From Agrococcus baldri (lineage in GTDB: Bacteria; Actinomycetota; Actinomycetes; Actinomycetales; Microbacteriaceae): a stretch of 64,000 nt of DNA. This document shows, piece after piece, positions 1 through 64,000 of this stretch; the stretch's first letter is position 1; each line of letters opens with the position of its first letter. The stretch spans positions 682,001-746,000 of the forward strand of contig FOZN01000002.1 in assembly GCA_900114805.1 (NCBI GenBank), written 5' to 3'. The notes beneath the pieces are model-generated. The model was not told where the DNA came from and ran no database searches. It was given only the letters and a program-made list of their open reading frames with translations. The position numbers and the translations under genes are program-made.

Positions 1-1
1 G

Positions 2-136
2 CTCAGCGCATCCTACGGCAAGTCGCTGCAGTTCCCCGAGGTCTGGGCGATGGCGCTGTTCATCATGATCGTGGCGATCATCATCAATCAGGGCGTCTCG
101 ATCATCGAGCGCAAGTTGACTGCCTGGTACGACTGA
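2..136 (+). CDS. ABC transporter permease, C-terminal fragment
   Basis: Only the last 44 codons lie in the window. The peptide has one hydrophobic segment (ALFIMIVAIIINQGVSIIE) followed by a positively charged tail, RKLTAWYD, and a stop. This ending is typical of inner-membrane permeases of the SsuC/TauC/ThiX type (BPD_transp_1), where the final transmembrane helix is followed by a short cytoplasmic VERRLLRW-like tail. The permease would pass a small organic solute across the membrane with an ATPase and a binding protein encoded upstream, outside this window. Substrate cannot be told. A hairpin terminator follows directly, so it is the last gene of its operon. Confidence 0.6.
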   Translation, partial: LSASYGKSLQFPEVWAMALFIMIVAIIINQGVSIIERKLTAWYD

Positions 137-149
137 CGGCAACACAGCG

Positions 150-187
150 CGAGCGGCTCGCCTTGGTGGGACGAGGCGGGCCGCTCG
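150..187 (+). terminator. Hairpin terminator after the permease gene
   Basis: The arms CGAGCGGC (150-157) and GCCGCTCG (180-187) are perfectly complementary. Inside them CGCCT (159-163) pairs with AGGCG (174-178). The sequence TATTT follows. It sits 14 bases after the permease stop and faces the convergent lipoprotein gene, so it may serve both strands. Confidence 0.6.
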
Positions 188-238
188 TATTTCGATCGGG
201 GATGCCCGGTCAGTGCGGCATATCGCGCGTGTCGAGCC

Positions 239-1414
239 TCATTGCGCGACGGCCGCGACGAGCACATGCTGCGGCCGCCCGGCGAGCGGGATCTCGCGCA
301 GCTCGCCCGATAACGGGTCGACGAGCGTCAGGCCGTCCCACCAGCCATCGCGCGTGAAGCCGCCGGCGAGCACGGCGCTCCACGGCGCGGCCGAGCCCGA
401 CGCATCCGCCCCTGCATCTCCTGGCCAGATCGCCACCGTCTCGTGGGGGTGCGCGAGCGGGATGACCTGCTCCTCGCCCGTCGCGGGGTCGAGCAGCGAC
501 ACGTTCGGCCCGCCGGTCGCGGTGCCGAACGGGCCGGTGCCGGCGGTGACGAGCGTGCCGTCCGGGGCGGTGGTGATGCCGTGCTGGTGCGAGTTCGAGG
601 TCGTCTCGATGCGCTCGGTCTCGCCGGTGGCGGGGTCGAGCAGCACGGTGACGAGCCCCTGGTAGGGCAGCGCGACGCGGCCGTCGGCGGTGATCGACGC
701 GTAGTGCGGCTTCTCCCAGCCGGCGAAGCCGAGGTTGCCGAACGGGGCGATCTCGACCGCCCGCACCTCCATGGTGTCGGTGTCGACGAGCGACACCGTG
801 TAGCTGTCGTGGTCGATGGTCGCGACCCAGTCGCCCGACGGATCGGCGAGCACATCGAACGGCCGGACGCCCACGTCGGCGCTCGCCACGAACACGCCGT
901 CGTCCACGTCGTAGACCTCGAGCCAGGCCGGGTCGGGCCAGCGGTGCACCGCGACGTACACGCGCTCGCCGTCGGGCGCGACCGCGATGCCGAGCCCGCC
1001 GTCGCGGTACTCGCCGAACGCGACGCCCGCTGGCTGGTGCAGGTAGGGCACGAGCGCAGTGCGGCTGCCGGCGGCGAGGTCGACGATCGCGAGCCCCTCG
1101 GCCGTCGAGACGAACGCCGTGCCGTCATGCGTGGCGACGCCCCACGGCGCTCGACCCACCTCGATGCGATCGAGCAGCGGCTCGGCGGCATCCGGGTCGA
1201 CGACCGCCAGCGCGTTCGAGGCGGCGAGCGTCGCGAGCAGCACGGGGCGGTGAGCGGATGCGTCGGCCGGCTCCGGCGTCGGCGTCGCGGTGGGCGCGGC
1301 GGAAGCGGGCGGCGTGGTCGACGGCTGCGGCGCCGGGGCGAGCCCGCCGGGCGTGCACCCGGCGAGCGCCGCGACGACGAGCAGCGCGAGGCTGGGCAGC
1401 GCCGCGGATCTCAC
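239..1414 (-). CDS. Beta-propeller lipoprotein (YncE/YVTN-like)
   Basis: A 391-residue secreted lipoprotein. The N-terminus is a lipoprotein signal peptide: a short basic start, a hydrophobic stretch and a lipobox LAGC with the lipidated Cys at about residue 20. A Pro/Ala/Thr-rich linker to about residue 55 follows. The rest consists of repeated blades with sequences such as NALAVVDPD, GERVYVAVH, GDWVATIDHDSYTVSLVDTD and TLVTAGTGPFGTA, typical of seven-bladed YncE/lactonase-type propellers. It is therefore anchored outside the membrane and probably binds a ligand or partner. No catalytic residues are evident and no substrate can be assigned. It stands alone, convergent with the ABC permease and in the same direction as the DUF779 gene 42 bases away. 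Confidence 0.7.
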   Translation of the reverse strand: MRSAALPSLALLVVAALAGCTPGGLAPAPQPSTTPPASAAPTATPTPEPADASAHRPVLLATLAASNALAVVDPDAAEPLLDRIEVGRAPWGVATHDGTAFVSTAEGLAIVDLAAGSRTALVPYLHQPAGVAFGEYRDGGLGIAVAPDGERVYVAVHRWPDPAWLEVYDVDDGVFVASADVGVRPFDVLADPSGDWVATIDHDSYTVSLVDTDTMEVRAVEIAPFGNLGFAGWEKPHYASITADGRVALPYQGLVTVLLDPATGETERIETTSNSHQHGITTAPDGTLVTAGTGPFGTATGGPNVSLLDPATGEEQVIPLAHPHETVAIWPGDAGADASGSAAPWSAVLAGGFTRDGWWDGLTLVDPLSGELREIPLAGRPQHVLVAAVAQ

Positions 1415-1456
1415 GCGTCCAGCGTGCCACGCGGGGCCAGTGCAGGCGGGCGCGTC

Positions 1457-1864
1457 TCAGGCCACGGCCGGCGGAGTCAGGAGCCCGAAGTGCTCGACCT
1501 CGTCGTCGGTGAGCATCCGTGACCGGATGAGGAACCGCATCCCCGTCGGCGCCTCGACGGAGAATCCGGCGCCGCGGCCGGTGACGATGTCGATCGTGAG
1601 GTGCGTGAACTTCCAGTACTCGAACTGCGCGGCCGACATGTAGACCTCGATCGGGTCGTCGAGCCCCGCGTCCACCGTGCCCAGCAGCACATCGCCGGGA
1701 CCGGTGATGAACATGCCGAGGGGAAAGCACATGGGCGAGGAGCCGTCGCAGCAGCCGCCCGACTGGTGGAACATGAGCGGCCCGTGCTGGGCGGTGAGCT
1801 GGCGCACCATGGCCGCCGCGTCGTCGGTGATCGCGACGCGGGAGTGGGTGACGGATGCGGTCAT
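1457..1864 (-). CDS. DUF779 family protein beside aldehyde dehydrogenase
   Basis: A 135-residue cytoplasmic protein matching DUF779: the core QHGPLMFHQSGGCCDGSSP near residues 25-45, then a run ending in DDPIEVYMSAAQFEYWKFTH. The clustered cysteines (CCDGSSPMC) suggest a metal- or thiol-dependent role, though no biochemical function is established. In actinobacteria DUF779 genes are commonly found next to acetaldehyde-type dehydrogenases, as here, where the dehydrogenase lies about 105 bases upstream in the same direction. It may assist that enzyme or handle its aldehyde substrate; this is inferred from neighbourhood only. Confidence 0.75.
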   Translation of the reverse strand: MTASVTHSRVAITDDAAAMVRQLTAQHGPLMFHQSGGCCDGSSPMCFPLGMFITGPGDVLLGTVDAGLDDPIEVYMSAAQFEYWKFTHLTIDIVTGRGAGFSVEAPTGMRFLIRSRMLTDDEVEHFGLLTPPAVA

Positions 1865-1970
1865 GGCGCCCTCCCTGCGGGGCCGGCGGGTGGTCGGCGC
1901 GGTCGGCGCCGCTGGAGTGAGGCGTGGCCTGGGCGAGACGGGGTGTCATTCGCCCAGGCCAGCCGGCTGA

Positions 1971-3542
1971 TCAGAAGAAGCCCATCGGCCCTTCTGCGTA
2001 GGAGACCAGCAGGTTCTTCGTCTGCTGGTAGTGCTCGAGCATCTTCAGGTGGTTCTCGCGCCCGATGCCCGACTGCTTGTAGCCGCCGAACGCCGCGTGC
2101 GCGGGGTACTGATGGTACGTGTTCGTCCACACGCGGCCCGCCTCGATGGCGCGGCCGGCGCGGTAGGCGATGTCGCCCGAGCGGCTCCAGACGCCCGCGC
2201 CCAGCCCGTAGAGCGTGTCGTTCGCGATCGAGATGGCGTCGTCGAAGTCGGTGAACCGCGTGACCGACAGCACCGGTCCGAAGATCTCCTCCTGGAAGAT
2301 GCGCATGTCGTTCGTGCCTTCGAACACCGTCGGCGCGACGTAGTAGCCGCCCGAGAGCTCGCCGCCCAGGTCGACTCGCTCGCCGCCGGTGAGCAGCTTC
2401 GCGCCGCCCTCCTTGCCGATGTCGATGTAGCTGAGGATCTTCTCGAGCTGGTCGTTCGACGCCTGCGCGCCGATCATCGTCGTCGGGTCGAGCGGGTTGC
2501 CCTGCGTGATCTTGCCGACCCGCTCGAGCCCGTCGCCGAGCAGCTGGTCGTAGATCGAGCCCTGGATGAGCGCGCGGCTCGGGCACGTGCAGACCTCGCC
2601 GTTGTTGAGCGCGAAGAGCGTGAAGCCCTCGAGGGCCTTGTCGTAGTAGCTGTCGCCCGTGTCGCGCGCGACATCCTCGAAGAACACGTTCGGGCTCTTG
2701 CCGCCCAGCTCGAGCGTCACCGGGATGAGGTTCTGCGACGCGTACTGCATGATGAGGCGCCCGGTGGTCGTCTCACCCGTGAAGGCGACCTTGCGGATGC
2801 GCGGGTGCTGCGCGAGCGGCGCCCCGGCCTCGATGCCGAAGCCGTTCACGACGTTCACGACGCCCGCCGGGATGAGGTCGCCGATGAGCTCCATCAGCAG
2901 CAGGATCGACGCCGGCGTCTGCTCGGCCGGCTTCAGCACGACGCAGTTGCCGGCGGCGAGCGCGGGGGCGAGCTTCCAGGTGGCCATGAGGATGGGGAAG
3001 TTCCAGGGGATGATCTGGCCGACCACGCCGAGCGGCTCGTGGAAGTGGTAGGCCACCGTGTCGCCGTCGAGCTGGCTGAGCGAGCCCTCCTGCGCGCGCA
3101 GCACGCCCGCGAAGTAGCGGAAGTGGTCGGCGGCGAGCGGGATGTCGGCGGCGAGCGTCTCGCGCACAGGCTTGCCGTTCTCCCACGTCTCGGCGACGGC
3201 GATCTGCTCGAGGTTGGCCTCGATGCGGTCGGCGATCCTGTTCAGGATGTTCGCGCGTTCCGTCGGGCTGGTGTGCTTCCAGCTCTCGAAGGCCTTCCAG
3301 GCGGTCTCGACGGCGCGATCGATGTCCTCGCTCGTGCCGCGGCCGACCTCGCAGAAGGGCTTGCCGGTGACGGGGGTGATGTTCTCGAAGTACTGCCCCT
3401 TCACCGGATCGACGACCTCGCCGCCGATGTAGTGGCCGTAGCGGGAGCGGTAGGTGGCGACGGAGCCCTGCTGGCCCGGCGCTGCGTAGACGGCGGGGCC
3501 CTGGGCCTCGCCGGTCTGGACGTCATCCTCGACGATGGTCAT
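1971..3542 (-). CDS. NAD-dependent aldehyde dehydrogenase (ExaC/AldA type)
   Basis: A 523-residue aldehyde dehydrogenase that should oxidise short aliphatic aldehydes such as acetaldehyde to the acid. The motif LELGGKSPN holds the general-base Glu, and GEVCTCPSR holds the nucleophile at about Cys318. The region [20 protein letters not shown] is the usual cofactor pocket. The CTCPS form and the C-terminal [14 protein letters not shown] ending are typical of the acetaldehyde dehydrogenase ExaC/AldA group. The reading frame is open further upstream, but I chose the ATG at 3542 because AAGGAG lies six bases before it and the family homology starts there. It sits between DUF779 and a GAF-domain regulator that probably controls it. 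Confidence 0.9.
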
Positions 3543-3623
3543 CGCGGTCTCCTTCGACTCGGCAGGACGCGTCGCGACGGGGAGCCGCGACGGTGCGGTT
3601 GCTGCGCACGCTACGCAGGCGCA

Positions 3624-3639
3624 CGTTGCATCCCGTTGC
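3624..3639 (-). promoter_or_regulatory. CGTTGC direct repeats upstream of aldehyde dehydrogenase
   Basis: CGTTGC occurs at 3624-3629 and again at 3634-3639, exactly one helical turn (10 bp) apart, with a related GGTTGC near 3597-3602. They lie in the 144-base gap between the dehydrogenase start and the end of the regulator gene. The spacing suits binding of an activator on one face of the DNA. This is inference from pattern only. Confidence 0.3.
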
Positions 3640-3686
3640 GCGCCGGGTTCGCCGGCGCTGCGCGCGCTGCTCGACGAGCGGGGCAA

Positions 3687-5000
3687 CTACTCCAGCCGCT
3701 GCAGCCTCGCCACCAGCCCCGCACGTCGCGGCGAGCGCGCCGGAAGCATCCGCAGGCACTGGCGCAGCAGCTCGACATCGTCGGCACCGGCGGCCGTGTC
3801 GGCGAACGCGAGCAGCAAATCCACCCCCGCCTCCGTCATCAGCGATTCGCGCAGCGCGGCGAGCGCCGTCTCGCGCAGCTCCTCGACTCCCGGCGCGCGC
3901 GAGCCGGGCAGCGCGTCGCCGGGGTAGGCGGCCAGCGCCACCCGATGCGCACCGCGGTCGAGCAGCGAGAGCATCTGCTGCAGGTCGGTCTCGAGCGGCG
4001 CCTCCAGCCGATAGGGGCGAGAGGCGGGCACGAGGTGCGGGGCGGCCTCGCCGAGCACGCGCTTGAGGCGCACCATCTCCGGCCGCAGCGACTCGGAGCC
4101 GGGGTCGCCGTAGACCAGCTCGGCGAGGCGATCGCCCGCGAGCCCCTGCCGGTGGGTGGCGAGCATGAGCAGCAGCTCTGCGTGCCGCTCGCTGAGCTCG
4201 ACCGCGCGCTCGCCCTCCTCGCCGCGCAGCTCGAGCACCGCGAGGTCGCGGCCGAGCACCCGCAGCGTGGAGGTCGGCACCCGCGGGGTCGCGCGGCGGG
4301 CGGGGCGGGACGTCGAGCGCCTGGGCTGCTCGCTGCGGGCGCGCAGTCTGGCGACCAGCAGCTCGCCCTCGACGGCGCGCGCGGTGGCGTCGACCAGCAG
4401 CTGCGCCTGCGCGGTCGCAGCCTCCGGCCCGCCCGTCACGTCCAGCACGCCCAGGATGCGCCGGGTCTCGGGATCGCGCACGGGCGCGGCGGTGCACGAC
4501 CACGGCTGCACGAGCCGGTTGTAGTGCTCGGGGCCGTGGATCTGCACCGAGCGGTCGAGCGCGAGGGCCGTGCCCGGCGCGGAGGTGCCGACGACGTCCT
4601 CCGACCAGTTCGCGCCTTCGACGAAGCCCATGTCGCCGGTGAGGGCGCGCACACGCCGATCGCCCTCGACCCACAGGAGGCGACCGGAGGCATCCCCCAG
4701 TGCCACCACGACACCCGAGTCGAGCGCGTCGCCCGGCAGCAGCAGCGAGCGGATCAGCTCGAGCGCGCCGGCGAGCGGATGCGCGCTGCGGTAGGCGGCG
4801 AGCGCCTCGGCATCGAGCTCGAGCGTCGGGGCGCCCTCGACGCCTGCCAGGCTCGTGAGCGAGCGGCCCCAGCTGTCCCGCACGAGCTGGCGGACGGCCG
4901 CGAGGCGCGGATCGTCCGGGTTGCCGGCGACGAGCTCGTCGTGGGCGCGCTCGACCAGCAGTCGGGAGGCGCCGTCGCGCGGCTCCGTCCATGTGGGCAT
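3687..5000 (-). CDS. GAF-domain transcriptional regulator with winged helix
   Basis: A 437-residue cytoplasmic regulator. Residues about 10-60 and the GAF-like sensor region to about 220 (VVVALGDASGRLLWVEGD, MGFVEGANWSEDVVGTSAPG, HYNRLVQPWSCTAAPVRDP) match the sensor half of AcoR-like activators of acetoin, alcohol and aldehyde genes. No sigma-54 AAA domain follows. Instead residues about 265-350 look like an OmpR/SARP winged helix (LSERHAELLLMLATH, LAELVYGD, LRPEMVRLKRVLG), with a helical tail resembling a BTAD domain. It lies upstream of, and in the same direction as, the aldehyde dehydrogenase, so it probably senses a small effector and regulates that gene. The family is well known in Microbacteriaceae; the effector is not known. 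Confidence 0.75.
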   Translation of the reverse strand: MPTWTEPRDGASRLLVERAHDELVAGNPDDPRLAAVRQLVRDSWGRSLTSLAGVEGAPTLELDAEALAAYRSAHPLAGALELIRSLLLPGDALDSGVVVALGDASGRLLWVEGDRRVRALTGDMGFVEGANWSEDVVGTSAPGTALALDRSVQIHGPEHYNRLVQPWSCTAAPVRDPETRRILGVLDVTGGPEAATAQAQLLVDATARAVEGELLVARLRARSEQPRRSTSRPARRATPRVPTSTLRVLGRDLAVLELRGEEGERAVELSERHAELLLMLATHRQGLAGDRLAELVYGDPGSESLRPEMVRLKRVLGEAAPHLVPASRPYRLEAPLETDLQQMLSLLDRGAHRVALAAYPGDALPGSRAPGVEELRETALAALRESLMTEAGVDLLLAFADTAAGADDVELLRQCLRMLPARSPRRAGLVARLQRLE

Positions 5001-5049
5001 GGGGCTCCGTTCGCCGTCGGGGAGCGTGGCGCCAGTGTAGCCGCGGCGC

Positions 5050-6555
5050 TCAGCGGTCGAGCCCCATCGGCGCGACCAGCAGGCCGCGGTCCTCCCGCAT
5101 CCAGATCTGGCCGGTCTCGCGATGCTCGGCGCGGGTGGCGAAGCGGTAGCGGTAGACGCGCGCCCGCACCGCCTCCGGCCGCTCGCCGTCGAAGGGGTCG
5201 TGGCCGAGCAGCCGCAGCGTCGCCGGGTCGGCCTCGAGCAGCTTCACGAGCAGCTCGCGGAACCACGGGCCGTGCGAGCCGAGCGCCAGGAACCACATCA
5301 GCCAGTCGAGCCGCAGGTGGTACGGCGCGAACCAGCCGGGCACGCGGCGCACGTCGCCGGGCTTGCCCTTGAAGCCGTACTCCAGCCACTCGTGCTCGGC
5401 CGACGCATCCAGCGTGCCCTCGATGACGATCTCATCGCGGTGCTTCGTGACGGTGCCGAAGGCGCCGTAGGCGTTCGCGAGCCGCAGCCGGTTGAACGAG
5501 GCGTTCATGAGCTGGCGGCGCGAGAAGAGGTTGCGCACCGACGGGATCGACAGCCAGAGATAGGCGAGGAAGACGAGCACGACGAGGATGCTGAACCACA
5601 CGGGCGTCGGCTCGTACGCGCGCGCCGGTGGCCAGGCGGGCAGCAGCCACGCCACCGCGCGGTCGTCGACGGCGGCGAAGGCGACCACGATCGTGATCCA
5701 GTTGAGCCAGGCGAAGTTGCCCGTGACGATCAGCCAGAGCTGCGTGAGGATCATGACGGCGGCAGCGCCGGCGGCGACGGCGGCGAAGACGATGGCCGCA
5801 GTGTCGGCGGCGGCGCTCGCGATCAGCGACCCGAGCACCGCGACGACCAGCACCCACGGCGCGACGAGCTGCGCGAGATGGTTGCCGACCACCTCGCCCT
5901 TGTGGAACCAGCGCGGCAGCAGGTGCGCGGTGCGGCTGAGCGGCCCCGGCATCGGCTGCGTCTCGTGGTGGTAGGTGAGCGCGGTCAGGTCGCGCCACTC
6001 GTGGCCGCCGCGGATCTTGATCATGCCGGCGCCGAACTCCAGCCGGAACACCAGCCACACGACCAGCAGCAGCGTCAGGGTCGGGGGAGCGGTGCTGTTC
6101 GAGCCGAGGAAGGCGACGAGGAAGCCCGCCTCGCACAGCAGCAGCTCCCAGCCGAAGCCGTAGAAGACCTGACCGATGGGGAGGATCGAGAGGTAGACGA
6201 TCCAGAGCGCCAGGAACGCGAGCATCGGCAGCCACGGCGGGCCCAGTTGCGGCAGGCCTGCGACAAGGGCGAGCGCGATCGCGATGCAGATGAGGCAGAG
6301 GATGCGCAGGAAGCGATCCGAGTAGTGCCAGCGGAAGATGGTGGGCTGGCCCTCGATCGCCCTGGACTCGAGCGCGCGCGGGGCGGGCAGCAGTCCGCGC
6401 TCGCCCAGCAGCGCCGGGAACTGCAGCAGCGTCGAGAGGAACGCGACGGCGAAGATCGCCGCGGTGCCGCGCTGGATGACCTGGCGGGCGAGCTCGGCGT
6501 GCGGGGCGTCGAGCCAGGCGGCCACTGCGGTCCAATCCAGCGCCGTCCCGTCCAT
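5050..6555 (-). CDS. Lipase maturation factor family membrane protein
   Basis: A 501-residue polytopic membrane protein of the LMF1/LMF2-like family. About eight to ten hydrophobic segments fill residues 25-350. The family-specific stretch RLEFGAGMIKIRGGHEWRDL lies near residue 170, followed by TALTYHHETQPMPGPLS. The C-terminal part (EIVIEGTLD, WLEYGFKGKPGDVRRVPGWF, YHLRLDWLMWFLALG) is the conserved soluble domain. In animals LMF1 helps lipase folding in the ER; the bacterial role is not established. It stands alone, 50 bases from the regulator gene upstream of the aldehyde dehydrogenase. The start at 6555 has no strong ribosome-binding site but gives the full family length. Confidence 0.8.
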   Translation of the reverse strand: MDGTALDWTAVAAWLDAPHAELARQVIQRGTAAIFAVAFLSTLLQFPALLGERGLLPAPRALESRAIEGQPTIFRWHYSDRFLRILCLICIAIALALVAGLPQLGPPWLPMLAFLALWIVYLSILPIGQVFYGFGWELLLCEAGFLVAFLGSNSTAPPTLTLLLVVWLVFRLEFGAGMIKIRGGHEWRDLTALTYHHETQPMPGPLSRTAHLLPRWFHKGEVVGNHLAQLVAPWVLVVAVLGSLIASAAADTAAIVFAAVAAGAAAVMILTQLWLIVTGNFAWLNWITIVVAFAAVDDRAVAWLLPAWPPARAYEPTPVWFSILVVLVFLAYLWLSIPSVRNLFSRRQLMNASFNRLRLANAYGAFGTVTKHRDEIVIEGTLDASAEHEWLEYGFKGKPGDVRRVPGWFAPYHLRLDWLMWFLALGSHGPWFRELLVKLLEADPATLRLLGHDPFDGERPEAVRARVYRYRFATRAEHRETGQIWMREDRGLLVAPMGLDR

Positions 6556-6748
6556 GCGTCACCTCCGTGTCGGGATCACCGCTAGCGTTCCGCGTCGCGG
6601 CCGGGCAGGCAAGGGCCGAGGCGCCGAGCGCGCCTCGGCGTCGCGCGACGCGCTCGAGCGGGCGGCTCAGCGTTCGCGCGAGGTTCGCCGAGAGGTCGGT
6701 CAACCGGCCGGAATCCGGCATACGCTCCGGGCACGGATTGGAGTCACG

Positions 6749-7345
6749 ATGCACCGCAGATCGTTCACCGGCGCCCTCACCGCGGCCGCCGCGCTCGCGA
6801 CCGTGCTCGCCCTCACCGCGTGCGGGCCGGGGTCCGACCCCGAGCCCGGGACCGCATCCGACACCCCGGGCTCGAGCGCGGGACCCTCGGGCGCGGCGGC
6901 ACCGCCGGCCGAGGGGGAGGGCGCTGCGAACGAGGAGCCGCCGCAGAGCTCGCCCGAGTCGTGCGAGTCGGCGCTGCTGAGCCATTTCGCCGAGCAGCGG
7001 CCCATGCAGGGCATGATCGACGACCAGGTGCAGGTGCACGGCGTCGTCGACATGCTGTTCCCCGACGCCCCGACCTGCCACATCTCCTACGTCGAGGCCG
7101 AGCGGCGCTGGGTCGTGATGGTGTGGTTCGACGCGCCGCAGAACGCCACCGCCACCATCGACGGCCTCACCGAGCAGGGCTGGAGCGCGAGCGAGTCGGC
7201 GGAGGCCGGCTACACCGCCACCGTGCTCGAGAAGGACGGCGCACCGGTCGAGGTGCACCCGATCGGCAAGGACAACACCGAGAGCCCGATCGGGCAGCTG
7301 TGGAACGGGGTCGACGTGACGATGGTCAAGGTGTGGCTGCCGTGA
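6749..7345 (+). CDS. Small secreted lipoprotein, unknown function
   Basis: A 198-residue protein with a lipoprotein signal peptide (basic MHRRSFTG start, hydrophobic Ala/Leu stretch, lipobox LTAC with Cys near residue 25), then a Pro/Gly/Glu-rich linker to about residue 70. The folded part contains two more cysteines (SPESCESAL, APTCHISYV) that could form a disulfide, and ends NGVDVTMVKVWLP. I do not recognise the domain. The ATG at 6749 is chosen because TTGGAG lies six bases upstream and the signal peptide begins there; the frame is open much further upstream. It is divergent from the membrane protein gene and has no co-directional partner. Confidence 0.65.
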   Translation: MHRRSFTGALTAAAALATVLALTACGPGSDPEPGTASDTPGSSAGPSGAAAPPAEGEGAANEEPPQSSPESCESALLSHFAEQRPMQGMIDDQVQVHGVVDMLFPDAPTCHISYVEAERRWVVMVWFDAPQNATATIDGLTEQGWSASESAEAGYTATVLEKDGAPVEVHPIGKDNTESPIGQLWNGVDVTMVKVWLP

Positions 7346-7380
7346 TGGTCGGGGAGCCGGCCGGCGTCGGCGGGCGGTCG

Positions 7381-7515
7381 TCAGTTCACCGGTAGCACGC
7401 GCACGCCGCGCTCGCGTGCGATCTGTGCGAGGCGGCGCTGCTGCAGGTGGTACACCTGCCAGATCGCGATGCCTGGGCGTTGCCGCCGTCCACAGGTGGG
7501 TTCGATGGCTGCTGA
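7381..7515 (-). other. 45-codon open tail without a start; possible gene remnant
   Basis: Directly after the TAG stop of the oxidoreductase gene (7516-7518), the same frame stays open for 45 codons to a TGA at 7381. It reads like a normal protein end (IAIWQVYHLQQRRLAQIARE, then GVRVLPVN). It has no start codon with a ribosome-binding site. It could be the tail of a lost gene, a read-through extension, or chance. I could not match it to a family. Confidence 0.2.
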
Positions 7516-8934
7516 CTAGGCGCCGAGATCCTTGAGCACCGCGTGCGCCGCATGCCAGCCGCTCATGCCGTGCACGCCGCCGCCGGGCGGGGTCGAGGAG
7601 GAGCAGAGGTAGACGCTGCCGTCCATCGGCACGCGGTAGGGCTTGAGCGGTCGCGGCCGCAGCAGCTGCTGCGTGCCGCCGATCGAGCCGCCGCCGATCG
7701 AGCCGCCCACGAGGTTCGAGTTCCACAGCTCGAGCGCCGCCGGAGGCGACGAGCGCCGCTCGAGCACGCGCTCGCCGAAGCCGGGGGCGAAGCGCTCGAT
7801 CTGCGCCTCGATGTGGGCGGATGCGTCGCCCGGCCAGGCGTGCGGCACGTGCGCGTAGGCCCACACCAGGTGCTTCCCGGCAGGAGCCCGCTCCGGGTCG
7901 GCGACGGTCGGCTGGGTGAGCAGCACGAACGGCCGCTCTGGCATGCGGCCGGCGGCGACGTCGCGCTCGGCCGCGGCGATCTCGGGCAGTGTGCCGCCCA
8001 CGTGCACGGAGCCCGCGCGGGCGACGCGCTCGTCCTCCCACGGCACCGGGCCGTCGAGCAGCAGGTCGAGCTTGGAGACTGCGGGGCCGTACTTCCAGCC
8101 GGCCATCCGCTTCGCATAGGGGCCCGCGAGCCGGTCGCCCGCGAGCCGCAGCAGCTGGCGCGGGGTGATGTCGAGCAGGACGACGTCCGCCGCCGGCAGC
8201 TGCGCGAGGTCGGTGACTTCGACGCCCGTCTCGATGCGGGCGCCGGCGGCCTCGGCGACGCGACGCAGCGCATCCGCCACCGATTGCGACCCGCCCTTCG
8301 CGAACGGCCAGCCGGCCGAGTGGCCGACCCCGCCGAAGGCGATGCCGAAGGCGCTGGTGAGCGGCATGCCCAGCGGCAGCGTCGCGTGGGTGGCGTTGCC
8401 GGCGAAGAGCGCCCGCGCGGCGCCGGAGCGGAAGATCGCCGGGGCGAGCAGGCTGGTCGGCCAGGCGCCGCGCACGCCGATGCGCGCCAGGTGCAGCGGG
8501 CGCTCGGGCCACGGGAGGATGGGGGAGAGGATGCTCGCTGCCGTCGCGTAGGGATCCTCGGTGGCGGGTGCGTGCAGGCGCAGCCAGGCGTCGCGGTCGA
8601 CGCCGAGTTCGCGGGCGGTCTGCTCGGCGTCGCGGTGCAGGATGGCGGCCCGGCCGCCGGGCAGCGGGTGCGCCATCGGGTAGTCGGCGTGCACCCACTC
8701 GAGCCCGTGCTGCTCGAGGCCGAGCGCGCGGAAGGCGGGGCTGGTGACGCCGAACGGATGCGCCGCGGCACCCAGATCGATGAGCGACTGCTCGCCGAAG
8801 GCGGGGGCGGATGCGCTGGCGCCGCCGACGTGGTCGAGCCGTTCCAGCACGGTCACCTCGAGCCCCGCCCGGGCGAGCACCGCCGCGGCGGTGAGGCCGT
8901 TCGGGCCGGCGCCGACGATGACGGCGGAGGTCAC
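7516..8934 (-). CDS. Phytoene-desaturase-family FAD oxidoreductase
   Basis: A 472-residue NAD(P)/FAD-dependent oxidoreductase. The N-terminus VIVGAGPNGLTAAAVLARAG is the dinucleotide-binding GxGxxG motif with ERLDHVGG following, as in the CrtI/CrtN and pyridine nucleotide-disulfide superfamily. The C-terminus VYLCSSSTPPGGGVHGMSGW is the second FAD-binding motif of the phytoene-desaturase-like group. It may desaturate or oxidise a lipid or isoprenoid, but no carotenoid genes are near, so the substrate is open. Translation most likely starts at GTG 8934, which overlaps the TGA of the upstream gene (GTGA), indicating coupling with that small helical protein. Confidence 0.8.
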   Translation of the reverse strand: MTSAVIVGAGPNGLTAAAVLARAGLEVTVLERLDHVGGASASAPAFGEQSLIDLGAAAHPFGVTSPAFRALGLEQHGLEWVHADYPMAHPLPGGRAAILHRDAEQTARELGVDRDAWLRLHAPATEDPYATAASILSPILPWPERPLHLARIGVRGAWPTSLLAPAIFRSGAARALFAGNATHATLPLGMPLTSAFGIAFGGVGHSAGWPFAKGGSQSVADALRRVAEAAGARIETGVEVTDLAQLPAADVVLLDITPRQLLRLAGDRLAGPYAKRMAGWKYGPAVSKLDLLLDGPVPWEDERVARAGSVHVGGTLPEIAAAERDVAAGRMPERPFVLLTQPTVADPERAPAGKHLVWAYAHVPHAWPGDASAHIEAQIERFAPGFGERVLERRSSPPAALELWNSNLVGGSIGGGSIGGTQQLLRPRPLKPYRVPMDGSVYLCSSSTPPGGGVHGMSGWHAAHAVLKDLGA

Positions 8935-9440
8935 GCGGTCTCCAGGAAGCGGTCGCGGCAGGTGGCGCGGCTGATGTTCTGCAGCTCGCCGATCTGCTGA
9001 TCGGCGCGGGCGGCGAGGTCGTGCAGCAGGCGAGGGTCGAGGCGGGGCTCGTCGCCGGCGATCTCGAGCAGCGTGTCCCACATCGAGCGCTTGGCGCGCA
9101 CGGCGCCGGTGAGCACATCGAGCTCGAGCTGCGCCATGCTGCCGCCCGTGCGGCGCAGCAGGTTGACCGGGTTCGCTCGGCCGACGGTCGCGAAGGCGAG
9201 GGTGAGCGCGCGCTTCCAACCGGTGGGGCGGTAGCCGAGCCGCTGGATCAGCTGCGCGAGGTCGTGCCGATCCCGCTCGATCTCGCCCACGAGCGCGTGC
9301 AGGGTGCGCTCGTGCGGCGTGCCCGCCCAGGTGTCGGCGGCCGCCTTGAACGCGCGCAGCCCGCCCTCCGAGGCCAGCAGGTGCTCGTTCAGGTAGTCGG
9401 CGAGGTGCTCGTCGTCGAGCCGGGTGGTGCCGCTGCCCAT
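8931..9440 (-). CDS. Small all-helical protein coupled to oxidoreductase
   Basis: A 169-residue protein predicted mostly helical from its heptad-rich sequence (DEHLADYLNEHLLASEGGLRA, HALVGEIERDRHDLAQLIQR, AQLELDVLTGAVRAKRSMW). There is no signal peptide or membrane segment. The pattern resembles four-helix ferritin-like or DUF892/YciE-like proteins, though the metal-binding residues are not convincing. The ATG at 9440 has GAGGAGG five bases upstream. Its stop overlaps the start of the oxidoreductase gene, so the two proteins are made from one message. Function unknown. Confidence 0.6.
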   Translation of the reverse strand: MGSGTTRLDDEHLADYLNEHLLASEGGLRAFKAAADTWAGTPHERTLHALVGEIERDRHDLAQLIQRLGYRPTGWKRALTLAFATVGRANPVNLLRRTGGSMAQLELDVLTGAVRAKRSMWDTLLEIAGDEPRLDPRLLHDLAARADQQIGELQNISRATCRDRFLETA

Positions 9441-9562
9441 GGTGGCCTCCTCGATCAGGTACTCGGCAAGCCTGTCGCCTCGGGGCGGTCGGGGCAAGCC
9501 GCCAGCCGGGCAGATCTGGCTTCCTGCTGGCCCAGCCCGGCCATCTCGGTCATCCTGTTCCC

Positions 9563-10081
9563 ATGACGACGCCCGCCACCGCATCCGGCCCGCCCATGAC
9601 CGTCGTCGCGTGGGCCGCGATCGTCGCGCCGCTCGTGGGCTTCGCGCTGAAGTCGGTGAGCTCGGGCTGGCTCATGCTCTTCATCCTGCTCTGGAGCCCG
9701 GTGCTGATCATCGGCTGCGTGCTGCTCGTCGTGGCGGTCGCGCGCGGCATGCTGCGCCGCGACGGCGTGCTGCGGCAGGGCGCGCGCCGCACGCGCTCGA
9801 TCGTCTGGGCGTGGCTGACGTCGGTCGGCGTCGTGCTGCTCGGGTTCGCCATGATCGACGGCGGCGACACCCGCGAGTCGGTGCAGTCGCTGCTCACGAT
9901 GTTGCTCGGGTCACCGGTCTCGCCGTCAGCGGCGCATGATGTGTCGGATGCGCTGGCGACGCTGGGCGCGGTGGCATGGCTGGTCGGGTGGCTGGCACTG
10001 GTGCTGGAGTGGGCGATCGGCGCGAGCCGGCGGCGCCCGAAGGCGCCTCGCGTCGCGCCGCCGGCGGTGCCGCAGGGGTGA
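9563..10081 (+). CDS. Four-helix integral membrane protein, unknown
   Basis: A 172-residue membrane protein with about four hydrophobic segments: TVVAWAAIVAPLVGFAL (about residue 15), LMLFILLWSPVLIIGCVLLV (about 37), IVWAWLTSVGVVLLGFAMI (about 80) and LGAVAWLVGWLALVLEWAIG (about 135). A basic, proline-rich tail ends the protein. No conserved catalytic motif is visible and I do not recognise the family. It is divergent from the helical protein gene and is followed by a separately ribosome-bound gene at 10177. Confidence 0.55.
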   Translation: MTTPATASGPPMTVVAWAAIVAPLVGFALKSVSSGWLMLFILLWSPVLIIGCVLLVVAVARGMLRRDGVLRQGARRTRSIVWAWLTSVGVVLLGFAMIDGGDTRESVQSLLTMLLGSPVSPSAAHDVSDALATLGAVAWLVGWLALVLEWAIGASRRRPKAPRVAPPAVPQG

Positions 10082-10176
10082 GGAGCGGGCAGGGGCTCGT
10101 TTCGCGCGGCGCGCGCGAGTCTCGCGCGAGGCGGCCAGGTCGATAGCGTTGACGCAGCACCGGTGAGGAGGAGACC

Positions 10177-10779
10177 ATGCCCGAGCTCGCGAACGGCCAG
10201 TACGTCTCGCAGGCCGACGCCGTGCGCCAGTGGTGGCCGGCCGCCCGCGAGGTGCTGGTCGAGACCGCGCGCGACTACGGCGCGTGGATCACCCACGACG
10301 GCCTGAGCGAGCGCATCCAGGCGAGCACCGGCATCACGACGCGGCATCCGGCCGAGGAGTGGATCGACCGCGTGCTCGGCAGAGTGGGGGCGGATGCGCA
10401 GCAGCGCGGAGAGCCGCAGCTCACGTCCCTGTGCGTCACGGCCGAGCGGCGCATCGGCAGCGACTATCCCGGCGTGCCAGCAGGCACCGACGAGCGCACC
10501 CGCGAGCGGGTCGCCGCCGAGGACCGCCTCGCGTGCTACCGCCACTTCGGCGCGACGATACCCGCCGACGGCGGCAGCCCGGTCGTGCTCGCGCCGCTGC
10601 CCGAGCGCGCGCAGCGACAGCCCCGCCGCACGGCCACCGGCTCGACCGCCCACAGCCGCCCATCGACCGCCTCGGCAGCGCCGACGCCGGCGCTCAAGGA
10701 GACCACCTGCCTGAACTGCTTCATGGTCGTCCCCGTCGCGGCCACCTGCCGCGACTGCGGCGAACCGCTGCCGGGCTGA
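10177..10779 (+). CDS. Hypothetical protein with C-terminal zinc ribbon
   Basis: A 200-residue cytoplasmic protein with an excellent ribosome-binding site (GAGGAGG, five bases before ATG). Residues about 1-125 are a compact unknown domain (VRQWWPAAREVLVETARDYG, WITHDGLSERIQASTGITTR), possibly a winged helix. A low-complexity Arg/Pro/Thr linker follows, then a zinc ribbon CLNCFMVVPVAATCRDCG. The spacing CxxC-x9-CxxC with a shared M-x-VP core is the same as in the unrelated protein at 22561, so the ribbon appears to be a reusable module in this genome. Function unknown; nucleic-acid binding is plausible. Confidence 0.55.
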   Translation: MPELANGQYVSQADAVRQWWPAAREVLVETARDYGAWITHDGLSERIQASTGITTRHPAEEWIDRVLGRVGADAQQRGEPQLTSLCVTAERRIGSDYPGVPAGTDERTRERVAAEDRLACYRHFGATIPADGGSPVVLAPLPERAQRQPRRTATGSTAHSRPSTASAAPTPALKETTCLNCFMVVPVAATCRDCGEPLPG

Positions 10780-10920
10780 CCCTTTACTTCTCCGGCGAAG
10801 GTCTAGCCGAAGCTGGCGTCATGCCCACATGGCCACCGACGGGCGCGTCCGAGGGGCAGGTCGGCGGATGCGGCACGCAATGGCAGCTGCCAGCTGTCAA
10901 AGCTCGGGTGATCGCGACGC

Positions 10921-11781
10921 TTACTGCGGAGTCGCTTGGCCGCCGGGTGGCAGTGCGCTCTGGTGCTGTGCCGTCGCCTCGAACTGCCGTTGCGCGGCCA
11001 CGATCTGGTGGCGAGCCTGCTCGAGCCTCGTGATCTCCGCGCGAGCGCGCGCGATCTCTGCGGTTGACCCCTTCGCTTGCGCTAACCCGAATTCCGCGTG
11101 CGCGATGGCGCCGGGTCTTTGCTGTTGCACTGCCTGAGCCTGCCGAGCCGCAGTGGTGATCGCCGAGGCGAACTGTCGCACGCCAGCGCCGTGATCGGGG
11201 CGGCACGGCATCGATATCGCGAACTGCTGGCTCTCCACACTCAGGTAGAGCTCGCGACCGTCCTGCACCGAAGTTTTGCGAGCAGCTGCCCCCGCGACCA
11301 AGCCAGCTTTACCCGCGACTACCGCACCCCCCGCCATCCTCGTGAACGTGCTTCGTTCGGTCGAGTAGATGGCTCCCGATGCATCGACCCACGCGCGTAG
11401 GGACGGATCGAGCGGATATGTCCATTGCCGGCCGCCGGTTGAATACACCAGTCGATCCTCAAAGAGTGAGATTGCAGCGCCATGGCCTTGCACGGTCCCG
11501 AGCGGCCGGGAGCCGACTTGGTGCGCTGCTCCCAATGCTTGGTGAGCCGCCGCGACCCGTTTCTGATAGGCGCGGTCCTCTTTGGCTAGCGCAGCGTGCA
11601 CGACCTTCAACTGTCGAGCGTTGGCTATGGCGGCGTCATGGACTTGGCGCACAGCGGGCGGCATCGCGGCAACCCGCGCTTTCTCCTTGCTTCGCTGGAG
11701 GAGCCACCAGGTTAGCCAAGCGCCGCCGCCGAGCAGCACTATTGTCACGACGACGATCGCGCCGATGCTCGCAGCATCCAT
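10921..11781 (-). CDS. Membrane-anchored hypothetical protein with coiled-coil tail
   Basis: A 286-residue protein with one N-terminal transmembrane helix (IGAIVVVTIVLLGGGAWLTWWL, residues about 7-28) and a basic stop-transfer RSKEK, placing the bulk in the cytoplasm. A helical stretch to about residue 90 is followed by a PH-like or beta-rich segment (ISLFEDRLVYSTGGRQWTYP, IYSTERSTFTRM). The C-terminus is Gln/Ala-rich and likely coiled coil (AEIARARAEITRLEQARHQI). The beta-rich part resembles domains that are predicted to bind membranes or peptides in other actinobacterial proteins. Function not assigned. Codon usage is slightly less GC-biased than neighbours. Confidence 0.5.
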   Translation of the reverse strand: MDAASIGAIVVVTIVLLGGGAWLTWWLLQRSKEKARVAAMPPAVRQVHDAAIANARQLKVVHAALAKEDRAYQKRVAAAHQALGAAHQVGSRPLGTVQGHGAAISLFEDRLVYSTGGRQWTYPLDPSLRAWVDASGAIYSTERSTFTRMAGGAVVAGKAGLVAGAAARKTSVQDGRELYLSVESQQFAISMPCRPDHGAGVRQFASAITTAARQAQAVQQQRPGAIAHAEFGLAQAKGSTAEIARARAEITRLEQARHQIVAAQRQFEATAQHQSALPPGGQATPQ

Positions 11782-11970
11782 CGGGACCCCGTTCCTGTCG
11801 GTGGCTGACGCCAGCTCGATTGCTCTGCTCAGATTACGGTTGACGACGACTGGAAAGCGCGCATCTTCGGCAGAAGTTAGGGCTCTCGCTGACTCCGAAG
11901 CTGTCTTGTTTGGTTCCTATGCGGGGTGTCCCCTGAGTCGACGGCGAGTAGCGAGACGCGATCCGACTCT

Positions 11971-13167
11971 CTATTCCGGCGTGAACCGCAGCGGGAAGCG
12001 CACGGGGCCGGTGTTGCCCGAGACCGGCAGCCACTCGCCCGGGCCGTCGGCCTCGACATCCGGCATCCGCTTTGCGAGCAGCGGCAGCGCGACGGCCATG
12101 TCGGTGCGGGCGACGAAGTGGCCGAGGCAGTGGTGCACGCCGCCGCCGAAGCCGGAGTGCAGCGGCCGGTCGTCGATGCGGATGTCGAAGGGTGCGTGCT
12201 CGGCCATGGCGCGCTCGTCGGTGCCGATCGAGTGCGAGAGCACCTGCACGATGCCGCCGGCGGGGATGCGCAGGCCGTGCAGGTCGACATCCTCGATCGC
12301 CTCGCGCGTGACCCAGGTGACGGTCGGCGCGACCCGCATGACCTCTTCGACGGCGCGGCCGCCGAGCTCCGGCTGCTCGGCCAACAGGGCCCACTGGTCG
12401 GGATGCGCCAGGAAGGTCTGCAGGGCGAGGCCCAGTTGGTTGCGAGTCGTCTCCATGCCCGCGAACGCGAGGAAGACCAGCGCGACCGACAGCTCGTGGC
12501 GAGACAGCGCATCCGACCCCTCATGTGCGGCGATGAGGGTCGAGACGAGGTCGTCCTGCGGCTGCGCCTGGCGGTCGGCGATGACCTGCTCGATGTAGCC
12601 GCTGAGGCCCTCGAGCGCCGCCTCGATGCGCGGCAGATCGGCCCGCACGTTGATGCCGAACGACTTGCCGAGGTCGTCGGCCCAGTGCGCCACCTGCGGC
12701 CACTCGTCGTCGGGCAGGCCCAGCAGCATGCAGAGGATGCGGCTCGAGTAGGGCTCGGCGAACTCGCTCACGAACTCCACCTCGCCGCGCCCGGCGAAGC
12801 CGTCGATGAGCTCGTTCGCCAGCGCCTGGAAGCGCGGCCGCATCGCCTCGATCGTCTTCATGCGGAACGCCGGCCCGAGCAGCCGCCGCAGCCGCAGGTG
12901 GTCGTCGCCCTCGATGCTCAGCAGCGTCTGCTGCCACCACTCGCGCCAGGGCCCGTCGTGGATGCCGTTCTGGTCGGGCCACTTGGCGTTGCCCTGCTGG
13001 AAGCGGCGGTCCTTCAGCAGCGCCGTGCCCTCCTCGTAGCGCAGCACCGCCCAGCCGTAGGGCGTCTCGGCGTACCAGCTCTCATCGCGTGCGTCATGCA
13101 CAGCGGATGCGGTGACGTCGAAGGCGGGATCGGCGAGGTCGAGGAAGCGGGGTGCGGGAGCGGCCAT
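11971..13167 (-). CDS. Cytochrome P450
   Basis: A 398-residue soluble bacterial cytochrome P450. The I-helix oxygen-activation motif is AFAGMETTRNQ near residue 242, the ExxR motif is EEVMR near residue 283, and the haem-binding loop is FGGGVHHCLGHF with the thiolate ligand at Cys347. It would hydroxylate a small organic substrate using electrons from a ferredoxin and reductase that are not encoded nearby. The substrate cannot be told. The start at 13167 matches family length; there is no clear Shine-Dalgarno but TAGGCT lies five bases upstream, so a leaderless message is possible. It is divergent from the YbhB gene. Confidence 0.9.
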   Translation of the reverse strand: MAAPAPRFLDLADPAFDVTASAVHDARDESWYAETPYGWAVLRYEEGTALLKDRRFQQGNAKWPDQNGIHDGPWREWWQQTLLSIEGDDHLRLRRLLGPAFRMKTIEAMRPRFQALANELIDGFAGRGEVEFVSEFAEPYSSRILCMLLGLPDDEWPQVAHWADDLGKSFGINVRADLPRIEAALEGLSGYIEQVIADRQAQPQDDLVSTLIAAHEGSDALSRHELSVALVFLAFAGMETTRNQLGLALQTFLAHPDQWALLAEQPELGGRAVEEVMRVAPTVTWVTREAIEDVDLHGLRIPAGGIVQVLSHSIGTDERAMAEHAPFDIRIDDRPLHSGFGGGVHHCLGHFVARTDMAVALPLLAKRMPDVEADGPGEWLPVSGNTGPVRFPLRFTPE

Positions 13168-13296
13168 GCCTGAGCCTAAGCGGTCGAGCGTCGCCCGAGT
13201 GCGCAGTGTCCAGCTGGTCGTCGCGGAGGACGCCGCTCTTGTATCTCGAGCCGGTCGATGCCAGCGTCGAGGGAAGACGACACGAAGGAGCACGCC

Positions 13297-13746
13297 ATGG
13301 GTCTGAACATCGCCGACCTCGCGATCACGACCGACGCCTTCGAGGCGAACGGCCGCATTCCCGACCGGTTCACGGTCGACGGCGGCAACGAGCAGCCGAG
13401 GCTGTCGGTGCACGGCGTTCCGGCGGATGCGGTGGAGCTCGCCATCGTCGTGCACGACCCCGACGCGCCGCTGCCGCACGGCTACACCCACTGGGCGGTC
13501 TACGGGCTGCCGGCGCAGAGCGGCGACGTCGACCCGGGCGCCGGCCGGCAGGCGCGGAACTCGGCGGGCGATGCCGCCTGGATGGGCCCGCAGCCGCCGG
13601 TCGGCCACGGCGACCACCGCTACTACTTCTGGGTCTACGCGCTCTCGCGCGCGGTCGACGGGGAGCCCGGTCGCGAGGAGTTCCTCGACGCCTACGCCGA
13701 CGCGATCATCGAGCAGAACCGCGTGGTCGGCACCTTCTCACGCTGA
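13297..13746 (+). CDS. YbhB/YbcL family Raf-kinase-inhibitor-like protein
   Basis: A 149-residue PEBP-fold protein. The conserved features of the bacterial YbhB/YbcL family are present: PDRFTVDGGNEQPRLSV near residue 20, VVHDPDAPLPHGYTHWAVYG near residue 50 (the DPDAP and THW motifs of the anion-binding pocket), and HRYYFWVYAL near residue 107. The biochemical role in bacteria is unclear; the fold binds phospholipid head groups or other anions. I chose ATG 13297 rather than the in-frame ATG at 13258 because GAAGGAG lies six bases upstream and homology begins there. It is a single-gene unit, convergent with the sugar operon. Confidence 0.85.
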   Translation: MGLNIADLAITTDAFEANGRIPDRFTVDGGNEQPRLSVHGVPADAVELAIVVHDPDAPLPHGYTHWAVYGLPAQSGDVDPGAGRQARNSAGDAAWMGPQPPVGHGDHRYYFWVYALSRAVDGEPGREEFLDAYADAIIEQNRVVGTFSR

Positions 13747-13829
13747 CGCCCGCCAACGAAGTCGCGGACCGATCACGAGCCGGATGTCCGGGCTGTCGGT
13801 GCGGATCGTCCCCATGCACCGCGAACCGT

Positions 13830-14684
13830 CTACGCGGCTGTCGAAGGGGTGGACCGCAGCCAGTCCAGTGCATCCGCCGCCATCGCATGATCGCCGTCGT
13901 CGTTCCACATCTCGATCGATGCAGGGCCGCGCCACGCGGCATTGCTGAGCTCGCGAAAGACAGCCGGCCAATCGACGAGGCCGTCGCCGAACGGCACCCG
14001 TCGGAACTCGCCCAGCCGCGCATCCTTGAACTGCACGGCGTCTGCGAGCGGCAGCGCTACACGCAGCTCGGCTGCGGCGTCAAGACCGTTCCCCGCGAAG
14101 TTGCCGACGTCGGGGTAGAGCCGCACGACGTCACGGTCGATTTCACGGATGAGATCGGTCGCGTCGGTCGCGGAGAGCACGTCGGTGCCGTCCATGTTCT
14201 CGATGGCTAGACGGACGCCGCGATGCTCGGCCAGGCGCGCGGCTCGTCGCACGCCCTCGATGTAGCAATCCCGAGCGTGATCGTGGCGAGGTCCCTCGAA
14301 GCTGAAGTAGCCGGCGAGCTGCACGCGGTCAGCTCCGAGCCCGGCGGCGAGATCGATGGCTCGGGACGCCAGCTGGTCTGCGATCTCACGAGTCGCGTCG
14401 TCAGCGGCGCCCCAGGGGTACGTCCGATGCGCGCTGAGCACGATCGTTCCGATGCGCACGCCGGCGGCGGCGGCGGTCTGGCGCATCCGGTGCTGCTCGG
14501 TCGAGCTCCAGTTCAGCCGTGCGAGCTTCTGCGGTGAGTCGTCGACGGACAGTTCGATGAAGCCGTAGCCGGCGGCAGCCGCGGCCGAGCACCGCGCCGC
14601 CCAGTCGGCACCGGCGAGCGCCTTCTCGTAGATGCCGAGGGCGGCTGCCGATGCAAGCAGCCGCCCTCCGGTCGATGGGTTCAT
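13830..14684 (-). CDS. Sugar-phosphate 3-epimerase, UlaE/SgbU-like
   Basis: A 284-residue TIM-barrel of the xylose-isomerase-like AP-endonuclease-2 superfamily, closest in layout to L-xylulose-5-phosphate 3-epimerase (UlaE/SgbU). Family marks include LGIYEKALAG at the start, GYGFIELSVDDSPQKLARL (metal-binding Glu), RVQLAGYFSF, LAIENMDG (second Glu), VRLYPDVGNFAG (Asp) and PASIEMWND (final Glu). The reaction would turn L-xylulose 5-phosphate into L-ribulose 5-phosphate. Its ATG overlaps the stop of the AraD-like gene (TGATG), so it is the last gene of the eight-gene sugar-acid operon and translationally coupled. Confidence 0.85.
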   Translation of the reverse strand: MNPSTGGRLLASAAALGIYEKALAGADWAARCSAAAAAGYGFIELSVDDSPQKLARLNWSSTEQHRMRQTAAAAGVRIGTIVLSAHRTYPWGAADDATREIADQLASRAIDLAAGLGADRVQLAGYFSFEGPRHDHARDCYIEGVRRAARLAEHRGVRLAIENMDGTDVLSATDATDLIREIDRDVVRLYPDVGNFAGNGLDAAAELRVALPLADAVQFKDARLGEFRRVPFGDGLVDWPAVFRELSNAAWRGPASIEMWNDDGDHAMAADALDWLRSTPSTAA

Positions 14685-15346
14685 CACGAGCCGCTCAGGA
14701 TCGCCTTCTGGCCGTAGCCGTGCAGGTACCAGTCGCGCGAGGCGGCGACCGTCTCGTCGGCCAGCGGTTCTGGCTCCCGCACCTGTCGTGCGAGATGCGC
14801 GACCTCCGCGCACTCCTCGACGTACTGGGCAGAGCGCAGCGCTTTGCGCCAGTCGCTACCGATGGTGAAGACGCCGTGCGAGCGGATGAGCACTGCGGTG
14901 CCAGCGCCGACGTTCTCGACGATCTCCTTGCCGATCTCCTCCTCGCCGATCACCGCGTAGTTCGACACGGGGATCGGCGCGCCGAACAGGGCGGCGTGCG
15001 TGGTCGTCAGCACGGGGATGTCGTCCCCCAGCACCGCGAACACGGTCGCGTAGCGCGAATGCGTGTGCACGACGCCCTGGATGTCGTCCCTGGTGCGGTA
15101 GACGTACGCGTGCGAGAGCGTGTCCACCGACGGCTTGAGCGGTCCCTCGACCTGCTGGCCGCTCGCGTCGACGACGCTCATCTGCTCGGGTCGCAGGTCG
15201 GCGAAGCTGACGCCGCTGGGCTTGATGACGAACAGGCCGGTCTCCGGGTCGCGCCCGGAGACGTTGCCCGACGTGCCGACCACCAGGCCGGAGGCGGCGA
15301 GCTCCTGGTTCGCCTGCCAGATCTCTTCCTTCAATGCTTCGAGCAT
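14684..15346 (-). CDS. L-ribulose-5-phosphate 4-epimerase (AraD/UlaF-like)
   Basis: A 220-residue class II aldolase-family enzyme. GTSGNVSGRDPETGLFVIKPSG near residue 24 is the phosphate-binding loop, VHTHSRYATVFA near residue 93 supplies two zinc-ligand histidines, and LIRSHGVFTIG near residue 154 supplies the third. The family splits into 4-epimerases and aldolases; the motif set and length fit AraD/UlaF/SgbE, which interconvert L-ribulose 5-phosphate and D-xylulose 5-phosphate. In the operon it follows the split transketolase by 9 bases and overlaps the 3-epimerase gene, giving the last two steps from an L-pentulose phosphate to D-xylulose 5-phosphate. Confidence 0.85.
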   Translation of the reverse strand: MLEALKEEIWQANQELAASGLVVGTSGNVSGRDPETGLFVIKPSGVSFADLRPEQMSVVDASGQQVEGPLKPSVDTLSHAYVYRTRDDIQGVVHTHSRYATVFAVLGDDIPVLTTTHAALFGAPIPVSNYAVIGEEEIGKEIVENVGAGTAVLIRSHGVFTIGSDWRKALRSAQYVEECAEVAHLARQVREPEPLADETVAASRDWYLHGYGQKAILSGS

Positions 15347-15355
15347 GAATGCCTC

Positions 15356-16351
15356 CTAGAGCGCTTCGAGCTGGTCGGCGCCGACCGACACCGAGACATC
15401 CAGCTCATCGATGTCGTCGGGGATGTCGACCTGCGCGCTGAGCTGCTCGGCGACGCGCTCGACGATGCGCCGAGCGGTCAGGCCGTGCTTCTCCATCAGG
15501 AAGTGTGCGGATGCGCCCTGGCCGAAGGTGTCCTGGATGCCGATCCGCACGAGCGGCACGCCCGCGCCGATCTCGGCCATCCGCTCGGCGACCGCCGAAC
15601 CCAGTCCGCCGACGACGTTGTGGTTCTCGATCGTGACGACGGCCTTGCCCGCGGCGCGGATCGCCTCGGCGATCGCCGGATCGCTGAACGGCTTGTGCGT
15701 GGTCACGTGCCGGTGGGTGACGGAGATGCCGGCGTCCTCGAGCACTTGGCGGGCGCGGATCGCCTCCTCGGTGCAGATGCCGCTCGAGAAGATGGTGACG
15801 TCTTCGCCCTCACTGAGGTGGCGCAGCTTGTCGAGCTCCATCGGGGTGTCGAACAGCCGCGGCACGGCGCCGCGCAGCATGCGGATGTAGACCGGGCCGT
15901 CGACCGCGTGCGCGACGTCGAGCACCGACTCGATGTCGGCGGCGTCACCGGTCTCCAGCACCGTCATGTTCGGCAGCCCGCGCATGAGGTTGATGTCCTC
16001 GATCGCTTGGTGCGTGACGCCGCCGGGGGTCATGATGCCGGGCAGGAAGCCGACGAGCTTCACGGGCAGGTTCGGGTAGGCGACCGACATCGCCACCTGG
16101 TCGTACGGCCTGCGCACGAGGAAGACGCTGAAGGTGTGGAGGTAGGGCACGAGGCCTTCGCGTGCCATGCCGCCGGCCCACGAGATCATGTTCTGCTCCG
16201 CCATGCCGAGCGAGAAGAAGCGATCCGGGTATGTGCGCTTGAACTCGGCGATCTCGACGCTGCCGGTGAGATCGCCCGAGAGCACGACGGCCTCAGGCTT
16301 GTCGGCGGCCCATTCGACGATCGTGCGCGAGTGCACCTGGGTCTCGGTCAT
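15356..16351 (-). CDS. Transketolase, C-terminal subunit
   Basis: A 331-residue protein corresponding to the pyrimidine-binding and C-terminal domains of transketolase. FSLGMAEQNMISWAGGMA near residue 45 carries the catalytic Glu that activates thiamine diphosphate. The C-terminal part (GKAVVTIENHNVVGGLGSAVAE) is the usual transketolase_C domain. It needs the N-terminal subunit encoded directly upstream, with which it shares a 4-base ATGA overlap. Together they would move two-carbon units between the D-xylulose 5-phosphate made by this operon and an aldose acceptor, feeding the pentose phosphate pathway. Confidence 0.88.
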   Translation of the reverse strand: MTETQVHSRTIVEWAADKPEAVVLSGDLTGSVEIAEFKRTYPDRFFSLGMAEQNMISWAGGMAREGLVPYLHTFSVFLVRRPYDQVAMSVAYPNLPVKLVGFLPGIMTPGGVTHQAIEDINLMRGLPNMTVLETGDAADIESVLDVAHAVDGPVYIRMLRGAVPRLFDTPMELDKLRHLSEGEDVTIFSSGICTEEAIRARQVLEDAGISVTHRHVTTHKPFSDPAIAEAIRAAGKAVVTIENHNVVGGLGSAVAERMAEIGAGVPLVRIGIQDTFGQGASAHFLMEKHGLTARRIVERVAEQLSAQVDIPDDIDELDVSVSVGADQLEAL

Positions 16352-17280
16352 CGGGATTCCTCCTGCAGGCGGGCGAGCGCGGCTTCGAACTCGCGACGGT
16401 CTTCTTCAGTCTTGGCGCGCACGTAGTGGAGGTGCGGCTTGCGGGCGTTGAGGTAGGGCATGCCCTTGGCGGAGTCGGTATAGAGAAGGACGACGAGCGG
16501 CCTGCCGTCCGCCTCCTTCGTCTCGACCGCGTCGACGATCGCCTCGAGGTCGTGGCCATCGACGGTCGCGACGTCCCAGCCGAAGGCTTCGAACCGGGAG
16601 TTGATCGGTTCGATGTTCATCACGTCTTTCGTCCAGCCGTCGACCTGCTGGCCGTTGACATCGACGAACATGACGAGTCGATCGAGCTTGTAGAAGGCTG
16701 CGGCCTGCACGCCTTCCCAGGTCTGACCCTCTTCCAGCTCGCCGTCGGAGACGAAGACCATGGTGCGGCCGGTGTCGCCCTTCAGGCGGCGCGCGAAGGC
16801 GATGCCGCCAGACTGCGAGAGCGCCTGCCCGAACGATCCGGTCGTGAGCTCGAAGCCGGGGGAGTGCTCTGCGCCGATCATCTCGAGCGTCGAGCCGTCG
16901 GTGTTGAAGCTCTCGAGCGCACCGTCCTGCAGGCGGCCGACCGACTCGAGCGCCGCGTAGATCGCGACGGCGTAGTGGGCGGGCGAGATGAGGAAGCGGT
17001 CGAGGTCAGGGCCGTGCTCACCGTGGAAGCGCCCGCCGGAGGGCGAGGCATCCGCGGCACCGGGCACGCCGGCGAAAGCCGGGGAGTCGAGCGGCTGCTC
17101 GAGCGGGGCGAGCTTCAGGATGCGCGTGTAAAGCGCGGCGAGCACATCGGCGGAGGAGAGTGCCTGGCTGAGGTAGCACCCGTCCTTGAGGAGGGTGATC
17201 TCGAGGACGCGGGCGCGGATGCGCTGGGCGACTCGATGCGTCTCCACGCGCCAGTCGGCGGCAGTGGTCGTGTCGGTCAT
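16348..17280 (-). CDS. Transketolase, N-terminal (TPP-binding) subunit
   Basis: A 310-residue protein equal to the diphosphate-binding domain of transketolase. Near residue 176 FVSDGELEEGQTWEGVQAA begins the thiamine-diphosphate/Mg motif, closed by VDVNGQQVDG. GPDLDRFLISPAHYAVAIYAA near residue 90 carries the substrate-site residues. I placed the start at ATG 17280, preceded by AAAGGATC; the frame runs further upstream without homology. Split transketolases of this size are typical of dedicated catabolic clusters rather than the housekeeping enzyme. It overlaps the C-terminal subunit by four bases and follows the kinase gene by 19. Confidence 0.88.
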   Translation of the reverse strand: MTDTTTAADWRVETHRVAQRIRARVLEITLLKDGCYLSQALSSADVLAALYTRILKLAPLEQPLDSPAFAGVPGAADASPSGGRFHGEHGPDLDRFLISPAHYAVAIYAALESVGRLQDGALESFNTDGSTLEMIGAEHSPGFELTTGSFGQALSQSGGIAFARRLKGDTGRTMVFVSDGELEEGQTWEGVQAAAFYKLDRLVMFVDVNGQQVDGWTKDVMNIEPINSRFEAFGWDVATVDGHDLEAIVDAVETKEADGRPLVVLLYTDSAKGMPYLNARKPHLHYVRAKTEEDRREFEAALARLQEESR

Positions 17281-17299
17281 GATGATCCTTTCGGGATGG

Positions 17300-18259
17300 T
17301 CAGCGTGTGAGGCTGCGCTCGGGGTCGATGAGCAGCTCATCGAGCTCGGCGCGGGTGGTGATGACCTGCTCGCCTCGCTGCGAGAGGGCGAGTGCGGCCA
17401 TGACGGCGCCGTAGCGCGCGGAGGTCGCATGGTCGTCGGCGAGCCAACCGTGCAGCGCGCCGGCCGCGAAGCCGTCGCCGGCTCCGAGTCGGTCGACGAT
17501 CGAGACCGGGACGATGGGCGTGGATGCAACCTGGCCGTCGACCCACGACCAGATTCCGCGATCGGAGTCGGTCAGGTGCACCCAACGGGCACCGGTGCGC
17601 TCCCGCATCGCTGCCAGCGCGGATTCAGAATCTGTGGGGGTGCCCCACAGCGTGGTGGCGTCCTCCGTGCGGCAGAACAGGATGTCGGCGCTCGCGACGA
17701 GCGGCGCAAGCGCCTCGGCCGCCTGCTCGGGCGCCCAGAGGTTGCGGCGGTAGTTGACGTCGAGGGAGACAGGCACGCCGGCATCCTTCGCGCGGCTCAC
17801 CGCCTCCGCGAGGATGGCCGCGACGTTCGGTGAGAGCGCCGCCGTCAGGCCGGTGAGGTGCAGCACGCGCGTGTCGAGCAATGCATCCCAGTCGACGGCT
17901 TCGGGCTGCATGAGCGCGAAGGCTGTGTCGGCCCGATCGAACGTGACCTGCGTCGGCCGCGGCGGCACCGAGTACTCGACGTAGTAGGTGCCCAACCGTG
18001 CGCCGGGGACCCGGCGAACGAGCGAGAGGTCGATGCCGTGCGTGCGAAGCTGGTTCTCGACCCGACGACCGAGCGCCGAGTCGGGCAGCGCGCTGCACCA
18101 CGACGTCGACCAGCCCAGCGCCGAGAGCCCCGCGAGCACGTTCGCCTCGGTACCCGCGATGCCGATCTCGAACGATTGCGCGCGCTCGAGCCGCTCACCG
18201 GCCGGCACGCTCAGGCGGATGCCACCCTCGCCGATCGCTGTCACGTCGAAGCGGGTCAT
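17300..18259 (-). CDS. PfkB-family sugar/sugar-acid kinase
   Basis: A 319-residue ribokinase-fold kinase. The substrate part starts FDVTAIGEGGIRLSVPAGERL and contains GIAGTEANVLAGLSALGW; the ATP/anion-hole motif DRLGAGDGFAAG (residues 256-267) supplies the catalytic Asp262. The sequence order is most like 2-keto-3-deoxygluconate kinase (KdgK) among PfkB enzymes, suggesting an acidic or keto sugar substrate. In PTS-based Ula systems the sugar is phosphorylated during uptake; here an MFS importer replaces the PTS, so this kinase would supply the phosphate. Its start overlaps the stop of the UlaD-like gene (ATGA). Confidence 0.82.
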   Translation of the reverse strand: MTRFDVTAIGEGGIRLSVPAGERLERAQSFEIGIAGTEANVLAGLSALGWSTSWCSALPDSALGRRVENQLRTHGIDLSLVRRVPGARLGTYYVEYSVPPRPTQVTFDRADTAFALMQPEAVDWDALLDTRVLHLTGLTAALSPNVAAILAEAVSRAKDAGVPVSLDVNYRRNLWAPEQAAEALAPLVASADILFCRTEDATTLWGTPTDSESALAAMRERTGARWVHLTDSDRGIWSWVDGQVASTPIVPVSIVDRLGAGDGFAAGALHGWLADDHATSARYGAVMAALALSQRGEQVITTRAELDELLIDPERSLTR

Positions 18260-18906
18260 GATGCGACCGCCTGCAGCTCGAGCGCGGCGCGCAGGTCGCG
18301 CGCTGCTGCGCCCGGATCGGCAGCCCCGACGATCGCGGAGCCGGCGACCACGGCGTCGAACTGGCCGGTGTCGAACCAGCGCATCTCGCCCGCCGAGATG
18401 CCGCCCGCGAGGGTGACGGTCGTCTCGCCCAAGTCGAGCGCGGCGAGCCGATCGAGATGGGCACGGATGTCGTCGTCGTGCTCAGCGTCGAAGCGGCCGG
18501 AGCGGTGGGCGATGATCGTGGCGACCCCGGCATCGACCCAGGCCTTCACGTCGTCGTCAGTCCACGCATCCCACAGTTCGACCTCGACCTCGCCGCCCGC
18601 CGACTGCGCGGCCTCGAGCGCTCCCTGCACGATGCCCAGCCCGGACTCGCCGACCACGGTCACGCGATCGGCACCCGCATCGAACGCCAACTGCGCGAAC
18701 TTGCGTCCGGCGCGGGCGATGCGGATGTCGGCGACGATCGGCAGGCCGGGAACAGCATCCTGCAGCGCGGCGATCGAGCCGAGCCCCTGCGAGAGGCACA
18801 GCACGGTGCCGGCCTCGACGATGTTGATGCTGGCCGCGGCCGAGGAGGCAGCGGCGACCGCCTCCTCGACCGTGCGGGTGTCGAGTGCGAGCTGGATCTG
18901 GGTCAT
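18256..18906 (-). CDS. UlaD/HPS-like OMPDC-superfamily protein with altered active site
   Basis: A 216-residue TIM-barrel aligned over its full length with 3-keto-L-gulonate-6-phosphate decarboxylase (UlaD) and hexulose-6-phosphate synthase. Counting from the E. coli UlaD active site as I recall it (Glu33, Asp62, Lys64, Asp67, His136) with a constant offset of two, this protein keeps Glu31, Asp60 and His134. Lys64 has become Arg62 and Asp67 has become Arg65 (VADIRIARAGRKF instead of the usual ADxKxADAGK). Those two residues bind Mg and stabilise the enediolate in the known enzymes, so decarboxylation by the classic route is doubtful. Phosphate-binding TLAGGISAGEM and VAGSAIVGA are present. 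It is coupled to both neighbours by 4-base overlaps, so it belongs to the pathway. Confidence 0.8.
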   Translation of the reverse strand: MTQIQLALDTRTVEEAVAAASSAAASINIVEAGTVLCLSQGLGSIAALQDAVPGLPIVADIRIARAGRKFAQLAFDAGADRVTVVGESGLGIVQGALEAAQSAGGEVEVELWDAWTDDDVKAWVDAGVATIIAHRSGRFDAEHDDDIRAHLDRLAALDLGETTVTLAGGISAGEMRWFDTGQFDAVVAGSAIVGAADPGAAARDLRAALELQAVAS

Positions 18907-19838
18907 GCCGTCGGCTCCGCCCAGTGGTACTGCTTCGCCGGGTTCTCGTACATGAACTTGTGGATGTGCTCCTCGGTGAAGCCCTCCTCGAGCAGGCGCG
19001 GGATGAAGCGCTGCTTGATCCACTGCCAGCCCGGGCCGAAGCCGTAGACGGTGTGGTGCGAGCGACGACCCATGTCGTTGCAGATCATCAGCTGATCCTC
19101 GAAGCCGTCCTTGATGAGCTGGCGCAACAGGTCGACGCGGATCGAGTCGGGGTAGTACTTCGCCTTGCCGGGGCCGTCGTAGATCAGCGATGCACCGGTC
19201 TCGAGCATCTTGCGGTGGTACCAGAGGTCGGGGTTGCGGTCGACGTGGGCGATCGTCATGCGCGTCAGGTCGAAGCCCTCGGATGCGGCGATCTCGAGCT
19301 GCTCGATGCCCATGGTGCCGCCCGTGGTGTGGGTGCTGATGGGCGCACCGGTCTGCTGCGCGGCGTGCACGGCGGCACGGATCACCATGTCCTCGCCGGG
19401 CGTGACGTGCAGGTAGGCGGTGCCCACCTTGATCCAGCCGGCCTTCGCGTCGGTGTCGTCCATGCCGACCGTCAGGTCTTTGATGAACTCCTCGGCGATG
19501 TTGTCGACACCGCGATCGGTGATGTTCGCCTCCATGCCGTGCTCCTGGCAGATGTAACCGGTGCACGCCATGACGTGCACGCCCGACGCCTTCGACGCGT
19601 CCACCATGGCCTGGGGCTTTCGACCCCACGTCTTCGGCGTGGCCTCGACGATGGTGCCGCCGCCGATCTCCTTGTACTCCTTCAGCATCTGCACCCCCTT
19701 GTCGAAGTCGTTCAGCAGGTGGTCGTCCTCGTTCTTGCTGCCGTGGCCCTGCGGGTGGGTGAAGATGTGCTCGTGGGCCATCGTGTAGCCCATGTCGGCG
19801 ATGTCGACATCACCGAGGATGGTGCGGAAGACGGTCAT
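18903..19838 (-). CDS. Phosphotriesterase-family lactonase
   Basis: A 311-residue amidohydrolase-superfamily enzyme of the phosphotriesterase homology group. All metal-site residues can be seen: His22 and His24 in MAHEHIF, the carboxylated Lys137 in GWIKVGTA, His170 in PISTHTTGG, His198 in TIAHVDRNPD and Asp255 in MICNDMG. Characterised relatives open sugar-acid lactones or phospholactones. In the operon it occupies the place of UlaG, the ascorbate-6-phosphate lactonase of PTS systems, although UlaG has a different fold. Its ATG overlaps the transporter stop (TGATG). The exact lactone is not known. Confidence 0.85.
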   Translation of the reverse strand: MTVFRTILGDVDIADMGYTMAHEHIFTHPQGHGSKNEDDHLLNDFDKGVQMLKEYKEIGGGTIVEATPKTWGRKPQAMVDASKASGVHVMACTGYICQEHGMEANITDRGVDNIAEEFIKDLTVGMDDTDAKAGWIKVGTAYLHVTPGEDMVIRAAVHAAQQTGAPISTHTTGGTMGIEQLEIAASEGFDLTRMTIAHVDRNPDLWYHRKMLETGASLIYDGPGKAKYYPDSIRVDLLRQLIKDGFEDQLMICNDMGRRSHHTVYGFGPGWQWIKQRFIPRLLEEGFTEEHIHKFMYENPAKQYHWAEPTA

Positions 19839-21307
19839 CAGTTGCTCCTATTCGTAGCGGTCTGCTTGGTGGTGCCGCGGCGCTGGATCGCGCCGGACTC
19901 TTTCGCCGAGAGGCGGATCATCGACGCGGTGTCGAGATCTTCGATGCTCTTGCCCTTCGTCTCGGGCGCCATCGCGTAGATGACGGCGCCGAGCACGAGC
20001 AGGCCGGCCATGATGAGAAAGGCGGGCGCGACCGCTGCTTGCGTCGCGGCAGGGGTGATGAGGTTGCTGCTGCCGGAGACGAGCGCGAGCAGCAGGGGAC
20101 CGAACACCTTGCCCAGCGCGCCGAGGCCGTAGGCCATGCCGAGACCCGTGGCTCGCACGTTCGAGGGGAACATCTCCGATGTGTAGGTGTTGATCACACC
20201 GAACGCACCGTCCCCGAAGAGGAACGCGCCGAGCACGCCCAGGTAGAAGAGGGATGCGCCGAACACGAGGGTGTCGCCGGCCAGCGCGGAGGTGACGACG
20301 AACGCGCCACCGATGAGCGCGGAGAGGATCATGATCGGCTTGCGGCCGATGATGTCGGCCATGGTCGAGGAGAAGAGCCGGCCGATGAGCGACGCCAGGC
20401 TCACGAGCACGAACATCTGCGCGGCCTGCGCGGGGGTGATCGCGAGCAGCTGCGTCAGCAGGGTCGGCCCCCATGCCTGCACCGACGCGGATGCGGTGAT
20501 GAAGCAGAACGAGCCGAGGGTCGCGATGATGAGGGCCCGACGGTGGTTGCGCCACACCTCGCCGAAGCCGGCCCGCTCGTCGCGGAAGGCGTCGGCCGGA
20601 GGCATCTGCACGTCGGCGGGGTCCATGTTGCGGTACCAGGCGACGTTTGCCCGTGCCTCCTCCATGCGCCCCTGCTGAATGAGCCAGCGCGGGGACTCTC
20701 GCACGATCATGCGGATCGGGAAGACGAGCAGCACCGGAATCAGTCCGAGCAGCAGCAGGCCGCGCCAGCCGAGCGTCTCGCCCCAGAGCGCGGAAGCCTG
20801 CGCACCCATGAACAGGCCGACCGGGATGAAGACCACGGTGAGACCCGCCAGGCGGGCGCGGATCTTGGTGGGCACGAACTCCGAGATCAGCGGGATGTCG
20901 ACCACCGGCAGGCCGCCGACGCCGAAGCCGACGACCACGCGAAGCAGTGCGAGCAGCAGCCATGCGCCTTCTGGCACCGCGGCGCAGAGGCCGGTCGCGA
21001 CCGAGAAGGTGACGACGGTCCAGAGGAACGTGGGCTTTCGGCCGATGCGGTCGGCCACGCGGCCCCAGAAGAGTGCGCCGAGCGTGGTGCCGAGACCGGC
21101 GGCCAGCAGGATGATCGCGCTCTCGCCGAAGGTGAGGCCCCAAGGCTCGGCGATGATCGACAGGATGAAGCCGACGATGAAGAAGTCGAAGAACTCGACG
21201 GTGTTGCTCACGACGGCCGCTCCGACGAGCGCCCTCTGGCGCTTTGTCAACGGACGCTGTTCGATCGCTGGGATCGAGGTCGATCCCGCGGTGCTCAGTG
21301 CTGGCAT
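19838..21307 (-). CDS. MFS sugar-acid transporter (SP/ACS-like)
   Basis: A 489-residue twelve-helix major facilitator. The signature WGRVADRIGRKPTFLW lies after TM2 and ADIIGRKPIMIL after TM8, with VPTKIRARLAG and FPSNVRATGLGMAYG in the second halves, and a PETKGKSIEDLD tail of the sugar-porter type. TM1 has VVSNTVEFFDFFIVG, common in organic-acid carriers. It would import the substrate of the operon by proton symport. The ATG at 21307 has AAAGGAG eight bases upstream. It is the first gene of the operon and is divergent from the SorC-type regulator, sharing a 152-base control region. Confidence 0.85.
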   Translation of the reverse strand: MPALSTAGSTSIPAIEQRPLTKRQRALVGAAVVSNTVEFFDFFIVGFILSIIAEPWGLTFGESAIILLAAGLGTTLGALFWGRVADRIGRKPTFLWTVVTFSVATGLCAAVPEGAWLLLALLRVVVGFGVGGLPVVDIPLISEFVPTKIRARLAGLTVVFIPVGLFMGAQASALWGETLGWRGLLLLGLIPVLLVFPIRMIVRESPRWLIQQGRMEEARANVAWYRNMDPADVQMPPADAFRDERAGFGEVWRNHRRALIIATLGSFCFITASASVQAWGPTLLTQLLAITPAQAAQMFVLVSLASLIGRLFSSTMADIIGRKPIMILSALIGGAFVVTSALAGDTLVFGASLFYLGVLGAFLFGDGAFGVINTYTSEMFPSNVRATGLGMAYGLGALGKVFGPLLLALVSGSSNLITPAATQAAVAPAFLIMAGLLVLGAVIYAMAPETKGKSIEDLDTASMIRLSAKESGAIQRRGTTKQTATNRSN

Positions 21308-21409
21308 GCTCAGCTCTCCTTTGAGTGAGGAAGGTCTCCCGATCACCATCGACCGGATCGGAACTGCCGCGACGCTATGGCCGACCGTGCACGTGCTGCG
21401 ATTGCGGTG

Positions 21410-21452
21410 TGAGCATCCGCTCTTGGCGGTCGCTCGGCTCAGTCCCTAGTGT
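21410..21452 (+). promoter_or_regulatory. Promoter and candidate operator for the SorC-type regulator
   Basis: A -35 like element TTGGCG (21423-21428), an 18-base spacer and a -10 element TAGTGT (21447-21452) lie seven bases before ATG 21460, so the message is probably leaderless. The 13-mer TGAGCATCCGCTC sits just upstream at 21410-21422 and recurs at 21497-21509, where it is a TGAGC-N4-GCTCA palindrome inside the gene. The pair brackets the promoter and suits autoregulation by looping or blocking. GCATCC is common in this genome, so chance is possible. Confidence 0.4.
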
Positions 21453-21459
21453 TCCTTAC

Positions 21460-22482
21460 ATGGAGCGACATGTGAGCGACGAACTGGATCGCCGATTGAG
21501 CATCCGCTCACGGCTGACGGCGTCGCTCTGGGCGGAGGATCCTGAGCGGGACCGCGGCATGCGCCTGTTGGAGGTCGCTCGTCAGTACTACGAGCACGGG
21601 ATGGGTCAGGCTGAGATCGCGCAGGCCACGGGTATGTCGAGGCCCACGGTCGGACGCATGCTCAAGGAAGCGCGCGAGGTCGGCATCGTCCGCATCCAGG
21701 TGGCGCACCCGTTCGAGCGCAGCGTCGAACTCGAGCGCAACATCCAGTCGCGCTACGGCGTGCAGCATGTGCGGGCATCGACGCAGGCGCCCCAGGAGAG
21801 CGGGTTCGATGCGGTCGCTCGCGAATGCTCGGCGCTGCTGGACGACCTCCTCGCCTCGGGGATGAGGATCGGGCTCACGAACGGTCGCGTGCACTCGCGT
21901 CTGCCGCATGCGCTCGACGGGCTGCGGCACCGCAGCGTCGAAGTCGTGCAGATGTCTGGCCGGGCGACGCAGGGCACGCGCATCCTCGATGGTGCTGAGC
22001 TCATCCAGCAGGTGGCCGACCGACTCGGCGGCACGGCTGTGACCATGTCCGCTCCGCTGCTTGCCCCCAGCGCCGAGGCGGCACGCGACCTTCGCGCGAC
22101 ACCGCAGGTTCGAGACGCTCTCGAGCGAGCGGCTCAGGTCGACGTTGCGCTCATCGGCATCGGTGCGGGCTTCCGGCATCCGGCATCGGTGTTCAGCGGT
22201 GCGCTGACGGCTGACGTGGTGCGTCGGCTGCATAGCCATGGAGCGGTGGGTCACGTCGTCGGCCGCTTCATGGATGCGTCGGGTGAGGAGATCCGCAGCC
22301 TGCTCGAAGATCGGGTCATCGGCACGCCTCTCGAAGAGCTTCGACGCATCCCGTTGGTCGTGGCTTTGGCAGCGGGACCTGAGAAGGCGCCCGCGATCGC
22401 GGCGGCGCTGCGCGCTGGCCTGGTCGACGTGCTCGTCGTCGACGTCATCGCGGCGCAGGAGCTTGCGCACCTGCCCGAATGA
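21460..22482 (+). CDS. SorC/DeoR-type sugar-binding transcriptional regulator
   Basis: A 340-residue regulator. An N-terminal helix-turn-helix spans about residues 30-65 (RLLEVARQYYEHGMGQAEIA, TGMSRPTVGRMLKEAREVG). The rest is the SorC sugar-phosphate-binding domain (IGLTNGRVHSRLPHALDGL, VEVVQMSGRATQGT, DVALIGIGAG, VVALAAGPEKAPAIAAALR). Such proteins bind a phosphorylated intermediate and control the adjacent operon, here the divergent eight-gene sugar-acid operon. The ATG at 21460 lies seven bases after a -10 element, so leaderless initiation is likely; GTG at 21472 with GGAG six bases upstream is an alternative start. Confidence 0.85.
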   Translation: MERHVSDELDRRLSIRSRLTASLWAEDPERDRGMRLLEVARQYYEHGMGQAEIAQATGMSRPTVGRMLKEAREVGIVRIQVAHPFERSVELERNIQSRYGVQHVRASTQAPQESGFDAVARECSALLDDLLASGMRIGLTNGRVHSRLPHALDGLRHRSVEVVQMSGRATQGTRILDGAELIQQVADRLGGTAVTMSAPLLAPSAEAARDLRATPQVRDALERAAQVDVALIGIGAGFRHPASVFSGALTADVVRRLHSHGAVGHVVGRFMDASGEEIRSLLEDRVIGTPLEELRRIPLVVALAAGPEKAPAIAAALRAGLVDVLVVDVIAAQELAHLPE

Positions 22483-22560
22483 CGACATCAATCGGCACAG
22501 CCTGGGCGTCACCTCTTGCTGCGACTAGCCCCTGCGTGATCCGATCGGTACGGCCGACCT

Positions 22561-22983
22561 ATGAGGCCCTATGACGAGCTCACGTCGCGAGACGCCGTCG
22601 ACGAGGCCATCGCCGAGTTCGATCACGTGGGACGCCATACCTTCCTCGAAAGGTATGGCCTCGGTGAGGCTCGGGAGTACTTCCTCGTAGAGGAGGATCG
22701 GCACTACGATTCGAAGGCGATATTCGCGGCCGCCTACGAGAAGCAACATGGCGTGCCACCAAGCGAGTTCACCGGCGGCAAGCAGGGTGCCGCCGCCCGA
22801 CTCACCGAACTCGGATATGCGATTACAGGTATCTCTTCGAACGAGGTAAAGGCCCCGACAGGTAGTTCCTGGGTCTCACGCGCAGCTCCTCCGAGGGCTG
22901 ACCTTCGCCAACAGCGGCAACCGGCCGCGTGTACGCCGTGCGGGATGCTGGTGCCGGCGACTGGTGTGTGTGACAACTGCTGA
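22561..22983 (+). CDS. ScoMcrA-head-like protein with zinc ribbon
   Basis: A 140-residue cytoplasmic protein. Residues 1-95 resemble the N-terminal head domain of ScoMcrA-type HNH endonucleases that restrict modified DNA: FDHVGRHTFLERYGLGEARE, YDSKAIFAAAYEKQHG, PSEFTGGKQGAAARLTELGY. No HNH nuclease or SRA domain follows. Instead, after a short linker, the protein ends in a zinc ribbon CTPCGMLVPATGVCDNC, the same CxxC-x9-CxxC module as in the protein at 10177. It may recognise DNA without cutting it, or work with a partner elsewhere. No Shine-Dalgarno is seen before ATG 22561. Family assignment of the head is from sequence pattern only. Confidence 0.6.
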   Translation: MRPYDELTSRDAVDEAIAEFDHVGRHTFLERYGLGEAREYFLVEEDRHYDSKAIFAAAYEKQHGVPPSEFTGGKQGAAARLTELGYAITGISSNEVKAPTGSSWVSRAAPPRADLRQQRQPAACTPCGMLVPATGVCDNC

Positions 22984-23009
22984 TCCCGGCGCACGTCGGC
23001 GGACGGAGA

Positions 23010-23043
23010 GCGGGAGCCGAACGCAGTCGCGCTCGGCGCCCGC
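23010..23043. terminator. Hairpin between convergent genes
   Basis: GCGGGAGCCGA (23010-23020) pairs with TCGGCGCCCGC (23033-23043) with one mismatch across a 12-base loop. It lies between the convergent ends of the zinc-ribbon gene (22983) and the TM2 gene (23056), so it can stop transcription from either side. No T-tract follows. Confidence 0.45.
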
Positions 23044-23055
23044 CGCTGACGCGGC

Positions 23056-24225
23056 CTACTGCACCGCGATCGTCCACCCGCCATCAGCCATGACCGTCAC
23101 GACCGACGGCCCCGCACCGATCGGCACCGTGCCCGAGTACGCGCCGATGTCGTTGACAAGCAGCCCCATCGTGAGGAAGTCGTCGCTGTGCTGCTGCACG
23201 ATGAAGTTGGCGGCGCCGTCGTGCGTGATCGCGGCCGCTCCAGCGTCGCCGCCGTAGAGGAAGACGCCATCGCCGCTGCCTGAGGCGGCCAGCTCGGGCG
23301 CGCTCGCGACCGGAGCGATCGTCAGCTCCCAAGCACCGTCGGCAGTCACCTGCAGGCGCACGCCCTCCCCGAAGGCGCTGACGCCGTAGACGGCCGTGCC
23401 GCTGTACGCGCCGATCGTGTTCACCAGCAGGTCGCCGGTGGAACCGTTGCTCGCGTCGAGCACCTGCACGATGAAGTTCGCCGACCCGTTGTGCGAGGCG
23501 GTGACGATGCCTGCGCCCGCCGGCAGCTCGACGATCGAGTCGCCCGAACCCTGCCGCGTCACCGGCTCGAACGTGCCGTAGGTGTCCGCCGCCCACGAGG
23601 CAGCGTCGTCCGCCGGTTCCTCGACAGGCGCCGCGGGCTCGTCGACAGGCTCTTCCGCAGGCGCCTCCGCCGCGGGCTCGTCCTCTACCTCGGCAGCAGG
23701 CTCGGCTGCCGGCTGTGACACCTCGGGCACCGCGGCGGGCTCGCGGTTGCCTGCGGTCGCACCGTTCACGGCCCCGATGAGCACGCCGAGCAGCACCCAG
23801 GCACCGGTGACGATCCACGCCAGCTTCTTGTGCTGGTCGTAGCCCTCGAGCGGCCGCCCGAGCTTGTCGGTCTGCTTCCCCACGAGCGTGATGATCAGGT
23901 CGACGAGCGCCCAGATGCCGAGGCCGCCGAACGTGAGCAGCTTCACGATGCCCGTGCCGACCTTCCCGAGGTAGAAGCGGTCGACGCCGAGCACGCCGAG
24001 CAGCATGGCGAACAGCCACGTCGCGACGAAGCTCTTCAGCGGCGCCTGCTGTTCGCTGAAGTTGGGGGCGGATGCGTGCCCGGGCGCGGGCGCGAAGCCC
24101 ACGTTGGGTGCGGTGCCGGCTGCGGGCGCGTAGCCCGGCGCGGCGTACTGCGGAGCAGACTCCTGCGGCGCTGCGCCGCCAGCCTGTGCGGGGCCGAAGC
24201 CCTGCGAGGGGGTGGTGTGGGACAT
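23056..24225 (-). CDS. TM2-domain protein with duplicated extracellular domain
   Basis: A 389-residue membrane protein. The first 60 residues are Pro/Ala/Gln-rich. The TM2 domain follows (residues about 63-125: FVATWLFAMLLGVLGVDRFYLGK..., with GLGIWALVDLIITL), whose hallmark is the G-x-D-R-F-Y-L-G turn between two helices. A further helix lies near residue 140, then an acidic Pro/Glu/Ala spacer. Two copies of a beta-rich domain end the protein (around 230-310 and 315-389), each with NGSANFIVQ or DGAANFIVQ and LLVNxIGAYSGT. The tail domains should be outside the cell and may bind a surface polymer. Function unknown. Confidence 0.7.
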   Translation of the reverse strand: MSHTTPSQGFGPAQAGGAAPQESAPQYAAPGYAPAAGTAPNVGFAPAPGHASAPNFSEQQAPLKSFVATWLFAMLLGVLGVDRFYLGKVGTGIVKLLTFGGLGIWALVDLIITLVGKQTDKLGRPLEGYDQHKKLAWIVTGAWVLLGVLIGAVNGATAGNREPAAVPEVSQPAAEPAAEVEDEPAAEAPAEEPVDEPAAPVEEPADDAASWAADTYGTFEPVTRQGSGDSIVELPAGAGIVTASHNGSANFIVQVLDASNGSTGDLLVNTIGAYSGTAVYGVSAFGEGVRLQVTADGAWELTIAPVASAPELAASGSGDGVFLYGGDAGAAAITHDGAANFIVQQHSDDFLTMGLLVNDIGAYSGTVPIGAGPSVVTVMADGGWTIAVQ

Positions 24226-24367
24226 GGAGGTCTCTCTTGACAGGGTGAACCCACCGGCCTGGGGGTCGGGGAGAGGGGGCCGATCCGCTGGGGGCGTCTC
24301 GACCTATGGCGAACCTATGCGGAACCGCTGACACGAGCCGCCGCCGCACGATCCGTAGGGTGAAGCC

Positions 24368-25288
24368 ATGACCGCGACCTCAGTCCACATCGGGATCGAC
24401 CTGGCGTGGGGCCCGAAGAACCGCACCGGCCTCGCGGCGGTGTCGTCTGAGGGCAGGCTCCTCGCTTCGGGCAGTGCGCTCAGTGACGACGAGATCCTCG
24501 GCTGGATCTCCGGCCATGCGGATGCGTTGGGCGTCGTCGCGATCGACGCGCCGTTGGTCGTCACCAACGCGAGCGGTCGCCGGCGCTGTGAGTCACTCAT
24601 CCAGGAGCACTTCGGCCGCTACGACGCGTACGCCCACTCGACCAACCTCGGCAAGCCCGAGTTCAACCCACCGCGCGGCGCAGTGCTGGCCGGGCGTCTG
24701 GGCCTGCCGCTCGATCCGGACGGTCCGCGCTCGGGCGTCGCGATCGAGGTGTACCCGCATCCCGCGATGGTGGGCCTGTGGGAGCTCGACCTGATCCTGA
24801 AGTACAAGCACAAGACGAAGTACCCCTTCGACTTCCGCAAGCGCGAGTTCGGCCGGCTGCTCGACTTGCTCGACCGCGATCCCGCGCTGCGCGTGACCGA
24901 GCTACCACGCTGGGGCGAGTTGTGCTCCATCGCCGCGGCGGCGACCAAGCACGGCGACCTGAACCGCATCGAAGATGAGGTCGACGGCATCGTCTGCGCG
25001 TGGCTGGCGTGGTTGTGGGCGACGTCGGATGCGCGCCTGCAGGTCTACGGGGACGTCGCATCGGGCTACATCGTCGCCCCGCCGGCGCCGACCCATCTGC
25101 CCCGAGCGCGCGACTTGCGAATCGCCCCCACCCGCGCTGTTCGAATCGTTGGCAACGCGGCACCGGCGGCATCCGTCGTAGCGTCACCGGCGTTCGCGCT
25201 CGACGGCCCGTCGCGGCGTTGGTCGCTGTCGGTCGATGAGGCACGTGTGCTCGAGCGCACTCTGCTTGAGCTGCGTGACACCGACTGA
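24368..25288 (+). CDS. DUF429 domain-containing protein
   Basis: A 306-residue protein of the DUF429 family, which has an RNase H/resolvase-like predicted fold. The start HIGIDLAWGPKNRTGLAAVS carries the first conserved acidic residue, VVAIDAPLVVTNASGRRRCE the second, and NRIEDEVDGIVCAWLAWLWA near residue 205 the C-terminal Asp-rich motif; FNPPRGAVLAGRLG lies between. No activity is established; a nuclease role has been proposed from the fold. The C-terminal 70 residues are less conserved. TAGGGT six bases before the ATG could be a -10 for a leaderless message, or part of a weak ribosome site. Confidence 0.75.
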   Translation: MTATSVHIGIDLAWGPKNRTGLAAVSSEGRLLASGSALSDDEILGWISGHADALGVVAIDAPLVVTNASGRRRCESLIQEHFGRYDAYAHSTNLGKPEFNPPRGAVLAGRLGLPLDPDGPRSGVAIEVYPHPAMVGLWELDLILKYKHKTKYPFDFRKREFGRLLDLLDRDPALRVTELPRWGELCSIAAAATKHGDLNRIEDEVDGIVCAWLAWLWATSDARLQVYGDVASGYIVAPPAPTHLPRARDLRIAPTRAVRIVGNAAPAASVVASPAFALDGPSRRWSLSVDEARVLERTLLELRDTD

Positions 25289-25439
25289 AGCGATCGGACA
25301 CGGCCAGCGCACGCTGGATCGGGTTTCGGAGCTGTCAGAGTGTGGCGAGTGCCTGCGTGACACGTCTACGTCGCAATCCTGGGGTACGTTCGATTCGGCC
25401 GGCTCCGCCGGATCGAATGCCGATGGAGCGAGATGGCCT

Positions 25440-26621
25440 ATGAACATCGAAAAGCGTGACGTGCCCGCAGGGCCAATCGAGATGAGTGAACTCCCGGCGG
25501 AGCCGATCGAGGTCGACGACCCGGGCCTGGCTGAAGCGCTCTGGGAGATGACCGAGGAGCAGCGCCAGGAGGCAGAGGAATTCGCCGCCGCATTCCTCGT
25601 AAAGGTCCTGCGGCTCAGGGGCGTGCAGGTAGACCGGGCGCACTTCCTCAAGTCCGAACTTCACAAGCGGGGCGTGTCGGGCAGCGTCATCGAGCGGGCA
25701 CTTGCTGAGAATCCGGCAGCCGCCGGCGTGACGCCATCGATGCTCGACGAGATGGCACTTGGCGCGATCGAATTCGAGACGCGAAAGTCGACGTTCTTGT
25801 CGTTCGCCGCGGGTATTCCCGGTGGCCTTGCGATGCTCGTATCGGTGCCTGGCGACATCACGCAGTTCTACATCCATGCATTCCGCATCATGCAGAAGGT
25901 CGCCTACATCTACGGATGGCAGTCGTTCCTCGAGGACACCGACGAGATCGATGACGAGACGCTCGGCATGCTGGCTACGTTCCTCGGCGTGATGATGGGT
26001 GTCGGTGGAGCATCCGCCTCGCTCACGGCTTTCGCCGCCAATGTCGCTCGCCCCGCGGTGCAGCGCCAGATCGCTGGCGTCGCGCTGACAAAGACCGCGT
26101 GGTACGGGCCGATGAAGCAGGTGCTCCGCCTCATCGGTGTGCAGGTGACGAAGGACAGCTTCGCGAAGGCCGCGAGCAAGGTCGTGCCGGTGATCGGCGG
26201 TGTTGTCTCGGGCGCGATGACGTACGTGATGCTCGGCGTGCAATCACGACGCCTCGTGGAGCACCTGCGAGAACTTCCCCCGCCCGGCGTAGACGCGGAA
26301 GAGTACCTGCGCATGGTGCGCGAGGCCGGTGCAGCCGCCGAAGTTGCGCAGCATGGTGGCGGGGTGGCTGCTGCGCGGGAGCGCGCGCTCGGCGCGGCTT
26401 CAGATGCGGCGGACTTCTTCCGACCCGTCGACCTGGACGGCGACGGAGTCGCCGACGAGGCGAGGGCGCTGACCGCCATCAAGGACGCCGGCGGCGCCGC
26501 CAAGGCGGCGGCCACCGCGGCTTCCGATCGTTTCGGTGCGCTATTCCGCCGGAGGCGGGACGACGATGCCGACGCCAGCGCATTGACATCCGCGCACAAG
26601 GACATTGACGAGGAGCGGTAG
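25440..26621 (+). CDS. EcsC-family protein
   Basis: A 393-residue protein with the EcsC-like core at about residues 110-285: FAAGIPGGLAMLVSVPGDIT, FYIHAFRIMQKVAYIYGW, ATFLGVMMGVGGAS and KVVPVIGGVVSGAMTYVML. These hydrophobic stretches may be membrane-associated helices. An acidic N-terminus (about 70 residues) and a charged, coiled-coil-like C-terminus with a DLDGDGVADEARAL stretch (EF-hand-like acidic loop) flank it. EcsC proteins are poorly understood; some sit near ABC exporters or defence genes. It ends 22 bases before a strong terminator. The ATG at 25440 is the only methionine start fitting the homology; no clear ribosome site is seen. Confidence 0.65.
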   Translation: MNIEKRDVPAGPIEMSELPAEPIEVDDPGLAEALWEMTEEQRQEAEEFAAAFLVKVLRLRGVQVDRAHFLKSELHKRGVSGSVIERALAENPAAAGVTPSMLDEMALGAIEFETRKSTFLSFAAGIPGGLAMLVSVPGDITQFYIHAFRIMQKVAYIYGWQSFLEDTDEIDDETLGMLATFLGVMMGVGGASASLTAFAANVARPAVQRQIAGVALTKTAWYGPMKQVLRLIGVQVTKDSFAKAASKVVPVIGGVVSGAMTYVMLGVQSRRLVEHLRELPPPGVDAEEYLRMVREAGAAAEVAQHGGGVAAARERALGAASDAADFFRPVDLDGDGVADEARALTAIKDAGGAAKAAATAASDRFGALFRRRRDDDADASALTSAHKDIDEER

Positions 26622-26643
26622 GACTCGCGCCTCAGGAGCGAAC

Positions 26644-26679
26644 ACTGATGCCCCGAAGCTGGAGCTTCGGGGCATCAGT
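26644..26679. terminator. Bidirectional terminator, 17-bp perfect stem
   Basis: A perfect inverted repeat: 17 bases at 26644-26660 (ACTGATGCCCCGAAGCT) pair with 26663-26679. It lies between the convergent EcsC-like and Nramp-fold genes, 8 bases from the latter's stop codon, and should end both transcripts. Confidence 0.85.
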
Positions 26680-26687
26680 TCCAAAGG

Positions 26688-28001
26688 TCAGCTCACGAGC
26701 GACATCACCAGCCGCACAGACGTCGCCAGGATCGCGATGAAGCCGATCGCGGCGAACACGTTCTTCCACCAGGTGTTGCGGAGCTCGCCCATGAAGCCGC
26801 GGCGGTTGCTCATGATGATGAGTAGCGCGCCCAGCAGAGGAGCGACGAGCACGGTCAGCGCTTGCGCCATGATGATCAGCCCCACCGGCGACTCCTGGAA
26901 CGCGAGCGTGATGCCGATGCCCCACAGCAGGATGATCGCTGAGACGATCTTCGCGGTGCGGGAGCCTGACGACGCTCCGTGACCCAGCGCATCCGACAGC
27001 ATCGTGCCGCCTGCGGTGGCGTTGGCGATCATCGACGAGAAGGCTGCGCCGGCGAGTCCGAGGGCGAAGATGGCCGAGCCCACGGGCCCGGCGAGCGGCT
27101 CGAAGACCGCCGCGAGCTGGTTCACGGTCCGTGCCTCCTCGCCGGTCTGACCGAGCACCGCAGCGGCGACGATGATCACGAGGATCGTCATGATGCCAGG
27201 CGCGACGATGCCGGGGATGGTGTCGACGAACGTCACGTCGCGGTACTGCTCGCGCTTGTGGCCGCGCTCCTTGATGCCGTACGAGTTGTAGAACGCGGCG
27301 TTGATCGAGAAGTTCGTGCCCACCAGCGCGACGATGAGGATCTCGCTGCCGGCGGGGAAGCTCGGCATGAGTCCGGCGGCGGCTTGCGCCCACGCGGCGT
27401 TCGAGATGATCGCGCTGACGATGAAGGCGACCGCCATGACAGCAACGATCGTGATCAGCAGCTTCTCGACCGCGCGGTACACGTTGCGGAACAGCAGGAT
27501 GGCGAACACGACCACCGTGCACGCGACCGTCCAGAGGATCGGGGAGCCGCCGAGCAGCAGCGACAGCCCGAGGCCCGAGCCGACGGCGTTGCCGACGGAG
27601 AACATCAGGGTGATGAAGAACACCCCGATGCCCGCGATGACGCCGACGGGCTTGCCGAGCTCATCCTTGATGGACTGGATCAGCGAAAGCGGTGAGCGCA
27701 TGCCCAGTCGCACACTCATGTCGGTGAAGAAGATCATCAGGATGGTCGAGACGACGATCACCCAGATGAGCGCGTAGCCATAGCCCGAGCCGGCCTGCAC
27801 AGCCGAGGCCAGGTTGCCCGGCCCGAACTGCCAGGCGCCCACCACGAAGGCCGGCCCGGCGAGCGCGAGCGTGCGCCAGATCTTGTGCCGCTGCTTCACG
27901 GGCGCGCCTGACGCGGGGGCGGCGGGGGCGGATGCGGTGGGTTCATTCCCGCCATTGTCGTGCGTGCCGGCGTTGGCGCGGCGGGTGTCGGTGCTGCTCA
28001 T
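26688..28001 (-). CDS. Nramp-fold transporter lacking metal-binding residues
   Basis: A 437-residue eleven-helix membrane protein of the Nramp/MntH family by overall pattern (GPAFVVGAWQFGPGNLASAV for TM1, AGSGYGYALIWVIVVST following). The TM1 motif DPGN, which supplies the metal-binding Asp and Asn, reads GPGN at residues 60-63. The TM6 motif MPH with the metal-binding Met reads GTN at 228-230 (VALVGTNFSINAAFY). Both diagnostic ligands are lost, so divalent-metal transport is unlikely; an organic cargo is more plausible. It lies downstream of a DapA-superfamily gene in the same direction, under a LacI-type regulator. CGGAG seven bases before ATG 28001 sets the start. Confidence 0.8.
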   Translation of the reverse strand: MSSTDTRRANAGTHDNGGNEPTASAPAAPASGAPVKQRHKIWRTLALAGPAFVVGAWQFGPGNLASAVQAGSGYGYALIWVIVVSTILMIFFTDMSVRLGMRSPLSLIQSIKDELGKPVGVIAGIGVFFITLMFSVGNAVGSGLGLSLLLGGSPILWTVACTVVVFAILLFRNVYRAVEKLLITIVAVMAVAFIVSAIISNAAWAQAAAGLMPSFPAGSEILIVALVGTNFSINAAFYNSYGIKERGHKREQYRDVTFVDTIPGIVAPGIMTILVIIVAAAVLGQTGEEARTVNQLAAVFEPLAGPVGSAIFALGLAGAAFSSMIANATAGGTMLSDALGHGASSGSRTAKIVSAIILLWGIGITLAFQESPVGLIIMAQALTVLVAPLLGALLIIMSNRRGFMGELRNTWWKNVFAAIGFIAILATSVRLVMSLVS

Positions 28002-28146
28002 CGTTGAGCTCCGTTCTATCGCGGGCGATGCCGCGATGGTCGTCGTTGACCGGTCGAGCTGTGGCCGCACATGCAATGTGCGGCAGTCGCCGCGCCCCAG
28101 CTCGTGGGTGGCGCGGCGCGGAAGGTGTCGGCAGCAGCGGCCGAAG

Positions 28147-28176
28147 GGCGTGGGGCCGACGGACCGGCCCCACGCC
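28147..28176 (-). terminator. Intercistronic hairpin after the DapA-like gene
   Basis: GGCGTGGGGCC (28147-28157) and GGCCCCACGCC (28166-28176) form a perfect 11-bp stem with an 8-base loop, seven bases beyond the aldolase stop codon. It should end or attenuate the transcript before the Nramp-fold gene, setting different levels of the two proteins. A second inverted repeat (ATCGCGG/CCGCGAT, 28018-28037) lies in the leader of the transporter gene. Confidence 0.6.
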
Positions 28177-28182
28177 AAGCGG

Positions 28183-29118
28183 TCAGGCTGCGACGAGCGC
28201 GCTGCCGATCTTCGCCGAGACGAGCGCCGCGGCGATCTCCTCGTGCGCGCCCTCGGCCAGCGGCAGCAGCGGCGAGCGCACCGTGGCGTGCTCGAGAATG
28301 CCGCGGGCGACGAGCGCCTCCTTGAGCGCGACGGTGCCCTCCATGTGCGAGCCGCGGTGGTAGACGGTCTTCGTCACCGGCAGCAGCTGGTCGTGCAGCT
28401 CGCGCGCCCGCGCGTAGTCCTTCGCCTTGCCGGCCTTGATCAGCTCGATGAGCAGCTCGGGCGCGATGTTGCCGTAGCCGACCAGCGCGCCGTCGACGTC
28501 GAACATCGTGTGCAGCAGGTACTCGTCATGGCAGGTGAGGATCTGCAGCTCCGGGTGCTCGGCGCGCAGCACGGGAATCTCGGTGTCCCAGCGCTTCATG
28601 TTGCGCACGCCGTTCTTGGTGGCGAAGACGCCCTCCTGGCCGGCGATCTCAAGCTGCGTGTCGAGGTTGTAGGTGGCCTTCGTGGCATCCGGGTACTGGA
28701 AGAGGATGAGCGGCAGACCGCTGGTCTCGTAGATCTCCTGGTAGCGGGCCTGTGGTGCGCCGTCCTGGTAGCCGAAGCGCAGCCAGCCGTGCGAGGGGTA
28801 GACGAGGCCGGCGGTGGCGCCGGCGTCGACGGCCCGCTTCGCTTCGAGTGCGGCGACGGTCGAGCCCTCGCCGGTGATGCCGGCGATGACCGGCACGCGG
28901 CCGTCGGTCGACTCGACGAAGGCGGTGATCACCTGCGCCTGCTCCTCCTGCGTGAGGAACGTGCCTTCACCGGCGTGGCCGAGCACGACGAGGCCCTTGA
29001 CGCCGTCGATCGAGCCGAGCCAGCCGCCGAGGCGGGCGATGGCGTCGAAGTCGATCGCGCCCTCGCGGGTGAACGGGGTGACAGGTGCGGGGGTGAGTCC
29101 CCGGAGGTCGAGAGCCAT
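28183..29118 (-). CDS. DapA-superfamily aldolase/lyase
   Basis: A 311-residue TIM-barrel of the dihydrodipicolinate synthase/N-acetylneuraminate lyase superfamily. GLTPAPVTPFTREGAIDFDA opens the barrel, LFQYPDATKATY holds the conserved Tyr, and VFATKNGVRNMKRW contains the Schiff-base Lys. The pyruvate-binding GTTGE motif reads LGHAGEGTFLT, so this is not a biosynthetic DapA; a 2-keto-acid aldolase, dehydratase or amide/hydroxyproline-type catabolic enzyme is more likely. A LacI operator lies about 65 bases upstream. The start ATG 29118 begins the family homology and has GAGAGGA upstream; ATG 29136 in frame is possible. Confidence 0.78.
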   Translation of the reverse strand: MALDLRGLTPAPVTPFTREGAIDFDAIARLGGWLGSIDGVKGLVVLGHAGEGTFLTQEEQAQVITAFVESTDGRVPVIAGITGEGSTVAALEAKRAVDAGATAGLVYPSHGWLRFGYQDGAPQARYQEIYETSGLPLILFQYPDATKATYNLDTQLEIAGQEGVFATKNGVRNMKRWDTEIPVLRAEHPELQILTCHDEYLLHTMFDVDGALVGYGNIAPELLIELIKAGKAKDYARARELHDQLLPVTKTVYHRGSHMEGTVALKEALVARGILEHATVRSPLLPLAEGAHEEIAAALVSAKIGSALVAA

Positions 29119-29181
29119 GGTGGCGTTCCTCTCCATTGAGTGCCGCGATCCGCATCGCGATGGTCTGGTCGTCTCACAGAT

Positions 29182-29193
29182 GCAAACGTTTGC
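29182..29193. promoter_or_regulatory. LacI-family operator GCAAACGTTTGC
   Basis: A perfect 12-bp palindrome GCAAACGTTTGC, extended by a further TGCA-like half site nearby (29200-29206). The central CG with A/T flanks is the classic LacI/GalR-family operator core. It lies in the divergent region between the aldolase/lyase gene (start 29118) and the LacI-type gene (start 29296), so the repressor can control both. Confidence 0.75.
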
Positions 29194-29295
29194 GAGAACG
29201 ATTGCAGTCTGCACTGCGGCGAGGGAGGATGTCAAGCGCTCCGACCAAAAAACGATGGGCGGATGCGTTGACTACGCTGAGCGGAAGGGGGTGCG

Positions 29296-30297
29296 ATGGC
29301 AGCGCAGCAGGGTGAGGTCGTAACGCTGCGCGACGTCGCGGCAGCGGCAGGCGTCAGCATCGCTACGGTCAGTCGCGTGCTTGACGGCAAGAGTGCCGGC
29401 TCATCCCACGTAGAACGCATCCGGGCGATCGCCGACGAGCTTGGCTATCGCCGCAATAACTCGGCGTCGGCGCTGCGACGAGGTGAGACCGGTACGATCG
29501 GCGTGCTCGTGCCGAGGCTGTCGGATGCCGTCATGGCACTGATGTTCGAGGCGATCGCCGCAGCGGCTGCCCGGCGGGGCCAGTTCGCGATCGTTGCTAC
29601 GAGTGGCGACGAGCCCGATGGCGAACGCCTGGCCGCCGAGACGTTGCTCGCCCGCGGGATCGATGCGCTGCTCGTCGCTTCGGCGCGCATCGACGACCCG
29701 CTCACCACGGCGCTGCGCGAACGTGGGGTGCGGCATGCGCTCGTGCTCCGCACGGACGGCACGAGCCCGTCATCCATCGGCGATGACGAGACCGGTGGCT
29801 ACCTCGCCGCACGGCACCTGCTGGATCTCGGGCATCGTGACATCGCGCTCGTCACCGGCCCGCTGTTCACGTCGAGCGCGCGCGACCGCATGGCCGGCGC
29901 GCACCGCGCTCTCGGTGAGGCACGCGTCACCCCGCTCGTGGCCGAGACGGACGATTACCGCATTCCTTCGGGCGAGCGCGCTGCAGCGACCTGGCTGGAG
30001 GGCTCTCGCCGCCCGACTGCGGTGTTCGCCGCGAACGACGACCTCGCCTTTGGCGTGCTGGCCGCCTGCCACCGTGCGGGCCGCGAGGTCGGGCGGGACT
30101 TCGCGCTCGTCGGCTACAACGACGTGCCGATGGCGGCGCGCATGCCCGTGCCCTTGACCTCGGTGCGCACGAACTTCGAGCAGATCGCGAACTCGGCCTT
30201 CGAGCTGCTCGACGGTGAAAGCCAATCGGGAGCGCGCGTCGCGATGCCGACGCTCATGCCGCGAGCGAGCTCCATTCGCGCGCACTTCTGGGCATGA
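29296..30297 (+). CDS. LacI-family transcriptional regulator
   Basis: A 333-residue repressor. The N-terminal helix-turn-helix and hinge are clear: VTLRDVAAAAGVSIATVSRV, LDGKSAGSSHVERIRAIADE, LGYRRNNSASALRRGETGTI. The periplasmic-binding-protein-like sensor domain follows (IGVLVPRLSDAVMALMFEAI, GYLAARHLLDLGHRDIALVT, PTAVFAANDDLAFGVLAAC, DFALVGYNDVPMAARM, LTSVRTNFEQIA). It probably represses the divergent DapA-like and Nramp-fold genes and itself through the operator at 29182. GGGGG lies a few bases before the ATG. The effector is unknown, probably the transported compound or its breakdown product. Confidence 0.9.
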   Translation: MAAQQGEVVTLRDVAAAAGVSIATVSRVLDGKSAGSSHVERIRAIADELGYRRNNSASALRRGETGTIGVLVPRLSDAVMALMFEAIAAAAARRGQFAIVATSGDEPDGERLAAETLLARGIDALLVASARIDDPLTTALRERGVRHALVLRTDGTSPSSIGDDETGGYLAARHLLDLGHRDIALVTGPLFTSSARDRMAGAHRALGEARVTPLVAETDDYRIPSGERAAATWLEGSRRPTAVFAANDDLAFGVLAACHRAGREVGRDFALVGYNDVPMAARMPVPLTSVRTNFEQIANSAFELLDGESQSGARVAMPTLMPRASSIRAHFWA

Positions 30298-30534
30298 GAT
30301 CGGGCGGAGCGACATCTCGTTGCAGTACTCGAGCGCTGACCGCATATCCTCCACCTCGATCGCGGCGAGCGGCTGATGTTGGGGGTCGCCACTAACGTAG
30401 GGGACGGCACGACCCGCGGGTTTCGACTTACGCGCGCCGTGTTCGTTATTGACGACGACCATGGGTTTCGCGTTCGTCGCCGTGGTGGCGCCGGCGGGCC
30501 GGCTCCCGCGACACCTGAAGGGGAGTACACACAG
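30298..30534. other. 237-base gap at left edge of defence island
   Basis: No intact gene is seen. On the minus strand an open stretch reads like real protein (KPMVVVNNEHGARKSKPAG, then PLAAIEVEDMRSALEYCNEM) but has no stop before it runs antisense through the LacI gene. It could be a truncated remnant at the insertion edge, or a coincidental open frame. It also holds the upstream region of the helicase gene; GGGGAG lies about 10 bases before the chosen ATG. Confidence 0.25.
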
Positions 30535-33500
30535 ATGGCCGCACCTGACAGCTTCATTGTCGACAATACGAACGACGAATGGCAGGTGCTCCAATACATC
30601 CGCGCATGGTGTGACCTCAGCAGCGCGATCGACATCGCGACGGGCCACTTCGAGATCGGTGCGTTTCTCGCCCTAGATGGTGAGTGGCAGAAGGTCGACA
30701 AGATTCGCTTGCTTATTGGCGGTGAGACGAGCCGGACGACAGCAGACGCGATTGCGGCCGCACTCGAAACGTCGATCAAGGTCGAGCGGCAGGTCGGGGA
30801 CGCCTTCTTGAGCGGGATCGACGCCGTCGTCGACGGAATCCGTGTCGGTAAGGTCGAGATTCGCGTCCACAAGCCCAAGAAGTTCCACGCGAAGGCCTAC
30901 ATCACGCATGCGAGGAACCCGGTCGTCGGGTCGGAGGCGCTGGTCGGATCATCGAACTTCACGCGGCCTGGTCTCACGCAGAACGTAGAACTAAACGTCC
31001 GTGTCCGCGGAACCGACACGGTGGAGCTGCAGTCGTGGTATGAGGACCATTGGGCGCAGGCGACTCCAGTGAACCCTGAGTTGCTCGCAGTCCTCGGCCA
31101 CAACGTTCGCGAGTTCACGCCCTTTGAAGTCTACGCGAAGGCGCTCCACGCTCTCACTGCGAACGCCGACCCCAGCGATCAGGGCTGGGAGGAGACCGAG
31201 TCGGCTATCTACCCGATGCTCGCCCCTTATCAGCAGGAGGCGTTTCATTCGCTAATCGAAATGTCGAAGCAGTGGGGTGGCGGCTTCCTGACCGATGGCG
31301 TCGGCCTGGGGAAGACGTTTGTCGGCCTGATGCTCACCGAGTACTTCGCGGTCAGGCAGCGGAAGAACGTCCTAATCATGGCGACAAAGACCGGTCAGGA
31401 CGCAGTATGGGATCCGGAGATCAAGGAGAAACTCCCGGACCTCTACGGAGGTCAATTCTCAAACGTCATCGTGAAAGCCCACACCGACCTTACGACGAAG
31501 TCCGGTGCCGAAGCGATCGAGCATCTCGCCAAACGCGCTGACGTCATCATTATTGACGAAGCGCACAACTTCCGAAACCACGGCGCCAAGCCGACCGAGG
31601 AGAACCCTTGGGGCTCGCGCTGGTGGCGGATGCAGGAGGTCTGCAAAGGCAAGACGGTGTTTCTTCTCACCGCGACGCCGATCAATAACAGTCTTTTCGA
31701 TCTAGTCCACCAGGCCGAGCTCTTCACGGGTGTCGACGCCGACAACCACTTTGCGAGCATCGGCGTGAACAGCCTGCGCAAGTACATTGTCGGTCTGGAG
31801 AAGCCGTTCAAGGATGCGATCCCCGACCATGTCGCAATTGACGCGCTCATGTCCAATGACAAGCTCTTCCAGGCGGTCATCCACCAGAACAGTCGCAAGT
31901 ACGCCGTCGACAGCGCGAAACTCGCCGGCGGCGCCGAGGTCGTGTTTCCGGAGACTCAGGTGCCCAAGGTGGTGCCCTACGAGTTCGGGCTGCTCTACGC
32001 GCCGCTCTTTAAGGAGATCCAGGCCGCCTTTAGCCGGGCGACGCCTCTGTTTGTCCTGCCGATGTACTACCCGCTGGCATTCTCGACCGACAAGGACATC
32101 AACACGGTCGCCGAGAACCGGCAGCGCCAGGTCGTCGCGCTGATCCGGACGATCTTCCTCAAGCGTTTCGAGTCGAGTCTCGCCGCCTTCGCCGGCTCCT
32201 GTCTCGACCTCGCGGCAAAGGTGCTGCGCTGGCTCGATGTGAACACGAACGGCGATAACGCGAATGAAGCGAAACTTGCTGCCTGGCGTACTGCCCACGA
32301 GCCGACCCTGCAGAAGATCCACGACGCCTACCGGACCACCCTCGCCGAGGTCTGGCACGAGGAGGACCTCACTGAGGAGGAGCTCAACGAGCTGGAATAC
32401 AATCTGGTCGGCGGCAACTACAAGCTAGGCGACATGATCGACGCCGCGTTCGGCGACCTCGATCAACTGCAGCGCTTCATGGACCTCGTGCTTGCTGGAG
32501 CCGGCGTCGACGACAAGTACCTCCAGCTCCGCTCGCTACTCCTCGGCCCGACGAAGTCGGAGAAGAAGGGGATCGACGAGAAGGTGTTCACGGAGGAGTT
32601 CCGCAAGCAGCCGGTCATCGTCTTCACCGAGTTCGCCGACACCGCCCGCTACCTGGAAGAGCGTCTCCGCACCGATGGTCTAACCGACGTCGACCGGATC
32701 GACGGCACGCGAGGGAACGACCGCTACGCGATGATCAAACGGTTTGCGCCGTTCTACAATAAGGTCAGCGCTGCCGATCGGAAGCAGCTCGCGCCGCTCC
32801 GAGTCCTCGTGTCGACCGACGTTCTGAGCGAAGGGGTGAACCTCCAGGACGGCTCGCTGCTTGTTAATTACGACATCCACTGGAACCCGGTCCGTCTCAT
32901 GCAGCGCATCGGCCGCGTCGATCGCAGGATGAACCCTGCGATCGAGGCCGAACTAGTGAAGGAGCTGAAGCTACAGAGTGGCTCCCGCGGCCACATCCAG
33001 ATTCGCAACTTCCTTCCCCCGACAGAGATCGAGAGCCTGCTCGCGCTCTATGGCCGCGTGCAGGGCAAGACGCTGATGATCTCGAAGACGCTCGGGATCC
33101 CCGGTGGAAAGCTCATCGACGAGTCCGATGTCTACGACGACGTCAAGGTCTTCCAAGCATTCAAGGACGAATACGAGGGCGACATCGCCCCGATCGAGCA
33201 ACTCCGCCTCAAGTGGCTGGAGCTCGTCAAAACAGACCCGACGCTGCCTGGCTTGGTCGACCGGCTACCCGACGGCATCTCGGTCGCCAAGTCAGGGAAG
33301 CCGACCGGCGTCTTCGTCGTGCGGCGCGTTCCGGTGCTCGCGAAGCCAGACGAGCATTCCGAGGCGGAGTGGAACCTTAAGCCCGGCCGCGTCGAGTGGG
33401 CGCTCAAGACCACCACCGACGTCGAGCGCGGCCTGCTCGCTATCGACGCCGCCGTCGAGGCGCAGCCCAACGACAAGGCACACCCGTTCCGCGCGAAGCG

Positions 33501-33621
33501 CGAACTGCTCGCCTCGCTCCGCGGGTTCGAGCGCGACGAGACGAAGCAGCTCCGCAAGGAGGTCCAGCTCCCGCTCGACGCGCCGGCGCCGGAGACGCTG
33601 GCATGGATTGAGGTGCAGTGA
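30535..33621 (+). CDS. PLD-like/SF2 helicase of a restriction-type system
   Basis: A 1028-residue protein. Residues about 5-160 are a phospholipase-D-like domain with KFHAKAYI (His118, Lys120) and VGSSNFTRPG; the Asp of the full HxKx4D motif is missing, as is common in such helicase fusions. The SF2 helicase follows: Walker A GVGLGKT (about 256-262), DEAH at 341-344, LLTATPINNS (motif III), VLVSTDVLSEGVNLQ (motif V) and QRIGRVDRR from 790 (motif VI). It should move along or remodel DNA and possibly nick it. The methyltransferase gene overlaps its stop by one base (TGATG), so the two form one system. The frame is open upstream; ATG 30535 is chosen from the start of homology. Confidence 0.85.
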   Translation: MAAPDSFIVDNTNDEWQVLQYIRAWCDLSSAIDIATGHFEIGAFLALDGEWQKVDKIRLLIGGETSRTTADAIAAALETSIKVERQVGDAFLSGIDAVVDGIRVGKVEIRVHKPKKFHAKAYITHARNPVVGSEALVGSSNFTRPGLTQNVELNVRVRGTDTVELQSWYEDHWAQATPVNPELLAVLGHNVREFTPFEVYAKALHALTANADPSDQGWEETESAIYPMLAPYQQEAFHSLIEMSKQWGGGFLTDGVGLGKTFVGLMLTEYFAVRQRKNVLIMATKTGQDAVWDPEIKEKLPDLYGGQFSNVIVKAHTDLTTKSGAEAIEHLAKRADVIIIDEAHNFRNHGAKPTEENPWGSRWWRMQEVCKGKTVFLLTATPINNSLFDLVHQAELFTGVDADNHFASIGVNSLRKYIVGLEKPFKDAIPDHVAIDALMSNDKLFQAVIHQNSRKYAVDSAKLAGGAEVVFPETQVPKVVPYEFGLLYAPLFKEIQAAFSRATPLFVLPMYYPLAFSTDKDINTVAENRQRQVVALIRTIFLKRFESSLAAFAGSCLDLAAKVLRWLDVNTNGDNANEAKLAAWRTAHEPTLQKIHDAYRTTLAEVWHEEDLTEEELNELEYNLVGGNYKLGDMIDAAFGDLDQLQRFMDLVLAGAGVDDKYLQLRSLLLGPTKSEKKGIDEKVFTEEFRKQPVIVFTEFADTARYLEERLRTDGLTDVDRIDGTRGNDRYAMIKRFAPFYNKVSAADRKQLAPLRVLVSTDVLSEGVNLQDGSLLVNYDIHWNPVRLMQRIGRVDRRMNPAIEAELVKELKLQSGSRGHIQIRNFLPPTEIESLLALYGRVQGKTLMISKTLGIPGGKLIDESDVYDDVKVFQAFKDEYEGDIAPIEQLRLKWLELVKTDPTLPGLVDRLPDGISVAKSGKPTGVFVVRRVPVLAKPDEHSEAEWNLKPGRVEWALKTTTDVERGLLAIDAAVEAQPNDKAHPFRAKRELLASLRGFERDETKQLRKEVQLPLDAPAPETLAWIEVQ

Positions 33622-36600
33622 TGGCGAGCGCCGAGCAGCTTCGCGAACTGATCAAGGCGGCCCCAGAGTCCCTCGACAGCCTGCTTTCGCTGCTGCACGA
33701 GGGTCTCGGCTGGCCGCTCTATGGCACGCCCCTAGAGCCGGAGGATGTGCTCATTGACTGGAGCCCCGAGGAGTTGCACCTCGACCCAGATCACGTTGCC
33801 CGACTCTCCCGCATCTCGCAGATCCCGCCGCTGACGGCGAAGCAGAACTTTGGCGCGTTCTACCTGCGGTTCGAGGGCGGCCAACTGCCGATTGGAGCTG
33901 TGCGGCGCCTGGTGCAGCGGCTCGTCACGAGCAAGCGCGGAAGGACGGGCGGGAAGACGCCGACCTGGAAGCTCGACGACATCCTGTTCTTCTGCCTCGC
34001 CGCCGGTGACGAGGCGGTTATCCACGTCGTCAACTTTCGGGAGCGGAACGGCAAGCGGCTGCTCCGAGTGCTGACCTGGAACGGGAATCCGACCGAGGCC
34101 CGACTGAGGCTCCTCGCGCAGCGCACGCTTTCCGAGTTGGCTTGGGTCGACGACCAGGGGCCGCGGCTCATCGTCGAGCCGGATCAGGCGACGGGATTTG
34201 CGGCTTATCGCGAGGGTATCCGCAGCGCGAAGACCCTCTCGAAGCGCATGGCAGAAGTCGCCCAGGACGTCCGCGATGAGGTGAAATCGCTGCTCGCGGT
34301 CGAGACCGAGGCAGGCCCGATGAAGTCGCTGTTCCGCGACGTTAAGGAGCGTCTGATCGGGGACATCACCGAGCCACGCTTCGCGGACGTGTACGCGCAG
34401 ACGATGGTCTACGGACTGCTCACCGCCCGGATTGCGCACCCCGATGACTTCAAGGCGGAGCGTTCGCTCGCGGCAATGAAGTTCGACAACCAGTTCCTCG
34501 ACGCGATCCACTCGCGCTTCCGGGACGAGGCGGACGGTGTGCTCGATATCGACGAACTCGGGCTCGCGGACCTTGCCGAGGAGCTCGCCACGACGAACGT
34601 CGACGAGCTGCTCGCCGACTTCGGCGCGGACAACCAGCGCGACGACCCGGTGGTCTACTTCTACGAGGAGTTCCTCGCCCAGTACGACCCGGATCAACGC
34701 CGAGACCTCGGGGCGTTTTACACGCCGAAGCCGGTGGTCCGGTACATCGTCAAAACCGTCGATGACGCGCTCAAGTCGTTCGGTCTCCCGCTCGGTGTCG
34801 CCGACCCGACCACCTGGGCCGACTACGTCAAGACCCACCCGGGCATCGAGATCCCAGCGAACGTCAGCCCGAGTGACGCGGTCGTGTCGATGTTCGACCC
34901 TGCGAACGGCACCGGCACCTTCCTCGTCGAGTGGATCGAACAGGCGAAGAAGAACGCGGGCGCCGCGGCCGTCGAGACGGCGCTGCGTCATGCATCCGCC
35001 GTCGAGATCTCGCTCGCCTCGTATGCGGTCAGCCACCTCAAGGTGTCACTCGAGCTTCCAACCGACCTGCGTGAAGAGTTCCGCCTGCCGATTTTCCTCG
35101 GCGACACCCTCGGTGCGCGTCGCGCGACCGGACTCGAAGGACTCGACGACCCGATCGGTCACGAGGGACTCCTCGCGAATCAGGTGAAATATGACCGGCA
35201 TCACACGGTCCTCATCGGCAACCCGCCTTACGATCGTGACGCGAGCAGCAAGGCTGGCTACATCACCGCACCGGTACAGACCGGCAAGCGGTCGCTCTTC
35301 GACGACATCCTCGACGACGCCAAGGCACACGTAATCTTCAGCCACACGAAGAGCCTCAACGACCTCTACGTCTACTTCTGGCGCTGGGCGATCTGGAAGG
35401 TCATGGAGCAGAACGACGGACCTGCGGTCGTCGCGATGATCACGTCGTCGTCGTGGCTCACCGGTCCGGGATTTCTCGGGCTCAGACGTTTGGTGCGCGA
35501 GGTCGCCGACGACATCACGGTGCTCGACCTTGGCGGAGCGGGACGTGGCGCCCGCAAGGAAGAGAACATCTTCGACATTCAGACCCCGGTCGCGATCGTC
35601 ACGCTGACGCGGAAGGGCAAAGCGGTGCGGTCGGAGCCCGCGACCGCTCGGTATCACCGAATCCACGGGACGCGGCATGAGAAGCTCGTTGCGCTTGCCG
35701 CGCTCACCAGCGGCAAGACGGTTGAGTGGACAGCACTCGACCCGGAGTGGTTCGCAGCACTTGCGCCACCGACTGGTGACGCGAGTTGGTTGGACTTCAC
35801 GGCGGTCGCTGACCTCTTCCCGTGGCAGCAGCCAGGATGCCAGTTTGGGCGCACTTCCCCTGTCGGGCCGAGCAGAGAGGTTCTCGAACGCCGATGGGAG
35901 CGGTTCGTCTCGACGAAGGACGCCGCCGACCGCGCGAAGTGTTTCAACGCCTCGAGCACTGGGCGGAACATCAACACGAAGGTTTCGGGACTCCCCAAGC
36001 TCGTCGACGAGCCCGTCGGCGCGGCACACCAGCCGGTCGTCCGCTACGGCTACCGATCCTTTGACCGCCAGTGGGCCTTCGATGATGCACGGTGGGCGAA
36101 GACAGAGAGCCCGTCGCTGTGGTGGTCTGTAGCCCCGAAGCAGATCTTCATGACCGCGATGATGACGAACAAGCTCGGCCCTGGCCCCGCGGCGACCCTG
36201 TCGACCGGGGTTCCCGACTTTCACTACTTCGCTGGCCGCGGAGGCAAGGACGTGATCCCGCTATATCGCGACGGGAAGGGGACTCCGAACGTTGACGCCG
36301 CGCTGCTCGAGAGCATCACGAGGGCTCATCGGAAGGCGGATCGCTCGGCAGCAGCAGTCACGCCCGAGCGGCTCTTCGCCTACACGTTCGCAATGCTCGC
36401 CGGCACGGACTACACGGCACGTTGGCACGACGAGCTCGAAACCCCCGGCCCGCGCATTCCGGCGACGGCCGACCCGACGCTGTTCGCAGAGTTCGCCGAC
36501 CTTGGCGAAAAGTTGATTGCCCTCCAGACGTTCGGCGAACGATTCGCGACAGAGCCGCTTGACCTCGGCGGCGTCGCCTGGGACGGGGAGCCCAGTCGCC

Positions 36601-37010
36601 TCCCTGAGGCTAAGTCTGACCTTCTGTACGACCCGAAGGGCGGCGCACTACGCGTCGCGGACGGCAGGCTCATCGGTGTCCCGCCGGAGGTCTATTACTT
36701 CGCCGTCAGCGGCATGGTGGTCATTCCGAAGTGGCTCGGTTACCGCATGGCGAAGGCATCCGGTCGGGCTGCGTCGAGCGAGTCCCCGTTGGACAAAATT
36801 CGTCCAACGACCTGGCTGCCGGAGTGGAGTCAGGAGCTGCGTGAGATCGTCGCCGCCATCCGGGACACGCTTGCTCTGCAGCTTGACGGGATTGCGCTCC
36901 TTGACCGTGTCATGGCCGGTCCCCTGATCGCCGCCTCAGAGCTTCCGCAACCGCCGGCCTGGATGCGCCAGCCCCCCAAGAATAAGAACGACGACGGTGC
37001 GCTCTTCTAA
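33621..37010 (+). CDS. Adenine-specific DNA methyltransferase/restriction protein (type ISP-like)
   Basis: A 1129-residue protein. An N-terminal part of about 350 residues (LTAKQNFGAFYLRF, WKLDDILFFCLAAGDE) precedes a class-gamma amino-methyltransferase. AYTP-like DLGAFYTPKPVVRYIVK lies near 370, the AdoMet motif DPANGTGTFLVEW begins at 426, and catalytic NPPYD at 534-538. The long C-terminal part (LFAYTFAMLAGTDYTARWHD, VYYFAVSGMVVIPKWLGYRM) matches the target-recognition region of type ISP/Eco57I-like enzymes. It would mark host DNA at N6-adenine. Coupled to the helicase, it looks like a two-gene modification-dependent defence module. The ATG at 33621 overlaps the helicase stop; GTG 33618 directly before it is an alternative. 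Confidence 0.88.
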   Translation: MASAEQLRELIKAAPESLDSLLSLLHEGLGWPLYGTPLEPEDVLIDWSPEELHLDPDHVARLSRISQIPPLTAKQNFGAFYLRFEGGQLPIGAVRRLVQRLVTSKRGRTGGKTPTWKLDDILFFCLAAGDEAVIHVVNFRERNGKRLLRVLTWNGNPTEARLRLLAQRTLSELAWVDDQGPRLIVEPDQATGFAAYREGIRSAKTLSKRMAEVAQDVRDEVKSLLAVETEAGPMKSLFRDVKERLIGDITEPRFADVYAQTMVYGLLTARIAHPDDFKAERSLAAMKFDNQFLDAIHSRFRDEADGVLDIDELGLADLAEELATTNVDELLADFGADNQRDDPVVYFYEEFLAQYDPDQRRDLGAFYTPKPVVRYIVKTVDDALKSFGLPLGVADPTTWADYVKTHPGIEIPANVSPSDAVVSMFDPANGTGTFLVEWIEQAKKNAGAAAVETALRHASAVEISLASYAVSHLKVSLELPTDLREEFRLPIFLGDTLGARRATGLEGLDDPIGHEGLLANQVKYDRHHTVLIGNPPYDRDASSKAGYITAPVQTGKRSLFDDILDDAKAHVIFSHTKSLNDLYVYFWRWAIWKVMEQNDGPAVVAMITSSSWLTGPGFLGLRRLVREVADDITVLDLGGAGRGARKEENIFDIQTPVAIVTLTRKGKAVRSEPATARYHRIHGTRHEKLVALAALTSGKTVEWTALDPEWFAALAPPTGDASWLDFTAVADLFPWQQPGCQFGRTSPVGPSREVLERRWERFVSTKDAADRAKCFNASSTGRNINTKVSGLPKLVDEPVGAAHQPVVRYGYRSFDRQWAFDDARWAKTESPSLWWSVAPKQIFMTAMMTNKLGPGPAATLSTGVPDFHYFAGRGGKDVIPLYRDGKGTPNVDAALLESITRAHRKADRSAAAVTPERLFAYTFAMLAGTDYTARWHDELETPGPRIPATADPTLFAEFADLGEKLIALQTFGERFATEPLDLGGVAWDGEPSRLPEAKSDLLYDPKGGALRVADGRLIGVPPEVYYFAVSGMVVIPKWLGYRMAKASGRAASSESPLDKIRPTTWLPEWSQELREIVAAIRDTLALQLDGIALLDRVMAGPLIAASELPQPPAWMRQPPKNKNDDGALF

Positions 37011-37278
37011 AGAAGGGTCTCGCTGGCTGCCGGAAGGCACAGTGGCAGTACACGCTCAATGAGGCGCCACGGCAGGTGCTCGTCGAGATCGACGCCTACC
37101 CTCGACTCAGCGTTCGTCGACTTCATCGTCCACATTCGCCTTGCCCGGCAGAACGTGCTCACAGGGGATCGCGTCCGCCGTGTCGAAAAGATCTCCTTAC
37201 TCGCAAGGCTTGGGCAAGCGGAAGCGGTATATGAAGAGTTCCGACCGACGTCGGGACCCGGCTCGCTGCGCACCGTCG
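37011..37278 (+). other. 268-base gap with decayed coding signal
   Basis: No intact gene is seen. Two plus-strand frames each carry a protein-like piece: KAQWQYTLNEAPRQVLVEID (about 37050-37110) and, in another frame, FIVHIRLARQNVLTGDRVRR followed by KISLLARLGQAEAVYEEF (about 37125-37245). A frameshift between them would join a short ORF, so this may be a decayed small gene of the island. I could not assign a family. Confidence 0.25.
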
Positions 37279-37971
37279 ATGGCTGAAACTGAGGTTGTCA
37301 GCCGCCTCGACCAGAATGTTCCAATGGACCTGCTGCAGTCGCTGGACGCATATCGACACGAGGCCTCGTGGGCGGTGTGGAAGACCGACGACGCGGGCGA
37401 CGTCGTTGGTGATCCCGAGTTCCCCCTCGAGGCAGCCACCGAAGCCGCCCACGGTCGAGCGATGATCGTGGCGCTGAATCCCGGGGGCATCCCGTCGGCC
37501 GAGCACCCGGTGACGCCGGACTGGTCAAACTTTCACAGCCCGAACAGCCGCCACAACGACATCTTCCTTGCGCACGCATTCGTGGGAACTCCGTTTTGGG
37601 GCGCGTATATGACAGACCTGCACCCGCAATTGGTGGAGCCGAACTCGACGCTTGTGCGTCCCGAGCAGGAAGAGGCCCTGCGTTCGGTGCAGTCGCTGAT
37701 CGCTCAGGCCCGGTTGCTGCAGTCCGTGGGGACGATCATCTGCCTCGGAGGAAAGAGCCTCCGGTCGATCTCGGCGTATGCCGACCTCATCGAGCGCGAG
37801 ACCGGAATCCGCTCGATCGTCGGTGTCCCTCACTATTCGCGCTCGAACGCGAATGTCCACAAGCACGACGCCGAGCGCTACCGTCGGCTGGTGCATGAGG
37901 CGCTGGGACTGGTGACGGAGGAGGTCGAGAGCGGTCCAGAGTCATCGGGCAAGACCCGATCGACGAAATGA
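37279..37971 (+). CDS. Possible UDG-fold/DUF1643-like protein
   Basis: A 230-residue soluble protein. The pattern is MIVALNPGGIPS (near residue 60), NDIFLAHAFVGTPFWGAYMT (near 94), TIICLGGKSLRS (near 153) and GVPHYSRSNANVHKHDAE (near 178). An NPG-type loop early and a VPHYS-type loop late are the layout of the uracil-DNA-glycosylase superfamily, and also of DUF1643, which shares part of this pattern. If real, it would bind or excise modified bases, which fits a gene just downstream of a helicase-methyltransferase pair. Assignment is tentative. Alternative start ATG 37324 is possible. Confidence 0.5.
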   Translation: MAETEVVSRLDQNVPMDLLQSLDAYRHEASWAVWKTDDAGDVVGDPEFPLEAATEAAHGRAMIVALNPGGIPSAEHPVTPDWSNFHSPNSRHNDIFLAHAFVGTPFWGAYMTDLHPQLVEPNSTLVRPEQEEALRSVQSLIAQARLLQSVGTIICLGGKSLRSISAYADLIERETGIRSIVGVPHYSRSNANVHKHDAERYRRLVHEALGLVTEEVESGPESSGKTRSTK

Positions 37972-38023
37972 GGGATGGTGGCACGATGAACCTGCATCGA
38001 AGCATCGCCAGAAGGGTGAGCAT

Positions 38024-38392
38024 ATGACGCGCGGACGGAGCCCGTGGAGTGTTCCTGCGAGGAGCCGAGAAGACGATGACTCATGGAGCTTCTCGTTCAC
38101 CCGCGAGTCCGAGGCGATGGACATGTTCGCCATCCCGCTCGACCGAACAGAAGCGCTCGCCGCCGCTCTCGGCATGGCGACGGACGTGGCCGTCGATCAG
38201 TTGGAGAATAGGAAGGCAGAGCCGATGCTGGTCGAGGCATGGCAGGCGCTAGTGGGCACCGATCGCGACCGCGGCATCACTCGCCTCGAAGAGGCGGGGC
38301 TGGCCCCGCGATCCGCCGGCTCTTGGGCTCCATTCGGCGACTACGGCGTGTACGTTCCTCCGAGCGACGACGTTGCTCCGGTGATTCGGTAA
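38024..38392 (+). CDS. Hypothetical protein, 122 residues
   Basis: A small acidic soluble protein (SREDDDSWSFSFTRESEAMD, FAIPLDRTEALAAALGMATD, FGDYGVYVPPSDDVAPVIR). It has no signal peptide, membrane segment or metal motif and I do not recognise it. AAGGGTGAG lies upstream of the ATG. Its stop is 3 bases from the stop of the convergent sigma-factor gene, leaving no room for a terminator between them. It marks the right end of the island-like stretch. Confidence 0.45.
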   Translation: MTRGRSPWSVPARSREDDDSWSFSFTRESEAMDMFAIPLDRTEALAAALGMATDVAVDQLENRKAEPMLVEAWQALVGTDRDRGITRLEEAGLAPRSAGSWAPFGDYGVYVPPSDDVAPVIR

Positions 38393-38395
38393 GGC

Positions 38396-39337
38396 TCAAG
38401 TCGGCGGCTCGGCCTGCGCGTCGCGAGGCGAGGCCGAGCCCGCTTCGCGAAGCAGTGTCCACGCATCCGCCACCGGGCCGAGGTGCTGCAGTTTGTCGGG
38501 GTTGAGGACGATGCGCACGGCGGTGATGACACCGCCAGCGACGTCGAAGCCCCAGCTCGAGAGCACGCGGCCGTCGCGGTCGCGGAAAATCGCGCCGGGG
38601 CGCCCGTTGATGCGCTGCGGCTCCAGGGCGCAGCCTGCGGCGATGAACGCCGGGGCCATCTGCGCGAGCTTCTCGACCATGCGGTCGGCGCCCCACGTGC
38701 CGCGACCCCAGACGGGAGCCTTGCCGCCGCCGTCGGCCGGCATCACCGCATCCGCCGCCAGCATCGACCGCATGCCCTCGACGTCGCCATCCTGCATCGC
38801 CGACAGGAACCGGGCCGTGAGCGCTTCTGCCTCACGCGCATCCGCCTCGAGTCTCGTGCGTCCGTCGTCCATGTGCCGACGGGCGCGAGCGGCGAGCTGC
38901 CGGCACGCGGCCTCGGAGCGGTCGAGGGTCTCGGCGATCGCGGCGAAGTCAAACGCGAACACCTCGTGCAGCACGAACGCGGCGCGCTCGAGCGGGCTCA
39001 GCCGCTCGAGCAGCAGCAGCGACGCCGTGGTGAGCGAGTCGGCGAGCTCCGCCGCCTGCTGCGGGTCGCTGTAGGGGTCGTCGAGCAGCGGCTCGGGCAG
39101 CCACTCGCCCACGTACTCCTCGCGCCGCACGCGCGCCGAGCGCAGCACGTCGATCGACACTCGCGTGACGATCGCCGCCAGGTACGACTTCAGCGACGCC
39201 GGCCGCTCGTCGCTCGCGTCGAAGCGCAGCCAGGTCTCCTGCACCGCATCCTCGGCCTCGGTCACGCTGCCGAGGATGCGGTAGGCGATCGAGAAGAGCA
39301 GCGGCCGCAGCCGCTCGAACTCCGTGGCCTCACTCAT
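38396..39337 (-). CDS. ECF sigma factor, SigJ type with SnoaL-like tail
   Basis: A 313-residue extracytoplasmic-function sigma factor. Region 2 is LLFSIAYRILGSVTEAEDAV and QETWLRFD; region 4 is LSPLERAAFVLHEVFAFDFA with IAETLDRSEAACRQLAARAR. From about residue 190 an NTF2/SnoaL-like domain follows (LTARFLSAMQDGDVEGMRSM, LAADAVMPADGGGKAPVWGR, INGRPGAIFRDRDGRVLSSW), which defines the SigJ group (ECF41). In ECF41 factors this tail tunes sigma activity, with no separate anti-sigma. ECF41 genes are usually next to a carboxymuconolactone decarboxylase, oxidoreductase or epimerase-like gene; here the partner is the broken oxidoreductase gene that overlaps its start (ATGA). Confidence 0.88.
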   Translation of the reverse strand: MSEATEFERLRPLLFSIAYRILGSVTEAEDAVQETWLRFDASDERPASLKSYLAAIVTRVSIDVLRSARVRREEYVGEWLPEPLLDDPYSDPQQAAELADSLTTASLLLLERLSPLERAAFVLHEVFAFDFAAIAETLDRSEAACRQLAARARRHMDDGRTRLEADAREAEALTARFLSAMQDGDVEGMRSMLAADAVMPADGGGKAPVWGRGTWGADRMVEKLAQMAPAFIAAGCALEPQRINGRPGAIFRDRDGRVLSSWGFDVAGGVITAVRIVLNPDKLQHLGPVADAWTLLREAGSASPRDAQAEPPT

Positions 39338-40254
39338 GCGGCGTCCTCCGCGAAGCCCTGCCGCCACGACGGGTGGCTCGGCTGCCAGCCCAGCTGCCGC
39401 TTCGCCTTCGCGTTCGAGAAGCCGCGGCCCTCGGTCATCATCAGCACGCCGGCGCTGCCCGCGAACGGGCGCGCCAGCCAGGCGGGCATGCGCGGCGGCG
39501 GCTTGGCGCCCGCGACCTGCGCGAGGTGCGGCAGCCAGTCGTGCACGGGGGCCGGCTCGTCGTCGACGACGTTGAACGCGCCCTGCGCGCGCTGCTCGAT
39601 CGCCAGCACCGTCGCGCTCGCCGCGTCGTCGAGATGCAACCAGGAGGTGTGACCGGCACCGCCGCCGACCACCGGGAACTGCCGCTTGCGCACCGGCTCG
39701 GCGAGGATCTCGGTCGCGCCCGGCCGGTAGAGCCAGCCGTAGCGCAGCGCCGCCCCGCCGGCCTCGACCACGAGCCGCTCGAGCCTGACGACCGCTGCCA
39801 TGACCGGCTCGGCCGCCGTGCCTGCCATCGGGTCGAGTCCCTCGCTCTCGGTCTTCACCCATCCGCCCTCTCGGATGCCGTTCCAGGCGCCTTAGCTCTG
39901 CGCCACCACATGCGGCACGCCCGATGCTCGCACAGCGGCGAGCAGGTGGTCGAGCCCTTCCGTGCGCAGCCGGTTGGTCTGCGCGAAGGCGCGGTCGAGG
40001 TGCTTCATGTCGATCGCGCCGATCGATGTCATCTGGTGGACGACCGCGTCGGACTCGGCGGCCGCGACCGCCTCGCCCACCTGGGCGGCATCGAGGCCGT
40101 CCATCACCACGGCCGTCGCACCGAGGCCTTCGAGCAGCGCCACCTTCGCCGGGTCGGTCGTCGTCGCCGTCACCTGGTGGCCGCGCGCGACCAGCTGCGG
40201 CACCAGCCGCCGCCCGACCGCGCCGGATCCGCCTGCCACGAACACTCGCATCAT
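39334..40254 (-). pseudogene. NAD-binding epimerase/dehydratase broken by in-frame TAA
   Basis: One 307-codon frame from ATG 40254 (AAGGAG four bases upstream) to 39334 matches an NAD(P)-binding atypical SDR. The N-terminal part is MMRVFVAGGSGAVGRRLVPQ; the C-terminal part includes GATEILAEPVRKRQFPVVGG and GHTSWLHLDDAASATVLAIE. Codon 121 is TAA (39892-39894) in the run VVAQS-stop-GAWNG, where relatives have an aromatic residue; a single TAC or TAT to TAA change explains it. The frame is otherwise intact, so the mutation is recent or the stop is read through. A C-terminal fragment could restart at a downstream ATG (39858). The gene is the usual partner of the ECF41 sigma factor. Confidence 0.8.
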
Positions 40255-40423
40255 CGCTCTCCTTCTCGTCGGGGCCGCGGGGTGCGGCTCCCTCGTGCAC
40301 GTGACGAGATCGGGGAGTGGGATGTGACACGGGCGTGTCTGCCGCGTGCCTGTCTGTGCGGTGGACGCATCCGCCTGCATTGCTTTCGAGCACGACAGGA
40401 TGGAGCGGAGACGGGAGGTCGCG

Positions 40424-41416
40424 ATGCAGGCGATGCAGTTCGAGGTCGACGGGCCGTTGGGGTGGGCGGATGCGTCAGAGCCGGTGGCGGGGACGGGTGA
40501 GGTGGTCGTCGAGGTCGTCGCGGCCGCGGTGAACCGCGCCGATCTGCTGCAGCGATCCGGCAAGTACCCGCCGCCCGCGGGGGAGTCGGAGGTGCTCGGG
40601 TTGGAGTGCTCGGGCACGATCGTCGCGCTCGGCGCCGGGGTTGCGGACGGCGTCGAGGGCTGGGCGGTGGGCGACCAGGTGTGCGCGCTGCTGGCCGGCG
40701 GCGGCTACGCCGAGCGGGTGGCGGTGCCGGCGACGCAGCTGCTGCCGGTGCCGGAGGGCGTCTCGCTGGCCGATGCGGCCGCGCTGCCGGAGGCGGTGTG
40801 CACGGTGTGGAGCGCGATCCGCGACCTGCCGGAGCCGGAGGAGGGCGAGCTGGCGCTCGTGCACGGCGGCTCCGGCGGCATGGGCACGATGGCGATCCAG
40901 CTGCTGCGGGCGCTCGGGTGGCGGGTCGCGGCGACGGCGAGTGCACGGCACCGTGAGCTGTGCGCGTCGCTCGGGGCGGAGATCGTGATCGAGTATCGCG
41001 CCGAGGACTTCGTGGACGTCGTCAAGGGTGCGACCGAGGGCCGCGGTGCCGGCTTCGTGCTCGACGTGATCGGTGCGTCCTATCTCGACCGGAACCTGGA
41101 GGCGCTCGCGCTCGATGGCGCGATGACCGTCATCGCCGTGCAGGGCGGCTCGAAGGCCGAGGTCGACCTGCGCCGCCTGATGCAGCGCCGCGTGACGATG
41201 CGCGCGATGACGCTGCGCGCTCGGCCTCGCACTGGCGGCCGCGGCTCGAAGGCGGAGGTCGTGCGCCAGGTGCGCGAGACCGTCTGGCCGCTCATCGCCG
41301 CGGGAGCGGTGCGGCCGGTGATCGGGGCTCGCGTGCCGCTGGTCGAGGCCGAGCGGGCGCACGAGCTGATGGGATCGCCGGAGGCTCCGGGAGGGAAGCT
41401 GCTGCTGGTGCGGTGA
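40424..41416 (+). CDS. NADPH:quinone oxidoreductase (PIG3/zinc-independent MDR)
   Basis: A 330-residue medium-chain dehydrogenase/reductase. NRADLLQRSGKYPPPAGESE near residue 38 and LGLECSGTIVALG are typical of the PIG3/quinone-reductase group. ALVHGGSGGMGTMAIQLLRA near 146 is the NADPH-binding Rossmann motif, and GSKAEVDLRRLMQRRVTMRA near 245 is a PIG3 mark. There are no zinc-binding cysteine clusters. It should reduce quinones or related electrophiles by one- or two-electron transfer. GGGAGG lies five bases before the ATG at 40424. It stands alone, divergent from the sigma-factor pair. Confidence 0.88.
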   Translation: MQAMQFEVDGPLGWADASEPVAGTGEVVVEVVAAAVNRADLLQRSGKYPPPAGESEVLGLECSGTIVALGAGVADGVEGWAVGDQVCALLAGGGYAERVAVPATQLLPVPEGVSLADAAALPEAVCTVWSAIRDLPEPEEGELALVHGGSGGMGTMAIQLLRALGWRVAATASARHRELCASLGAEIVIEYRAEDFVDVVKGATEGRGAGFVLDVIGASYLDRNLEALALDGAMTVIAVQGGSKAEVDLRRLMQRRVTMRAMTLRARPRTGGRGSKAEVVRQVRETVWPLIAAGAVRPVIGARVPLVEAERAHELMGSPEAPGGKLLLVR

Positions 41417-41581
41417 GCGAGACGCCTCCGAGGTGAGGCGCGACGCGACGCCCGTGGCCGGCGTCGTGGACACATCCGTGGGCACGGCATCAGCGCCGCG
41501 TGTGAGTCTCCTCCGCATCGCGTCACGCGCGCCCCGACGGTCGTAGGCTTCCAGCCCAGTGCAACGTGAGGAGCGATACCC

Positions 41582-42520
41582 ATGGCCGACCAGAGCAGCG
41601 CGAACGCCGACGACGCGAACCGCGAGCGCACCGACCAGTTGACCTTCCAGGATCCCGCCACGCGGTACCCCGTCATCTCCCCGCCTGAGCAAGACCAGCC
41701 TGAGCCCGGCCTCGACGAGAAGCTGCAGCCGAAGGCCGACCGCGGCGAGTTCTCCTACCGCGGCACCGGCAGGCTCGAGGGCCGCAAGGCGCTGATCACC
41801 GGCGGCGACTCCGGCATCGGCTCGGCGGTCGCCATCGCCTTCGCGCGCGAGGGCGCCGACGTCGCGATCAACTACCTGCCGCAGGAGGAGCCCGACGCGC
41901 ATGACGTCAAGCGCATCGTCGAGGAGTGCGGCCGCACCGCCGTGCTGCTGCCGGGCGACCTCACCGACAAGGCGTTCTGCGAGTCGTTGGTGACGGATGC
42001 GGTGGCCGGCCTGGGCGGGCTCGACATCCTGGTCAACAACGCAGGCAAGCAGATCGCGGCGAAGAGCCTCGAGGAGCTGCCCGACGAGCAGCTGGTGGAG
42101 ACCTACGCCGTGAACGTGCTGGCGATGTTCCGCATCACGAAGGCGGCGCTGCGGCACCTGCAGCCGGGCTCGACGATCATCAACACGACGTCGATCGTGG
42201 CCTACATGCCGCCGGAGGTGCTGGTGGACTACGCGTCGACGAAGGCGGCGATCAACAACTTCACGAAGAGCATGGGCCAGCAGCTCGCGCCGAAGGGCAT
42301 CCGCGTCAACGCCGTCGCTCCCGGACCGATCTGGACCCCGCTGCAGCCCACCGACGGGCAGCCGAAGGAGGAGCTGCCGAAGTTCGGGCAGTCGACACCG
42401 CTCGGCCGCGCCGGCCAGCCCACCGAGCTGGCGCCCGCCTACGTCTTCCTCGCCTCGCCGGAGTCGAGCTACGTGATCGGCGAGACGCTCAACGTGAACG
42501 GCGGCATGCCGACGCCCTGA
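41582..42520 (+). CDS. SDR oxidoreductase, general-stress YghA/YdaD type
   Basis: A 312-residue short-chain dehydrogenase. The first 55 residues (TDQLTFQDPATRYPVISPPE, then QPEPGLDEKLQPKADRGE) are the N-terminal extension of the stress-associated YghA/YdaD/YhxC group. TGGDSGIGSAVAIAFAREGA is the NAD(P) site, ILVNNAGKQIAA near 145 the structural NNAG, and VDYASTKAAINNF near 212 the YxxxK catalytic pair. Substrate unknown; relatives are induced by general stress. GAGGAG lies eight bases before the ATG. Single-gene unit. Confidence 0.88.
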   Translation: MADQSSANADDANRERTDQLTFQDPATRYPVISPPEQDQPEPGLDEKLQPKADRGEFSYRGTGRLEGRKALITGGDSGIGSAVAIAFAREGADVAINYLPQEEPDAHDVKRIVEECGRTAVLLPGDLTDKAFCESLVTDAVAGLGGLDILVNNAGKQIAAKSLEELPDEQLVETYAVNVLAMFRITKAALRHLQPGSTIINTTSIVAYMPPEVLVDYASTKAAINNFTKSMGQQLAPKGIRVNAVAPGPIWTPLQPTDGQPKEELPKFGQSTPLGRAGQPTELAPAYVFLASPESSYVIGETLNVNGGMPTP

Positions 42521-42595
42521 CCCCCGCCGCGGACAGGCGCAGTGCGTTAGTCATGGATACCGTGTTCTCGCGCCGAGTTGTCCGGGCGTGTGCCG

Positions 42596-43309
42596 TCAGA
42601 CGGATTCAAAAGGCGTAAGCCGATGGAACGTCTCGGCTCTTGCTGCGACAGCATGCTTCTCGGACGCTTCTCTCGCGGCTTGCGGTGATCCCGACAGGAT
42701 GCCCTCGATGATCGCCTCGTGTTCGTCGACGATCGCCTGCATTCTGCTCGGGTGGTAGTTCGACGCCTGGAAGCGGCGAATTGCAACATGGACCGGGCCC
42801 AAGAGTCGCTCGAGGTAGTCGTTCCGGGCCGCCTCGGCCAGCGCTTCATGGAATCGCGCGTTGCCGCGGACGAACCGCAAGCGATCCCTGCTCTCGGACG
42901 CCTCACGCATCTCTTCGTGAGCTCGCTGAAGCGCTCTGACGCTCCTCTCTGTGGCCCGGGTGGCGGCGAGCTCGGCCGCGAATCCTTCGAGAGCGGCCCG
43001 CACCCGGTAGACCACGGCGAGGTCGTCCGGTCGAAGTTCGGTGACACGGAGGCCGGCGCCCGTCGGACTCTCGACGAGGCCCTCCTGGCGCAACCGATTG
43101 AGCGCCTCGCGCAACGGTGTCCGAGACATAGCGAGTGCTTGGCTTAGGGCTTCCTCCCTGAGCCACGTGCCGGGCTCGATGACGCCGTCGAGGATCGCTT
43201 CACGAACGGCGAACACCGCTCGATCGGCAGCTCGTGCGGGTGCAGCCGGCAGTTCCAGATAGGCGGCGATGTCGGCGAGGGCATCCCCGGAGCTCGTGGA
43301 TTGCGTCAC
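42596..43309 (-). CDS. GntR-family regulator (FadR/FCD subgroup)
   Basis: A 237-residue regulator. The winged helix is at residues about 25-90 (ILDGVIEPGTWLREEALSQA, LAMSRTPLREALNRLRQEGL). An FCD-type ligand domain follows (LAVVYRVRAALEGFAAELAA, RFVRGNARFHEALAEAARND, IVDEHEAIIEGILSG), whose His/Asp/Asn cluster usually binds a metal and a carboxylic acid. It is the likely controller of the flanking dehydrogenase and aldehyde dehydrogenase genes through the two palindromes at 44261-44289. The start is GTG 43309. TAGAGT lies six bases upstream, so a leaderless message from a promoter at the end of the dehydrogenase gene is possible. Confidence 0.85.
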   Translation of the reverse strand: MTQSTSSGDALADIAAYLELPAAPARAADRAVFAVREAILDGVIEPGTWLREEALSQALAMSRTPLREALNRLRQEGLVESPTGAGLRVTELRPDDLAVVYRVRAALEGFAAELAATRATERSVRALQRAHEEMREASESRDRLRFVRGNARFHEALAEAARNDYLERLLGPVHVAIRRFQASNYHPSRMQAIVDEHEAIIEGILSGSPQAAREASEKHAVAARAETFHRLTPFESV

Positions 43310-43325
43310 GCGGCAACTCTATGGG

Positions 43326-44234
43326 CTAGTCCCGCGAGCTGAAGTCAGTGTCGCACCAGCGCTCCCAGAGCTTGACTAGGGCTGCGTAGTCCTCGCGCTC
43401 GAAGCCCTCGGCCATCGCCATCTCGTAGACGCTGTGTGCCGCGGGAATCGTAAACACGGGCACACCCGCGTCCTGCGCCATCGCCAACGCCAGCGTGGAG
43501 TCCTTGCGTGCAGCCTCGAGCGACATCCCGCCCTCGTAGTCACCGGAGAAGGCGCGCTCGGCCATGCGGTGCGTCAGCGGCCGCATTAGGCCGCCGTCGG
43601 GTGCCGCGAGGATGTCGACCAGCAACTGAGGGTCGAGCCCCGAAGTCTTGCTGAGCGCCATGGCTTCGCCGAGCAGCACCATCACGACGTGCGCGACAGC
43701 GTTGTTCAGCACCTTTGCTGCCATCGCGCTGCCGGAGTGTCCGACGAACCGTCGATTGCGGGTGATCGTGGCGAACAGCGGGTCGAGAGTCTCGACGAGC
43801 GCCCGCTCGCCTGCGAGAAGCAGGCCCGACGTGCCCTCGGTCATCTGCTTGACCCCAGAGAGGATCGCGGAGTCGACGACCGTGATGCCCGTACCCTGTG
43901 TGGCATCGACGAGCGCGGTGATGTCGCTCGGATTGACCGTGCTGGTCTCGACGACGACCGCGGGCGTCGTCTCACTTGCTGCCAGTGCACGCGTGACTGC
44001 CAGGGAGATGGATGGGCGGGGCAGCGACAGCAGGATCACCGAGCACGACTCGGCGAGGGTGGCCTGCTCGGCCACGGTGATGCCGGCCTCGGCGGCGAGC
44101 GACTGGCGTTCGACAGAGGGATCGGAGCCCATCACGGAGAACGAGTTCGCGAGCCGGCCCGCGAGGGCAAGACCCATGTTGCCCAGGCCGATGACCCCGA
44201 TGGGCCGCTCGAGCAGTGCAGAGGTGGTAGTCAC
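43326..44234 (-). CDS. Beta-hydroxyacid dehydrogenase (3-hydroxyisobutyrate type)
   Basis: A 302-residue NAD(P)-dependent enzyme. IGVIGLGNMGLALAGRLANS is the Rossmann motif, DSAILSGVKQMTEGTSGLLL the substrate-loop motif, and GSAMAAKVLNNAVAHVVMVL holds the catalytic Lys. The C-terminus (GMSLEAARKDSTLALAMAQD) is the usual KDLxLA-type motif with an extra acidic Arg-Lys. It would oxidise a 3-hydroxyacid or reduce a tartronate-like semialdehyde. AAAGGAG seven bases before GTG 44234 sets the start. It is divergent from the aldehyde dehydrogenase, sharing the operator region, and 16 bases from the regulator gene. Confidence 0.85.
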   Translation of the reverse strand: MTTTSALLERPIGVIGLGNMGLALAGRLANSFSVMGSDPSVERQSLAAEAGITVAEQATLAESCSVILLSLPRPSISLAVTRALAASETTPAVVVETSTVNPSDITALVDATQGTGITVVDSAILSGVKQMTEGTSGLLLAGERALVETLDPLFATITRNRRFVGHSGSAMAAKVLNNAVAHVVMVLLGEAMALSKTSGLDPQLLVDILAAPDGGLMRPLTHRMAERAFSGDYEGGMSLEAARKDSTLALAMAQDAGVPVFTIPAAHSVYEMAMAEGFEREDYAALVKLWERWCDTDFSSRD

Positions 44235-44260
44235 GAAGAGGCTCCTTTGACTGGAATTGT

Positions 44261-44303
44261 ATGCAGGTTGCATTCAATGCGTGTGCATTCTATAGTTCCA
44301 TGT
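44261..44303. promoter_or_regulatory. Twin palindromic operators and leaderless promoter
   Basis: Two palindromes, ATGCA-N3-TGCAT (44261-44273) and AATGC-N4-GCATT (44276-44289), lie between the divergent dehydrogenase genes. The -35 element TTGCAT (44268-44273) and -10 TATAGT (44291-44296) are 17 bases apart, and the ATG at 44304 is seven bases beyond the -10, with no ribosome site. The aldehyde dehydrogenase message is thus probably leaderless, with both palindromes covering the promoter. They are the best candidates for GntR binding. Confidence 0.65.
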
Positions 44304-45791
44304 ATGACCGAACACAACGACGGCGTTGTCACGCTGCCAGGCGGCCACGCGCTGCCCCAGGGCAGCCTCATCCACGGAGCGTGGGTGCCGAACACCGGCC
44401 CGCTGCGTGACGTCTTCGATCCTGCCACCGGCGAGTTGCTCGCGACCGTGCGCGAGGCTGCGCCCGATCAGGTCGATGCCGCGGTCGCCTCCGCGCGCGA
44501 GGCGCAGGCTGCGTGGGCCGCACGGTCGGTGCACGAGCGCGAAGCACTGCTGGTAGAGGCGGCACGGGTCATTGTCGAGCATGCAGACTTGCTCGCCGTG
44601 GTCGAGACGCTCGATACGGGCAAGCCATTGAGCCAGTCGAAGACCGACGTCTCGATCGCAGATCAGTACTTTCGCTACTACGCGCACGCGAGCCGACACT
44701 TTTTCGGCGAAACGATCCCGTCTGCATCGAACCTGCAGGTGCGCACCGAGCGCGAGCCGCATGGCGTCGTCGCGCACATCACGCCGTGGAACGCGCCGCT
44801 CAGCCAGTGGAGCCGTGGCGTTGCCCCCTCCCTCGCGGTCGGCAACACCGTCGTGGTCAAACCATCGGAGCTGGCTCCGCTGTCGACCCTCCTTGTGGCC
44901 GATCTCCTGAAGGGCGTGCTGCCGGCGGGCACGATGAACGTCATCCCCGGTGACGGCGCGCTGACTGGCGCGGCGCTCGCATCGAACCCGGGCATCGACC
45001 ACCTGACGTTCACGGGTTCGGTGGCCACGGGCATCCGCGTCTCGCAGGCTGCGGCGGCCAACGTCGTCGCAACGAACCTCGAACTCGGCGGCAAGTCTGC
45101 GGCGATCGTGTTCCCTGACGCTGATCTCGAGCGCGCGGCGGCTTCGGCGGCAAACGCGCTGGTGCGCAACACGGGCCAGTCGTGCAGCGCATTGACGCGG
45201 TTTATCGTGCACAGCTCGGTCGCCGACGAGTTCGAGCGACTGCTGGTCGAGGCGACGGCGTCGATGGGCATGGGCCCAGGCATCGACGATCACAAGCTCG
45301 GACCTTTGGTCTCGCAGCAGCAGCGCGACCGTGTCGTTGAGATGGTGCGACAGGCTGCGGCTGCCGGCGCCACCATCGCGACGGGTGGCGACCTCGTCCC
45401 CACAACGCCCGACCTGAGCAAAGGGTGGTTCGTCACGCCCACCGTGCTCACCAACGTTTCGCCTGAGATGCAGATCGCCTCGACCGAGGTGTTCGGCCCC
45501 GTGCAGACCGTGCTGCATTTCGACGACGAGGCGGAAGCCGTGCGCATCGCCAACGGCACGGACTACGGCCTGACCGCCGCCGTCTTCACGCGCGACATCG
45601 GCATCGCCTCTCGTCTGAGTCGGTCGCTGCGCGCAGGCCAGGTGCAGATCAATGGCTTCATCGGAGCGGGCATGGAGATCCCCTTCGGCGGCGTCAAGCA
45701 CTCGGGCGTCGGGCGAGAGAAAGGCTTCGAGGCGCTGCACGGCTACACGCAGGTCAAGACGGTCGTCACGCATCTGGAAGCGGCAGCATGA
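44304..45791 (+). CDS. Aldehyde dehydrogenase (betaine/benzaldehyde type)
   Basis: A 495-residue NAD(P)-dependent aldehyde dehydrogenase. VVAHITPWNAPLSQWSRGVA is the cofactor pocket, NLELGGKSAAIVFPDADLER holds the base Glu, and NTGQSCSALTRF the nucleophile Cys294; EVFGPVQTVLHFDDEAEAVR is the conserved EIFGP region. Sequence style fits betaine-, vanillin- or hydroxy-aldehyde dehydrogenases, but no precise substrate can be told. It starts at ATG 44304 seven bases after a -10 box (leaderless), and its stop overlaps the lactonase start (ATGA), so the two are coupled. Confidence 0.88.
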   Translation: MTEHNDGVVTLPGGHALPQGSLIHGAWVPNTGPLRDVFDPATGELLATVREAAPDQVDAAVASAREAQAAWAARSVHEREALLVEAARVIVEHADLLAVVETLDTGKPLSQSKTDVSIADQYFRYYAHASRHFFGETIPSASNLQVRTEREPHGVVAHITPWNAPLSQWSRGVAPSLAVGNTVVVKPSELAPLSTLLVADLLKGVLPAGTMNVIPGDGALTGAALASNPGIDHLTFTGSVATGIRVSQAAAANVVATNLELGGKSAAIVFPDADLERAAASAANALVRNTGQSCSALTRFIVHSSVADEFERLLVEATASMGMGPGIDDHKLGPLVSQQQRDRVVEMVRQAAAAGATIATGGDLVPTTPDLSKGWFVTPTVLTNVSPEMQIASTEVFGPVQTVLHFDDEAEAVRIANGTDYGLTAAVFTRDIGIASRLSRSLRAGQVQINGFIGAGMEIPFGGVKHSGVGREKGFEALHGYTQVKTVVTHLEAAA

Positions 45792-46636
45792 CCCGGCGCC
45801 CTCTCATCCCGCGGAACGCCACGATGCGTCCTGAGTGGAAGCCGGAGCACATCTATGCGATCCGCTACGCCACTCGGCCGACCGCGCTGCGTCACGAGCA
45901 CTTCTATGGCCACATCGACTGCGGCGATGACTCGATGCCCATCGACTACTTCGTCTGGCTGATCGCGGGGCAAGGCGAGGCAATCCTCGTCGACGCCGGA
46001 TTCACCCCGGAGGTCGGTGCGCGTCGCGGCGACCGGATCCATCTCGGCTCGCCGCTCGAGGCCGCTGAGGCGCTGGGCTACCCCATCGCCGCCATCAAGA
46101 GCCTGATCATCACGCATGGCCACTACGACCACACCGGATACGTGCACGAGCTGCCGGCCGCCAAGGTGCACATGCAGGAGCGCGAGCTTGCGTTCTGGGT
46201 GAGCAGGCACGCGCACAAGGAGATGTACCGCGCAATCCTCGAGGAAAATGATCTACTCGAGCTCGTCCGACGCAACTTGTCAGGCGGCGTCGATCTAATC
46301 ACGGGCGACGCGCAGCTTGCGCAGGGCGTGAGTGTGCACCTGGTGAGTGGCCATACCGCAGGTATGCAGGTTGTGCGCGTCGTCGTCGACGACCAGGTGG
46401 TTGTCCTCGCTTCGGACGCCTCGCACTTCTTCGAGAACATCGAGGCGGACAAGCCGTTCTCGATCACGCACAGCACGCCACAGATGTTCGACGCGTTCGA
46501 CCGCGCGTTCGAGCTTGCGAGCAGCGCCACCGCGGTTGGCCAGATCATTCCTGGGCACGACCCGCGCGTGAGGGATCGCCTCGCACCCGTCGATCCAGCA
46601 CTCGGGCTCGATGGCCGCGTCTGGCAGATCGTCTGA
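45788..46636 (+). CDS. MBL-fold lactonase (AHL-lactonase family)
   Basis: A 282-residue metallo-beta-lactamase-fold hydrolase. SLIITHGHYDHTGYVHELPA carries the HxHxDH metal motif (His110, His112, Asp114, His115), HLVSGHTAGMQVVRV the next His, VVLASDASHFFENI the bridging Asp, and IIPGHDP the last His. The layout is that of N-acyl-homoserine lactonases (AiiA group). In this cluster an internal lactone of the catabolic substrate is a more likely target than a quorum signal. It overlaps the aldehyde dehydrogenase by four bases and is followed by the transporter. Confidence 0.82.
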   Translation: MTRRPLIPRNATMRPEWKPEHIYAIRYATRPTALRHEHFYGHIDCGDDSMPIDYFVWLIAGQGEAILVDAGFTPEVGARRGDRIHLGSPLEAAEALGYPIAAIKSLIITHGHYDHTGYVHELPAAKVHMQERELAFWVSRHAHKEMYRAILEENDLLELVRRNLSGGVDLITGDAQLAQGVSVHLVSGHTAGMQVVRVVVDDQVVVLASDASHFFENIEADKPFSITHSTPQMFDAFDRAFELASSATAVGQIIPGHDPRVRDRLAPVDPALGLDGRVWQIV

Positions 46637-46699
46637 CGCTCGGCATCTGTCAACCCCGAACTAGACCCCAACACCAAACCCCTCCGAAAGGAACGGTCG

Positions 46700-48043
46700 A
46701 TGAAGACCAGCAGTTCTGCCGTGCACCCCTCACTGAAACTCGACCGGCGCGTGACCACCTCCAGCGTGATCGGCACCGTGATCGAATGGTACGAGTTCTA
46801 CGTCTACGGCACCATGGCCGCACTCGTGCTCGGACAGCTCTTCTTCCCGTCGGGCGATCCGATCGTGGAGTCGCTCTCTGCCTTCGCCGCGTTCGCCGTA
46901 GGATTCCTCGCACGGCCGATCGGCGCTGCGTTCTTCGGGCACTTCGGTGACCGAATCGGCCGCAAGAAGATGCTCGTCTACAGCCTCGTCGGCATGGGCG
47001 CAGCGACCTTCGCGATCGGCATCCTCCCCACCTATGCCACCATCGGCGTGGCCGCACCGATCCTGCTCGTCCTCTGCCGCCTCATCCAGGGCTTCTCGAT
47101 CGGCGGGGAATGGGGCGGAGCGATGCTCATGTCCGTCGAGCACGCCCCCGAGGGCCGCAAGAACTTCGCAGGCTCCCTCGTGCAGGTCGGCTCGCCTGCC
47201 GGACTGGTGCTCGCGACGATCGTCGTGGCGCTCGTCAACATGATGCCCGAGGATGCGTTCCTCTCGTGGGGCTGGCGCCTGCCGTTCCTGATCTCGGCAG
47301 TGCTTGTGATCGTCGGTCTGTTCATCCGTCTCAAGACGCACGAGTCGCCTGAATTCGAGAAGGTTCGCGACGAGGGCGAGCGCGTGAAGGTGCCGCTGCT
47401 CAAGACGTTCACATCGGCGCCGCTCCAGGTGCTCACGGGCATCGGCCTGACGCTTGCGCCGTTCGTTTTCTTCTACTTCCTGACCACGTTCCTGTTGACG
47501 TTCGGCGTGAACGTGCTGCAGTTCGACAGTCAGCTGCTGCTGTGGAGCGTCGCGCTCGCCGCCGGACTCGAGATCATTACGATGCCGCTCGCCGGCCTCA
47601 TTGCCGACAAGTACGGGCGAGACCGCATCTTCATCATCGGTGCGATCAGCTTGCTGCTCATCGCGTTCCCCGTCATCTTCCTGCTGGTGACCAACCCGGG
47701 GAACCCGCTTATCCTGATCCTGGTGATGATCGGTGCCATGACGATCGTGCACCCGCTGACCTACGCGCTGCTGTCGACGATGTTCAGCGACCTGTTCCCG
47801 ACGAACATCCGCTACACCGGTGTCTCGCTCGCCTTCCAGTTCGGCGGTGTCGTCGGCGGGTTCACGCCCCTTATCCTCACGGCGTTCCTGACATCCGATG
47901 CATCGTCGGTGCTCATCGCCGGCTACATCGCGTTCCTCTCGCTACTCACGGTGCTCGCGGGCATCAGCACGGCCGTCATTGGCGCGAAACGCCGGCGCGG
48001 CGAGATCGCAGAGGAGGTCGTGCTCGAGGGCAGCGTGCGATAG
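46700..48043 (+). CDS. MHS-family metabolite:H+ symporter
   Basis: A 447-residue twelve-helix transporter of the metabolite:H+ symporter branch of MFS (ShiA, KgtP, ProP group). SSVIGTVIEWYEFYVYGTMA is the diagnostic TM1 motif, FFGHFGDRIGRKKMLVYSLV the loop after TM2, RLIQGFSIGGEWGGAMLMSV the TM4 motif, and LIADKYGRDRIFII the loop after TM8. It should import the acid or hydroxy-compound used by this cluster. AAAGGAAC lies before ATG 46700, 63 bases after the lactonase stop. A terminator follows the gene. Confidence 0.88.
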   Translation: MKTSSSAVHPSLKLDRRVTTSSVIGTVIEWYEFYVYGTMAALVLGQLFFPSGDPIVESLSAFAAFAVGFLARPIGAAFFGHFGDRIGRKKMLVYSLVGMGAATFAIGILPTYATIGVAAPILLVLCRLIQGFSIGGEWGGAMLMSVEHAPEGRKNFAGSLVQVGSPAGLVLATIVVALVNMMPEDAFLSWGWRLPFLISAVLVIVGLFIRLKTHESPEFEKVRDEGERVKVPLLKTFTSAPLQVLTGIGLTLAPFVFFYFLTTFLLTFGVNVLQFDSQLLLWSVALAAGLEIITMPLAGLIADKYGRDRIFIIGAISLLLIAFPVIFLLVTNPGNPLILILVMIGAMTIVHPLTYALLSTMFSDLFPTNIRYTGVSLAFQFGGVVGGFTPLILTAFLTSDASSVLIAGYIAFLSLLTVLAGISTAVIGAKRRRGEIAEEVVLEGSVR

Positions 48044-48060
48044 CGCCAAGGCACGTCACT

Positions 48061-48095
48061 GAGCGCCTGGTGGGCTGTGAGCCTGCCAGGCGCTC
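48061..48095 (+). terminator. Terminator after the MHS transporter
   Basis: GAGCGCCTGG (48061-48070) pairs perfectly with CCAGGCGCTC (48086-48095), with a nested GGCT/AGCC stem in the loop, 18 bases after the transporter stop. It ends the GntR-controlled cluster. The convergent NYN gene ends at 48178. Confidence 0.8.
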
Positions 48096-48177
48096 TTCGC
48101 GTTGACATCGAACGTCGCAGATCGACTGCGAGCCAGCGAGCAACTATTGCCCTGATGACGCGTGAGCTTGCACCGCC

Positions 48178-48726
48178 CTACAGGAACTCGAGCGGGTCGA
48201 ACTCGTCGATCGGGATGACCCGCACGCGCGGCAGCCGGCTCGTGAAGGCGGCGACGTCGTACTCGAGGTCGAAGAACTCGATGCCGTCGACCTCGCGCAG
48301 GTCGCCCGCCATGAACTCGCCGAAGCCGACCAGGCCGACGCGGCGCTCCTCGTCCTCGGCCAACCGCTCCATCTGCGGCGCGAAGTCGCGGTCGTGGCTG
48401 ACGAGCATCACGTCGGCGTCGCGGTGCACGAGCGCCTCGGCCGTGCGTTGGATGGCGATGTCGACGATCTTGCCCTCGCCGCTCAGCGGCACGGGGCGGT
48501 AGCCCATCGCGATGAGCGCCTGCACGAACGACGCGGGCAGCTCGTGCGTCACCGCGAGGAAGAAGAGGCCCTTGACGGGCTGCTGCCACGCCTCCTCGGC
48601 GAAGGTGAGCACCTTGTTCCAGCGCGGCCGCTCGTGCGGCTCCGGGCGGCGGTCGAGGATGGAGACGCCGAGCGTCGCATCGATGTTCTCGCCGTCGACG
48701 AGGAGGTAGGTGGTGCGCTCGGTCAT
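48178..48726 (-). CDS. NYN-domain (LabA/PIN-like) nuclease
   Basis: A 182-residue NYN/DUF88-type protein with a PIN-like nuclease fold. TTYLLVDGENIDATLGVSIL carries the first acidic motif (DGENI), GEGKIVDIAIQRTAEAL the second (VDIA), and ADVMLVSHDRDFAPQMERLA the third (SHDRDF). These form the acidic metal site of NYN RNases. It probably acts in RNA processing or turnover, partner unknown. The product ends EFDPLEFL. It follows a strong terminator belonging to the upstream coiled-coil gene, so it has its own promoter. Confidence 0.82.
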   Translation of the reverse strand: MTERTTYLLVDGENIDATLGVSILDRRPEPHERPRWNKVLTFAEEAWQQPVKGLFFLAVTHELPASFVQALIAMGYRPVPLSGEGKIVDIAIQRTAEALVHRDADVMLVSHDRDFAPQMERLAEDEERRVGLVGFGEFMAGDLREVDGIEFFDLEYDVAAFTSRLPRVRVIPIDEFDPLEFL

Positions 48727-48767
48727 GGCCTGACACTACCGGCGCCACCTGGCGGGCAGCGCCGATG

Positions 48768-48807
48768 CGCGAACGGCGGCGACGAGGATCCGTCGCCGCC
48801 GTTCGCG
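48768..48807 (-). terminator. Terminator with 17-bp perfect stem
   Basis: Bases 48768-48784 and 48791-48807 are perfectly complementary (arm core GCGAACGGCGGCGACG) with a 6-base loop AGGATC. It lies 34 bases beyond the stop of the coiled-coil membrane protein gene and before the NYN gene start, so it separates two co-directional genes. Confidence 0.8.
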
Positions 48808-48841
48808 GTGGTGCTGGTCGCGCGATCGCTCGCGCGGCCGA

Positions 48842-49180
48842 CTACTCGGCTGCCTGCAGCTCCTCGAGCTGCAGCTCGAGGCGGTCGCGGCTCTCGCGCA
48901 TCATGTCGAGGCTGCTCTGCGCGATCGTCGCGCGGGTCTCGAGGTCGCCGTACTGCTCCTGCAGCGCGACAAGCTCGGCCTGCGTCTCGTTCGCCGAGGC
49001 GACGGCGAGGCCAGTGCCGGTGGCGCCGGCAGCGGCGACGACGACGAGCGCGACGATCCACGGCCAGCGGCGCGCCTTGCGCGCGGGCGCCGGCTGCTTC
49101 GCCGCGGTCGACGTGGTGGTCTCGGTCGCCGGCGCGGCCTCGGTCGTCGGGGTGATGTCGATGGTGCCGGTGGCGCTCAT
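48842..49180 (-). CDS. Small membrane protein with coiled-coil C-terminus
   Basis: A 112-residue protein. About 40 N-terminal residues are Thr/Pro/Ala-rich with a basic KARRWPW stop. One transmembrane helix follows (IVALVVVAAAGATGTGLAVA, residues about 43-62). The C-terminal 45 residues form a predicted coiled coil (ETQAELVALQEQYGDLETRA, MMRESRDRLELQLEELQAAE). It probably sits in the membrane with the coil outside and oligomerises. Function unknown. Its 5' side faces the riboswitch-bearing leader across a divergent 170-base gap. Confidence 0.55.
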   Translation of the reverse strand: MSATGTIDITPTTEAAPATETTTSTAAKQPAPARKARRWPWIVALVVVAAAGATGTGLAVASANETQAELVALQEQYGDLETRATIAQSSLDMMRESRDRLELQLEELQAAE

Positions 49181-49350
49181 GCTGCTGCTCTCTTCGTCTC
49201 TGACCTCAGACGGATGCGCGCGGCACGGCCAACGACGCATCCGCCGTTGGAGTGAATGGGGTGTGGTCGCATCCGATCGGGACGCGCCAACAGAACATTC
49301 TCTCACCTCTGCGGACCGGCTGTCACCCACCCCGACTACAGTGACGAGCA

Positions 49351-49431
49351 AGCTCACGAGCTGCAGCCATCGGTACCTGGCCGGCTGCACGGCAACCCCT
49401 CCGCTGAGCGGGGTGCCCCAGGGGAAGAGCC
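49351..49431 (+). promoter_or_regulatory. SAM-I/IV-type riboswitch
   Basis: The 81-base element has the SAM-I/IV layout. P1 is GCTC (49352-49355) with GAGC (49427-49430). The junction TCACGAG (49354-49360) follows. P2 is GCAGCC (49363-49368) with GGCTGC (49383-49388). The conserved GGCAACC (49391-49397) leads into P3 with CCGC/GCGG (49401-49411). The core GGGGTGCCCCAGGGG (49410-49424) closes the switch. This matches the SAM-IV consensus as I recall it (GGCAACCCTCC...GGGGTGCCCCGGG). A -10 TACAGT at 49337-49342 puts the transcript start at the 5' edge. The switch should sense S-adenosylmethionine and control the unknown gene at 49503. Confidence 0.75.
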
Positions 49432-49474
49432 GGCCCAGCGCGCCCGCGCGGGGCAAGTCAGCGAGCGCGGTCCG

Positions 49475-49495
49475 CCGTCCTCGCCGAGAGGACGG
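49475..49495 (+). promoter_or_regulatory. Hairpin masking the ribosome-binding site
   Basis: CCGTCCTC (49475-49482) pairs perfectly with GAGGACGG (49488-49495) around a 5-base loop. The Shine-Dalgarno GAGAGGA (49486-49492) for ATG 49503 lies in its right arm, so when the stem forms translation should be blocked. Together with the upstream SAM element this looks like a translational on/off platform. Confidence 0.65.
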
Positions 49496-49502
49496 ATCCG
49501 CC

Positions 49503-49949
49503 ATGCACACCCAGCCCCCATGCTTCGACGGCCAGCCGCTGCCGACGCACCACGACGGTCTCTGGCCTGAGCGCATCCCGAAGCCGACGCCCGGAGCCGG
49601 CATCAGCTGGATCAAGGCCGCCGCCCGCGCGCAGCGCGCCTGCCCGCACGACGGCGACCGCCGCAGCGCCGACGCGTACAGCGACCGGGAGCAGTGCGTG
49701 CTGTGCGACAGGATCCTGCCGCTCGCGCCGCTGCCCGAGGTCGACCTCGACGACGCGACGAGCTCGCTCGCGTGGGCGGTCGCGTGCCTGCGGCGGCCGC
49801 CGACGTTCCCCGGCGTGCTCGCACTGGTCGAGCTCTCGCGCAGTGTGCGGCGGGCGGATGCGTCGTGGGCGTCGCGGCTGTTCGGCGACGAGATCGCGGG
49901 ACTGCGCAGGCTCGGGCACACCCCGCGGCAGTACCTGCAGATGGGGTGA
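49503..49949 (+). CDS. Unknown protein controlled by SAM riboswitch
   Basis: A 148-residue soluble protein that I do not recognise. The N-terminal 40 residues are rich in Pro, His and Trp (PPCFDGQPLPTHHDGLWPER). A Cys/His cluster follows (RACPHDGDRRSADAYSDREQ, then CVLCDRI), a possible small metal site. The C-terminal half is helical (ATSSLAWAVACLRRPPTFPG, LALVELSRSVRRADASWASR, LFGDEIAGLRRLGHTPRQYL). It has no signal peptide or membrane segment. Its leader carries a SAM-I/IV-type riboswitch and a ribosome-site hairpin, so a role in methionine, SAM or sulfur metabolism is expected, but none can be read from the sequence. It is followed by a 33-bp tandem repeat. Confidence 0.65.
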   Translation: MHTQPPCFDGQPLPTHHDGLWPERIPKPTPGAGISWIKAAARAQRACPHDGDRRSADAYSDREQCVLCDRILPLAPLPEVDLDDATSSLAWAVACLRRPPTFPGVLALVELSRSVRRADASWASRLFGDEIAGLRRLGHTPRQYLQMG

Positions 49950-50018
49950 CCGGGCCGGCAGGTTGACCGGACAGATGGGTGACCGGGCCGGCGGGTCGAC
50001 CGGATAGATGGGTGACGG
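49945..50018. repeat. 33-bp tandem repeat, 2.3 copies
   Basis: The unit beginning GGTGACCGGGCCGGC starts at 49945, 49978 and (partial) 50011, a strict 33-base period with a few substitutions between copies. It begins at the end of the riboswitch-controlled gene and runs to just before the VanZ-like gene. The period is a multiple of three but the repeat lies after the stop codon. No spacers or CRISPR features are present. Confidence 0.85.
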
Positions 50019-50049
50019 ACCGGAAGCGCCGCCGTGGCACGATCGAGCG

Positions 50050-50418
50050 ATGATCTCAGCACGAGCGCGGCAGGCGACCTGGGCGGCGTTCACGCTCGCG
50101 ATCGTGCTGCAGCTCGTGGCCCTCTACTGGCCCTCGCCGCCGGGCGGCCCTGTCATCCCCGGCCTCGACAAGCTCGTGCACGCCGCCGTCTTCCTGCTGC
50201 CGGCGCTGCTCGGGGTGGTGGCGGGCATCCGCCCCCTCTGGCTCGGTGCCGCGCTCGTCGCGCACGCCGTCGCCTCCGAACTCGTGCAGCACCTCTTGCT
50301 GCCCGAACGCGGCGGTGACCTGTGGGACGCGGTGGTCGATGTCGTCGGCGTCGCCGTCGGTCTGGCGCTCGGGATCGCGCTCCGTCGCCGGCTGCGCCGT
50401 AGCCATCGGATGGCGTGA
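50050..50418 (+). CDS. VanZ-like membrane protein
   Basis: A 122-residue protein with four hydrophobic segments, starting AAFTLAIVLQLVALYWPSPP near residue 11. The family marks are GLDKLVHAAVFLLPALLGVV near 39 (the DKxxHxxxF signature), HAVASELVQHLLLPERGGDL near 75 (E-x2-Q-x6-R) and a final AVVDVVGVAVGLALGIAL (D-x2-N/D-x3-G). VanZ proteins are linked to low-level glycopeptide resistance in some hosts, but most actinobacterial members have no known role. The ATG at 50050 is chosen because the homology begins there. Confidence 0.82.
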   Translation: MISARARQATWAAFTLAIVLQLVALYWPSPPGGPVIPGLDKLVHAAVFLLPALLGVVAGIRPLWLGAALVAHAVASELVQHLLLPERGGDLWDAVVDVVGVAVGLALGIALRRRLRRSHRMA

Positions 50419-50469
50419 TCTGCTGCGGCGGACACCTCGGAGCGCGTGACGCGGCTCCGCCGACCCGGA

Positions 50470-51702
50470 TCAGCGAGCCGCGGTTCTGCGGATGCGCTCG
50501 GCGAAGCCGTCGAGGATCGCCAGCACTTCGTCGCTCTGCCACACACGATTGCGTCGGCCGACGCTCGTCTGGCGCAGCACGCCCGCGTCGACCAGCGTCA
50601 TCAGCGCTCGCCCTGCTGCGGGTGCCGAGATGCCGAGGCCTTGCATCACGGCGCGGCTGTGCAGCACCGGCTGCGCGATGGCGAGGTCGATGAGGCGCCA
50701 GGCCGAGGAATCGGAGCGTGCGGCGGTGCGGGCACGCATCGCCGCGCGGGCGTGCGCCAGCTCGTCGACGAGGCCTCGGCCGAACTCCGCCGCCTGCCTG
50801 CTCGAGCGCGCGAAGGTCTCGAGGATGGGCCGGATGTCGCCGTCGCGGTATGCGCCGAGCGCCGCGAAGTAGCCCTCGGTGTCGGTCAGCAGCCCGGCAG
50901 AGATGGGCGTCGCGATGCGGCGAGCGGTGCCTGCCCGGCGCAGCATCGCATGCACGAGCGCGCGGCCGGTGCGCCCGTTGCCGTCGGTGAACGGGTGGAT
51001 GGTCTCGAACTGCGCGTGCGCGAGCGTCGCGTGGGCGAGGGCGGGGATGTCGTCCCGGGCGACGAACGCCGCCAGATCGCGCATGTCGGCATCGACCCTG
51101 CCGGGCAGCGGCGGCACGAACAGCGCCGTACGCGGGCCGGCGCCCCCGCCGATCCAGACCTGCACCGTGCGCAGGGCGCCAGGGGTGTGCACGGTCTGCT
51201 CGGCCATGAGCGCCGCGTGCATCGCGAGGATGCTCGCGAGACCGGGCTCGGCGGCGAGTCGAAGCGCCGCGTCCATCGCGCGCACGTTGGCGACCACGAG
51301 CGATGCGTTGCCGCTGGATGGCTCGCCGATCTCGGCGAGCGCGAGTCGGCGGGCGCCGACGGTCAGCCCTTCGATCTTTGACGACGAGGCGCTCTCGGTG
51401 CGCAGCAGCACCGACTGCAGGGGGGCGAGCTCGAGCTCGCTGCGGAGCGCCGTATCGGCGTGCGCGTCGAGCCGCACGAGCGCCATCGTCGCCTCGTCGA
51501 GATCCGCCGCGAGATCCGTCGGGAGCGACACGGTGCGCTCTGCGATCTGCGGCACGACCGCGGCGCGGTACTCGCCGCGGTTCAGCGAGGCCTGTCGACG
51601 GGAGAGCCCGTACTCGGCATCCACCTGCCACATCGCGGTCTCGTGACCTACCGCCGGCCAGCCTTTGCTGGCCGCTGCAGGATCTCGCGTATCCATGCTC
51701 AC
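50470..51702 (-). CDS. Fic-family AMP-transferase with N-terminal inhibitory motif
   Basis: A 410-residue protein. The core Fic motif HPFTDGNGRTGRALVHAMLR starts at His236, the catalytic base, with Asp/Asn of the phosphate loop. ESASSSKIEG (S107-x3-E111-G112) is the inhibitory alpha-helix motif found in class II Fic proteins, whose Glu blocks ATP binding. The C-terminal 90 residues are a winged helix (MQGLGISAPAAGRALMTLVD, GVLRQTSVGRRNRVW). It probably transfers AMP to a target protein and may bind DNA. A promoter with TATAAT (51709-51714) ends six bases before GTG 51702, so a leaderless message starting at this GTG is likely; ATG 51696 is an alternative. Confidence 0.85.
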   Translation of the reverse strand: MSMDTRDPAAASKGWPAVGHETAMWQVDAEYGLSRRQASLNRGEYRAAVVPQIAERTVSLPTDLAADLDEATMALVRLDAHADTALRSELELAPLQSVLLRTESASSSKIEGLTVGARRLALAEIGEPSSGNASLVVANVRAMDAALRLAAEPGLASILAMHAALMAEQTVHTPGALRTVQVWIGGGAGPRTALFVPPLPGRVDADMRDLAAFVARDDIPALAHATLAHAQFETIHPFTDGNGRTGRALVHAMLRRAGTARRIATPISAGLLTDTEGYFAALGAYRDGDIRPILETFARSSRQAAEFGRGLVDELAHARAAMRARTAARSDSSAWRLIDLAIAQPVLHSRAVMQGLGISAPAAGRALMTLVDAGVLRQTSVGRRNRVWQSDEVLAILDGFAERIRRTAAR

Positions 51703-51744
51703 GCTGGAATTATATACAACGGTACCGACATAGCGTTAACTATG
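51703..51744 (-). promoter_or_regulatory. Leaderless promoter and palindrome upstream of fic gene
   Basis: On the minus strand a perfect -10 TATAAT (51709-51714) is followed by six bases and the GTG start at 51702. Upstream lies CATAG-N6-CTATG (51729-51744), a palindrome that would overlap the -35 region, where no good -35 hexamer is seen. It suits an operator for an autoregulator, possibly the winged helix of the Fic protein itself. Confidence 0.5.
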
Positions 51745-51913
51745 GTGCGGGAGCCCGAACCTTTCCCTCAGCCGGCCGCTCGGTGCTTGTCTCGGCCCAG
51801 TGTCACCCCCTCATGCACGGCGAACGCACAGCCCCATGCAGGCGCACGCCGGGTGCGCTCGGTACGCTGGACGCTGGGCCGCACCGACCTACTCGGCTCT
51901 CGACGGAGTTTCT

Positions 51914-52942
51914 ATGACCGGCAACGCGACCACCAGATTCAGCAACGTCTCACTCCTGTCGGTCGCGAGCGCCCTCCCGAGCCGGGTCACGACATCCGTC
52001 GACATCGAGGAGCGGCTTGCCGACGCGCTCTCGCGCCTGCGCCTGAAGGGCGGCCTGCTGCGCCGCGTCGCGGGCGTGCTCGAGCGCCGCAACTGGGATG
52101 CGACGGCGGGGGAGTCGGCCGACGCCGCGACCGTGCAGGCGGGCGAGCGTGCGCTCGCCGAGGCGGGCGTGAAGCCGCAGGACGTCGGCCTGCTCATCAA
52201 CACCTCGGTCACCCGCAAGCACCTCGAGCCGAGCGTTGCCGTGCGGCTGCACCACGAGCTCGGCCTGCCCACGAGCGCCGTCAACTTCGACGTCGCCAAC
52301 GCCTGCCTCGGCTTCGTCAACGGCATGAGCCTCGCCGCCGGCATGATCGAATCCGGCCAGATCAGCCACGCGATCGTCGTCAACGGCGAGGACGCCGACG
52401 ACATCCAGGTCAACACCATCGAGCGGCTGCTGGGCGAGGACATCGACCGCGACGGCTTCCTGAGCGAGTTCGCCACTCTCACGCTCGGCTCCGGCTCGGC
52501 CGCCGCCGTGCTCGGTCGCAGCGACGAGCACCCCGACGGCCACCGCATCCTCGGCGGCGTCACGCGCGCCGCCACGCAGTTCCACGACCTCTGCGTCGGC
52601 AGCGCCGACGGCATGTACACCAACGCGAAGTCGCTGCTGAAGGGCGGCCTCGACCTCGTCGTCTCGGCGTGGAAGGAGGCGGCGCCCGACTGGAACTGGT
52701 CGCAGATGGACCGCTACATCACCCACCAGGTCTCCGCCGTGCACACGAACGCGATCATCAAGGCGGCAGGCCTCGACGCCGCCCGCGTGCCCACCACGTT
52801 CCCGCGCCTGGGCAACGTCGGCCCCGCATCCATCCCCATCACGCTCGCCGAGGAGCAGGCGACCCTGAACCGCGGCGACCGCGTGCTGCTGATGGGCGTC
52901 GGCTCCGGCCTCAACACGGCCATGATGGAGCTCGCCTGGTGA
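51914..52942 (+). CDS. oleA: OleA, acyl-CoA condensing enzyme for olefin synthesis
   Basis: A 342-residue thiolase-superfamily (KAS III-like) enzyme. The nucleophile is Cys131 in VANACLGFVNGM; His271 in YITHQVSAVHTNA and Asn301 in GNVGPASIP complete the site, and Glu105 in HLEPSVAV fits the OleA-specific Glu. OleA joins two fatty acyl-CoAs head to head to a beta-ketoacid, the first step to long-chain olefins. The order oleA-oleBC-oleD is that of actinobacteria such as Micrococcus and relatives. CGGAG lies five bases before the ATG. The oleBC start overlaps its stop (GTGA). Confidence 0.92.
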   Translation: MTGNATTRFSNVSLLSVASALPSRVTTSVDIEERLADALSRLRLKGGLLRRVAGVLERRNWDATAGESADAATVQAGERALAEAGVKPQDVGLLINTSVTRKHLEPSVAVRLHHELGLPTSAVNFDVANACLGFVNGMSLAAGMIESGQISHAIVVNGEDADDIQVNTIERLLGEDIDRDGFLSEFATLTLGSGSAAAVLGRSDEHPDGHRILGGVTRAATQFHDLCVGSADGMYTNAKSLLKGGLDLVVSAWKEAAPDWNWSQMDRYITHQVSAVHTNAIIKAAGLDAARVPTTFPRLGNVGPASIPITLAEEQATLNRGDRVLLMGVGSGLNTAMMELAW

Positions 52943-55716
52943 CTGCCGGCGCCGCTCGCCCCACCACCGGGGCCGCCTCGCTGCCCCCGCGCGATCTGCC
53001 GGGCCTCGACCCCTCCTGGAGCCGTCTCGTCGACGTGCCGGGTGTCGGCATCGACGCGGGGCACGCGCGGCAGTGGCACTGCTTGGACACGGCGGATGCG
53101 CTGGCGCGCGCAGGCGTGCCCGTCACGTCGGGCGGCCTGGCAGGCACGATCCTCGCCGTGCACGGCAACCCCACCTGGAGCTACCTCTGGCGCTCCATCG
53201 CTGCCGAGTCGGTGCGTGCCGCGGAGGCGGGCGAGCCCGCCTGGCGGGTCGTCGCCGTCGACCAGCTCGAGATGGGCTACTCGGAACGGACCGGGCTCCA
53301 CCGCACGCTGCCGCAGCGGGTCGCCGACCTGGCGGCGTTCACGGATGCGCTGCAGCTGGAAGGCCCGGTCGTCACCCTCGGGCACGACTGGGGCGGCGTC
53401 ATCTCGCTCGGCTGGGCCATCGATCACCCCGAGCAGCTCGCCGCCGTCGCGCTGCTGAACACCGCCGTGCACCACCCGGCGGGCGTGCCGATCCCGGCGC
53501 CGCTGCGCCTCGCGGGCGCCCGCGGGGTGCTCGCCGCCTCCACCGTCGCCACCACCGCCTTCCTCGACACGACGCTCGCGCTCGCCTCGCCGGCGCTCGC
53601 GCCCGACGTGAAGGCAGCGTTCCGCGCGCCCTACGGGTCGGCCGACCGCCGCGGAGGCATCGGCAATTTCGTCGCCGACATCCCCGTCGACGAGCGCCAC
53701 GAGAGCTTCCCCGAGCTCGAGCGCATCGCCGCCGGTGTCGCGGCGCTCGGTGCTGCGACAAACAGTGCTGCGGCAAACAGTGCTGCGGCAGACCCCGTGC
53801 CGGCGCTCATGCTGTGGGGCCCGAGCGACCCGGTCTTCGGCGACCGCTACCTCGACGACCTCGCCGACCGCCTGCCGCACGCCGACATCCACCGCTTCGA
53901 GGGCGCCAGCCACCTCGTCGCCGAGGACCGCCCCTGTGCGCCCGCAGTCCTGAACTGGCTGAAGGAGTCCGTTGGTCGAGTAGGCGCCGAAGGCGCCGTA
54001 TCGAGACCGCCCACCGACCCCACCTTCACCCCCCTCTGGCGCCCCCTCGAATCCCGCGCCGCCACCCCCGCCACCGCCGACGCCACCGCCGTCATCGACA
54101 TGGCCACCGGCCGCGGCCGCTCCCCGCGCCGCGTCACCTGGCGCCAGCTCGACGCCCGCGTGCGCGACATCGCCGCCGGCCTGCACGCGATGGGCGTGCG
54201 CAAGGGCGACCGCGTCTCGCTGCTCGTCAAGCCCGGCCCCACCCTCACCGCCGTCCTCTACGCGTGCCTGAAGATCGGCGCGATCGTCGTCGTCGCCGAC
54301 GCGGGCCTGGGCGTCAAGGGCCTCACGCGAGCCGTACGCGGATCCTGGCCCGACCTCATCATCGGCGAGCGCCTCGGCCTCGCCGCCGCCCGCGCGCTCG
54401 GCTGGCCCGGCACCCGCATCTCCGCCGAGCGCCTCCCGAAGGCCGCAGCGCTCGCGCTCGGCGTGACCCGCAGCACCCGCGACGTCGCCGACCTCGGCGC
54501 CGGCCAGCCGCTGCCGGCAGAGCCCGGCCCCGCCGACGACGCCGCCATCCTGTTCACCTCCGGCTCGACCGGTCCCGCGAAGGGCGTCGTCTACACGCAC
54601 GGCCAGCTCTCGGCGCTGCGCGACGTGCTCGGCACCCACCTCGGCATCACCGCCGACACCGGCCTCGTCACGGGCTTCGCGCCGTTCGCGCTGCTGGGCC
54701 CGGCGCTCGGCACCCTCTCGGCCACCCCCGACATGGATGTCTCCGCGCCCCGCACCCTCACCGCCACCGCGGTCGCGGCCGCCGTCACCGCATCCGACGC
54801 CGGCATCGTCTTCCTCTCACCGGCGGCGATCCTCAACGTGGTCGAGACGGCGGATGCGCTGACGCACGACGACCGCGCCGCCCTCGCCCGCGTGCACACC
54901 TTCCTCTCGACCGGAGCGCCCATCGGCGAGCCGATGCTGCGGGCCGTCGCGCGCCTCATGCCGAACGCCACGCCCCACACGCCCTACGGCATGACGGAGT
55001 GCCTGCTGGTCGCCGACATCACGCTCGCGGGCGTCAGCGACGCGGCCGCCGCGCCCGACACTGGCGTCTGCGTCGGCACGCCGATCGGAGACAACCAGGT
55101 GCTCGTCAGCGCCCTCGACTCCGACGGCGACGCCACGGGCACCCCGAGCCCCGAGCCCGGCGTCCTCGGCGAGATCGTCGTCTCGGCCCCGCACCTGAAG
55201 TCCCACTACGACCGCCTCCACCTCACCGACGTCGCCGCCACCCGCGACACCCCCGCTGGTCGAGTAGGCGCCGCAGGCGCCGTATCGAGACCAGAGCCCC
55301 AGCGCTGGCACCGCACCGGCGACATCGGCCACCTCGACGCCCAGGGCCGCCTCTGGATCGAGGGCCGCATCCAGCACGTCATCGTCACCGCCGACGGCCC
55401 GCTCGCCCCGGTCGGCCCCGAGCAGCAGGTGGAGTCGGCGGATGCGGTGCGTCGCGCCGCCGTCGTCGGCGTCGGCCCGCACGGCCTGCGCCAGGCGGTC
55501 GCCGTCGTCGAGACCACGCCCGCTGCCCGCCGCCCCGGCCTCGCCGACCCGCAGCTGACCGCCGCCGTGCGCGCCACCACCGAGCTGCCGCTCGCCGCCG
55601 TGCTCGTCGTGCCGCAGCTGCCCACCGACGTGCGCCACAACTCCAAGATCGACCGCTCGCGGCTCTCCGAGTGGGCCGACCGCATGCTCGCCGGCGCGAA
55701 GCCGAGCGCCCCGTGA
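52939..55716 (+). CDS. oleBC: OleBC fusion: beta-lactone decarboxylase and beta-lactone synthetase
   Basis: A 925-residue two-domain enzyme. Residues about 1-345 are OleB, an alpha/beta hydrolase of haloalkane-dehalogenase type (AVHGNPTWSYLWRS, LGHDWGGVIS with nucleophile Asp150). OleB eliminates CO2 from the beta-lactone to give the alkene. From about 365 comes OleC, an acyl-adenylate-type ligase (FTSGSTGPAKGV near 539, then VYTHGQLSALRDVL, with GRIQHVIVTADGPLAPVGPE near 815) that closes the beta-lactone from the beta-hydroxyacid with ATP. Two 35-bp copies of a genome repeat are translated in frame at residues 346-358 and 774-785, and a 15-bp tandem repeat at about 271-285. Start GTG 52939 overlaps the oleA stop. 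Confidence 0.92.
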   Translation: MTAGAARPTTGAASLPPRDLPGLDPSWSRLVDVPGVGIDAGHARQWHCLDTADALARAGVPVTSGGLAGTILAVHGNPTWSYLWRSIAAESVRAAEAGEPAWRVVAVDQLEMGYSERTGLHRTLPQRVADLAAFTDALQLEGPVVTLGHDWGGVISLGWAIDHPEQLAAVALLNTAVHHPAGVPIPAPLRLAGARGVLAASTVATTAFLDTTLALASPALAPDVKAAFRAPYGSADRRGGIGNFVADIPVDERHESFPELERIAAGVAALGAATNSAAANSAAADPVPALMLWGPSDPVFGDRYLDDLADRLPHADIHRFEGASHLVAEDRPCAPAVLNWLKESVGRVGAEGAVSRPPTDPTFTPLWRPLESRAATPATADATAVIDMATGRGRSPRRVTWRQLDARVRDIAAGLHAMGVRKGDRVSLLVKPGPTLTAVLYACLKIGAIVVVADAGLGVKGLTRAVRGSWPDLIIGERLGLAAARALGWPGTRISAERLPKAAALALGVTRSTRDVADLGAGQPLPAEPGPADDAAILFTSGSTGPAKGVVYTHGQLSALRDVLGTHLGITADTGLVTGFAPFALLGPALGTLSATPDMDVSAPRTLTATAVAAAVTASDAGIVFLSPAAILNVVETADALTHDDRAALARVHTFLSTGAPIGEPMLRAVARLMPNATPHTPYGMTECLLVADITLAGVSDAAAAPDTGVCVGTPIGDNQVLVSALDSDGDATGTPSPEPGVLGEIVVSAPHLKSHYDRLHLTDVAATRDTPAGRVGAAGAVSRPEPQRWHRTGDIGHLDAQGRLWIEGRIQHVIVTADGPLAPVGPEQQVESADAVRRAAVVGVGPHGLRQAVAVVETTPAARRPGLADPQLTAAVRATTELPLAAVLVVPQLPTDVRHNSKIDRSRLSEWADRMLAGAKPSAP
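53750..53794 (+). repeat. 15-bp tandem repeat inside oleBC
   Basis: Three consecutive 15-base units beginning GTGCTGCG (53750, 53765, 53780) differ by one or a few bases. They encode the 5-residue units AATNS, AAANS and AAADP in the linker of the OleB domain. Slippage would add or remove whole units without a frameshift. Confidence 0.8.
53974..54008 (+). repeat. Palindromic family repeat in frame within oleBC, copy 1
   Basis: A 35-base imperfect palindrome from GGTCGAGTAGGCGCC to TATCGAGACC. Its phase in oleBC is translated GRVGAEGAVSRP without a stop, whereas another phase would hit TAG. The arms match the intergenic palindrome family common in Microbacteriaceae. Copy 1 lies in the linker between the OleB and OleC domains. 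Confidence 0.85.
55258..55292 (+). repeat. Palindromic family repeat in frame within oleBC, copy 2
   Basis: The same 35-base element as at 53974, differing at one base, in the same reading phase (GRVGAAGAVSRP). It lies inside the C-terminal third of the OleC domain, near residue 774-785, probably in a surface loop. Two near-identical copies in one gene imply recent acquisition. Confidence 0.85.
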
Positions 55717-55726
55717 GCGTGCGCGC

Positions 55727-56725
55727 ATGAGAGTCCTCGCCACCGGAGCCTCCGGCTTCCTCGGCCGCGCCGTCGCCGCGCACCTCGTCGCCGCCGGCCA
55801 CGAGGTGCGCACCCTGCAGCGCCGGCCGTCGGGTGTGCCCGGGGTGACGGATGTGCTCGGTTCCGTCACCGACGCATCCGTCGTCGCCGACGCGATCGCC
55901 GGGGATGGGCGCAGTGTCGAGGGCGTCGTGCACCTCGCCGCGAAGGTTTCGCTCGCTGGCGACCCGGACGACTTCCGGCGCGTGAACGTCGAGGGCACCC
56001 GCACGCTGCTCGACGCGGCCGAGCGCGCCGGCGTCACCCGCTTCGTGCAGGTCTCATCGCCCTCCGTCGCGCACCTGGGCACCTCGCTCGCCGGTGTCGG
56101 CGCGACCCCCGCGTCGCCCGAGCACGCGCGCGGCGACTACGCCCGCACGAAGGCCGAGGCCGAGCTGCTCGCCCTCGCCCGCGACTCGGCGGCGATGCAC
56201 GTCGTCGCGGTGCGCCCGCATATCGTCTGGGGCCCCGGCGACACGCAGCTCATCGAGCGCGTGGTCGAGCGCGCCCGCCGCGGCCGAGTGCCGCTGCTCA
56301 ACGGCGGCACGGCCCTCATCGACACCACCTACGTCGACAACGCCGCGAGCGGCATCGTCGCCGCACTGCACCGAGCGGATGCGGCGCACGGCAACGCCTA
56401 TGTCATCACCAACGGCGAACCAAGACCGGTCGGCGACCTGCTCGCCGGCATCTGCCTGGCAGCGGGTGTGCGCCCGCCGCACGTGAGTCTCCCCGCTGCG
56501 CTCGGCCGCGCCGCTGGCTCGCTCGTGGAGCGCCTCTGGGCGCTGCCCGGCGTCGCTGCCCGCGCGGGTGGCGACGAGCCCCCGATGACGCGCTTCCTGG
56601 CCGAGCAGCTCTCGACGGCCCACTGGTTCGACCAGCGCGACACCCGCCGCGACCTCGACTGGACGCCCACGGTGTCGATCGACGAGGGCCTGCGCCGCCT
56701 CGCGGCGCACTACGCGCAAGGTTGA
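55727..56725 (+). CDS. oleD: OleD, NADPH-dependent beta-ketoacid reductase
   Basis: A 332-residue extended SDR. VLATGASGFLGRAVAAHLVA is the NADPH site, GVVHLAAKVSLAGDPDDFRR the conserved loop after it, and ARGDYARTKAEAELLALARD carries the YxxxK catalytic pair. VRPHIVWGPGDTQLIERVVE is the usual epimerase-family substrate motif. OleD reduces the beta-ketoacid made by OleA to the beta-hydroxyacid used by OleC. It begins 10 bases after oleBC. A terminator lies 50 bases downstream, ending the ole operon. Confidence 0.9.
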   Translation: MRVLATGASGFLGRAVAAHLVAAGHEVRTLQRRPSGVPGVTDVLGSVTDASVVADAIAGDGRSVEGVVHLAAKVSLAGDPDDFRRVNVEGTRTLLDAAERAGVTRFVQVSSPSVAHLGTSLAGVGATPASPEHARGDYARTKAEAELLALARDSAAMHVVAVRPHIVWGPGDTQLIERVVERARRGRVPLLNGGTALIDTTYVDNAASGIVAALHRADAAHGNAYVITNGEPRPVGDLLAGICLAAGVRPPHVSLPAALGRAAGSLVERLWALPGVAARAGGDEPPMTRFLAEQLSTAHWFDQRDTRRDLDWTPTVSIDEGLRRLAAHYAQG

Positions 56726-56774
56726 TGCGCCCCTGGGGCAGATGCTGTCGCGCTGCAGCGTGCCTGCATGCAGA

Positions 56775-56811
56775 CGGGTGGGAGCGAGGCGCTGAGCCCC
56801 GCTCCCACCCG
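56775..56811. terminator. Bidirectional terminator, 12-bp stem
   Basis: CGGGTGGGAGCG (56775-56786) and CGCTCCCACCCG (56800-56811) are perfectly complementary with a 13-base loop. It lies between the convergent ends of oleD (56725) and the MFS gene (56823), so it can stop both. Confidence 0.85.
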
Positions 56812-56822
56812 GATCGGCCGGT

Positions 56823-58223
56823 TCAGGCGGCGATCTCCTCCAGCGCCTTGTTCTTCGTGCGCGGGCCGAAGCCGAGCAGACCGGCCGCCACGATGAGCAG
56901 CACGATCATGAGGATGCCGGCAGGCACCGCTCCCGCCCCGATCAGCACCGGCAGCACGACGAACGGCGCCACGGCCCCACCGAGGTGGCCGACGCCGTCG
57001 CAGATGGCCGCCGCCGTGGAGCGGTTCCTGGTCGGGAACACCTCGGCCGTGTACGTGTACGCCGGTGTCGCCATGATCATGATGCCGAACGTCGCGAGGA
57101 TCGAGCCGGCGGTCGCCGCGACATCTCCCCATCCGACGATGATCAGCGCCACGCCCACGGCGAAGATGAGCGTGCCGATGATGATCAGCGTGCGTCGCTC
57201 CACCCGCTCGATGAAGGGCAGCAGCGCGACCGCTGAGATGATCGGTGCGATGCGGGTGAGCACAGTCACGAAGATCGCATCCGAGGTCGAGACGCCGATG
57301 CCCTCGAGCAGCAGCGGAAGATACGACGAGAAGCCGTACATCGCGGTGTAGAAGATGAACCAGAAGCCGAGCACGACCGCGAGGCGCCGCAGCAGCTCGC
57401 CCTTGAACAGCTCGCGGATGGCGCCCTTGTCCTCGACGATCGCATCGCGGCTGAACACGGGGGTCTCCTCGACCTTGGCGTGCCGCTGCATGCGTCGCGT
57501 GATGTCCTCCGCCAGCTCATGCTGGCCGCGCTCTGCCAGCCAGCGCGGCGACTCGGTGACGTGCTTGCGGTTGATGAACGGCAGGATGACGAACACGAGT
57601 CCGCCGAAGATCAGCAGCCCGCGCCAGCCGAGCTCCGGCATCGATGCCAGGATCGGCAAGGACGCGAAGCCGACGAGCAGCTGCCCGAGTCCGGTCCAGA
57701 TGTAGATGCGCGTGAGGTACTGGCCGCGACGGTTGAGCGGGACCATCTCCCCGATGTACGCAGCGCAGAGCGCAAGCACCGCACCCATGCCGCCACCAGC
57801 GAGGAACCGGAAGGCCGAGAGCGAGGCGACATCCCAGGCGAAGCCCGACGCGAAGCCGCCGATGGCGAGGATGGCGAACGTGAGGAAGAGACCCTTCTGG
57901 CGCCCCCACTTGTCGGCGACGTAGCCGAACACGGTGGCTCCGACGGAGTAGCCGATGAGGTTCCAGGTGACCGGCCACGCGAGATCGTCGCCGACCAGGT
58001 CGAGCGACTCGCGCATGGCAGGGAGCGTGATGGCGAAGACGCTGATGTCGTAGTTGGCGAAGAAGAAGGCCAGGAGCAGGGCGCCCCAAGCACCCCAGTT
58101 CAGGCCGACGCGCGGAAGCAGGTCGATCGCTTCCGAGACGGTCGGCGGCGGGGTCGAACGCGATGCGGGAGCGGGACTGGGCGCGCTGGGCGCCGCGAGG
58201 CTGGTGGAATCAGGTGACGTCAT
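56823..58223 (-). CDS. MFS acid transporter (AAHS-like)
   Basis: A 466-residue twelve-helix transporter. LLAFFFANYDISVFAITLPA is TM1 with the Asp found in acid:H+ symporters, YVADKWGRQKGLFLTFAILA the loop after TM2, FLAGGGMGAVLALCAAYIGE TM4, and VFPTRNRSTAAAICDGVGHL the TM10/11 motif. The first 35 residues are Pro/Ala/Ser-rich. It probably imports the acid degraded by the acyl-CoA cluster that follows. AGAAGGA eight bases before the ATG sets the start. It ends at the shared terminator with the ole operon. Confidence 0.85.
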   Translation of the reverse strand: MTSPDSTSLAAPSAPSPAPASRSTPPPTVSEAIDLLPRVGLNWGAWGALLLAFFFANYDISVFAITLPAMRESLDLVGDDLAWPVTWNLIGYSVGATVFGYVADKWGRQKGLFLTFAILAIGGFASGFAWDVASLSAFRFLAGGGMGAVLALCAAYIGEMVPLNRRGQYLTRIYIWTGLGQLLVGFASLPILASMPELGWRGLLIFGGLVFVILPFINRKHVTESPRWLAERGQHELAEDITRRMQRHAKVEETPVFSRDAIVEDKGAIRELFKGELLRRLAVVLGFWFIFYTAMYGFSSYLPLLLEGIGVSTSDAIFVTVLTRIAPIISAVALLPFIERVERRTLIIIGTLIFAVGVALIIVGWGDVAATAGSILATFGIMIMATPAYTYTAEVFPTRNRSTAAAICDGVGHLGGAVAPFVVLPVLIGAGAVPAGILMIVLLIVAAGLLGFGPRTKNKALEEIAA

Positions 58224-58250
58224 TGTCGTGTTCCTTCTGCTGTGAATGGG

Positions 58251-58643
58251 TTAGGTGGCGATGAAGATCGGCAGCGTCGCGTGCTCTTCAGCCGGTCCCG
58301 ACGCCTCGAAGGCGACGCGCACGGCGCGACCGCCGAGATGCTCCCAGGGCTCGTCAGCACGCAGCTCGACCCATAGCCATGGGCCCTCCGCGAGCTCGAC
58401 GATCCCGAAGAGCGTGCGGGTCGGGCCATCGGCGCCCTTCCCGTGCGCCACCGACCAGGAGACGATCGTGCCGTCTCCGGATGCAGTGACGCGCTCGTAG
58501 CGCTCGGGGTCGACGGATGCGTCGAAGCGAGGCTCGAGGTAGGTGTCTGTCTCGGTGTCCCGGACGACGCGGAGCTCGCCGCGGGCGGCTCCGTCGAGGT
58601 AGTCGGCGGTTGCCGCATTGCTGGTGATGGGGAACAGGGGCAT
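58251..58643 (-). CDS. DUF35 OB-fold protein partner of thiolase-like enzyme
   Basis: A 130-residue DUF35/ChsH2-C-terminal-like protein with the OB-fold core (TIVSWSVAHGKGADGPTRTL, FGIVELAEGPWLWVELRADE, WEHLGGRAVRVAFE). The usual N-terminal zinc ribbon is degenerate: the protein has no cysteine at all, although FPITSNAATADYLDGAARGE holds the helical start. DUF35 proteins form complexes with thiolase-fold enzymes; in steroid side-chain breakdown ChsH2 binds the Ltp2 retro-aldolase in this way. It lies 9 bases downstream of the thiolase-like gene, as expected for such a pair. AGGAGG lies five bases before the ATG. Confidence 0.82.
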   Translation of the reverse strand: MPLFPITSNAATADYLDGAARGELRVVRDTETDTYLEPRFDASVDPERYERVTASGDGTIVSWSVAHGKGADGPTRTLFGIVELAEGPWLWVELRADEPWEHLGGRAVRVAFEASGPAEEHATLPIFIAT

Positions 58644-58652
58644 GTCGTCCTC

Positions 58653-59834
58653 CTAGACCGTGCCGATGACGAGCGTGCCGTGGTAGTCGAGCACTCCGCC
58701 GTTGCCGGAGACGAGCACGCGGTCGTGCTTCTCGACCTGGCGCTCGCCGGCCTGGCCGCGCGCCTGGATGATGGCTTCCGACAGCGGCGTCATCCCCCAC
58801 ATGTAGTAGGAGGAGAGCTGCCCACCGCCGGTGTTGAGCTTGAGCTTGCCGCCGGGCCCGAGCATCCCCGGCTCCGAGACGAATGCGCCGCCCTCGCCCT
58901 TGCCGCAGAACCCGTAGTCCTCGAGCGTGATGAGGGTCGTGAAGGAATAGCAGTCGTAGAGCTCGACGATGTCGATCTCATCCAGGCCCAGGCCGGCCAT
59001 CTCCAGCGCTCGGGGGCCAGAGCGAGCGGCTCCCGACACGATGCCGAAGTCGTCGTTGCGCATGCCGGTGCGACCCGGGTGCGCCTGCGCCCATCCGTAG
59101 ACGCCGACAGCCGGCTGCGCCAGCTCTGCAGCCCGCTCGGCGCTCGTGACGATGAGGGCGATGCCGCCATTGGAGACGAGGCAGCAGTCGAGCAGATGGA
59201 AGGGCTCCGAGATCCAGCGCGAGCTCTGGTGGTCCTCGAGCGTGATCGGATCCCGCAGCTGCGCGAGCGGGTTCATGACCGCCCAGTCGCGCTGGGCGAC
59301 GGCGATGTGGCCGAGCTGCTCGCTCGTCGTGCCGAACCGATCCATGTGGCGCCTGGCGGCGAGCGCGTACATGTTGTTCGCCGTGAGCGCGCCGCTGGTG
59401 CTCGTGATGGCATTCCAGCCGGCCGGCGTCGATGTCGCCTGCGAGGCGTACGCGGCGCCGCCACCTCGCCGCTCCTGCAGTGGTGCATCCGCCCAGACGA
59501 TCGCGATCGTCTCGGCGGTGCCCGCCGCGATTGCCATGGCCGCGTACTGCACGGTCTGCGCCGCAGACGATCCGTAGCCCTGCATCACCGTCAGCAGATT
59601 GAGATCCTCGAGACCCAGATCCGTCGCGAGCGACAGCGTCATCGCATTGGCGGGGCTGATCATGTCGCTGAGGCCGCCGGAGACGATGAGCCCGTCGATA
59701 TCGTCCAGCCGGAGGCCTGCGTCGGCAGCAGCCAGCCGCACGGCCTCGACGCCGAACTGGGGAGCGCTGCGACCGTAGACCTTCCCGAGCTCGGTGATGC
59801 CGAGCCCGACGACGGCTGCCTTCGCGGCGCTCAC
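58653..59834 (-). CDS. Thiolase-fold protein, Ltp2-like retro-aldolase candidate
   Basis: A 393-residue thiolase-superfamily protein of the SCP-x/Ltp2 branch. The nucleophilic Cys is replaced: QGYGSSAAQTV (residues 85-95) stands where CSSG-type loops sit. The GHPxGxSG His/Cys motif near the end is also lost (NTGGGQLSSYYMWGMTPLSE, residues 335-352). Two Tyr residues, Tyr293 (ELYDCYSF) and Tyr343/344 (SSYYMW), fall where the essential Tyr294 and Tyr344 of Ltp2 are, as I recall. So it is probably not a thiolase but a retro-aldolase acting with DUF35. It overlaps the enoyl-CoA hydratase stop (ATGA). Confidence 0.75.
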   Translation of the reverse strand: MSAAKAAVVGLGITELGKVYGRSAPQFGVEAVRLAAADAGLRLDDIDGLIVSGGLSDMISPANAMTLSLATDLGLEDLNLLTVMQGYGSSAAQTVQYAAMAIAAGTAETIAIVWADAPLQERRGGGAAYASQATSTPAGWNAITSTSGALTANNMYALAARRHMDRFGTTSEQLGHIAVAQRDWAVMNPLAQLRDPITLEDHQSSRWISEPFHLLDCCLVSNGGIALIVTSAERAAELAQPAVGVYGWAQAHPGRTGMRNDDFGIVSGAARSGPRALEMAGLGLDEIDIVELYDCYSFTTLITLEDYGFCGKGEGGAFVSEPGMLGPGGKLKLNTGGGQLSSYYMWGMTPLSEAIIQARGQAGERQVEKHDRVLVSGNGGVLDYHGTLVIGTV

Positions 59835-60664
59835 CGGCCGGTCCAGACGGGCTGTCGCTTCTCGGCGAACGCGCGGGGGCCCTCCGCAGCGTCTTCGCTC
59901 GCCATGAGCACGGCGCCCTGACCCTCGGATCGTGCCCAGTCGTCCTCGTCGCGCTCGACGTGGCCGTCGGTGATGCCCTTCGCGATGCGCTTCGAGACCT
60001 GCACTGCGACCGGAGCGTTCGCGGTGATGCGGTCGGCGAGCGCGAAGGCGGCCGGCAGCAGGTCGTCGTACGAGACGACCTGGTTCACCAGCCCGAGCTC
60101 GAGGGCGCGGGCCGCAGTGATGGGCTCGCCCGTCAGGATCATCTCCATCGCGATCTTCTTCGGGATCTGCTGACCGAGGCGGAAGGTGCCGCCCGCGCCC
60201 GCGTAGATGCCGCGCTTGACCTCCGGCAGCCCGAGCTGCGCGCTGTCGACGGCGATGGCGAGGTCGGCGTGGAGGATGAACTCGGTGCCACCACCGAGGG
60301 CGAAGCCGTTGACGGCAGCGATCACGGGCTTCGAGATGTGATGCTTCACGAAGCCGCCGAAGCCCCAGGCGTCGATCTCTGGAGCGATGTTCGCGAAGTC
60401 GCCCCGGGCCACAGCCTTGAGGTCAGCGCCTGCACAGAAGGATTTGTCGCCGGCGCCGGTGAGGATGACGACCCAGATGTCATGGTCGTGCTCGGCGATC
60501 TCGAGCGCCTCTCCGATGCCGACGAAGACGTCGGGATTCACTGCGTTGCGCGCTTCAGGCCGGTCGATCGTGACGAGGAGCACGTGGTCGACGCGCTCTG
60601 CGCGGACGGTGCCGTTGCCGCCGATCTCGACCGGCCGCGAATCCTGGATGGTTGCGTATGTCAT
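59831..60664 (-). CDS. Enoyl-CoA hydratase
   Basis: A 277-residue crotonase-fold enzyme. KSFCAGADLKAVARGDF near 75 is the CoA-binding/oxyanion loop, and both catalytic glutamates are present: Glu128 in FALGGGTEFI and Glu148 in LGLPEVKRG. GAGGTFRLGQQIPKKIAMEM follows. It should add water to an alpha,beta-unsaturated acyl-CoA, making the beta-hydroxyacyl-CoA that a retro-aldolase could cleave. It is the first gene of the minus-strand acyl-CoA operon and overlaps the thiolase-like gene by four bases; divergent from the LysR gene. Confidence 0.88.
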   Translation of the reverse strand: MTYATIQDSRPVEIGGNGTVRAERVDHVLLVTIDRPEARNAVNPDVFVGIGEALEIAEHDHDIWVVILTGAGDKSFCAGADLKAVARGDFANIAPEIDAWGFGGFVKHHISKPVIAAVNGFALGGGTEFILHADLAIAVDSAQLGLPEVKRGIYAGAGGTFRLGQQIPKKIAMEMILTGEPITAARALELGLVNQVVSYDDLLPAAFALADRITANAPVAVQVSKRIAKGITDGHVERDEDDWARSEGQGAVLMASEDAAEGPRAFAEKRQPVWTGR

Positions 60665-60807
60665 GCGGATCCTCGCTCATCGTTGAGAGATGCCGTCGCA
60701 GCGGCAAGTGGGCCCATGCTGACATGGCGCCGTGTAGCAGCACATCGCAAGAGTTCGAGCGATGACATGCCAAGAGGCGTGCAGCACACGTGCCAGCCAT
60801 TGACAGG

Positions 60808-60819
60808 TATGCTCGGGCC
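60808..60819 (+). promoter_or_regulatory. Leaderless -10 element for LysR gene
   Basis: TATGCT (60808-60813) lies six bases before ATG 60820 with no ribosome-binding site, as at the other leaderless starts in this window. No good -35 is seen at the right distance; TTGACA at 60800-60805 is too close. The 155-base divergent region also holds a CACGTG palindrome (60787-60792). Confidence 0.4.
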
Positions 60820-61701
60820 ATGGAGCTCAGCCATCTTCGGGTCTTCGTCGCCGTCGCCCGCCACAGCAACATCACTCGGGCAGCGACGTCGCTGCACTTG
60901 ACGCCCTCGCCGGTGAGCCGCACGATCCGCGAACTCGAGCGCGAGATCGGTTCCCGGTTGTTCGAGCGCAGCTACCACTCGCTCGAGCTGACGCCGGCGG
61001 GCGACGAACTGCTGCCTTCGGCGGTCGAGATGCTTCGGATTGCGGGAGAGATCCTCGGCGAACCTCGTCCGCCGCTGCGGCTGGGGGCGACGCCTTGGGC
61101 GCCGAGCCGATTCGCGAAGCGGCTGCGCGCGGCCGCCGACGAGGCCTGGGATGGCCCGATCGAGTTCGAGGAGGCAATGTCGAGCGAGCTGCTGCCGAAG
61201 CTGAAGTTCGGCGAGCTCGACGCCGTGCTGGTGCATCTGCCGGTCGACATGCCCGGAGTCGAGAGCCGGGTCGTCGCGGAGTACCACCTGGAGCTCGCAC
61301 GCTTTCCGCGATCCGCCGACGCGCAGGAGCGCGAGTCGCCCGGCTCCGAGACCGTGCTGATCCTGCCGATCGTGCTGCAACGGCGCACGATGGAGCACAC
61401 CGTCACACTGCTCAACGACGCCGGTTACACACATGTCGAGGAGATCGCCTTCTCGGACCTGCTGACCGTCGGCCCCCGGATGCGCCGCACAGGGGCGTCC
61501 CTCATGACCACACGCGCCACCGACACTCCGATCGGGGCGCTCGTCGACATGGACGAGCTCGAGTTCCGAAAGCTCGGCTCCGGTGACGACAGCCTGCAGC
61601 TGGGGCTGGTCACGCGCACCACCGAAGCGCGCATCGCGCCCGTGCTCCTGCAGATCGCTCACATGCTCGCACCTGCAGGGAGCAAGCCAGAAGTCATCTG
61701 A
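60820..61701 (+). CDS. LysR-family regulator
   Basis: A 293-residue LysR-type activator. The N-terminal helix-turn-helix is typical (MELSHLRVFVAVARHSNITR, AATSLHLTPSPVSRTIRELE, REIGSRLFERSYHSLELTPA), followed by a substrate-binding domain (PPLRLGATPWAPSRFAKRLR, KFGELDAVLVHLPV). It is divergent from the enoyl-CoA hydratase operon and co-directional with the CoA-transferase, so it likely controls both. The ligand may be the free acid or its CoA ester. The frame is open upstream; ATG 60820 fits family length and the -10 six bases before it. Confidence 0.85.
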   Translation: MELSHLRVFVAVARHSNITRAATSLHLTPSPVSRTIRELEREIGSRLFERSYHSLELTPAGDELLPSAVEMLRIAGEILGEPRPPLRLGATPWAPSRFAKRLRAAADEAWDGPIEFEEAMSSELLPKLKFGELDAVLVHLPVDMPGVESRVVAEYHLELARFPRSADAQERESPGSETVLILPIVLQRRTMEHTVTLLNDAGYTHVEEIAFSDLLTVGPRMRRTGASLMTTRATDTPIGALVDMDELEFRKLGSGDDSLQLGLVTRTTEARIAPVLLQIAHMLAPAGSKPEVI

Positions 61702-61786
61702 GCGCCTGCATGCTAATCAGTAGCACGCACAGGCCCTCTCGCTTGCGATGTACAAGCAGGCTCCGTGTCGGCAACCATGTCGTCAC

Positions 61787-61809
61787 GCGCAACTCGAAGA
61801 CGAGTTGTG
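61787..61809. promoter_or_regulatory. Inverted repeat upstream of CoA-transferase gene
   Basis: CAACTCG (61790-61796) pairs perfectly with CGAGTTG (61801-61807) around a 4-base loop, extending to 9 of 10 bases with the flanks. It lies 88 bases after the LysR stop and 25 bases before the CoA-transferase start. It could be an operator, a LysR-gene terminator or an attenuator. Confidence 0.4.
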
Positions 61810-61833
61810 CTCGTGACAATCGTGGAGGCGTCG

Positions 61834-64000
61834 ATGATGACCCAGGAGAAGCTGCCGCTGCATGCCGTGCGCGTGCTCGATCTGACGGACGGCTTCGGTG
61901 AGCTGACAACCCGCTACCTCGCGGACCTCGGCGCCGATGTCGTGCGCGTCGAGTGGGATGCGCAGAGCGCGAGCCGCACGCACGAGCCCGTGGTGCGCGG
62001 CACGAGCACCTACCACGAGGCGTTCAACGCCAACAAGCGATCGCTTCGGCTCGACCTGCGCGAGCCAGAGGACCGTCGAGTCTTCGACGGCCTGCTGGCC
62101 AAGGTCGACATCGTGGTCACCTCGTTCGCACCGCGCGTGCTCGCCGAGCTCGATCTCGAACCGGCGCGGCTGCGGGAGGGCAATCCGCATCTCGTCGCCG
62201 TCGCGCTGACGCACTTCGGACTCACGGGTCCGTGGCGCGACTGGGAGGCGACAGAGTGGACGCACCTCGCGCTCGGAGGAGCCCTGTCGCGCTCGGGAGC
62301 GCCGGGCCGCGAGCCGCTGCTGCCGCCGCTGGACACCGCGATGCACGGGGCCGCGGTCCAGGCGGCGTGGGCGACGATCGCCGCCTACAGCAACCGCCTC
62401 GTCCACGGCACCGGCGACGTCGTCGACGTCTCCGCGCTCGAGGCGGTCGTGCAGGTGCTCGACCCCGGCTACGGCATGGCGGGGTCGGCATCGGGCGGCA
62501 TGCCCGCCGCGGACGGCCCGCGCGGTCGCACCGACAGCTCCTTCCGCTACCCGTTCTTCCAGGCGAGCGACGGCGCCGTGCGCATCACGATCCTCAGCCC
62601 GCGCCAGTGGGCGGGCATGTTCGCATGGCTCGGCAGCCCGGAGCAGTTCGCGGGGGAGGAGTGGGTGGGCCTCGGGCATCGCTTCGCCAACAGCGACACG
62701 CTCTACCCCGAGATCCAGAAGCTCTTCTCCACGCTGACGCGCGCCGAGATCATCTCGGGGGCCGCGACCCACGGCATCCCCGCCGCATCCGTGCTGCTGC
62801 CTGCCGAGATCCTCCAGAACGAGCACTACGCGGCCCGTGGCGCATTCCGCGAGATCGAGACCGCCGCAGGCACGGCGCAGGTGGTCGACGGTCTCGTCGA
62901 GATCGATGACGAGCGCGCTGGCATCCGCACGCCGGCGCCCGAGCTCGGTGCCGACTCGATGGCGGTGCTCGAAGAGTACGCCGCGGCGCGGCCCGAGCCC
63001 GAGATCGGACCGTTCGGCACGGCACCGAGCGAGCAGCCGGACATGCCGTTCGCCGGTGTGCGAGTGCTCGACTTCGGCGTGATCGTGGCCGGCGGCGAGG
63101 GCGGCAGGCTCTTCGGCGACCTCGGCGCCGACGTGATCAAAGTCGAGAACCAGGCGGTGCCGGACGGCTCACGCCAGAGTCAGGATGGCGCGGTGCTCAG
63201 CCCGGTGTTCAGCTGGGGGAACCGCAACAAGGACAGCCTGGGCATCGACGTGCGCTCAGAGGAGGGCGCGGCGCTGATGCGCCAGCTGGTGGCAGAGGCC
63301 GACATCATCCTCTCCAACTTCAAGCCGGGCACGCTCGATCGTCTCGGGCTGGGCTATGCGCAGCTGCGGGAGATCAACGCGGGCATCATCACCGTGGAGT
63401 CGAGTGCTTTCGGGCACACCGGTCCATGGTCGGTCAACCCGGGCTACGGACCGATCGTGCGCGCCGCCGTGGGCGTCGCGGGGCTCTGGCAGTACCACGA
63501 CGACCCGAGCCGCTACTACGACGACGTGACGATCTACCCCGACCACGCGGCGGCGCGGGCCATGGCAGTGGCCGCGGCCGCTGCGCTCATCCGGCGCCGC
63601 GCGACGGGCATCGGCGGCACCGTCCGCCTCGCGCAGACCGAGGTCTCGCTGTCGCAGCACGCGCACCGGTTCGCAGCCGAGTCGCTCCAGCCCGGCACGA
63701 CGGCCGTCGTGGGCAATATCGGCGCCGGGGACGCACCGCGCGGGGTCTACGCGGCGCAGGGCGACGATGAATGGGTCGTGGTGGATGTGCGCACCGACGC
63801 GCACTTCCGCGCACTCGCCGACGTGACCGGTCTCGATGCCGCCGATGCGCGGTTCGCGAGCAGTGCCGATCGCGCCGCACATCGCACGGAGATCGACGAC
63901 GTCGTCGCGCCCTGGATCGCCGAGCGCGACCCAGCCGCCGCGATGGAGGTCCTGCAGGCCGCAGGCGTGCCAGCGGGGAAGATGACTCGGCTCGACGAGT
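61834..64000 (+). CDS. CaiB/BaiF CoA-transferase, tandem two-domain (partial)
   Basis: The 3' end runs off the window; 722 codons are present. Two copies of the class III CoA-transferase domain are fused. Copy 1 starts VRVLDLTDGFGELTTRYLAD, LGADVVRVEW, with HFGLTGPWRDWEATEWTHLA; copy 2 starts near residue 408 (VRVLDFGVIVAGGEGGRLFG, LGADVIKVEN) with FGHTGPWSVNPGYG. In the active copy an Asp near the middle forms the acyl anhydride; in copy 2 YDDVTIYPDHAAARAMA offers candidates. The enzyme would move CoA from a donor to the imported acid, giving the substrate of the enoyl-CoA hydratase. GGAGG five bases before ATG 61834 sets the start. Tandem fusions of this kind are known in actinobacteria. 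Confidence 0.88.
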   Translation, partial: MMTQEKLPLHAVRVLDLTDGFGELTTRYLADLGADVVRVEWDAQSASRTHEPVVRGTSTYHEAFNANKRSLRLDLREPEDRRVFDGLLAKVDIVVTSFAPRVLAELDLEPARLREGNPHLVAVALTHFGLTGPWRDWEATEWTHLALGGALSRSGAPGREPLLPPLDTAMHGAAVQAAWATIAAYSNRLVHGTGDVVDVSALEAVVQVLDPGYGMAGSASGGMPAADGPRGRTDSSFRYPFFQASDGAVRITILSPRQWAGMFAWLGSPEQFAGEEWVGLGHRFANSDTLYPEIQKLFSTLTRAEIISGAATHGIPAASVLLPAEILQNEHYAARGAFREIETAAGTAQVVDGLVEIDDERAGIRTPAPELGADSMAVLEEYAAARPEPEIGPFGTAPSEQPDMPFAGVRVLDFGVIVAGGEGGRLFGDLGADVIKVENQAVPDGSRQSQDGAVLSPVFSWGNRNKDSLGIDVRSEEGAALMRQLVAEADIILSNFKPGTLDRLGLGYAQLREINAGIITVESSAFGHTGPWSVNPGYGPIVRAAVGVAGLWQYHDDPSRYYDDVTIYPDHAAARAMAVAAAAALIRRRATGIGGTVRLAQTEVSLSQHAHRFAAESLQPGTTAVVGNIGAGDAPRGVYAAQGDDEWVVVDVRTDAHFRALADVTGLDAADARFASSADRAAHRTEIDDVVAPWIAERDPAAAMEVLQAAGVPAGKMTRLDE

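Follow-up and report, generated by a model that had tools for sequence, protein, structure and literature searches.

A SAM-IV riboswitch ahead of an unrecognised small-protein gene in Agrococcus baldri and its actinobacterial relatives

SAM riboswitches mark genes that are tied to SAM supply. What, then, does such a riboswitch control when it stands before a gene of no familiar kind? The question arises in a 64-kb stretch of Agrococcus baldri DNA, here termed the window, in which a first-pass annotation read a SAM riboswitch in front of an unrecognised gene. That reading is supported by the covariance-model score of the leader, by covariation and by the recurrence of the leader–gene pair. The target in the window is not a recognisable sulfur, methionine or SAM gene; such genes are the typical targets of SAM-IV riboswitches and do not define the class. 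The explanation considered probable here is that a SAM-IV riboswitch controls, at the level of translation, a member of an undescribed family of small proteins, and that the protein is non-enzymatic, has a binding or regulatory role and helps the cell at low SAM or methionine. The features concerned are collected in Table 1.

Table 1. Coordinates of the leader, the orphan gene and a neighbouring gene, in positions of the window.
Feature	Position	Strand	Basis or remark
TGTC promoter element	49321-49324	+	12 nt before the -10 element
-10 element, TACAGT	49337-49342	+	15 nt upstream of aptamer
SAM-IV aptamer	49352-49465	+	RF00634 match
Aptamer P1	49352-49355/49427-49430	+	Rfam alignment
Aptamer P2a	49360-49367/49384-49390	+	Rfam alignment
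Aptamer PK-1	CCTGG 49376-49380 with CCAGG 49418-49422	+	Rfam alignment
PK-2 5' arm, CGCTGA	49402-49407	+	pairing in the window, compensatory changes in relatives
Aptamer P5	49433-49442/49445-49454	+	Rfam alignment
PK-2 3' arm, TCAGCG	49458-49463	+	last 3 nt also in proposed ON hairpin
Proposed anti-anti-SD (ON) hairpin	49461-49484	+	GCGAG.GCGG 49461-49465, 49467-49470 (whole arm 49461-49470); loop TCCG; CCGT.CTCGC 49475-49478, 49480-49484 (whole arm 49475-49484)
SD-sequestering (OFF) hairpin, 8 bp	49475-49495	+	arms 49475-49482/49488-49495, loop 49483-49487; covers GAGG 49488-49491
Orphan family A protein, 148 aa	49503-49949	+	open frame, ATG 49503
Cys/His cluster, C47-x-H49 ... C65-x2-C68	49641-49706	+	in five other Agrococcus loci
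Four-helix core, residues 84-148	49752-49946	+	AlphaFold2 model, residue conservation
Fic/DOC family gene	50473-51702	-	PF02661, E 9.8e-18; faces orphan gene

The leader is a SAM-IV riboswitch. A cmscan run of the whole window against 4227 Rfam families, with the best match per clan kept where matches overlapped, gave SAM-IV (RF00634) as the sole match above cut-off, at 75.2 bits (cut-off 38, E 1.5e-11) and over the full length of the model (1–116). The SAM motifs listed by the first-pass annotation are found in the leader at the places it gave, and its call of a SAM riboswitch holds; its assignment to the SAM-I/IV type does not, SAM-IV being the best match of the clan. The A. baldri genome (2.9 Mb, 7 contigs) has a single SAM-IV site above cut-off. 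A second hit, at 33.1 bits and below cut-off, lies antisense within an amidohydrolase gene and for that reason is treated as false.

The window aptamer forms 30 of the 31 named base pairs, the exception being the outermost PK-2 pair, C50–A113. Covariation was counted over P1, P2, P3 and both pseudoknots, with P5 outside the count, in 46 of 64 aptamers (47 were kept as non-redundant, and L172 was then left out). In this alignment 97.6% of 1425 cells are paired, compared with 36–45% in slid controls. Fourteen of the 31 pairs show changes on both sides, and cells with both sides changed number 102, versus 25.2 in shuffles, none of 500 of which reaches 102. Compensatory changes are present in P1, P2, P3, PK-1 and PK-2; they occur in four of the seven PK-2 pairs, with 89.7% of cells paired, and in one of the five PK-1 pairs. 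The count of further pair types (23, versus 25.4 in shuffles) is not in excess, and this measure gives the structure no support. Both of the computational checks on the leader that the first-pass annotation had proposed, a covariance-model search and covariation in related leaders, thus come out in favour of the riboswitch. To judge from its sequence, SAM would be the ligand of the window copy.

The promoter holds a fixed position. Of 63 leaders, 59 have a TANNNT hexamer between −22 and −5 relative to the aptamer, whereas a control window has it in 3 of the 63; in 57 it starts 15–16 nt upstream of the aptamer; from this constancy, transcripts probably begin at the aptamer. In agreement, an RNA-seq start at 1,374,005 has been reported for the SAM-IV leader of Corynebacterium glutamicum, 2 nt upstream of an aptamer that runs from 1,374,007 (PMC3890552). 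An exact TGTC precedes the −10 element by 12 nt in 37 of 58 related leaders. The arrangement TGTC-N12-TANNNT also occurs 34 times in non-site DNA (loci L117–L196 and the window), versus 4–16 times at other spacings from 8 to 29, and with such an excess outside the leaders the TGTC does not look gene-specific. Autoregulation via TGTC was considered and dropped, as the spacing is common in unrelated DNA of these genomes. TGTC-N12-TANNNT is perhaps a general actinobacterial promoter type.

Between aptamer and start codon, the perfect 8 bp hairpin over the Shine–Dalgarno sequence described by the first-pass annotation is real. It reads CCGTCCTC(GCCGA)GAGGACGG, is calculated at −16.0 kcal/mol, and covers a GAGG that ends 11 nt before the ATG. 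What that annotation missed is a competing hairpin (−13.8 kcal/mol) that has 7 nt in common with the first and, in the window, overlaps PK-2 by 3 nt only. Both mutually exclusive hairpins are found in 45 of 66 leaders (shuffle mean 15.5, maximum 24), in a set that contains some near-identical or duplicated loci and with thresholds chosen after examples had been seen; the 66 come from 95 leaders, 29 having been dropped for a tail that was not found or a start distance outside 28–75 nt. The other 21 of the 66 show no clear exclusive pair. In many tails a strand that follows PK-2 has two possible pairing partners, the PK-2 arm region and the Shine–Dalgarno sequence. Rhodococcus, Agromyces and Alpinimonas tails, for example, have GA(T/C)GGAGG, then CCTCC, then a GAGG-type Shine–Dalgarno sequence. 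When the PK-2 arm is blocked, the predicted fold shifts to the Shine–Dalgarno hairpin in L006, L017, L118 and L132; the shift does not appear in all 23 folded loci, L146 being one without it. The overlap of the competing hairpin with PK-2 suggests an off/on switch of translation.

In the mechanism proposed, transcription would start at the first bases of the aptamer. With SAM plentiful, the aptamer and PK-2 would hold the 3′ tail; with the tail so held, the CCGUCCUC arm would pair with the Shine–Dalgarno sequence, and translation would be off. At low SAM, PK-2 would open and the freed tail would pair with the CCGUCCUC arm, which would free the Shine–Dalgarno sequence and allow synthesis of the protein, a member of what is termed family A below. 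That protein would in turn help the cell to live with low SAM or methionine. We infer this direction of switching, off at high SAM and on at low SAM. Folding of the window leader gives the OFF hairpin whether the PK-2 arm is free or blocked, and the free fold of the tail prefers it. The ON arrangement is the free fold of three other Agrococcus loci (L140, L158 and L169), and not of the window or L119. Because the OFF hairpin of the window is the more stable of the two and is preferred in the free fold, switching there must be kinetic or weak; by the same predictions, tight repression of this copy is one possibility and dependence on the order of folding another.

Searches of Pfam, PHROGs and NCBIfam return nothing at E ≤ 1 for the 148-residue protein, in keeping with the first-pass annotation, which had assigned it to no known family. 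By single-sequence search it is found in 2 of 199 family-level genomes, with weak matches in two more, and a 99% identical protein is encoded in the relative G049 (locus L172). The start position and an MHxQ-like N-terminus are common to the window protein and five other Agrococcus loci. Profile comparison places the protein as a divergent member of a larger family, family A, whose shared domain has the form W..LL..PP ... W ... GFTP. The window protein matches the family A profile at E 2.5e-17 when the profile contains the window protein itself, and at E 7.8e-4 when it is free of any Agrococcus protein; a BLASTP match at E 3e-4 links it to L015. The window protein ends after GHTPRQYLQMG and is without the C-terminal second half, W..W...G..P..A. 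The L140 and L158 proteins have the same endpoint and that of L172 runs 8 residues further (the L119 sequence stops at the end of its locus, and L169 does not allow a judgement here).

Short direct repeats (gggtgaccgggccggc...) at 49950–50040 separate the orphan gene from a neighbour whose VanZ match is weak (E 0.003) and does not reach the cut-off, and in G049 the orphan frame extends to 156 aa in the region that matches 49950–50040. Short-repeat arrays, of the agtggccaatcccccgcgtg and gaggagccactcgatcacgg types, lie beside an amidohydrolase gene in L002:2390–2800 (G000:C6, about 43,890–44,300).

The Cys/His cluster pointed out by the first-pass annotation exists, and among the Agrococcus loci it appears once with CRH instead of CPH. 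It is not a property of the family at large: among 48 aligned members only Agrococcus has it, and thus it does not define the family. This N-terminal cluster is a possible zinc knuckle. Across the 48 members, W91 and P100 are invariant and W122 and G138 near-invariant. Invariance or near-invariance is confined to W, P, G, F, A and the start M, with no conserved catalytic-type residues, a pattern that argues against an enzyme. AlphaFold2 gives the window protein pLDDT block means of 84–97 from residue 71 on, with a four-helix core, and a Rhodococcus member a mean pLDDT of 92. A fold search with either model found no PDB match at E ≤ 0.001, and the best E of a PDB sequence search was 0.17. On these models and residue patterns, the likeliest reading of family A is a small protein with a binding or regulatory role, produced when SAM is low.

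How widely is the pairing of leader and protein shared? SAM-IV scores above cut-off at 42 sites in 41 of the 199 family-level genomes, and the genes downstream fall into family A (21 sites), family B (8), family C (3), family D (4) and others (6). The last group comprises one metK (checked), two genes read by eye, of which we take one from its translation to be an FMN monooxygenase and the other an MFS transporter, and three unassigned genes, one of which (L026) has a weak hit to the family B profile (E 4e-4). The family A and B profiles are homologous (hhalign 96%, E 4.5e-9), and in L159, from a Microbacterium MAG, a single frame encodes a fusion of families C and A.

An RNA pattern of the aptamer alone was applied to an 84,980-species collection and gave 95 stretches, of which 80 were examined as loci with 82 sites. 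Profiles of families A–D, trained on the family-level genome set, match downstream of 64 of the 82 sites (A 54, C 6, B 3, D 1), some of the 82 being from the same species as training loci. Thus, the same pairing occurs in related genomes, as the first-pass annotation had proposed to check; because the sites were chosen by RNA pattern first, this is the more independent line of evidence for the pairing. Thirty-five of the 64 are in genera that presumably lie outside the training family: 21 in Brevibacterium, 8 in Rhodococcus and 6 in others (Speluncibacter, Sanguibacter, Flaviflexus, Actinomyces, a Ruaniaceae and an Aeromicrobium). The remaining 18 sites consist of 5 in Geodermatophilus, 2 cut by the locus end, 1 that looks A-like and 10 unassigned. 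The five Geodermatophilus genes are taken to be metY from their translations, the one that was checked being Cys_Met_Meta_PP, and these sites serve as an internal control for the RNA-pattern test.

The reverse search took the A5 profile to 396 genomes of the order. Of the 32 genomes in which it found family A, 29 have SAM-IV upstream (in 26 of the 30 loci fetched it lies no more than 450 nt away and in one about 600 nt away, and the window genome and G049 make up the rest); the 29 of 32 is partly circular, the order-sample profile having been built from pattern-selected loci. Family A is without an upstream SAM-IV in G560, G462 and G308 of the order sample and in G159 of the family set. By coordinate comparison SAM-IV accompanies family A in 21 of 22 genomes of the family set, a figure that is largely circular because the profile contains the very loci found. 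A class-wide sample of 394 genomes has family A in three only, all already known, and a sample of 121 genomes around Rhodococcus yields two, of which one is the genome that the query came from and the other a weak match. Taken as a reading of these sequences, family A is an unrecognised, widely shared protein family under predicted SAM-IV control. No description of the SAM-IV-linked orphan families A–D was found in the open-licence PMC literature on SAM-IV and orphan genes.

Other orphan proteins were observed behind SAM-IV. Family C (L188:2338–3060, L125, L144, L139, L159, L020 and L021) has a domain of the form GxT..V...FPGW.W...L......P....V...F....W.VEW.DG.VT, and the one member tested has no Pfam match. 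Family D (L042, L044, L045, L027 and L191) consists of small proteins with an initial PGHN/K-H motif; its hosts are small-genome relatives and an Aeromicrobium MAG. A further protein, LTRAxAYxxLG..H.IP, follows SAM-IV in L142 (two sites) and L194 and by eye resembles the N-terminal portion of family C; in L142 the riboswitch–gene unit occurs twice in succession.

The bearing of these proteins on sulfur metabolism comes from the company they keep. Thirty high-scoring SAM-IV sites served as a control; of the 75 genes called near them 74 were scanned, and these include 14 Cys/Met PLP enzymes and 10 class V aminotransferases. Two Rhodococcus genomes and Speluncibacter have 3–4 SAM-IV sites each, and eight such sites were read: three precede class V aminotransferase-type genes, two metY-type genes, one a gene that we take from its translation to be metX, and two family A genes. 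One of each type was checked and matched Aminotran_5 and Cys_Met_Meta_PP, respectively, the metX-read gene matching only the general Abhydrolase_1. Family A is thus tied to the SAM regulon, as it shares SAM-IV control with sulfur-type genes in the L132 and L171 genomes. Published SAM-IV leaders include one before O-acetylhomoserine sulfhydrylase in M. avium (PMC3774663), one before cysteine desulfurase in S. lividans (PMC8079986) and 16 in Mycolicibacterium prophages (PMC8190616). The conserved aptamer core and the sulfur-type genes behind other SAM-IV copies of the Rhodococcus and Speluncibacter genomes give indirect support to a place for the window gene in the methionine, SAM and sulfur area.

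A regulatory protein made at low SAM could act by binding DNA, and the family would then extend the SAM regulon to other genes. The helical AlphaFold2 model of the Rhodococcus member, in which we read a helix pair around GFTP as HTH-like, is consistent with this, as are the residue pattern with no catalytic-type positions and the neighbourhood, where no gene cluster recurs in more than three genera except the gene itself and its antisense frame. Foldseek returns weak matches to MerR-type regulators (ranks 27–38, E 5–6, TM 0.25–0.32), but eight MerR domains of the same genome give hhalign probabilities of only 0.2% (local) and 0.1% (global), so MerR identity is not borne out. The lack of a PDB match at the threshold given above, the missing C-terminal half of the window protein and the general character of the upstream TGTC also speak against a DNA-binding regulator, which is considered unlikely.

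The proteins might instead be effectors of an alarm for SAM depletion: a drain on SAM, by a phage enzyme or by stress, would release a protective or growth-stopping protein, and conflict would drive divergence and mobility. The patchy spread of SAM-IV over 41 of the 199 genomes would fit, as would the presence of riboswitch and gene together on a 201-kb conjugative Rhodococcus plasmid (SAM-IV 67.9 bits), where protein and leader are 100% identical to an R. zopfii draft-genome locus (L170). Among 130 of 267 neighbours scanned, PADLOC matches include SoFic (2), BrxL (1), type I restriction (1) and ShosA (1), compared with only SspA and DndA, 10 each, among the 74 control genes, of which 10 are class V aminotransferases. 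However, among the matches listed (25 of 46 PADLOC families) each amounts to 1–2 of the 130 neighbours, and the control stretches were shorter, 1.5 versus 4.5 kb a side. Fic-like neighbours occur at five loci in three genera, which include family A genes in Rhodococcus and Agromyces, and the window has its own Fic/DOC gene (Table 1); neighbours that we take by eye, from their translations, to be DUF262-like occur at three loci of three genera. None of the 48 family A members themselves matches PADLOC at E ≤ 0.01. In Rhodococcus, dN/dS is 0.06–0.12 in nine of the first ten pairs and 0.26 in the tenth, with R. zopfii; to judge from these ratios the Rhodococcus proteins are under purifying selection, and the low values in close pairs count against divergence by conflict. 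A search of 50,697 phage records with the domain of one family A member found nothing, and the aptamer RNA pattern is without a match in the viral contigs; a phage origin was rejected on these two results. The defence reading of the neighbourhood is kept open and is not made likely, and a SAM-depletion alarm is judged distinctly improbable.

The plasmid protein (L264:5001–5459, NZ_CP126457.1) carries the name 'mandelate racemase/muconate lactonizing protein' (WP_072812475.1), for which no support was found.

There is little likelihood that the riboswitch is real and the 148-codon frame incidental, the leader being a relic or controlling nothing of note in the genus. Of the four same-genus genomes sampled, A. 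baldri being counted among the four, two are without leader and gene, and Agrococcus pairs have dN/dS of 0.23–0.94, the upper value indicating that constraint on the protein is modest in the genus; the preference of the free tail for the OFF hairpin also points this way. Against these observations, six Agrococcus loci keep the same start, frame and Cys/His cluster, the core fold is confident and the protein is homologous to proteins under strong selection in Rhodococcus. Drift of the aptamer subgroup to another ligand, such as SAH, might be read from the score of the window copy when compared with up to 120.9 bits at the best classical sites, but many core columns are invariant in the 46 sequences and the same subgroup pattern precedes the five presumed metY genes of Geodermatophilus, which leaves this the least probable of the alternatives.

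The preferred reading is therefore that of a non-enzymatic binding or regulatory protein translated when SAM is low. A more far-reaching proposal, rather doubtful, is that one SAM-IV subgroup is a portable low-SAM trigger, passed across the actinobacteria together with its promoter among unrelated or very distant orphan families (A/B, C and D) and onto conjugative plasmids, and that its targets form a new class of SAM-starvation effectors. If true, such proteins would act on a collapse of SAM, whether stress or a phage caused it, and would rewire or protect the cell. That the SAM-IV subgroup precedes genes for unnamed proteins in a dozen genera or more indicates that part of actinobacterial SAM and methionine physiology is unrecognised; an unrecognised response to low SAM may lie behind these fast-changing, unnamed genes. 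The ligand, the switch, the conserved fold and the model hosts offer handles for study.

Among known systems, MerR-type winged-helix regulators share with family A a weak local fold resemblance, seen in the Rhodococcus member, and differ in having no profile similarity to it. Another is the hypothetical gene cg1478 of C. glutamicum, which is preceded by SAM-IV at 70.47 bits (PMC3890552, PMC4046766). As far as the published descriptions go, it has in common with the present leaders a SAM-IV before a hypothetical gene and a transcript start 2 nt upstream of the aptamer; the likeness is drawn from those descriptions. In a table that also holds many McbR sulfur genes, cg1478 is listed with induction at pH 6 (value 4.89) and with LexA as its regulator (PMC2807442). 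In the portions of the literature consulted, one case of SAM-IV before a hypothetical gene, the cg1478 leader, is already in print, and families A–D are apparently undescribed. The SAM-I/IV riboswitch has the ligand core common to the SAM clan; it is described as being without PK-1 and as having a P4 (PMC6890682), whereas the window leader has PK-1 as CCUGG:CCAGG, and no P4 was seen in it. With SAM-IV (RF00634), compared on the architecture given in the same source (PMC6890682), the leader shares P1, P2a/P2b, P3, P5, PK-1, PK-2, the core sequence and a score above cut-off. It differs from that class in belonging to a subgroup with PK-1 of the CCUGG:CCAGG kind, in having orphan proteins rather than sulfur enzymes as targets, and in that the PK-2 tail in many members is also the predicted anti-anti-Shine–Dalgarno strand.
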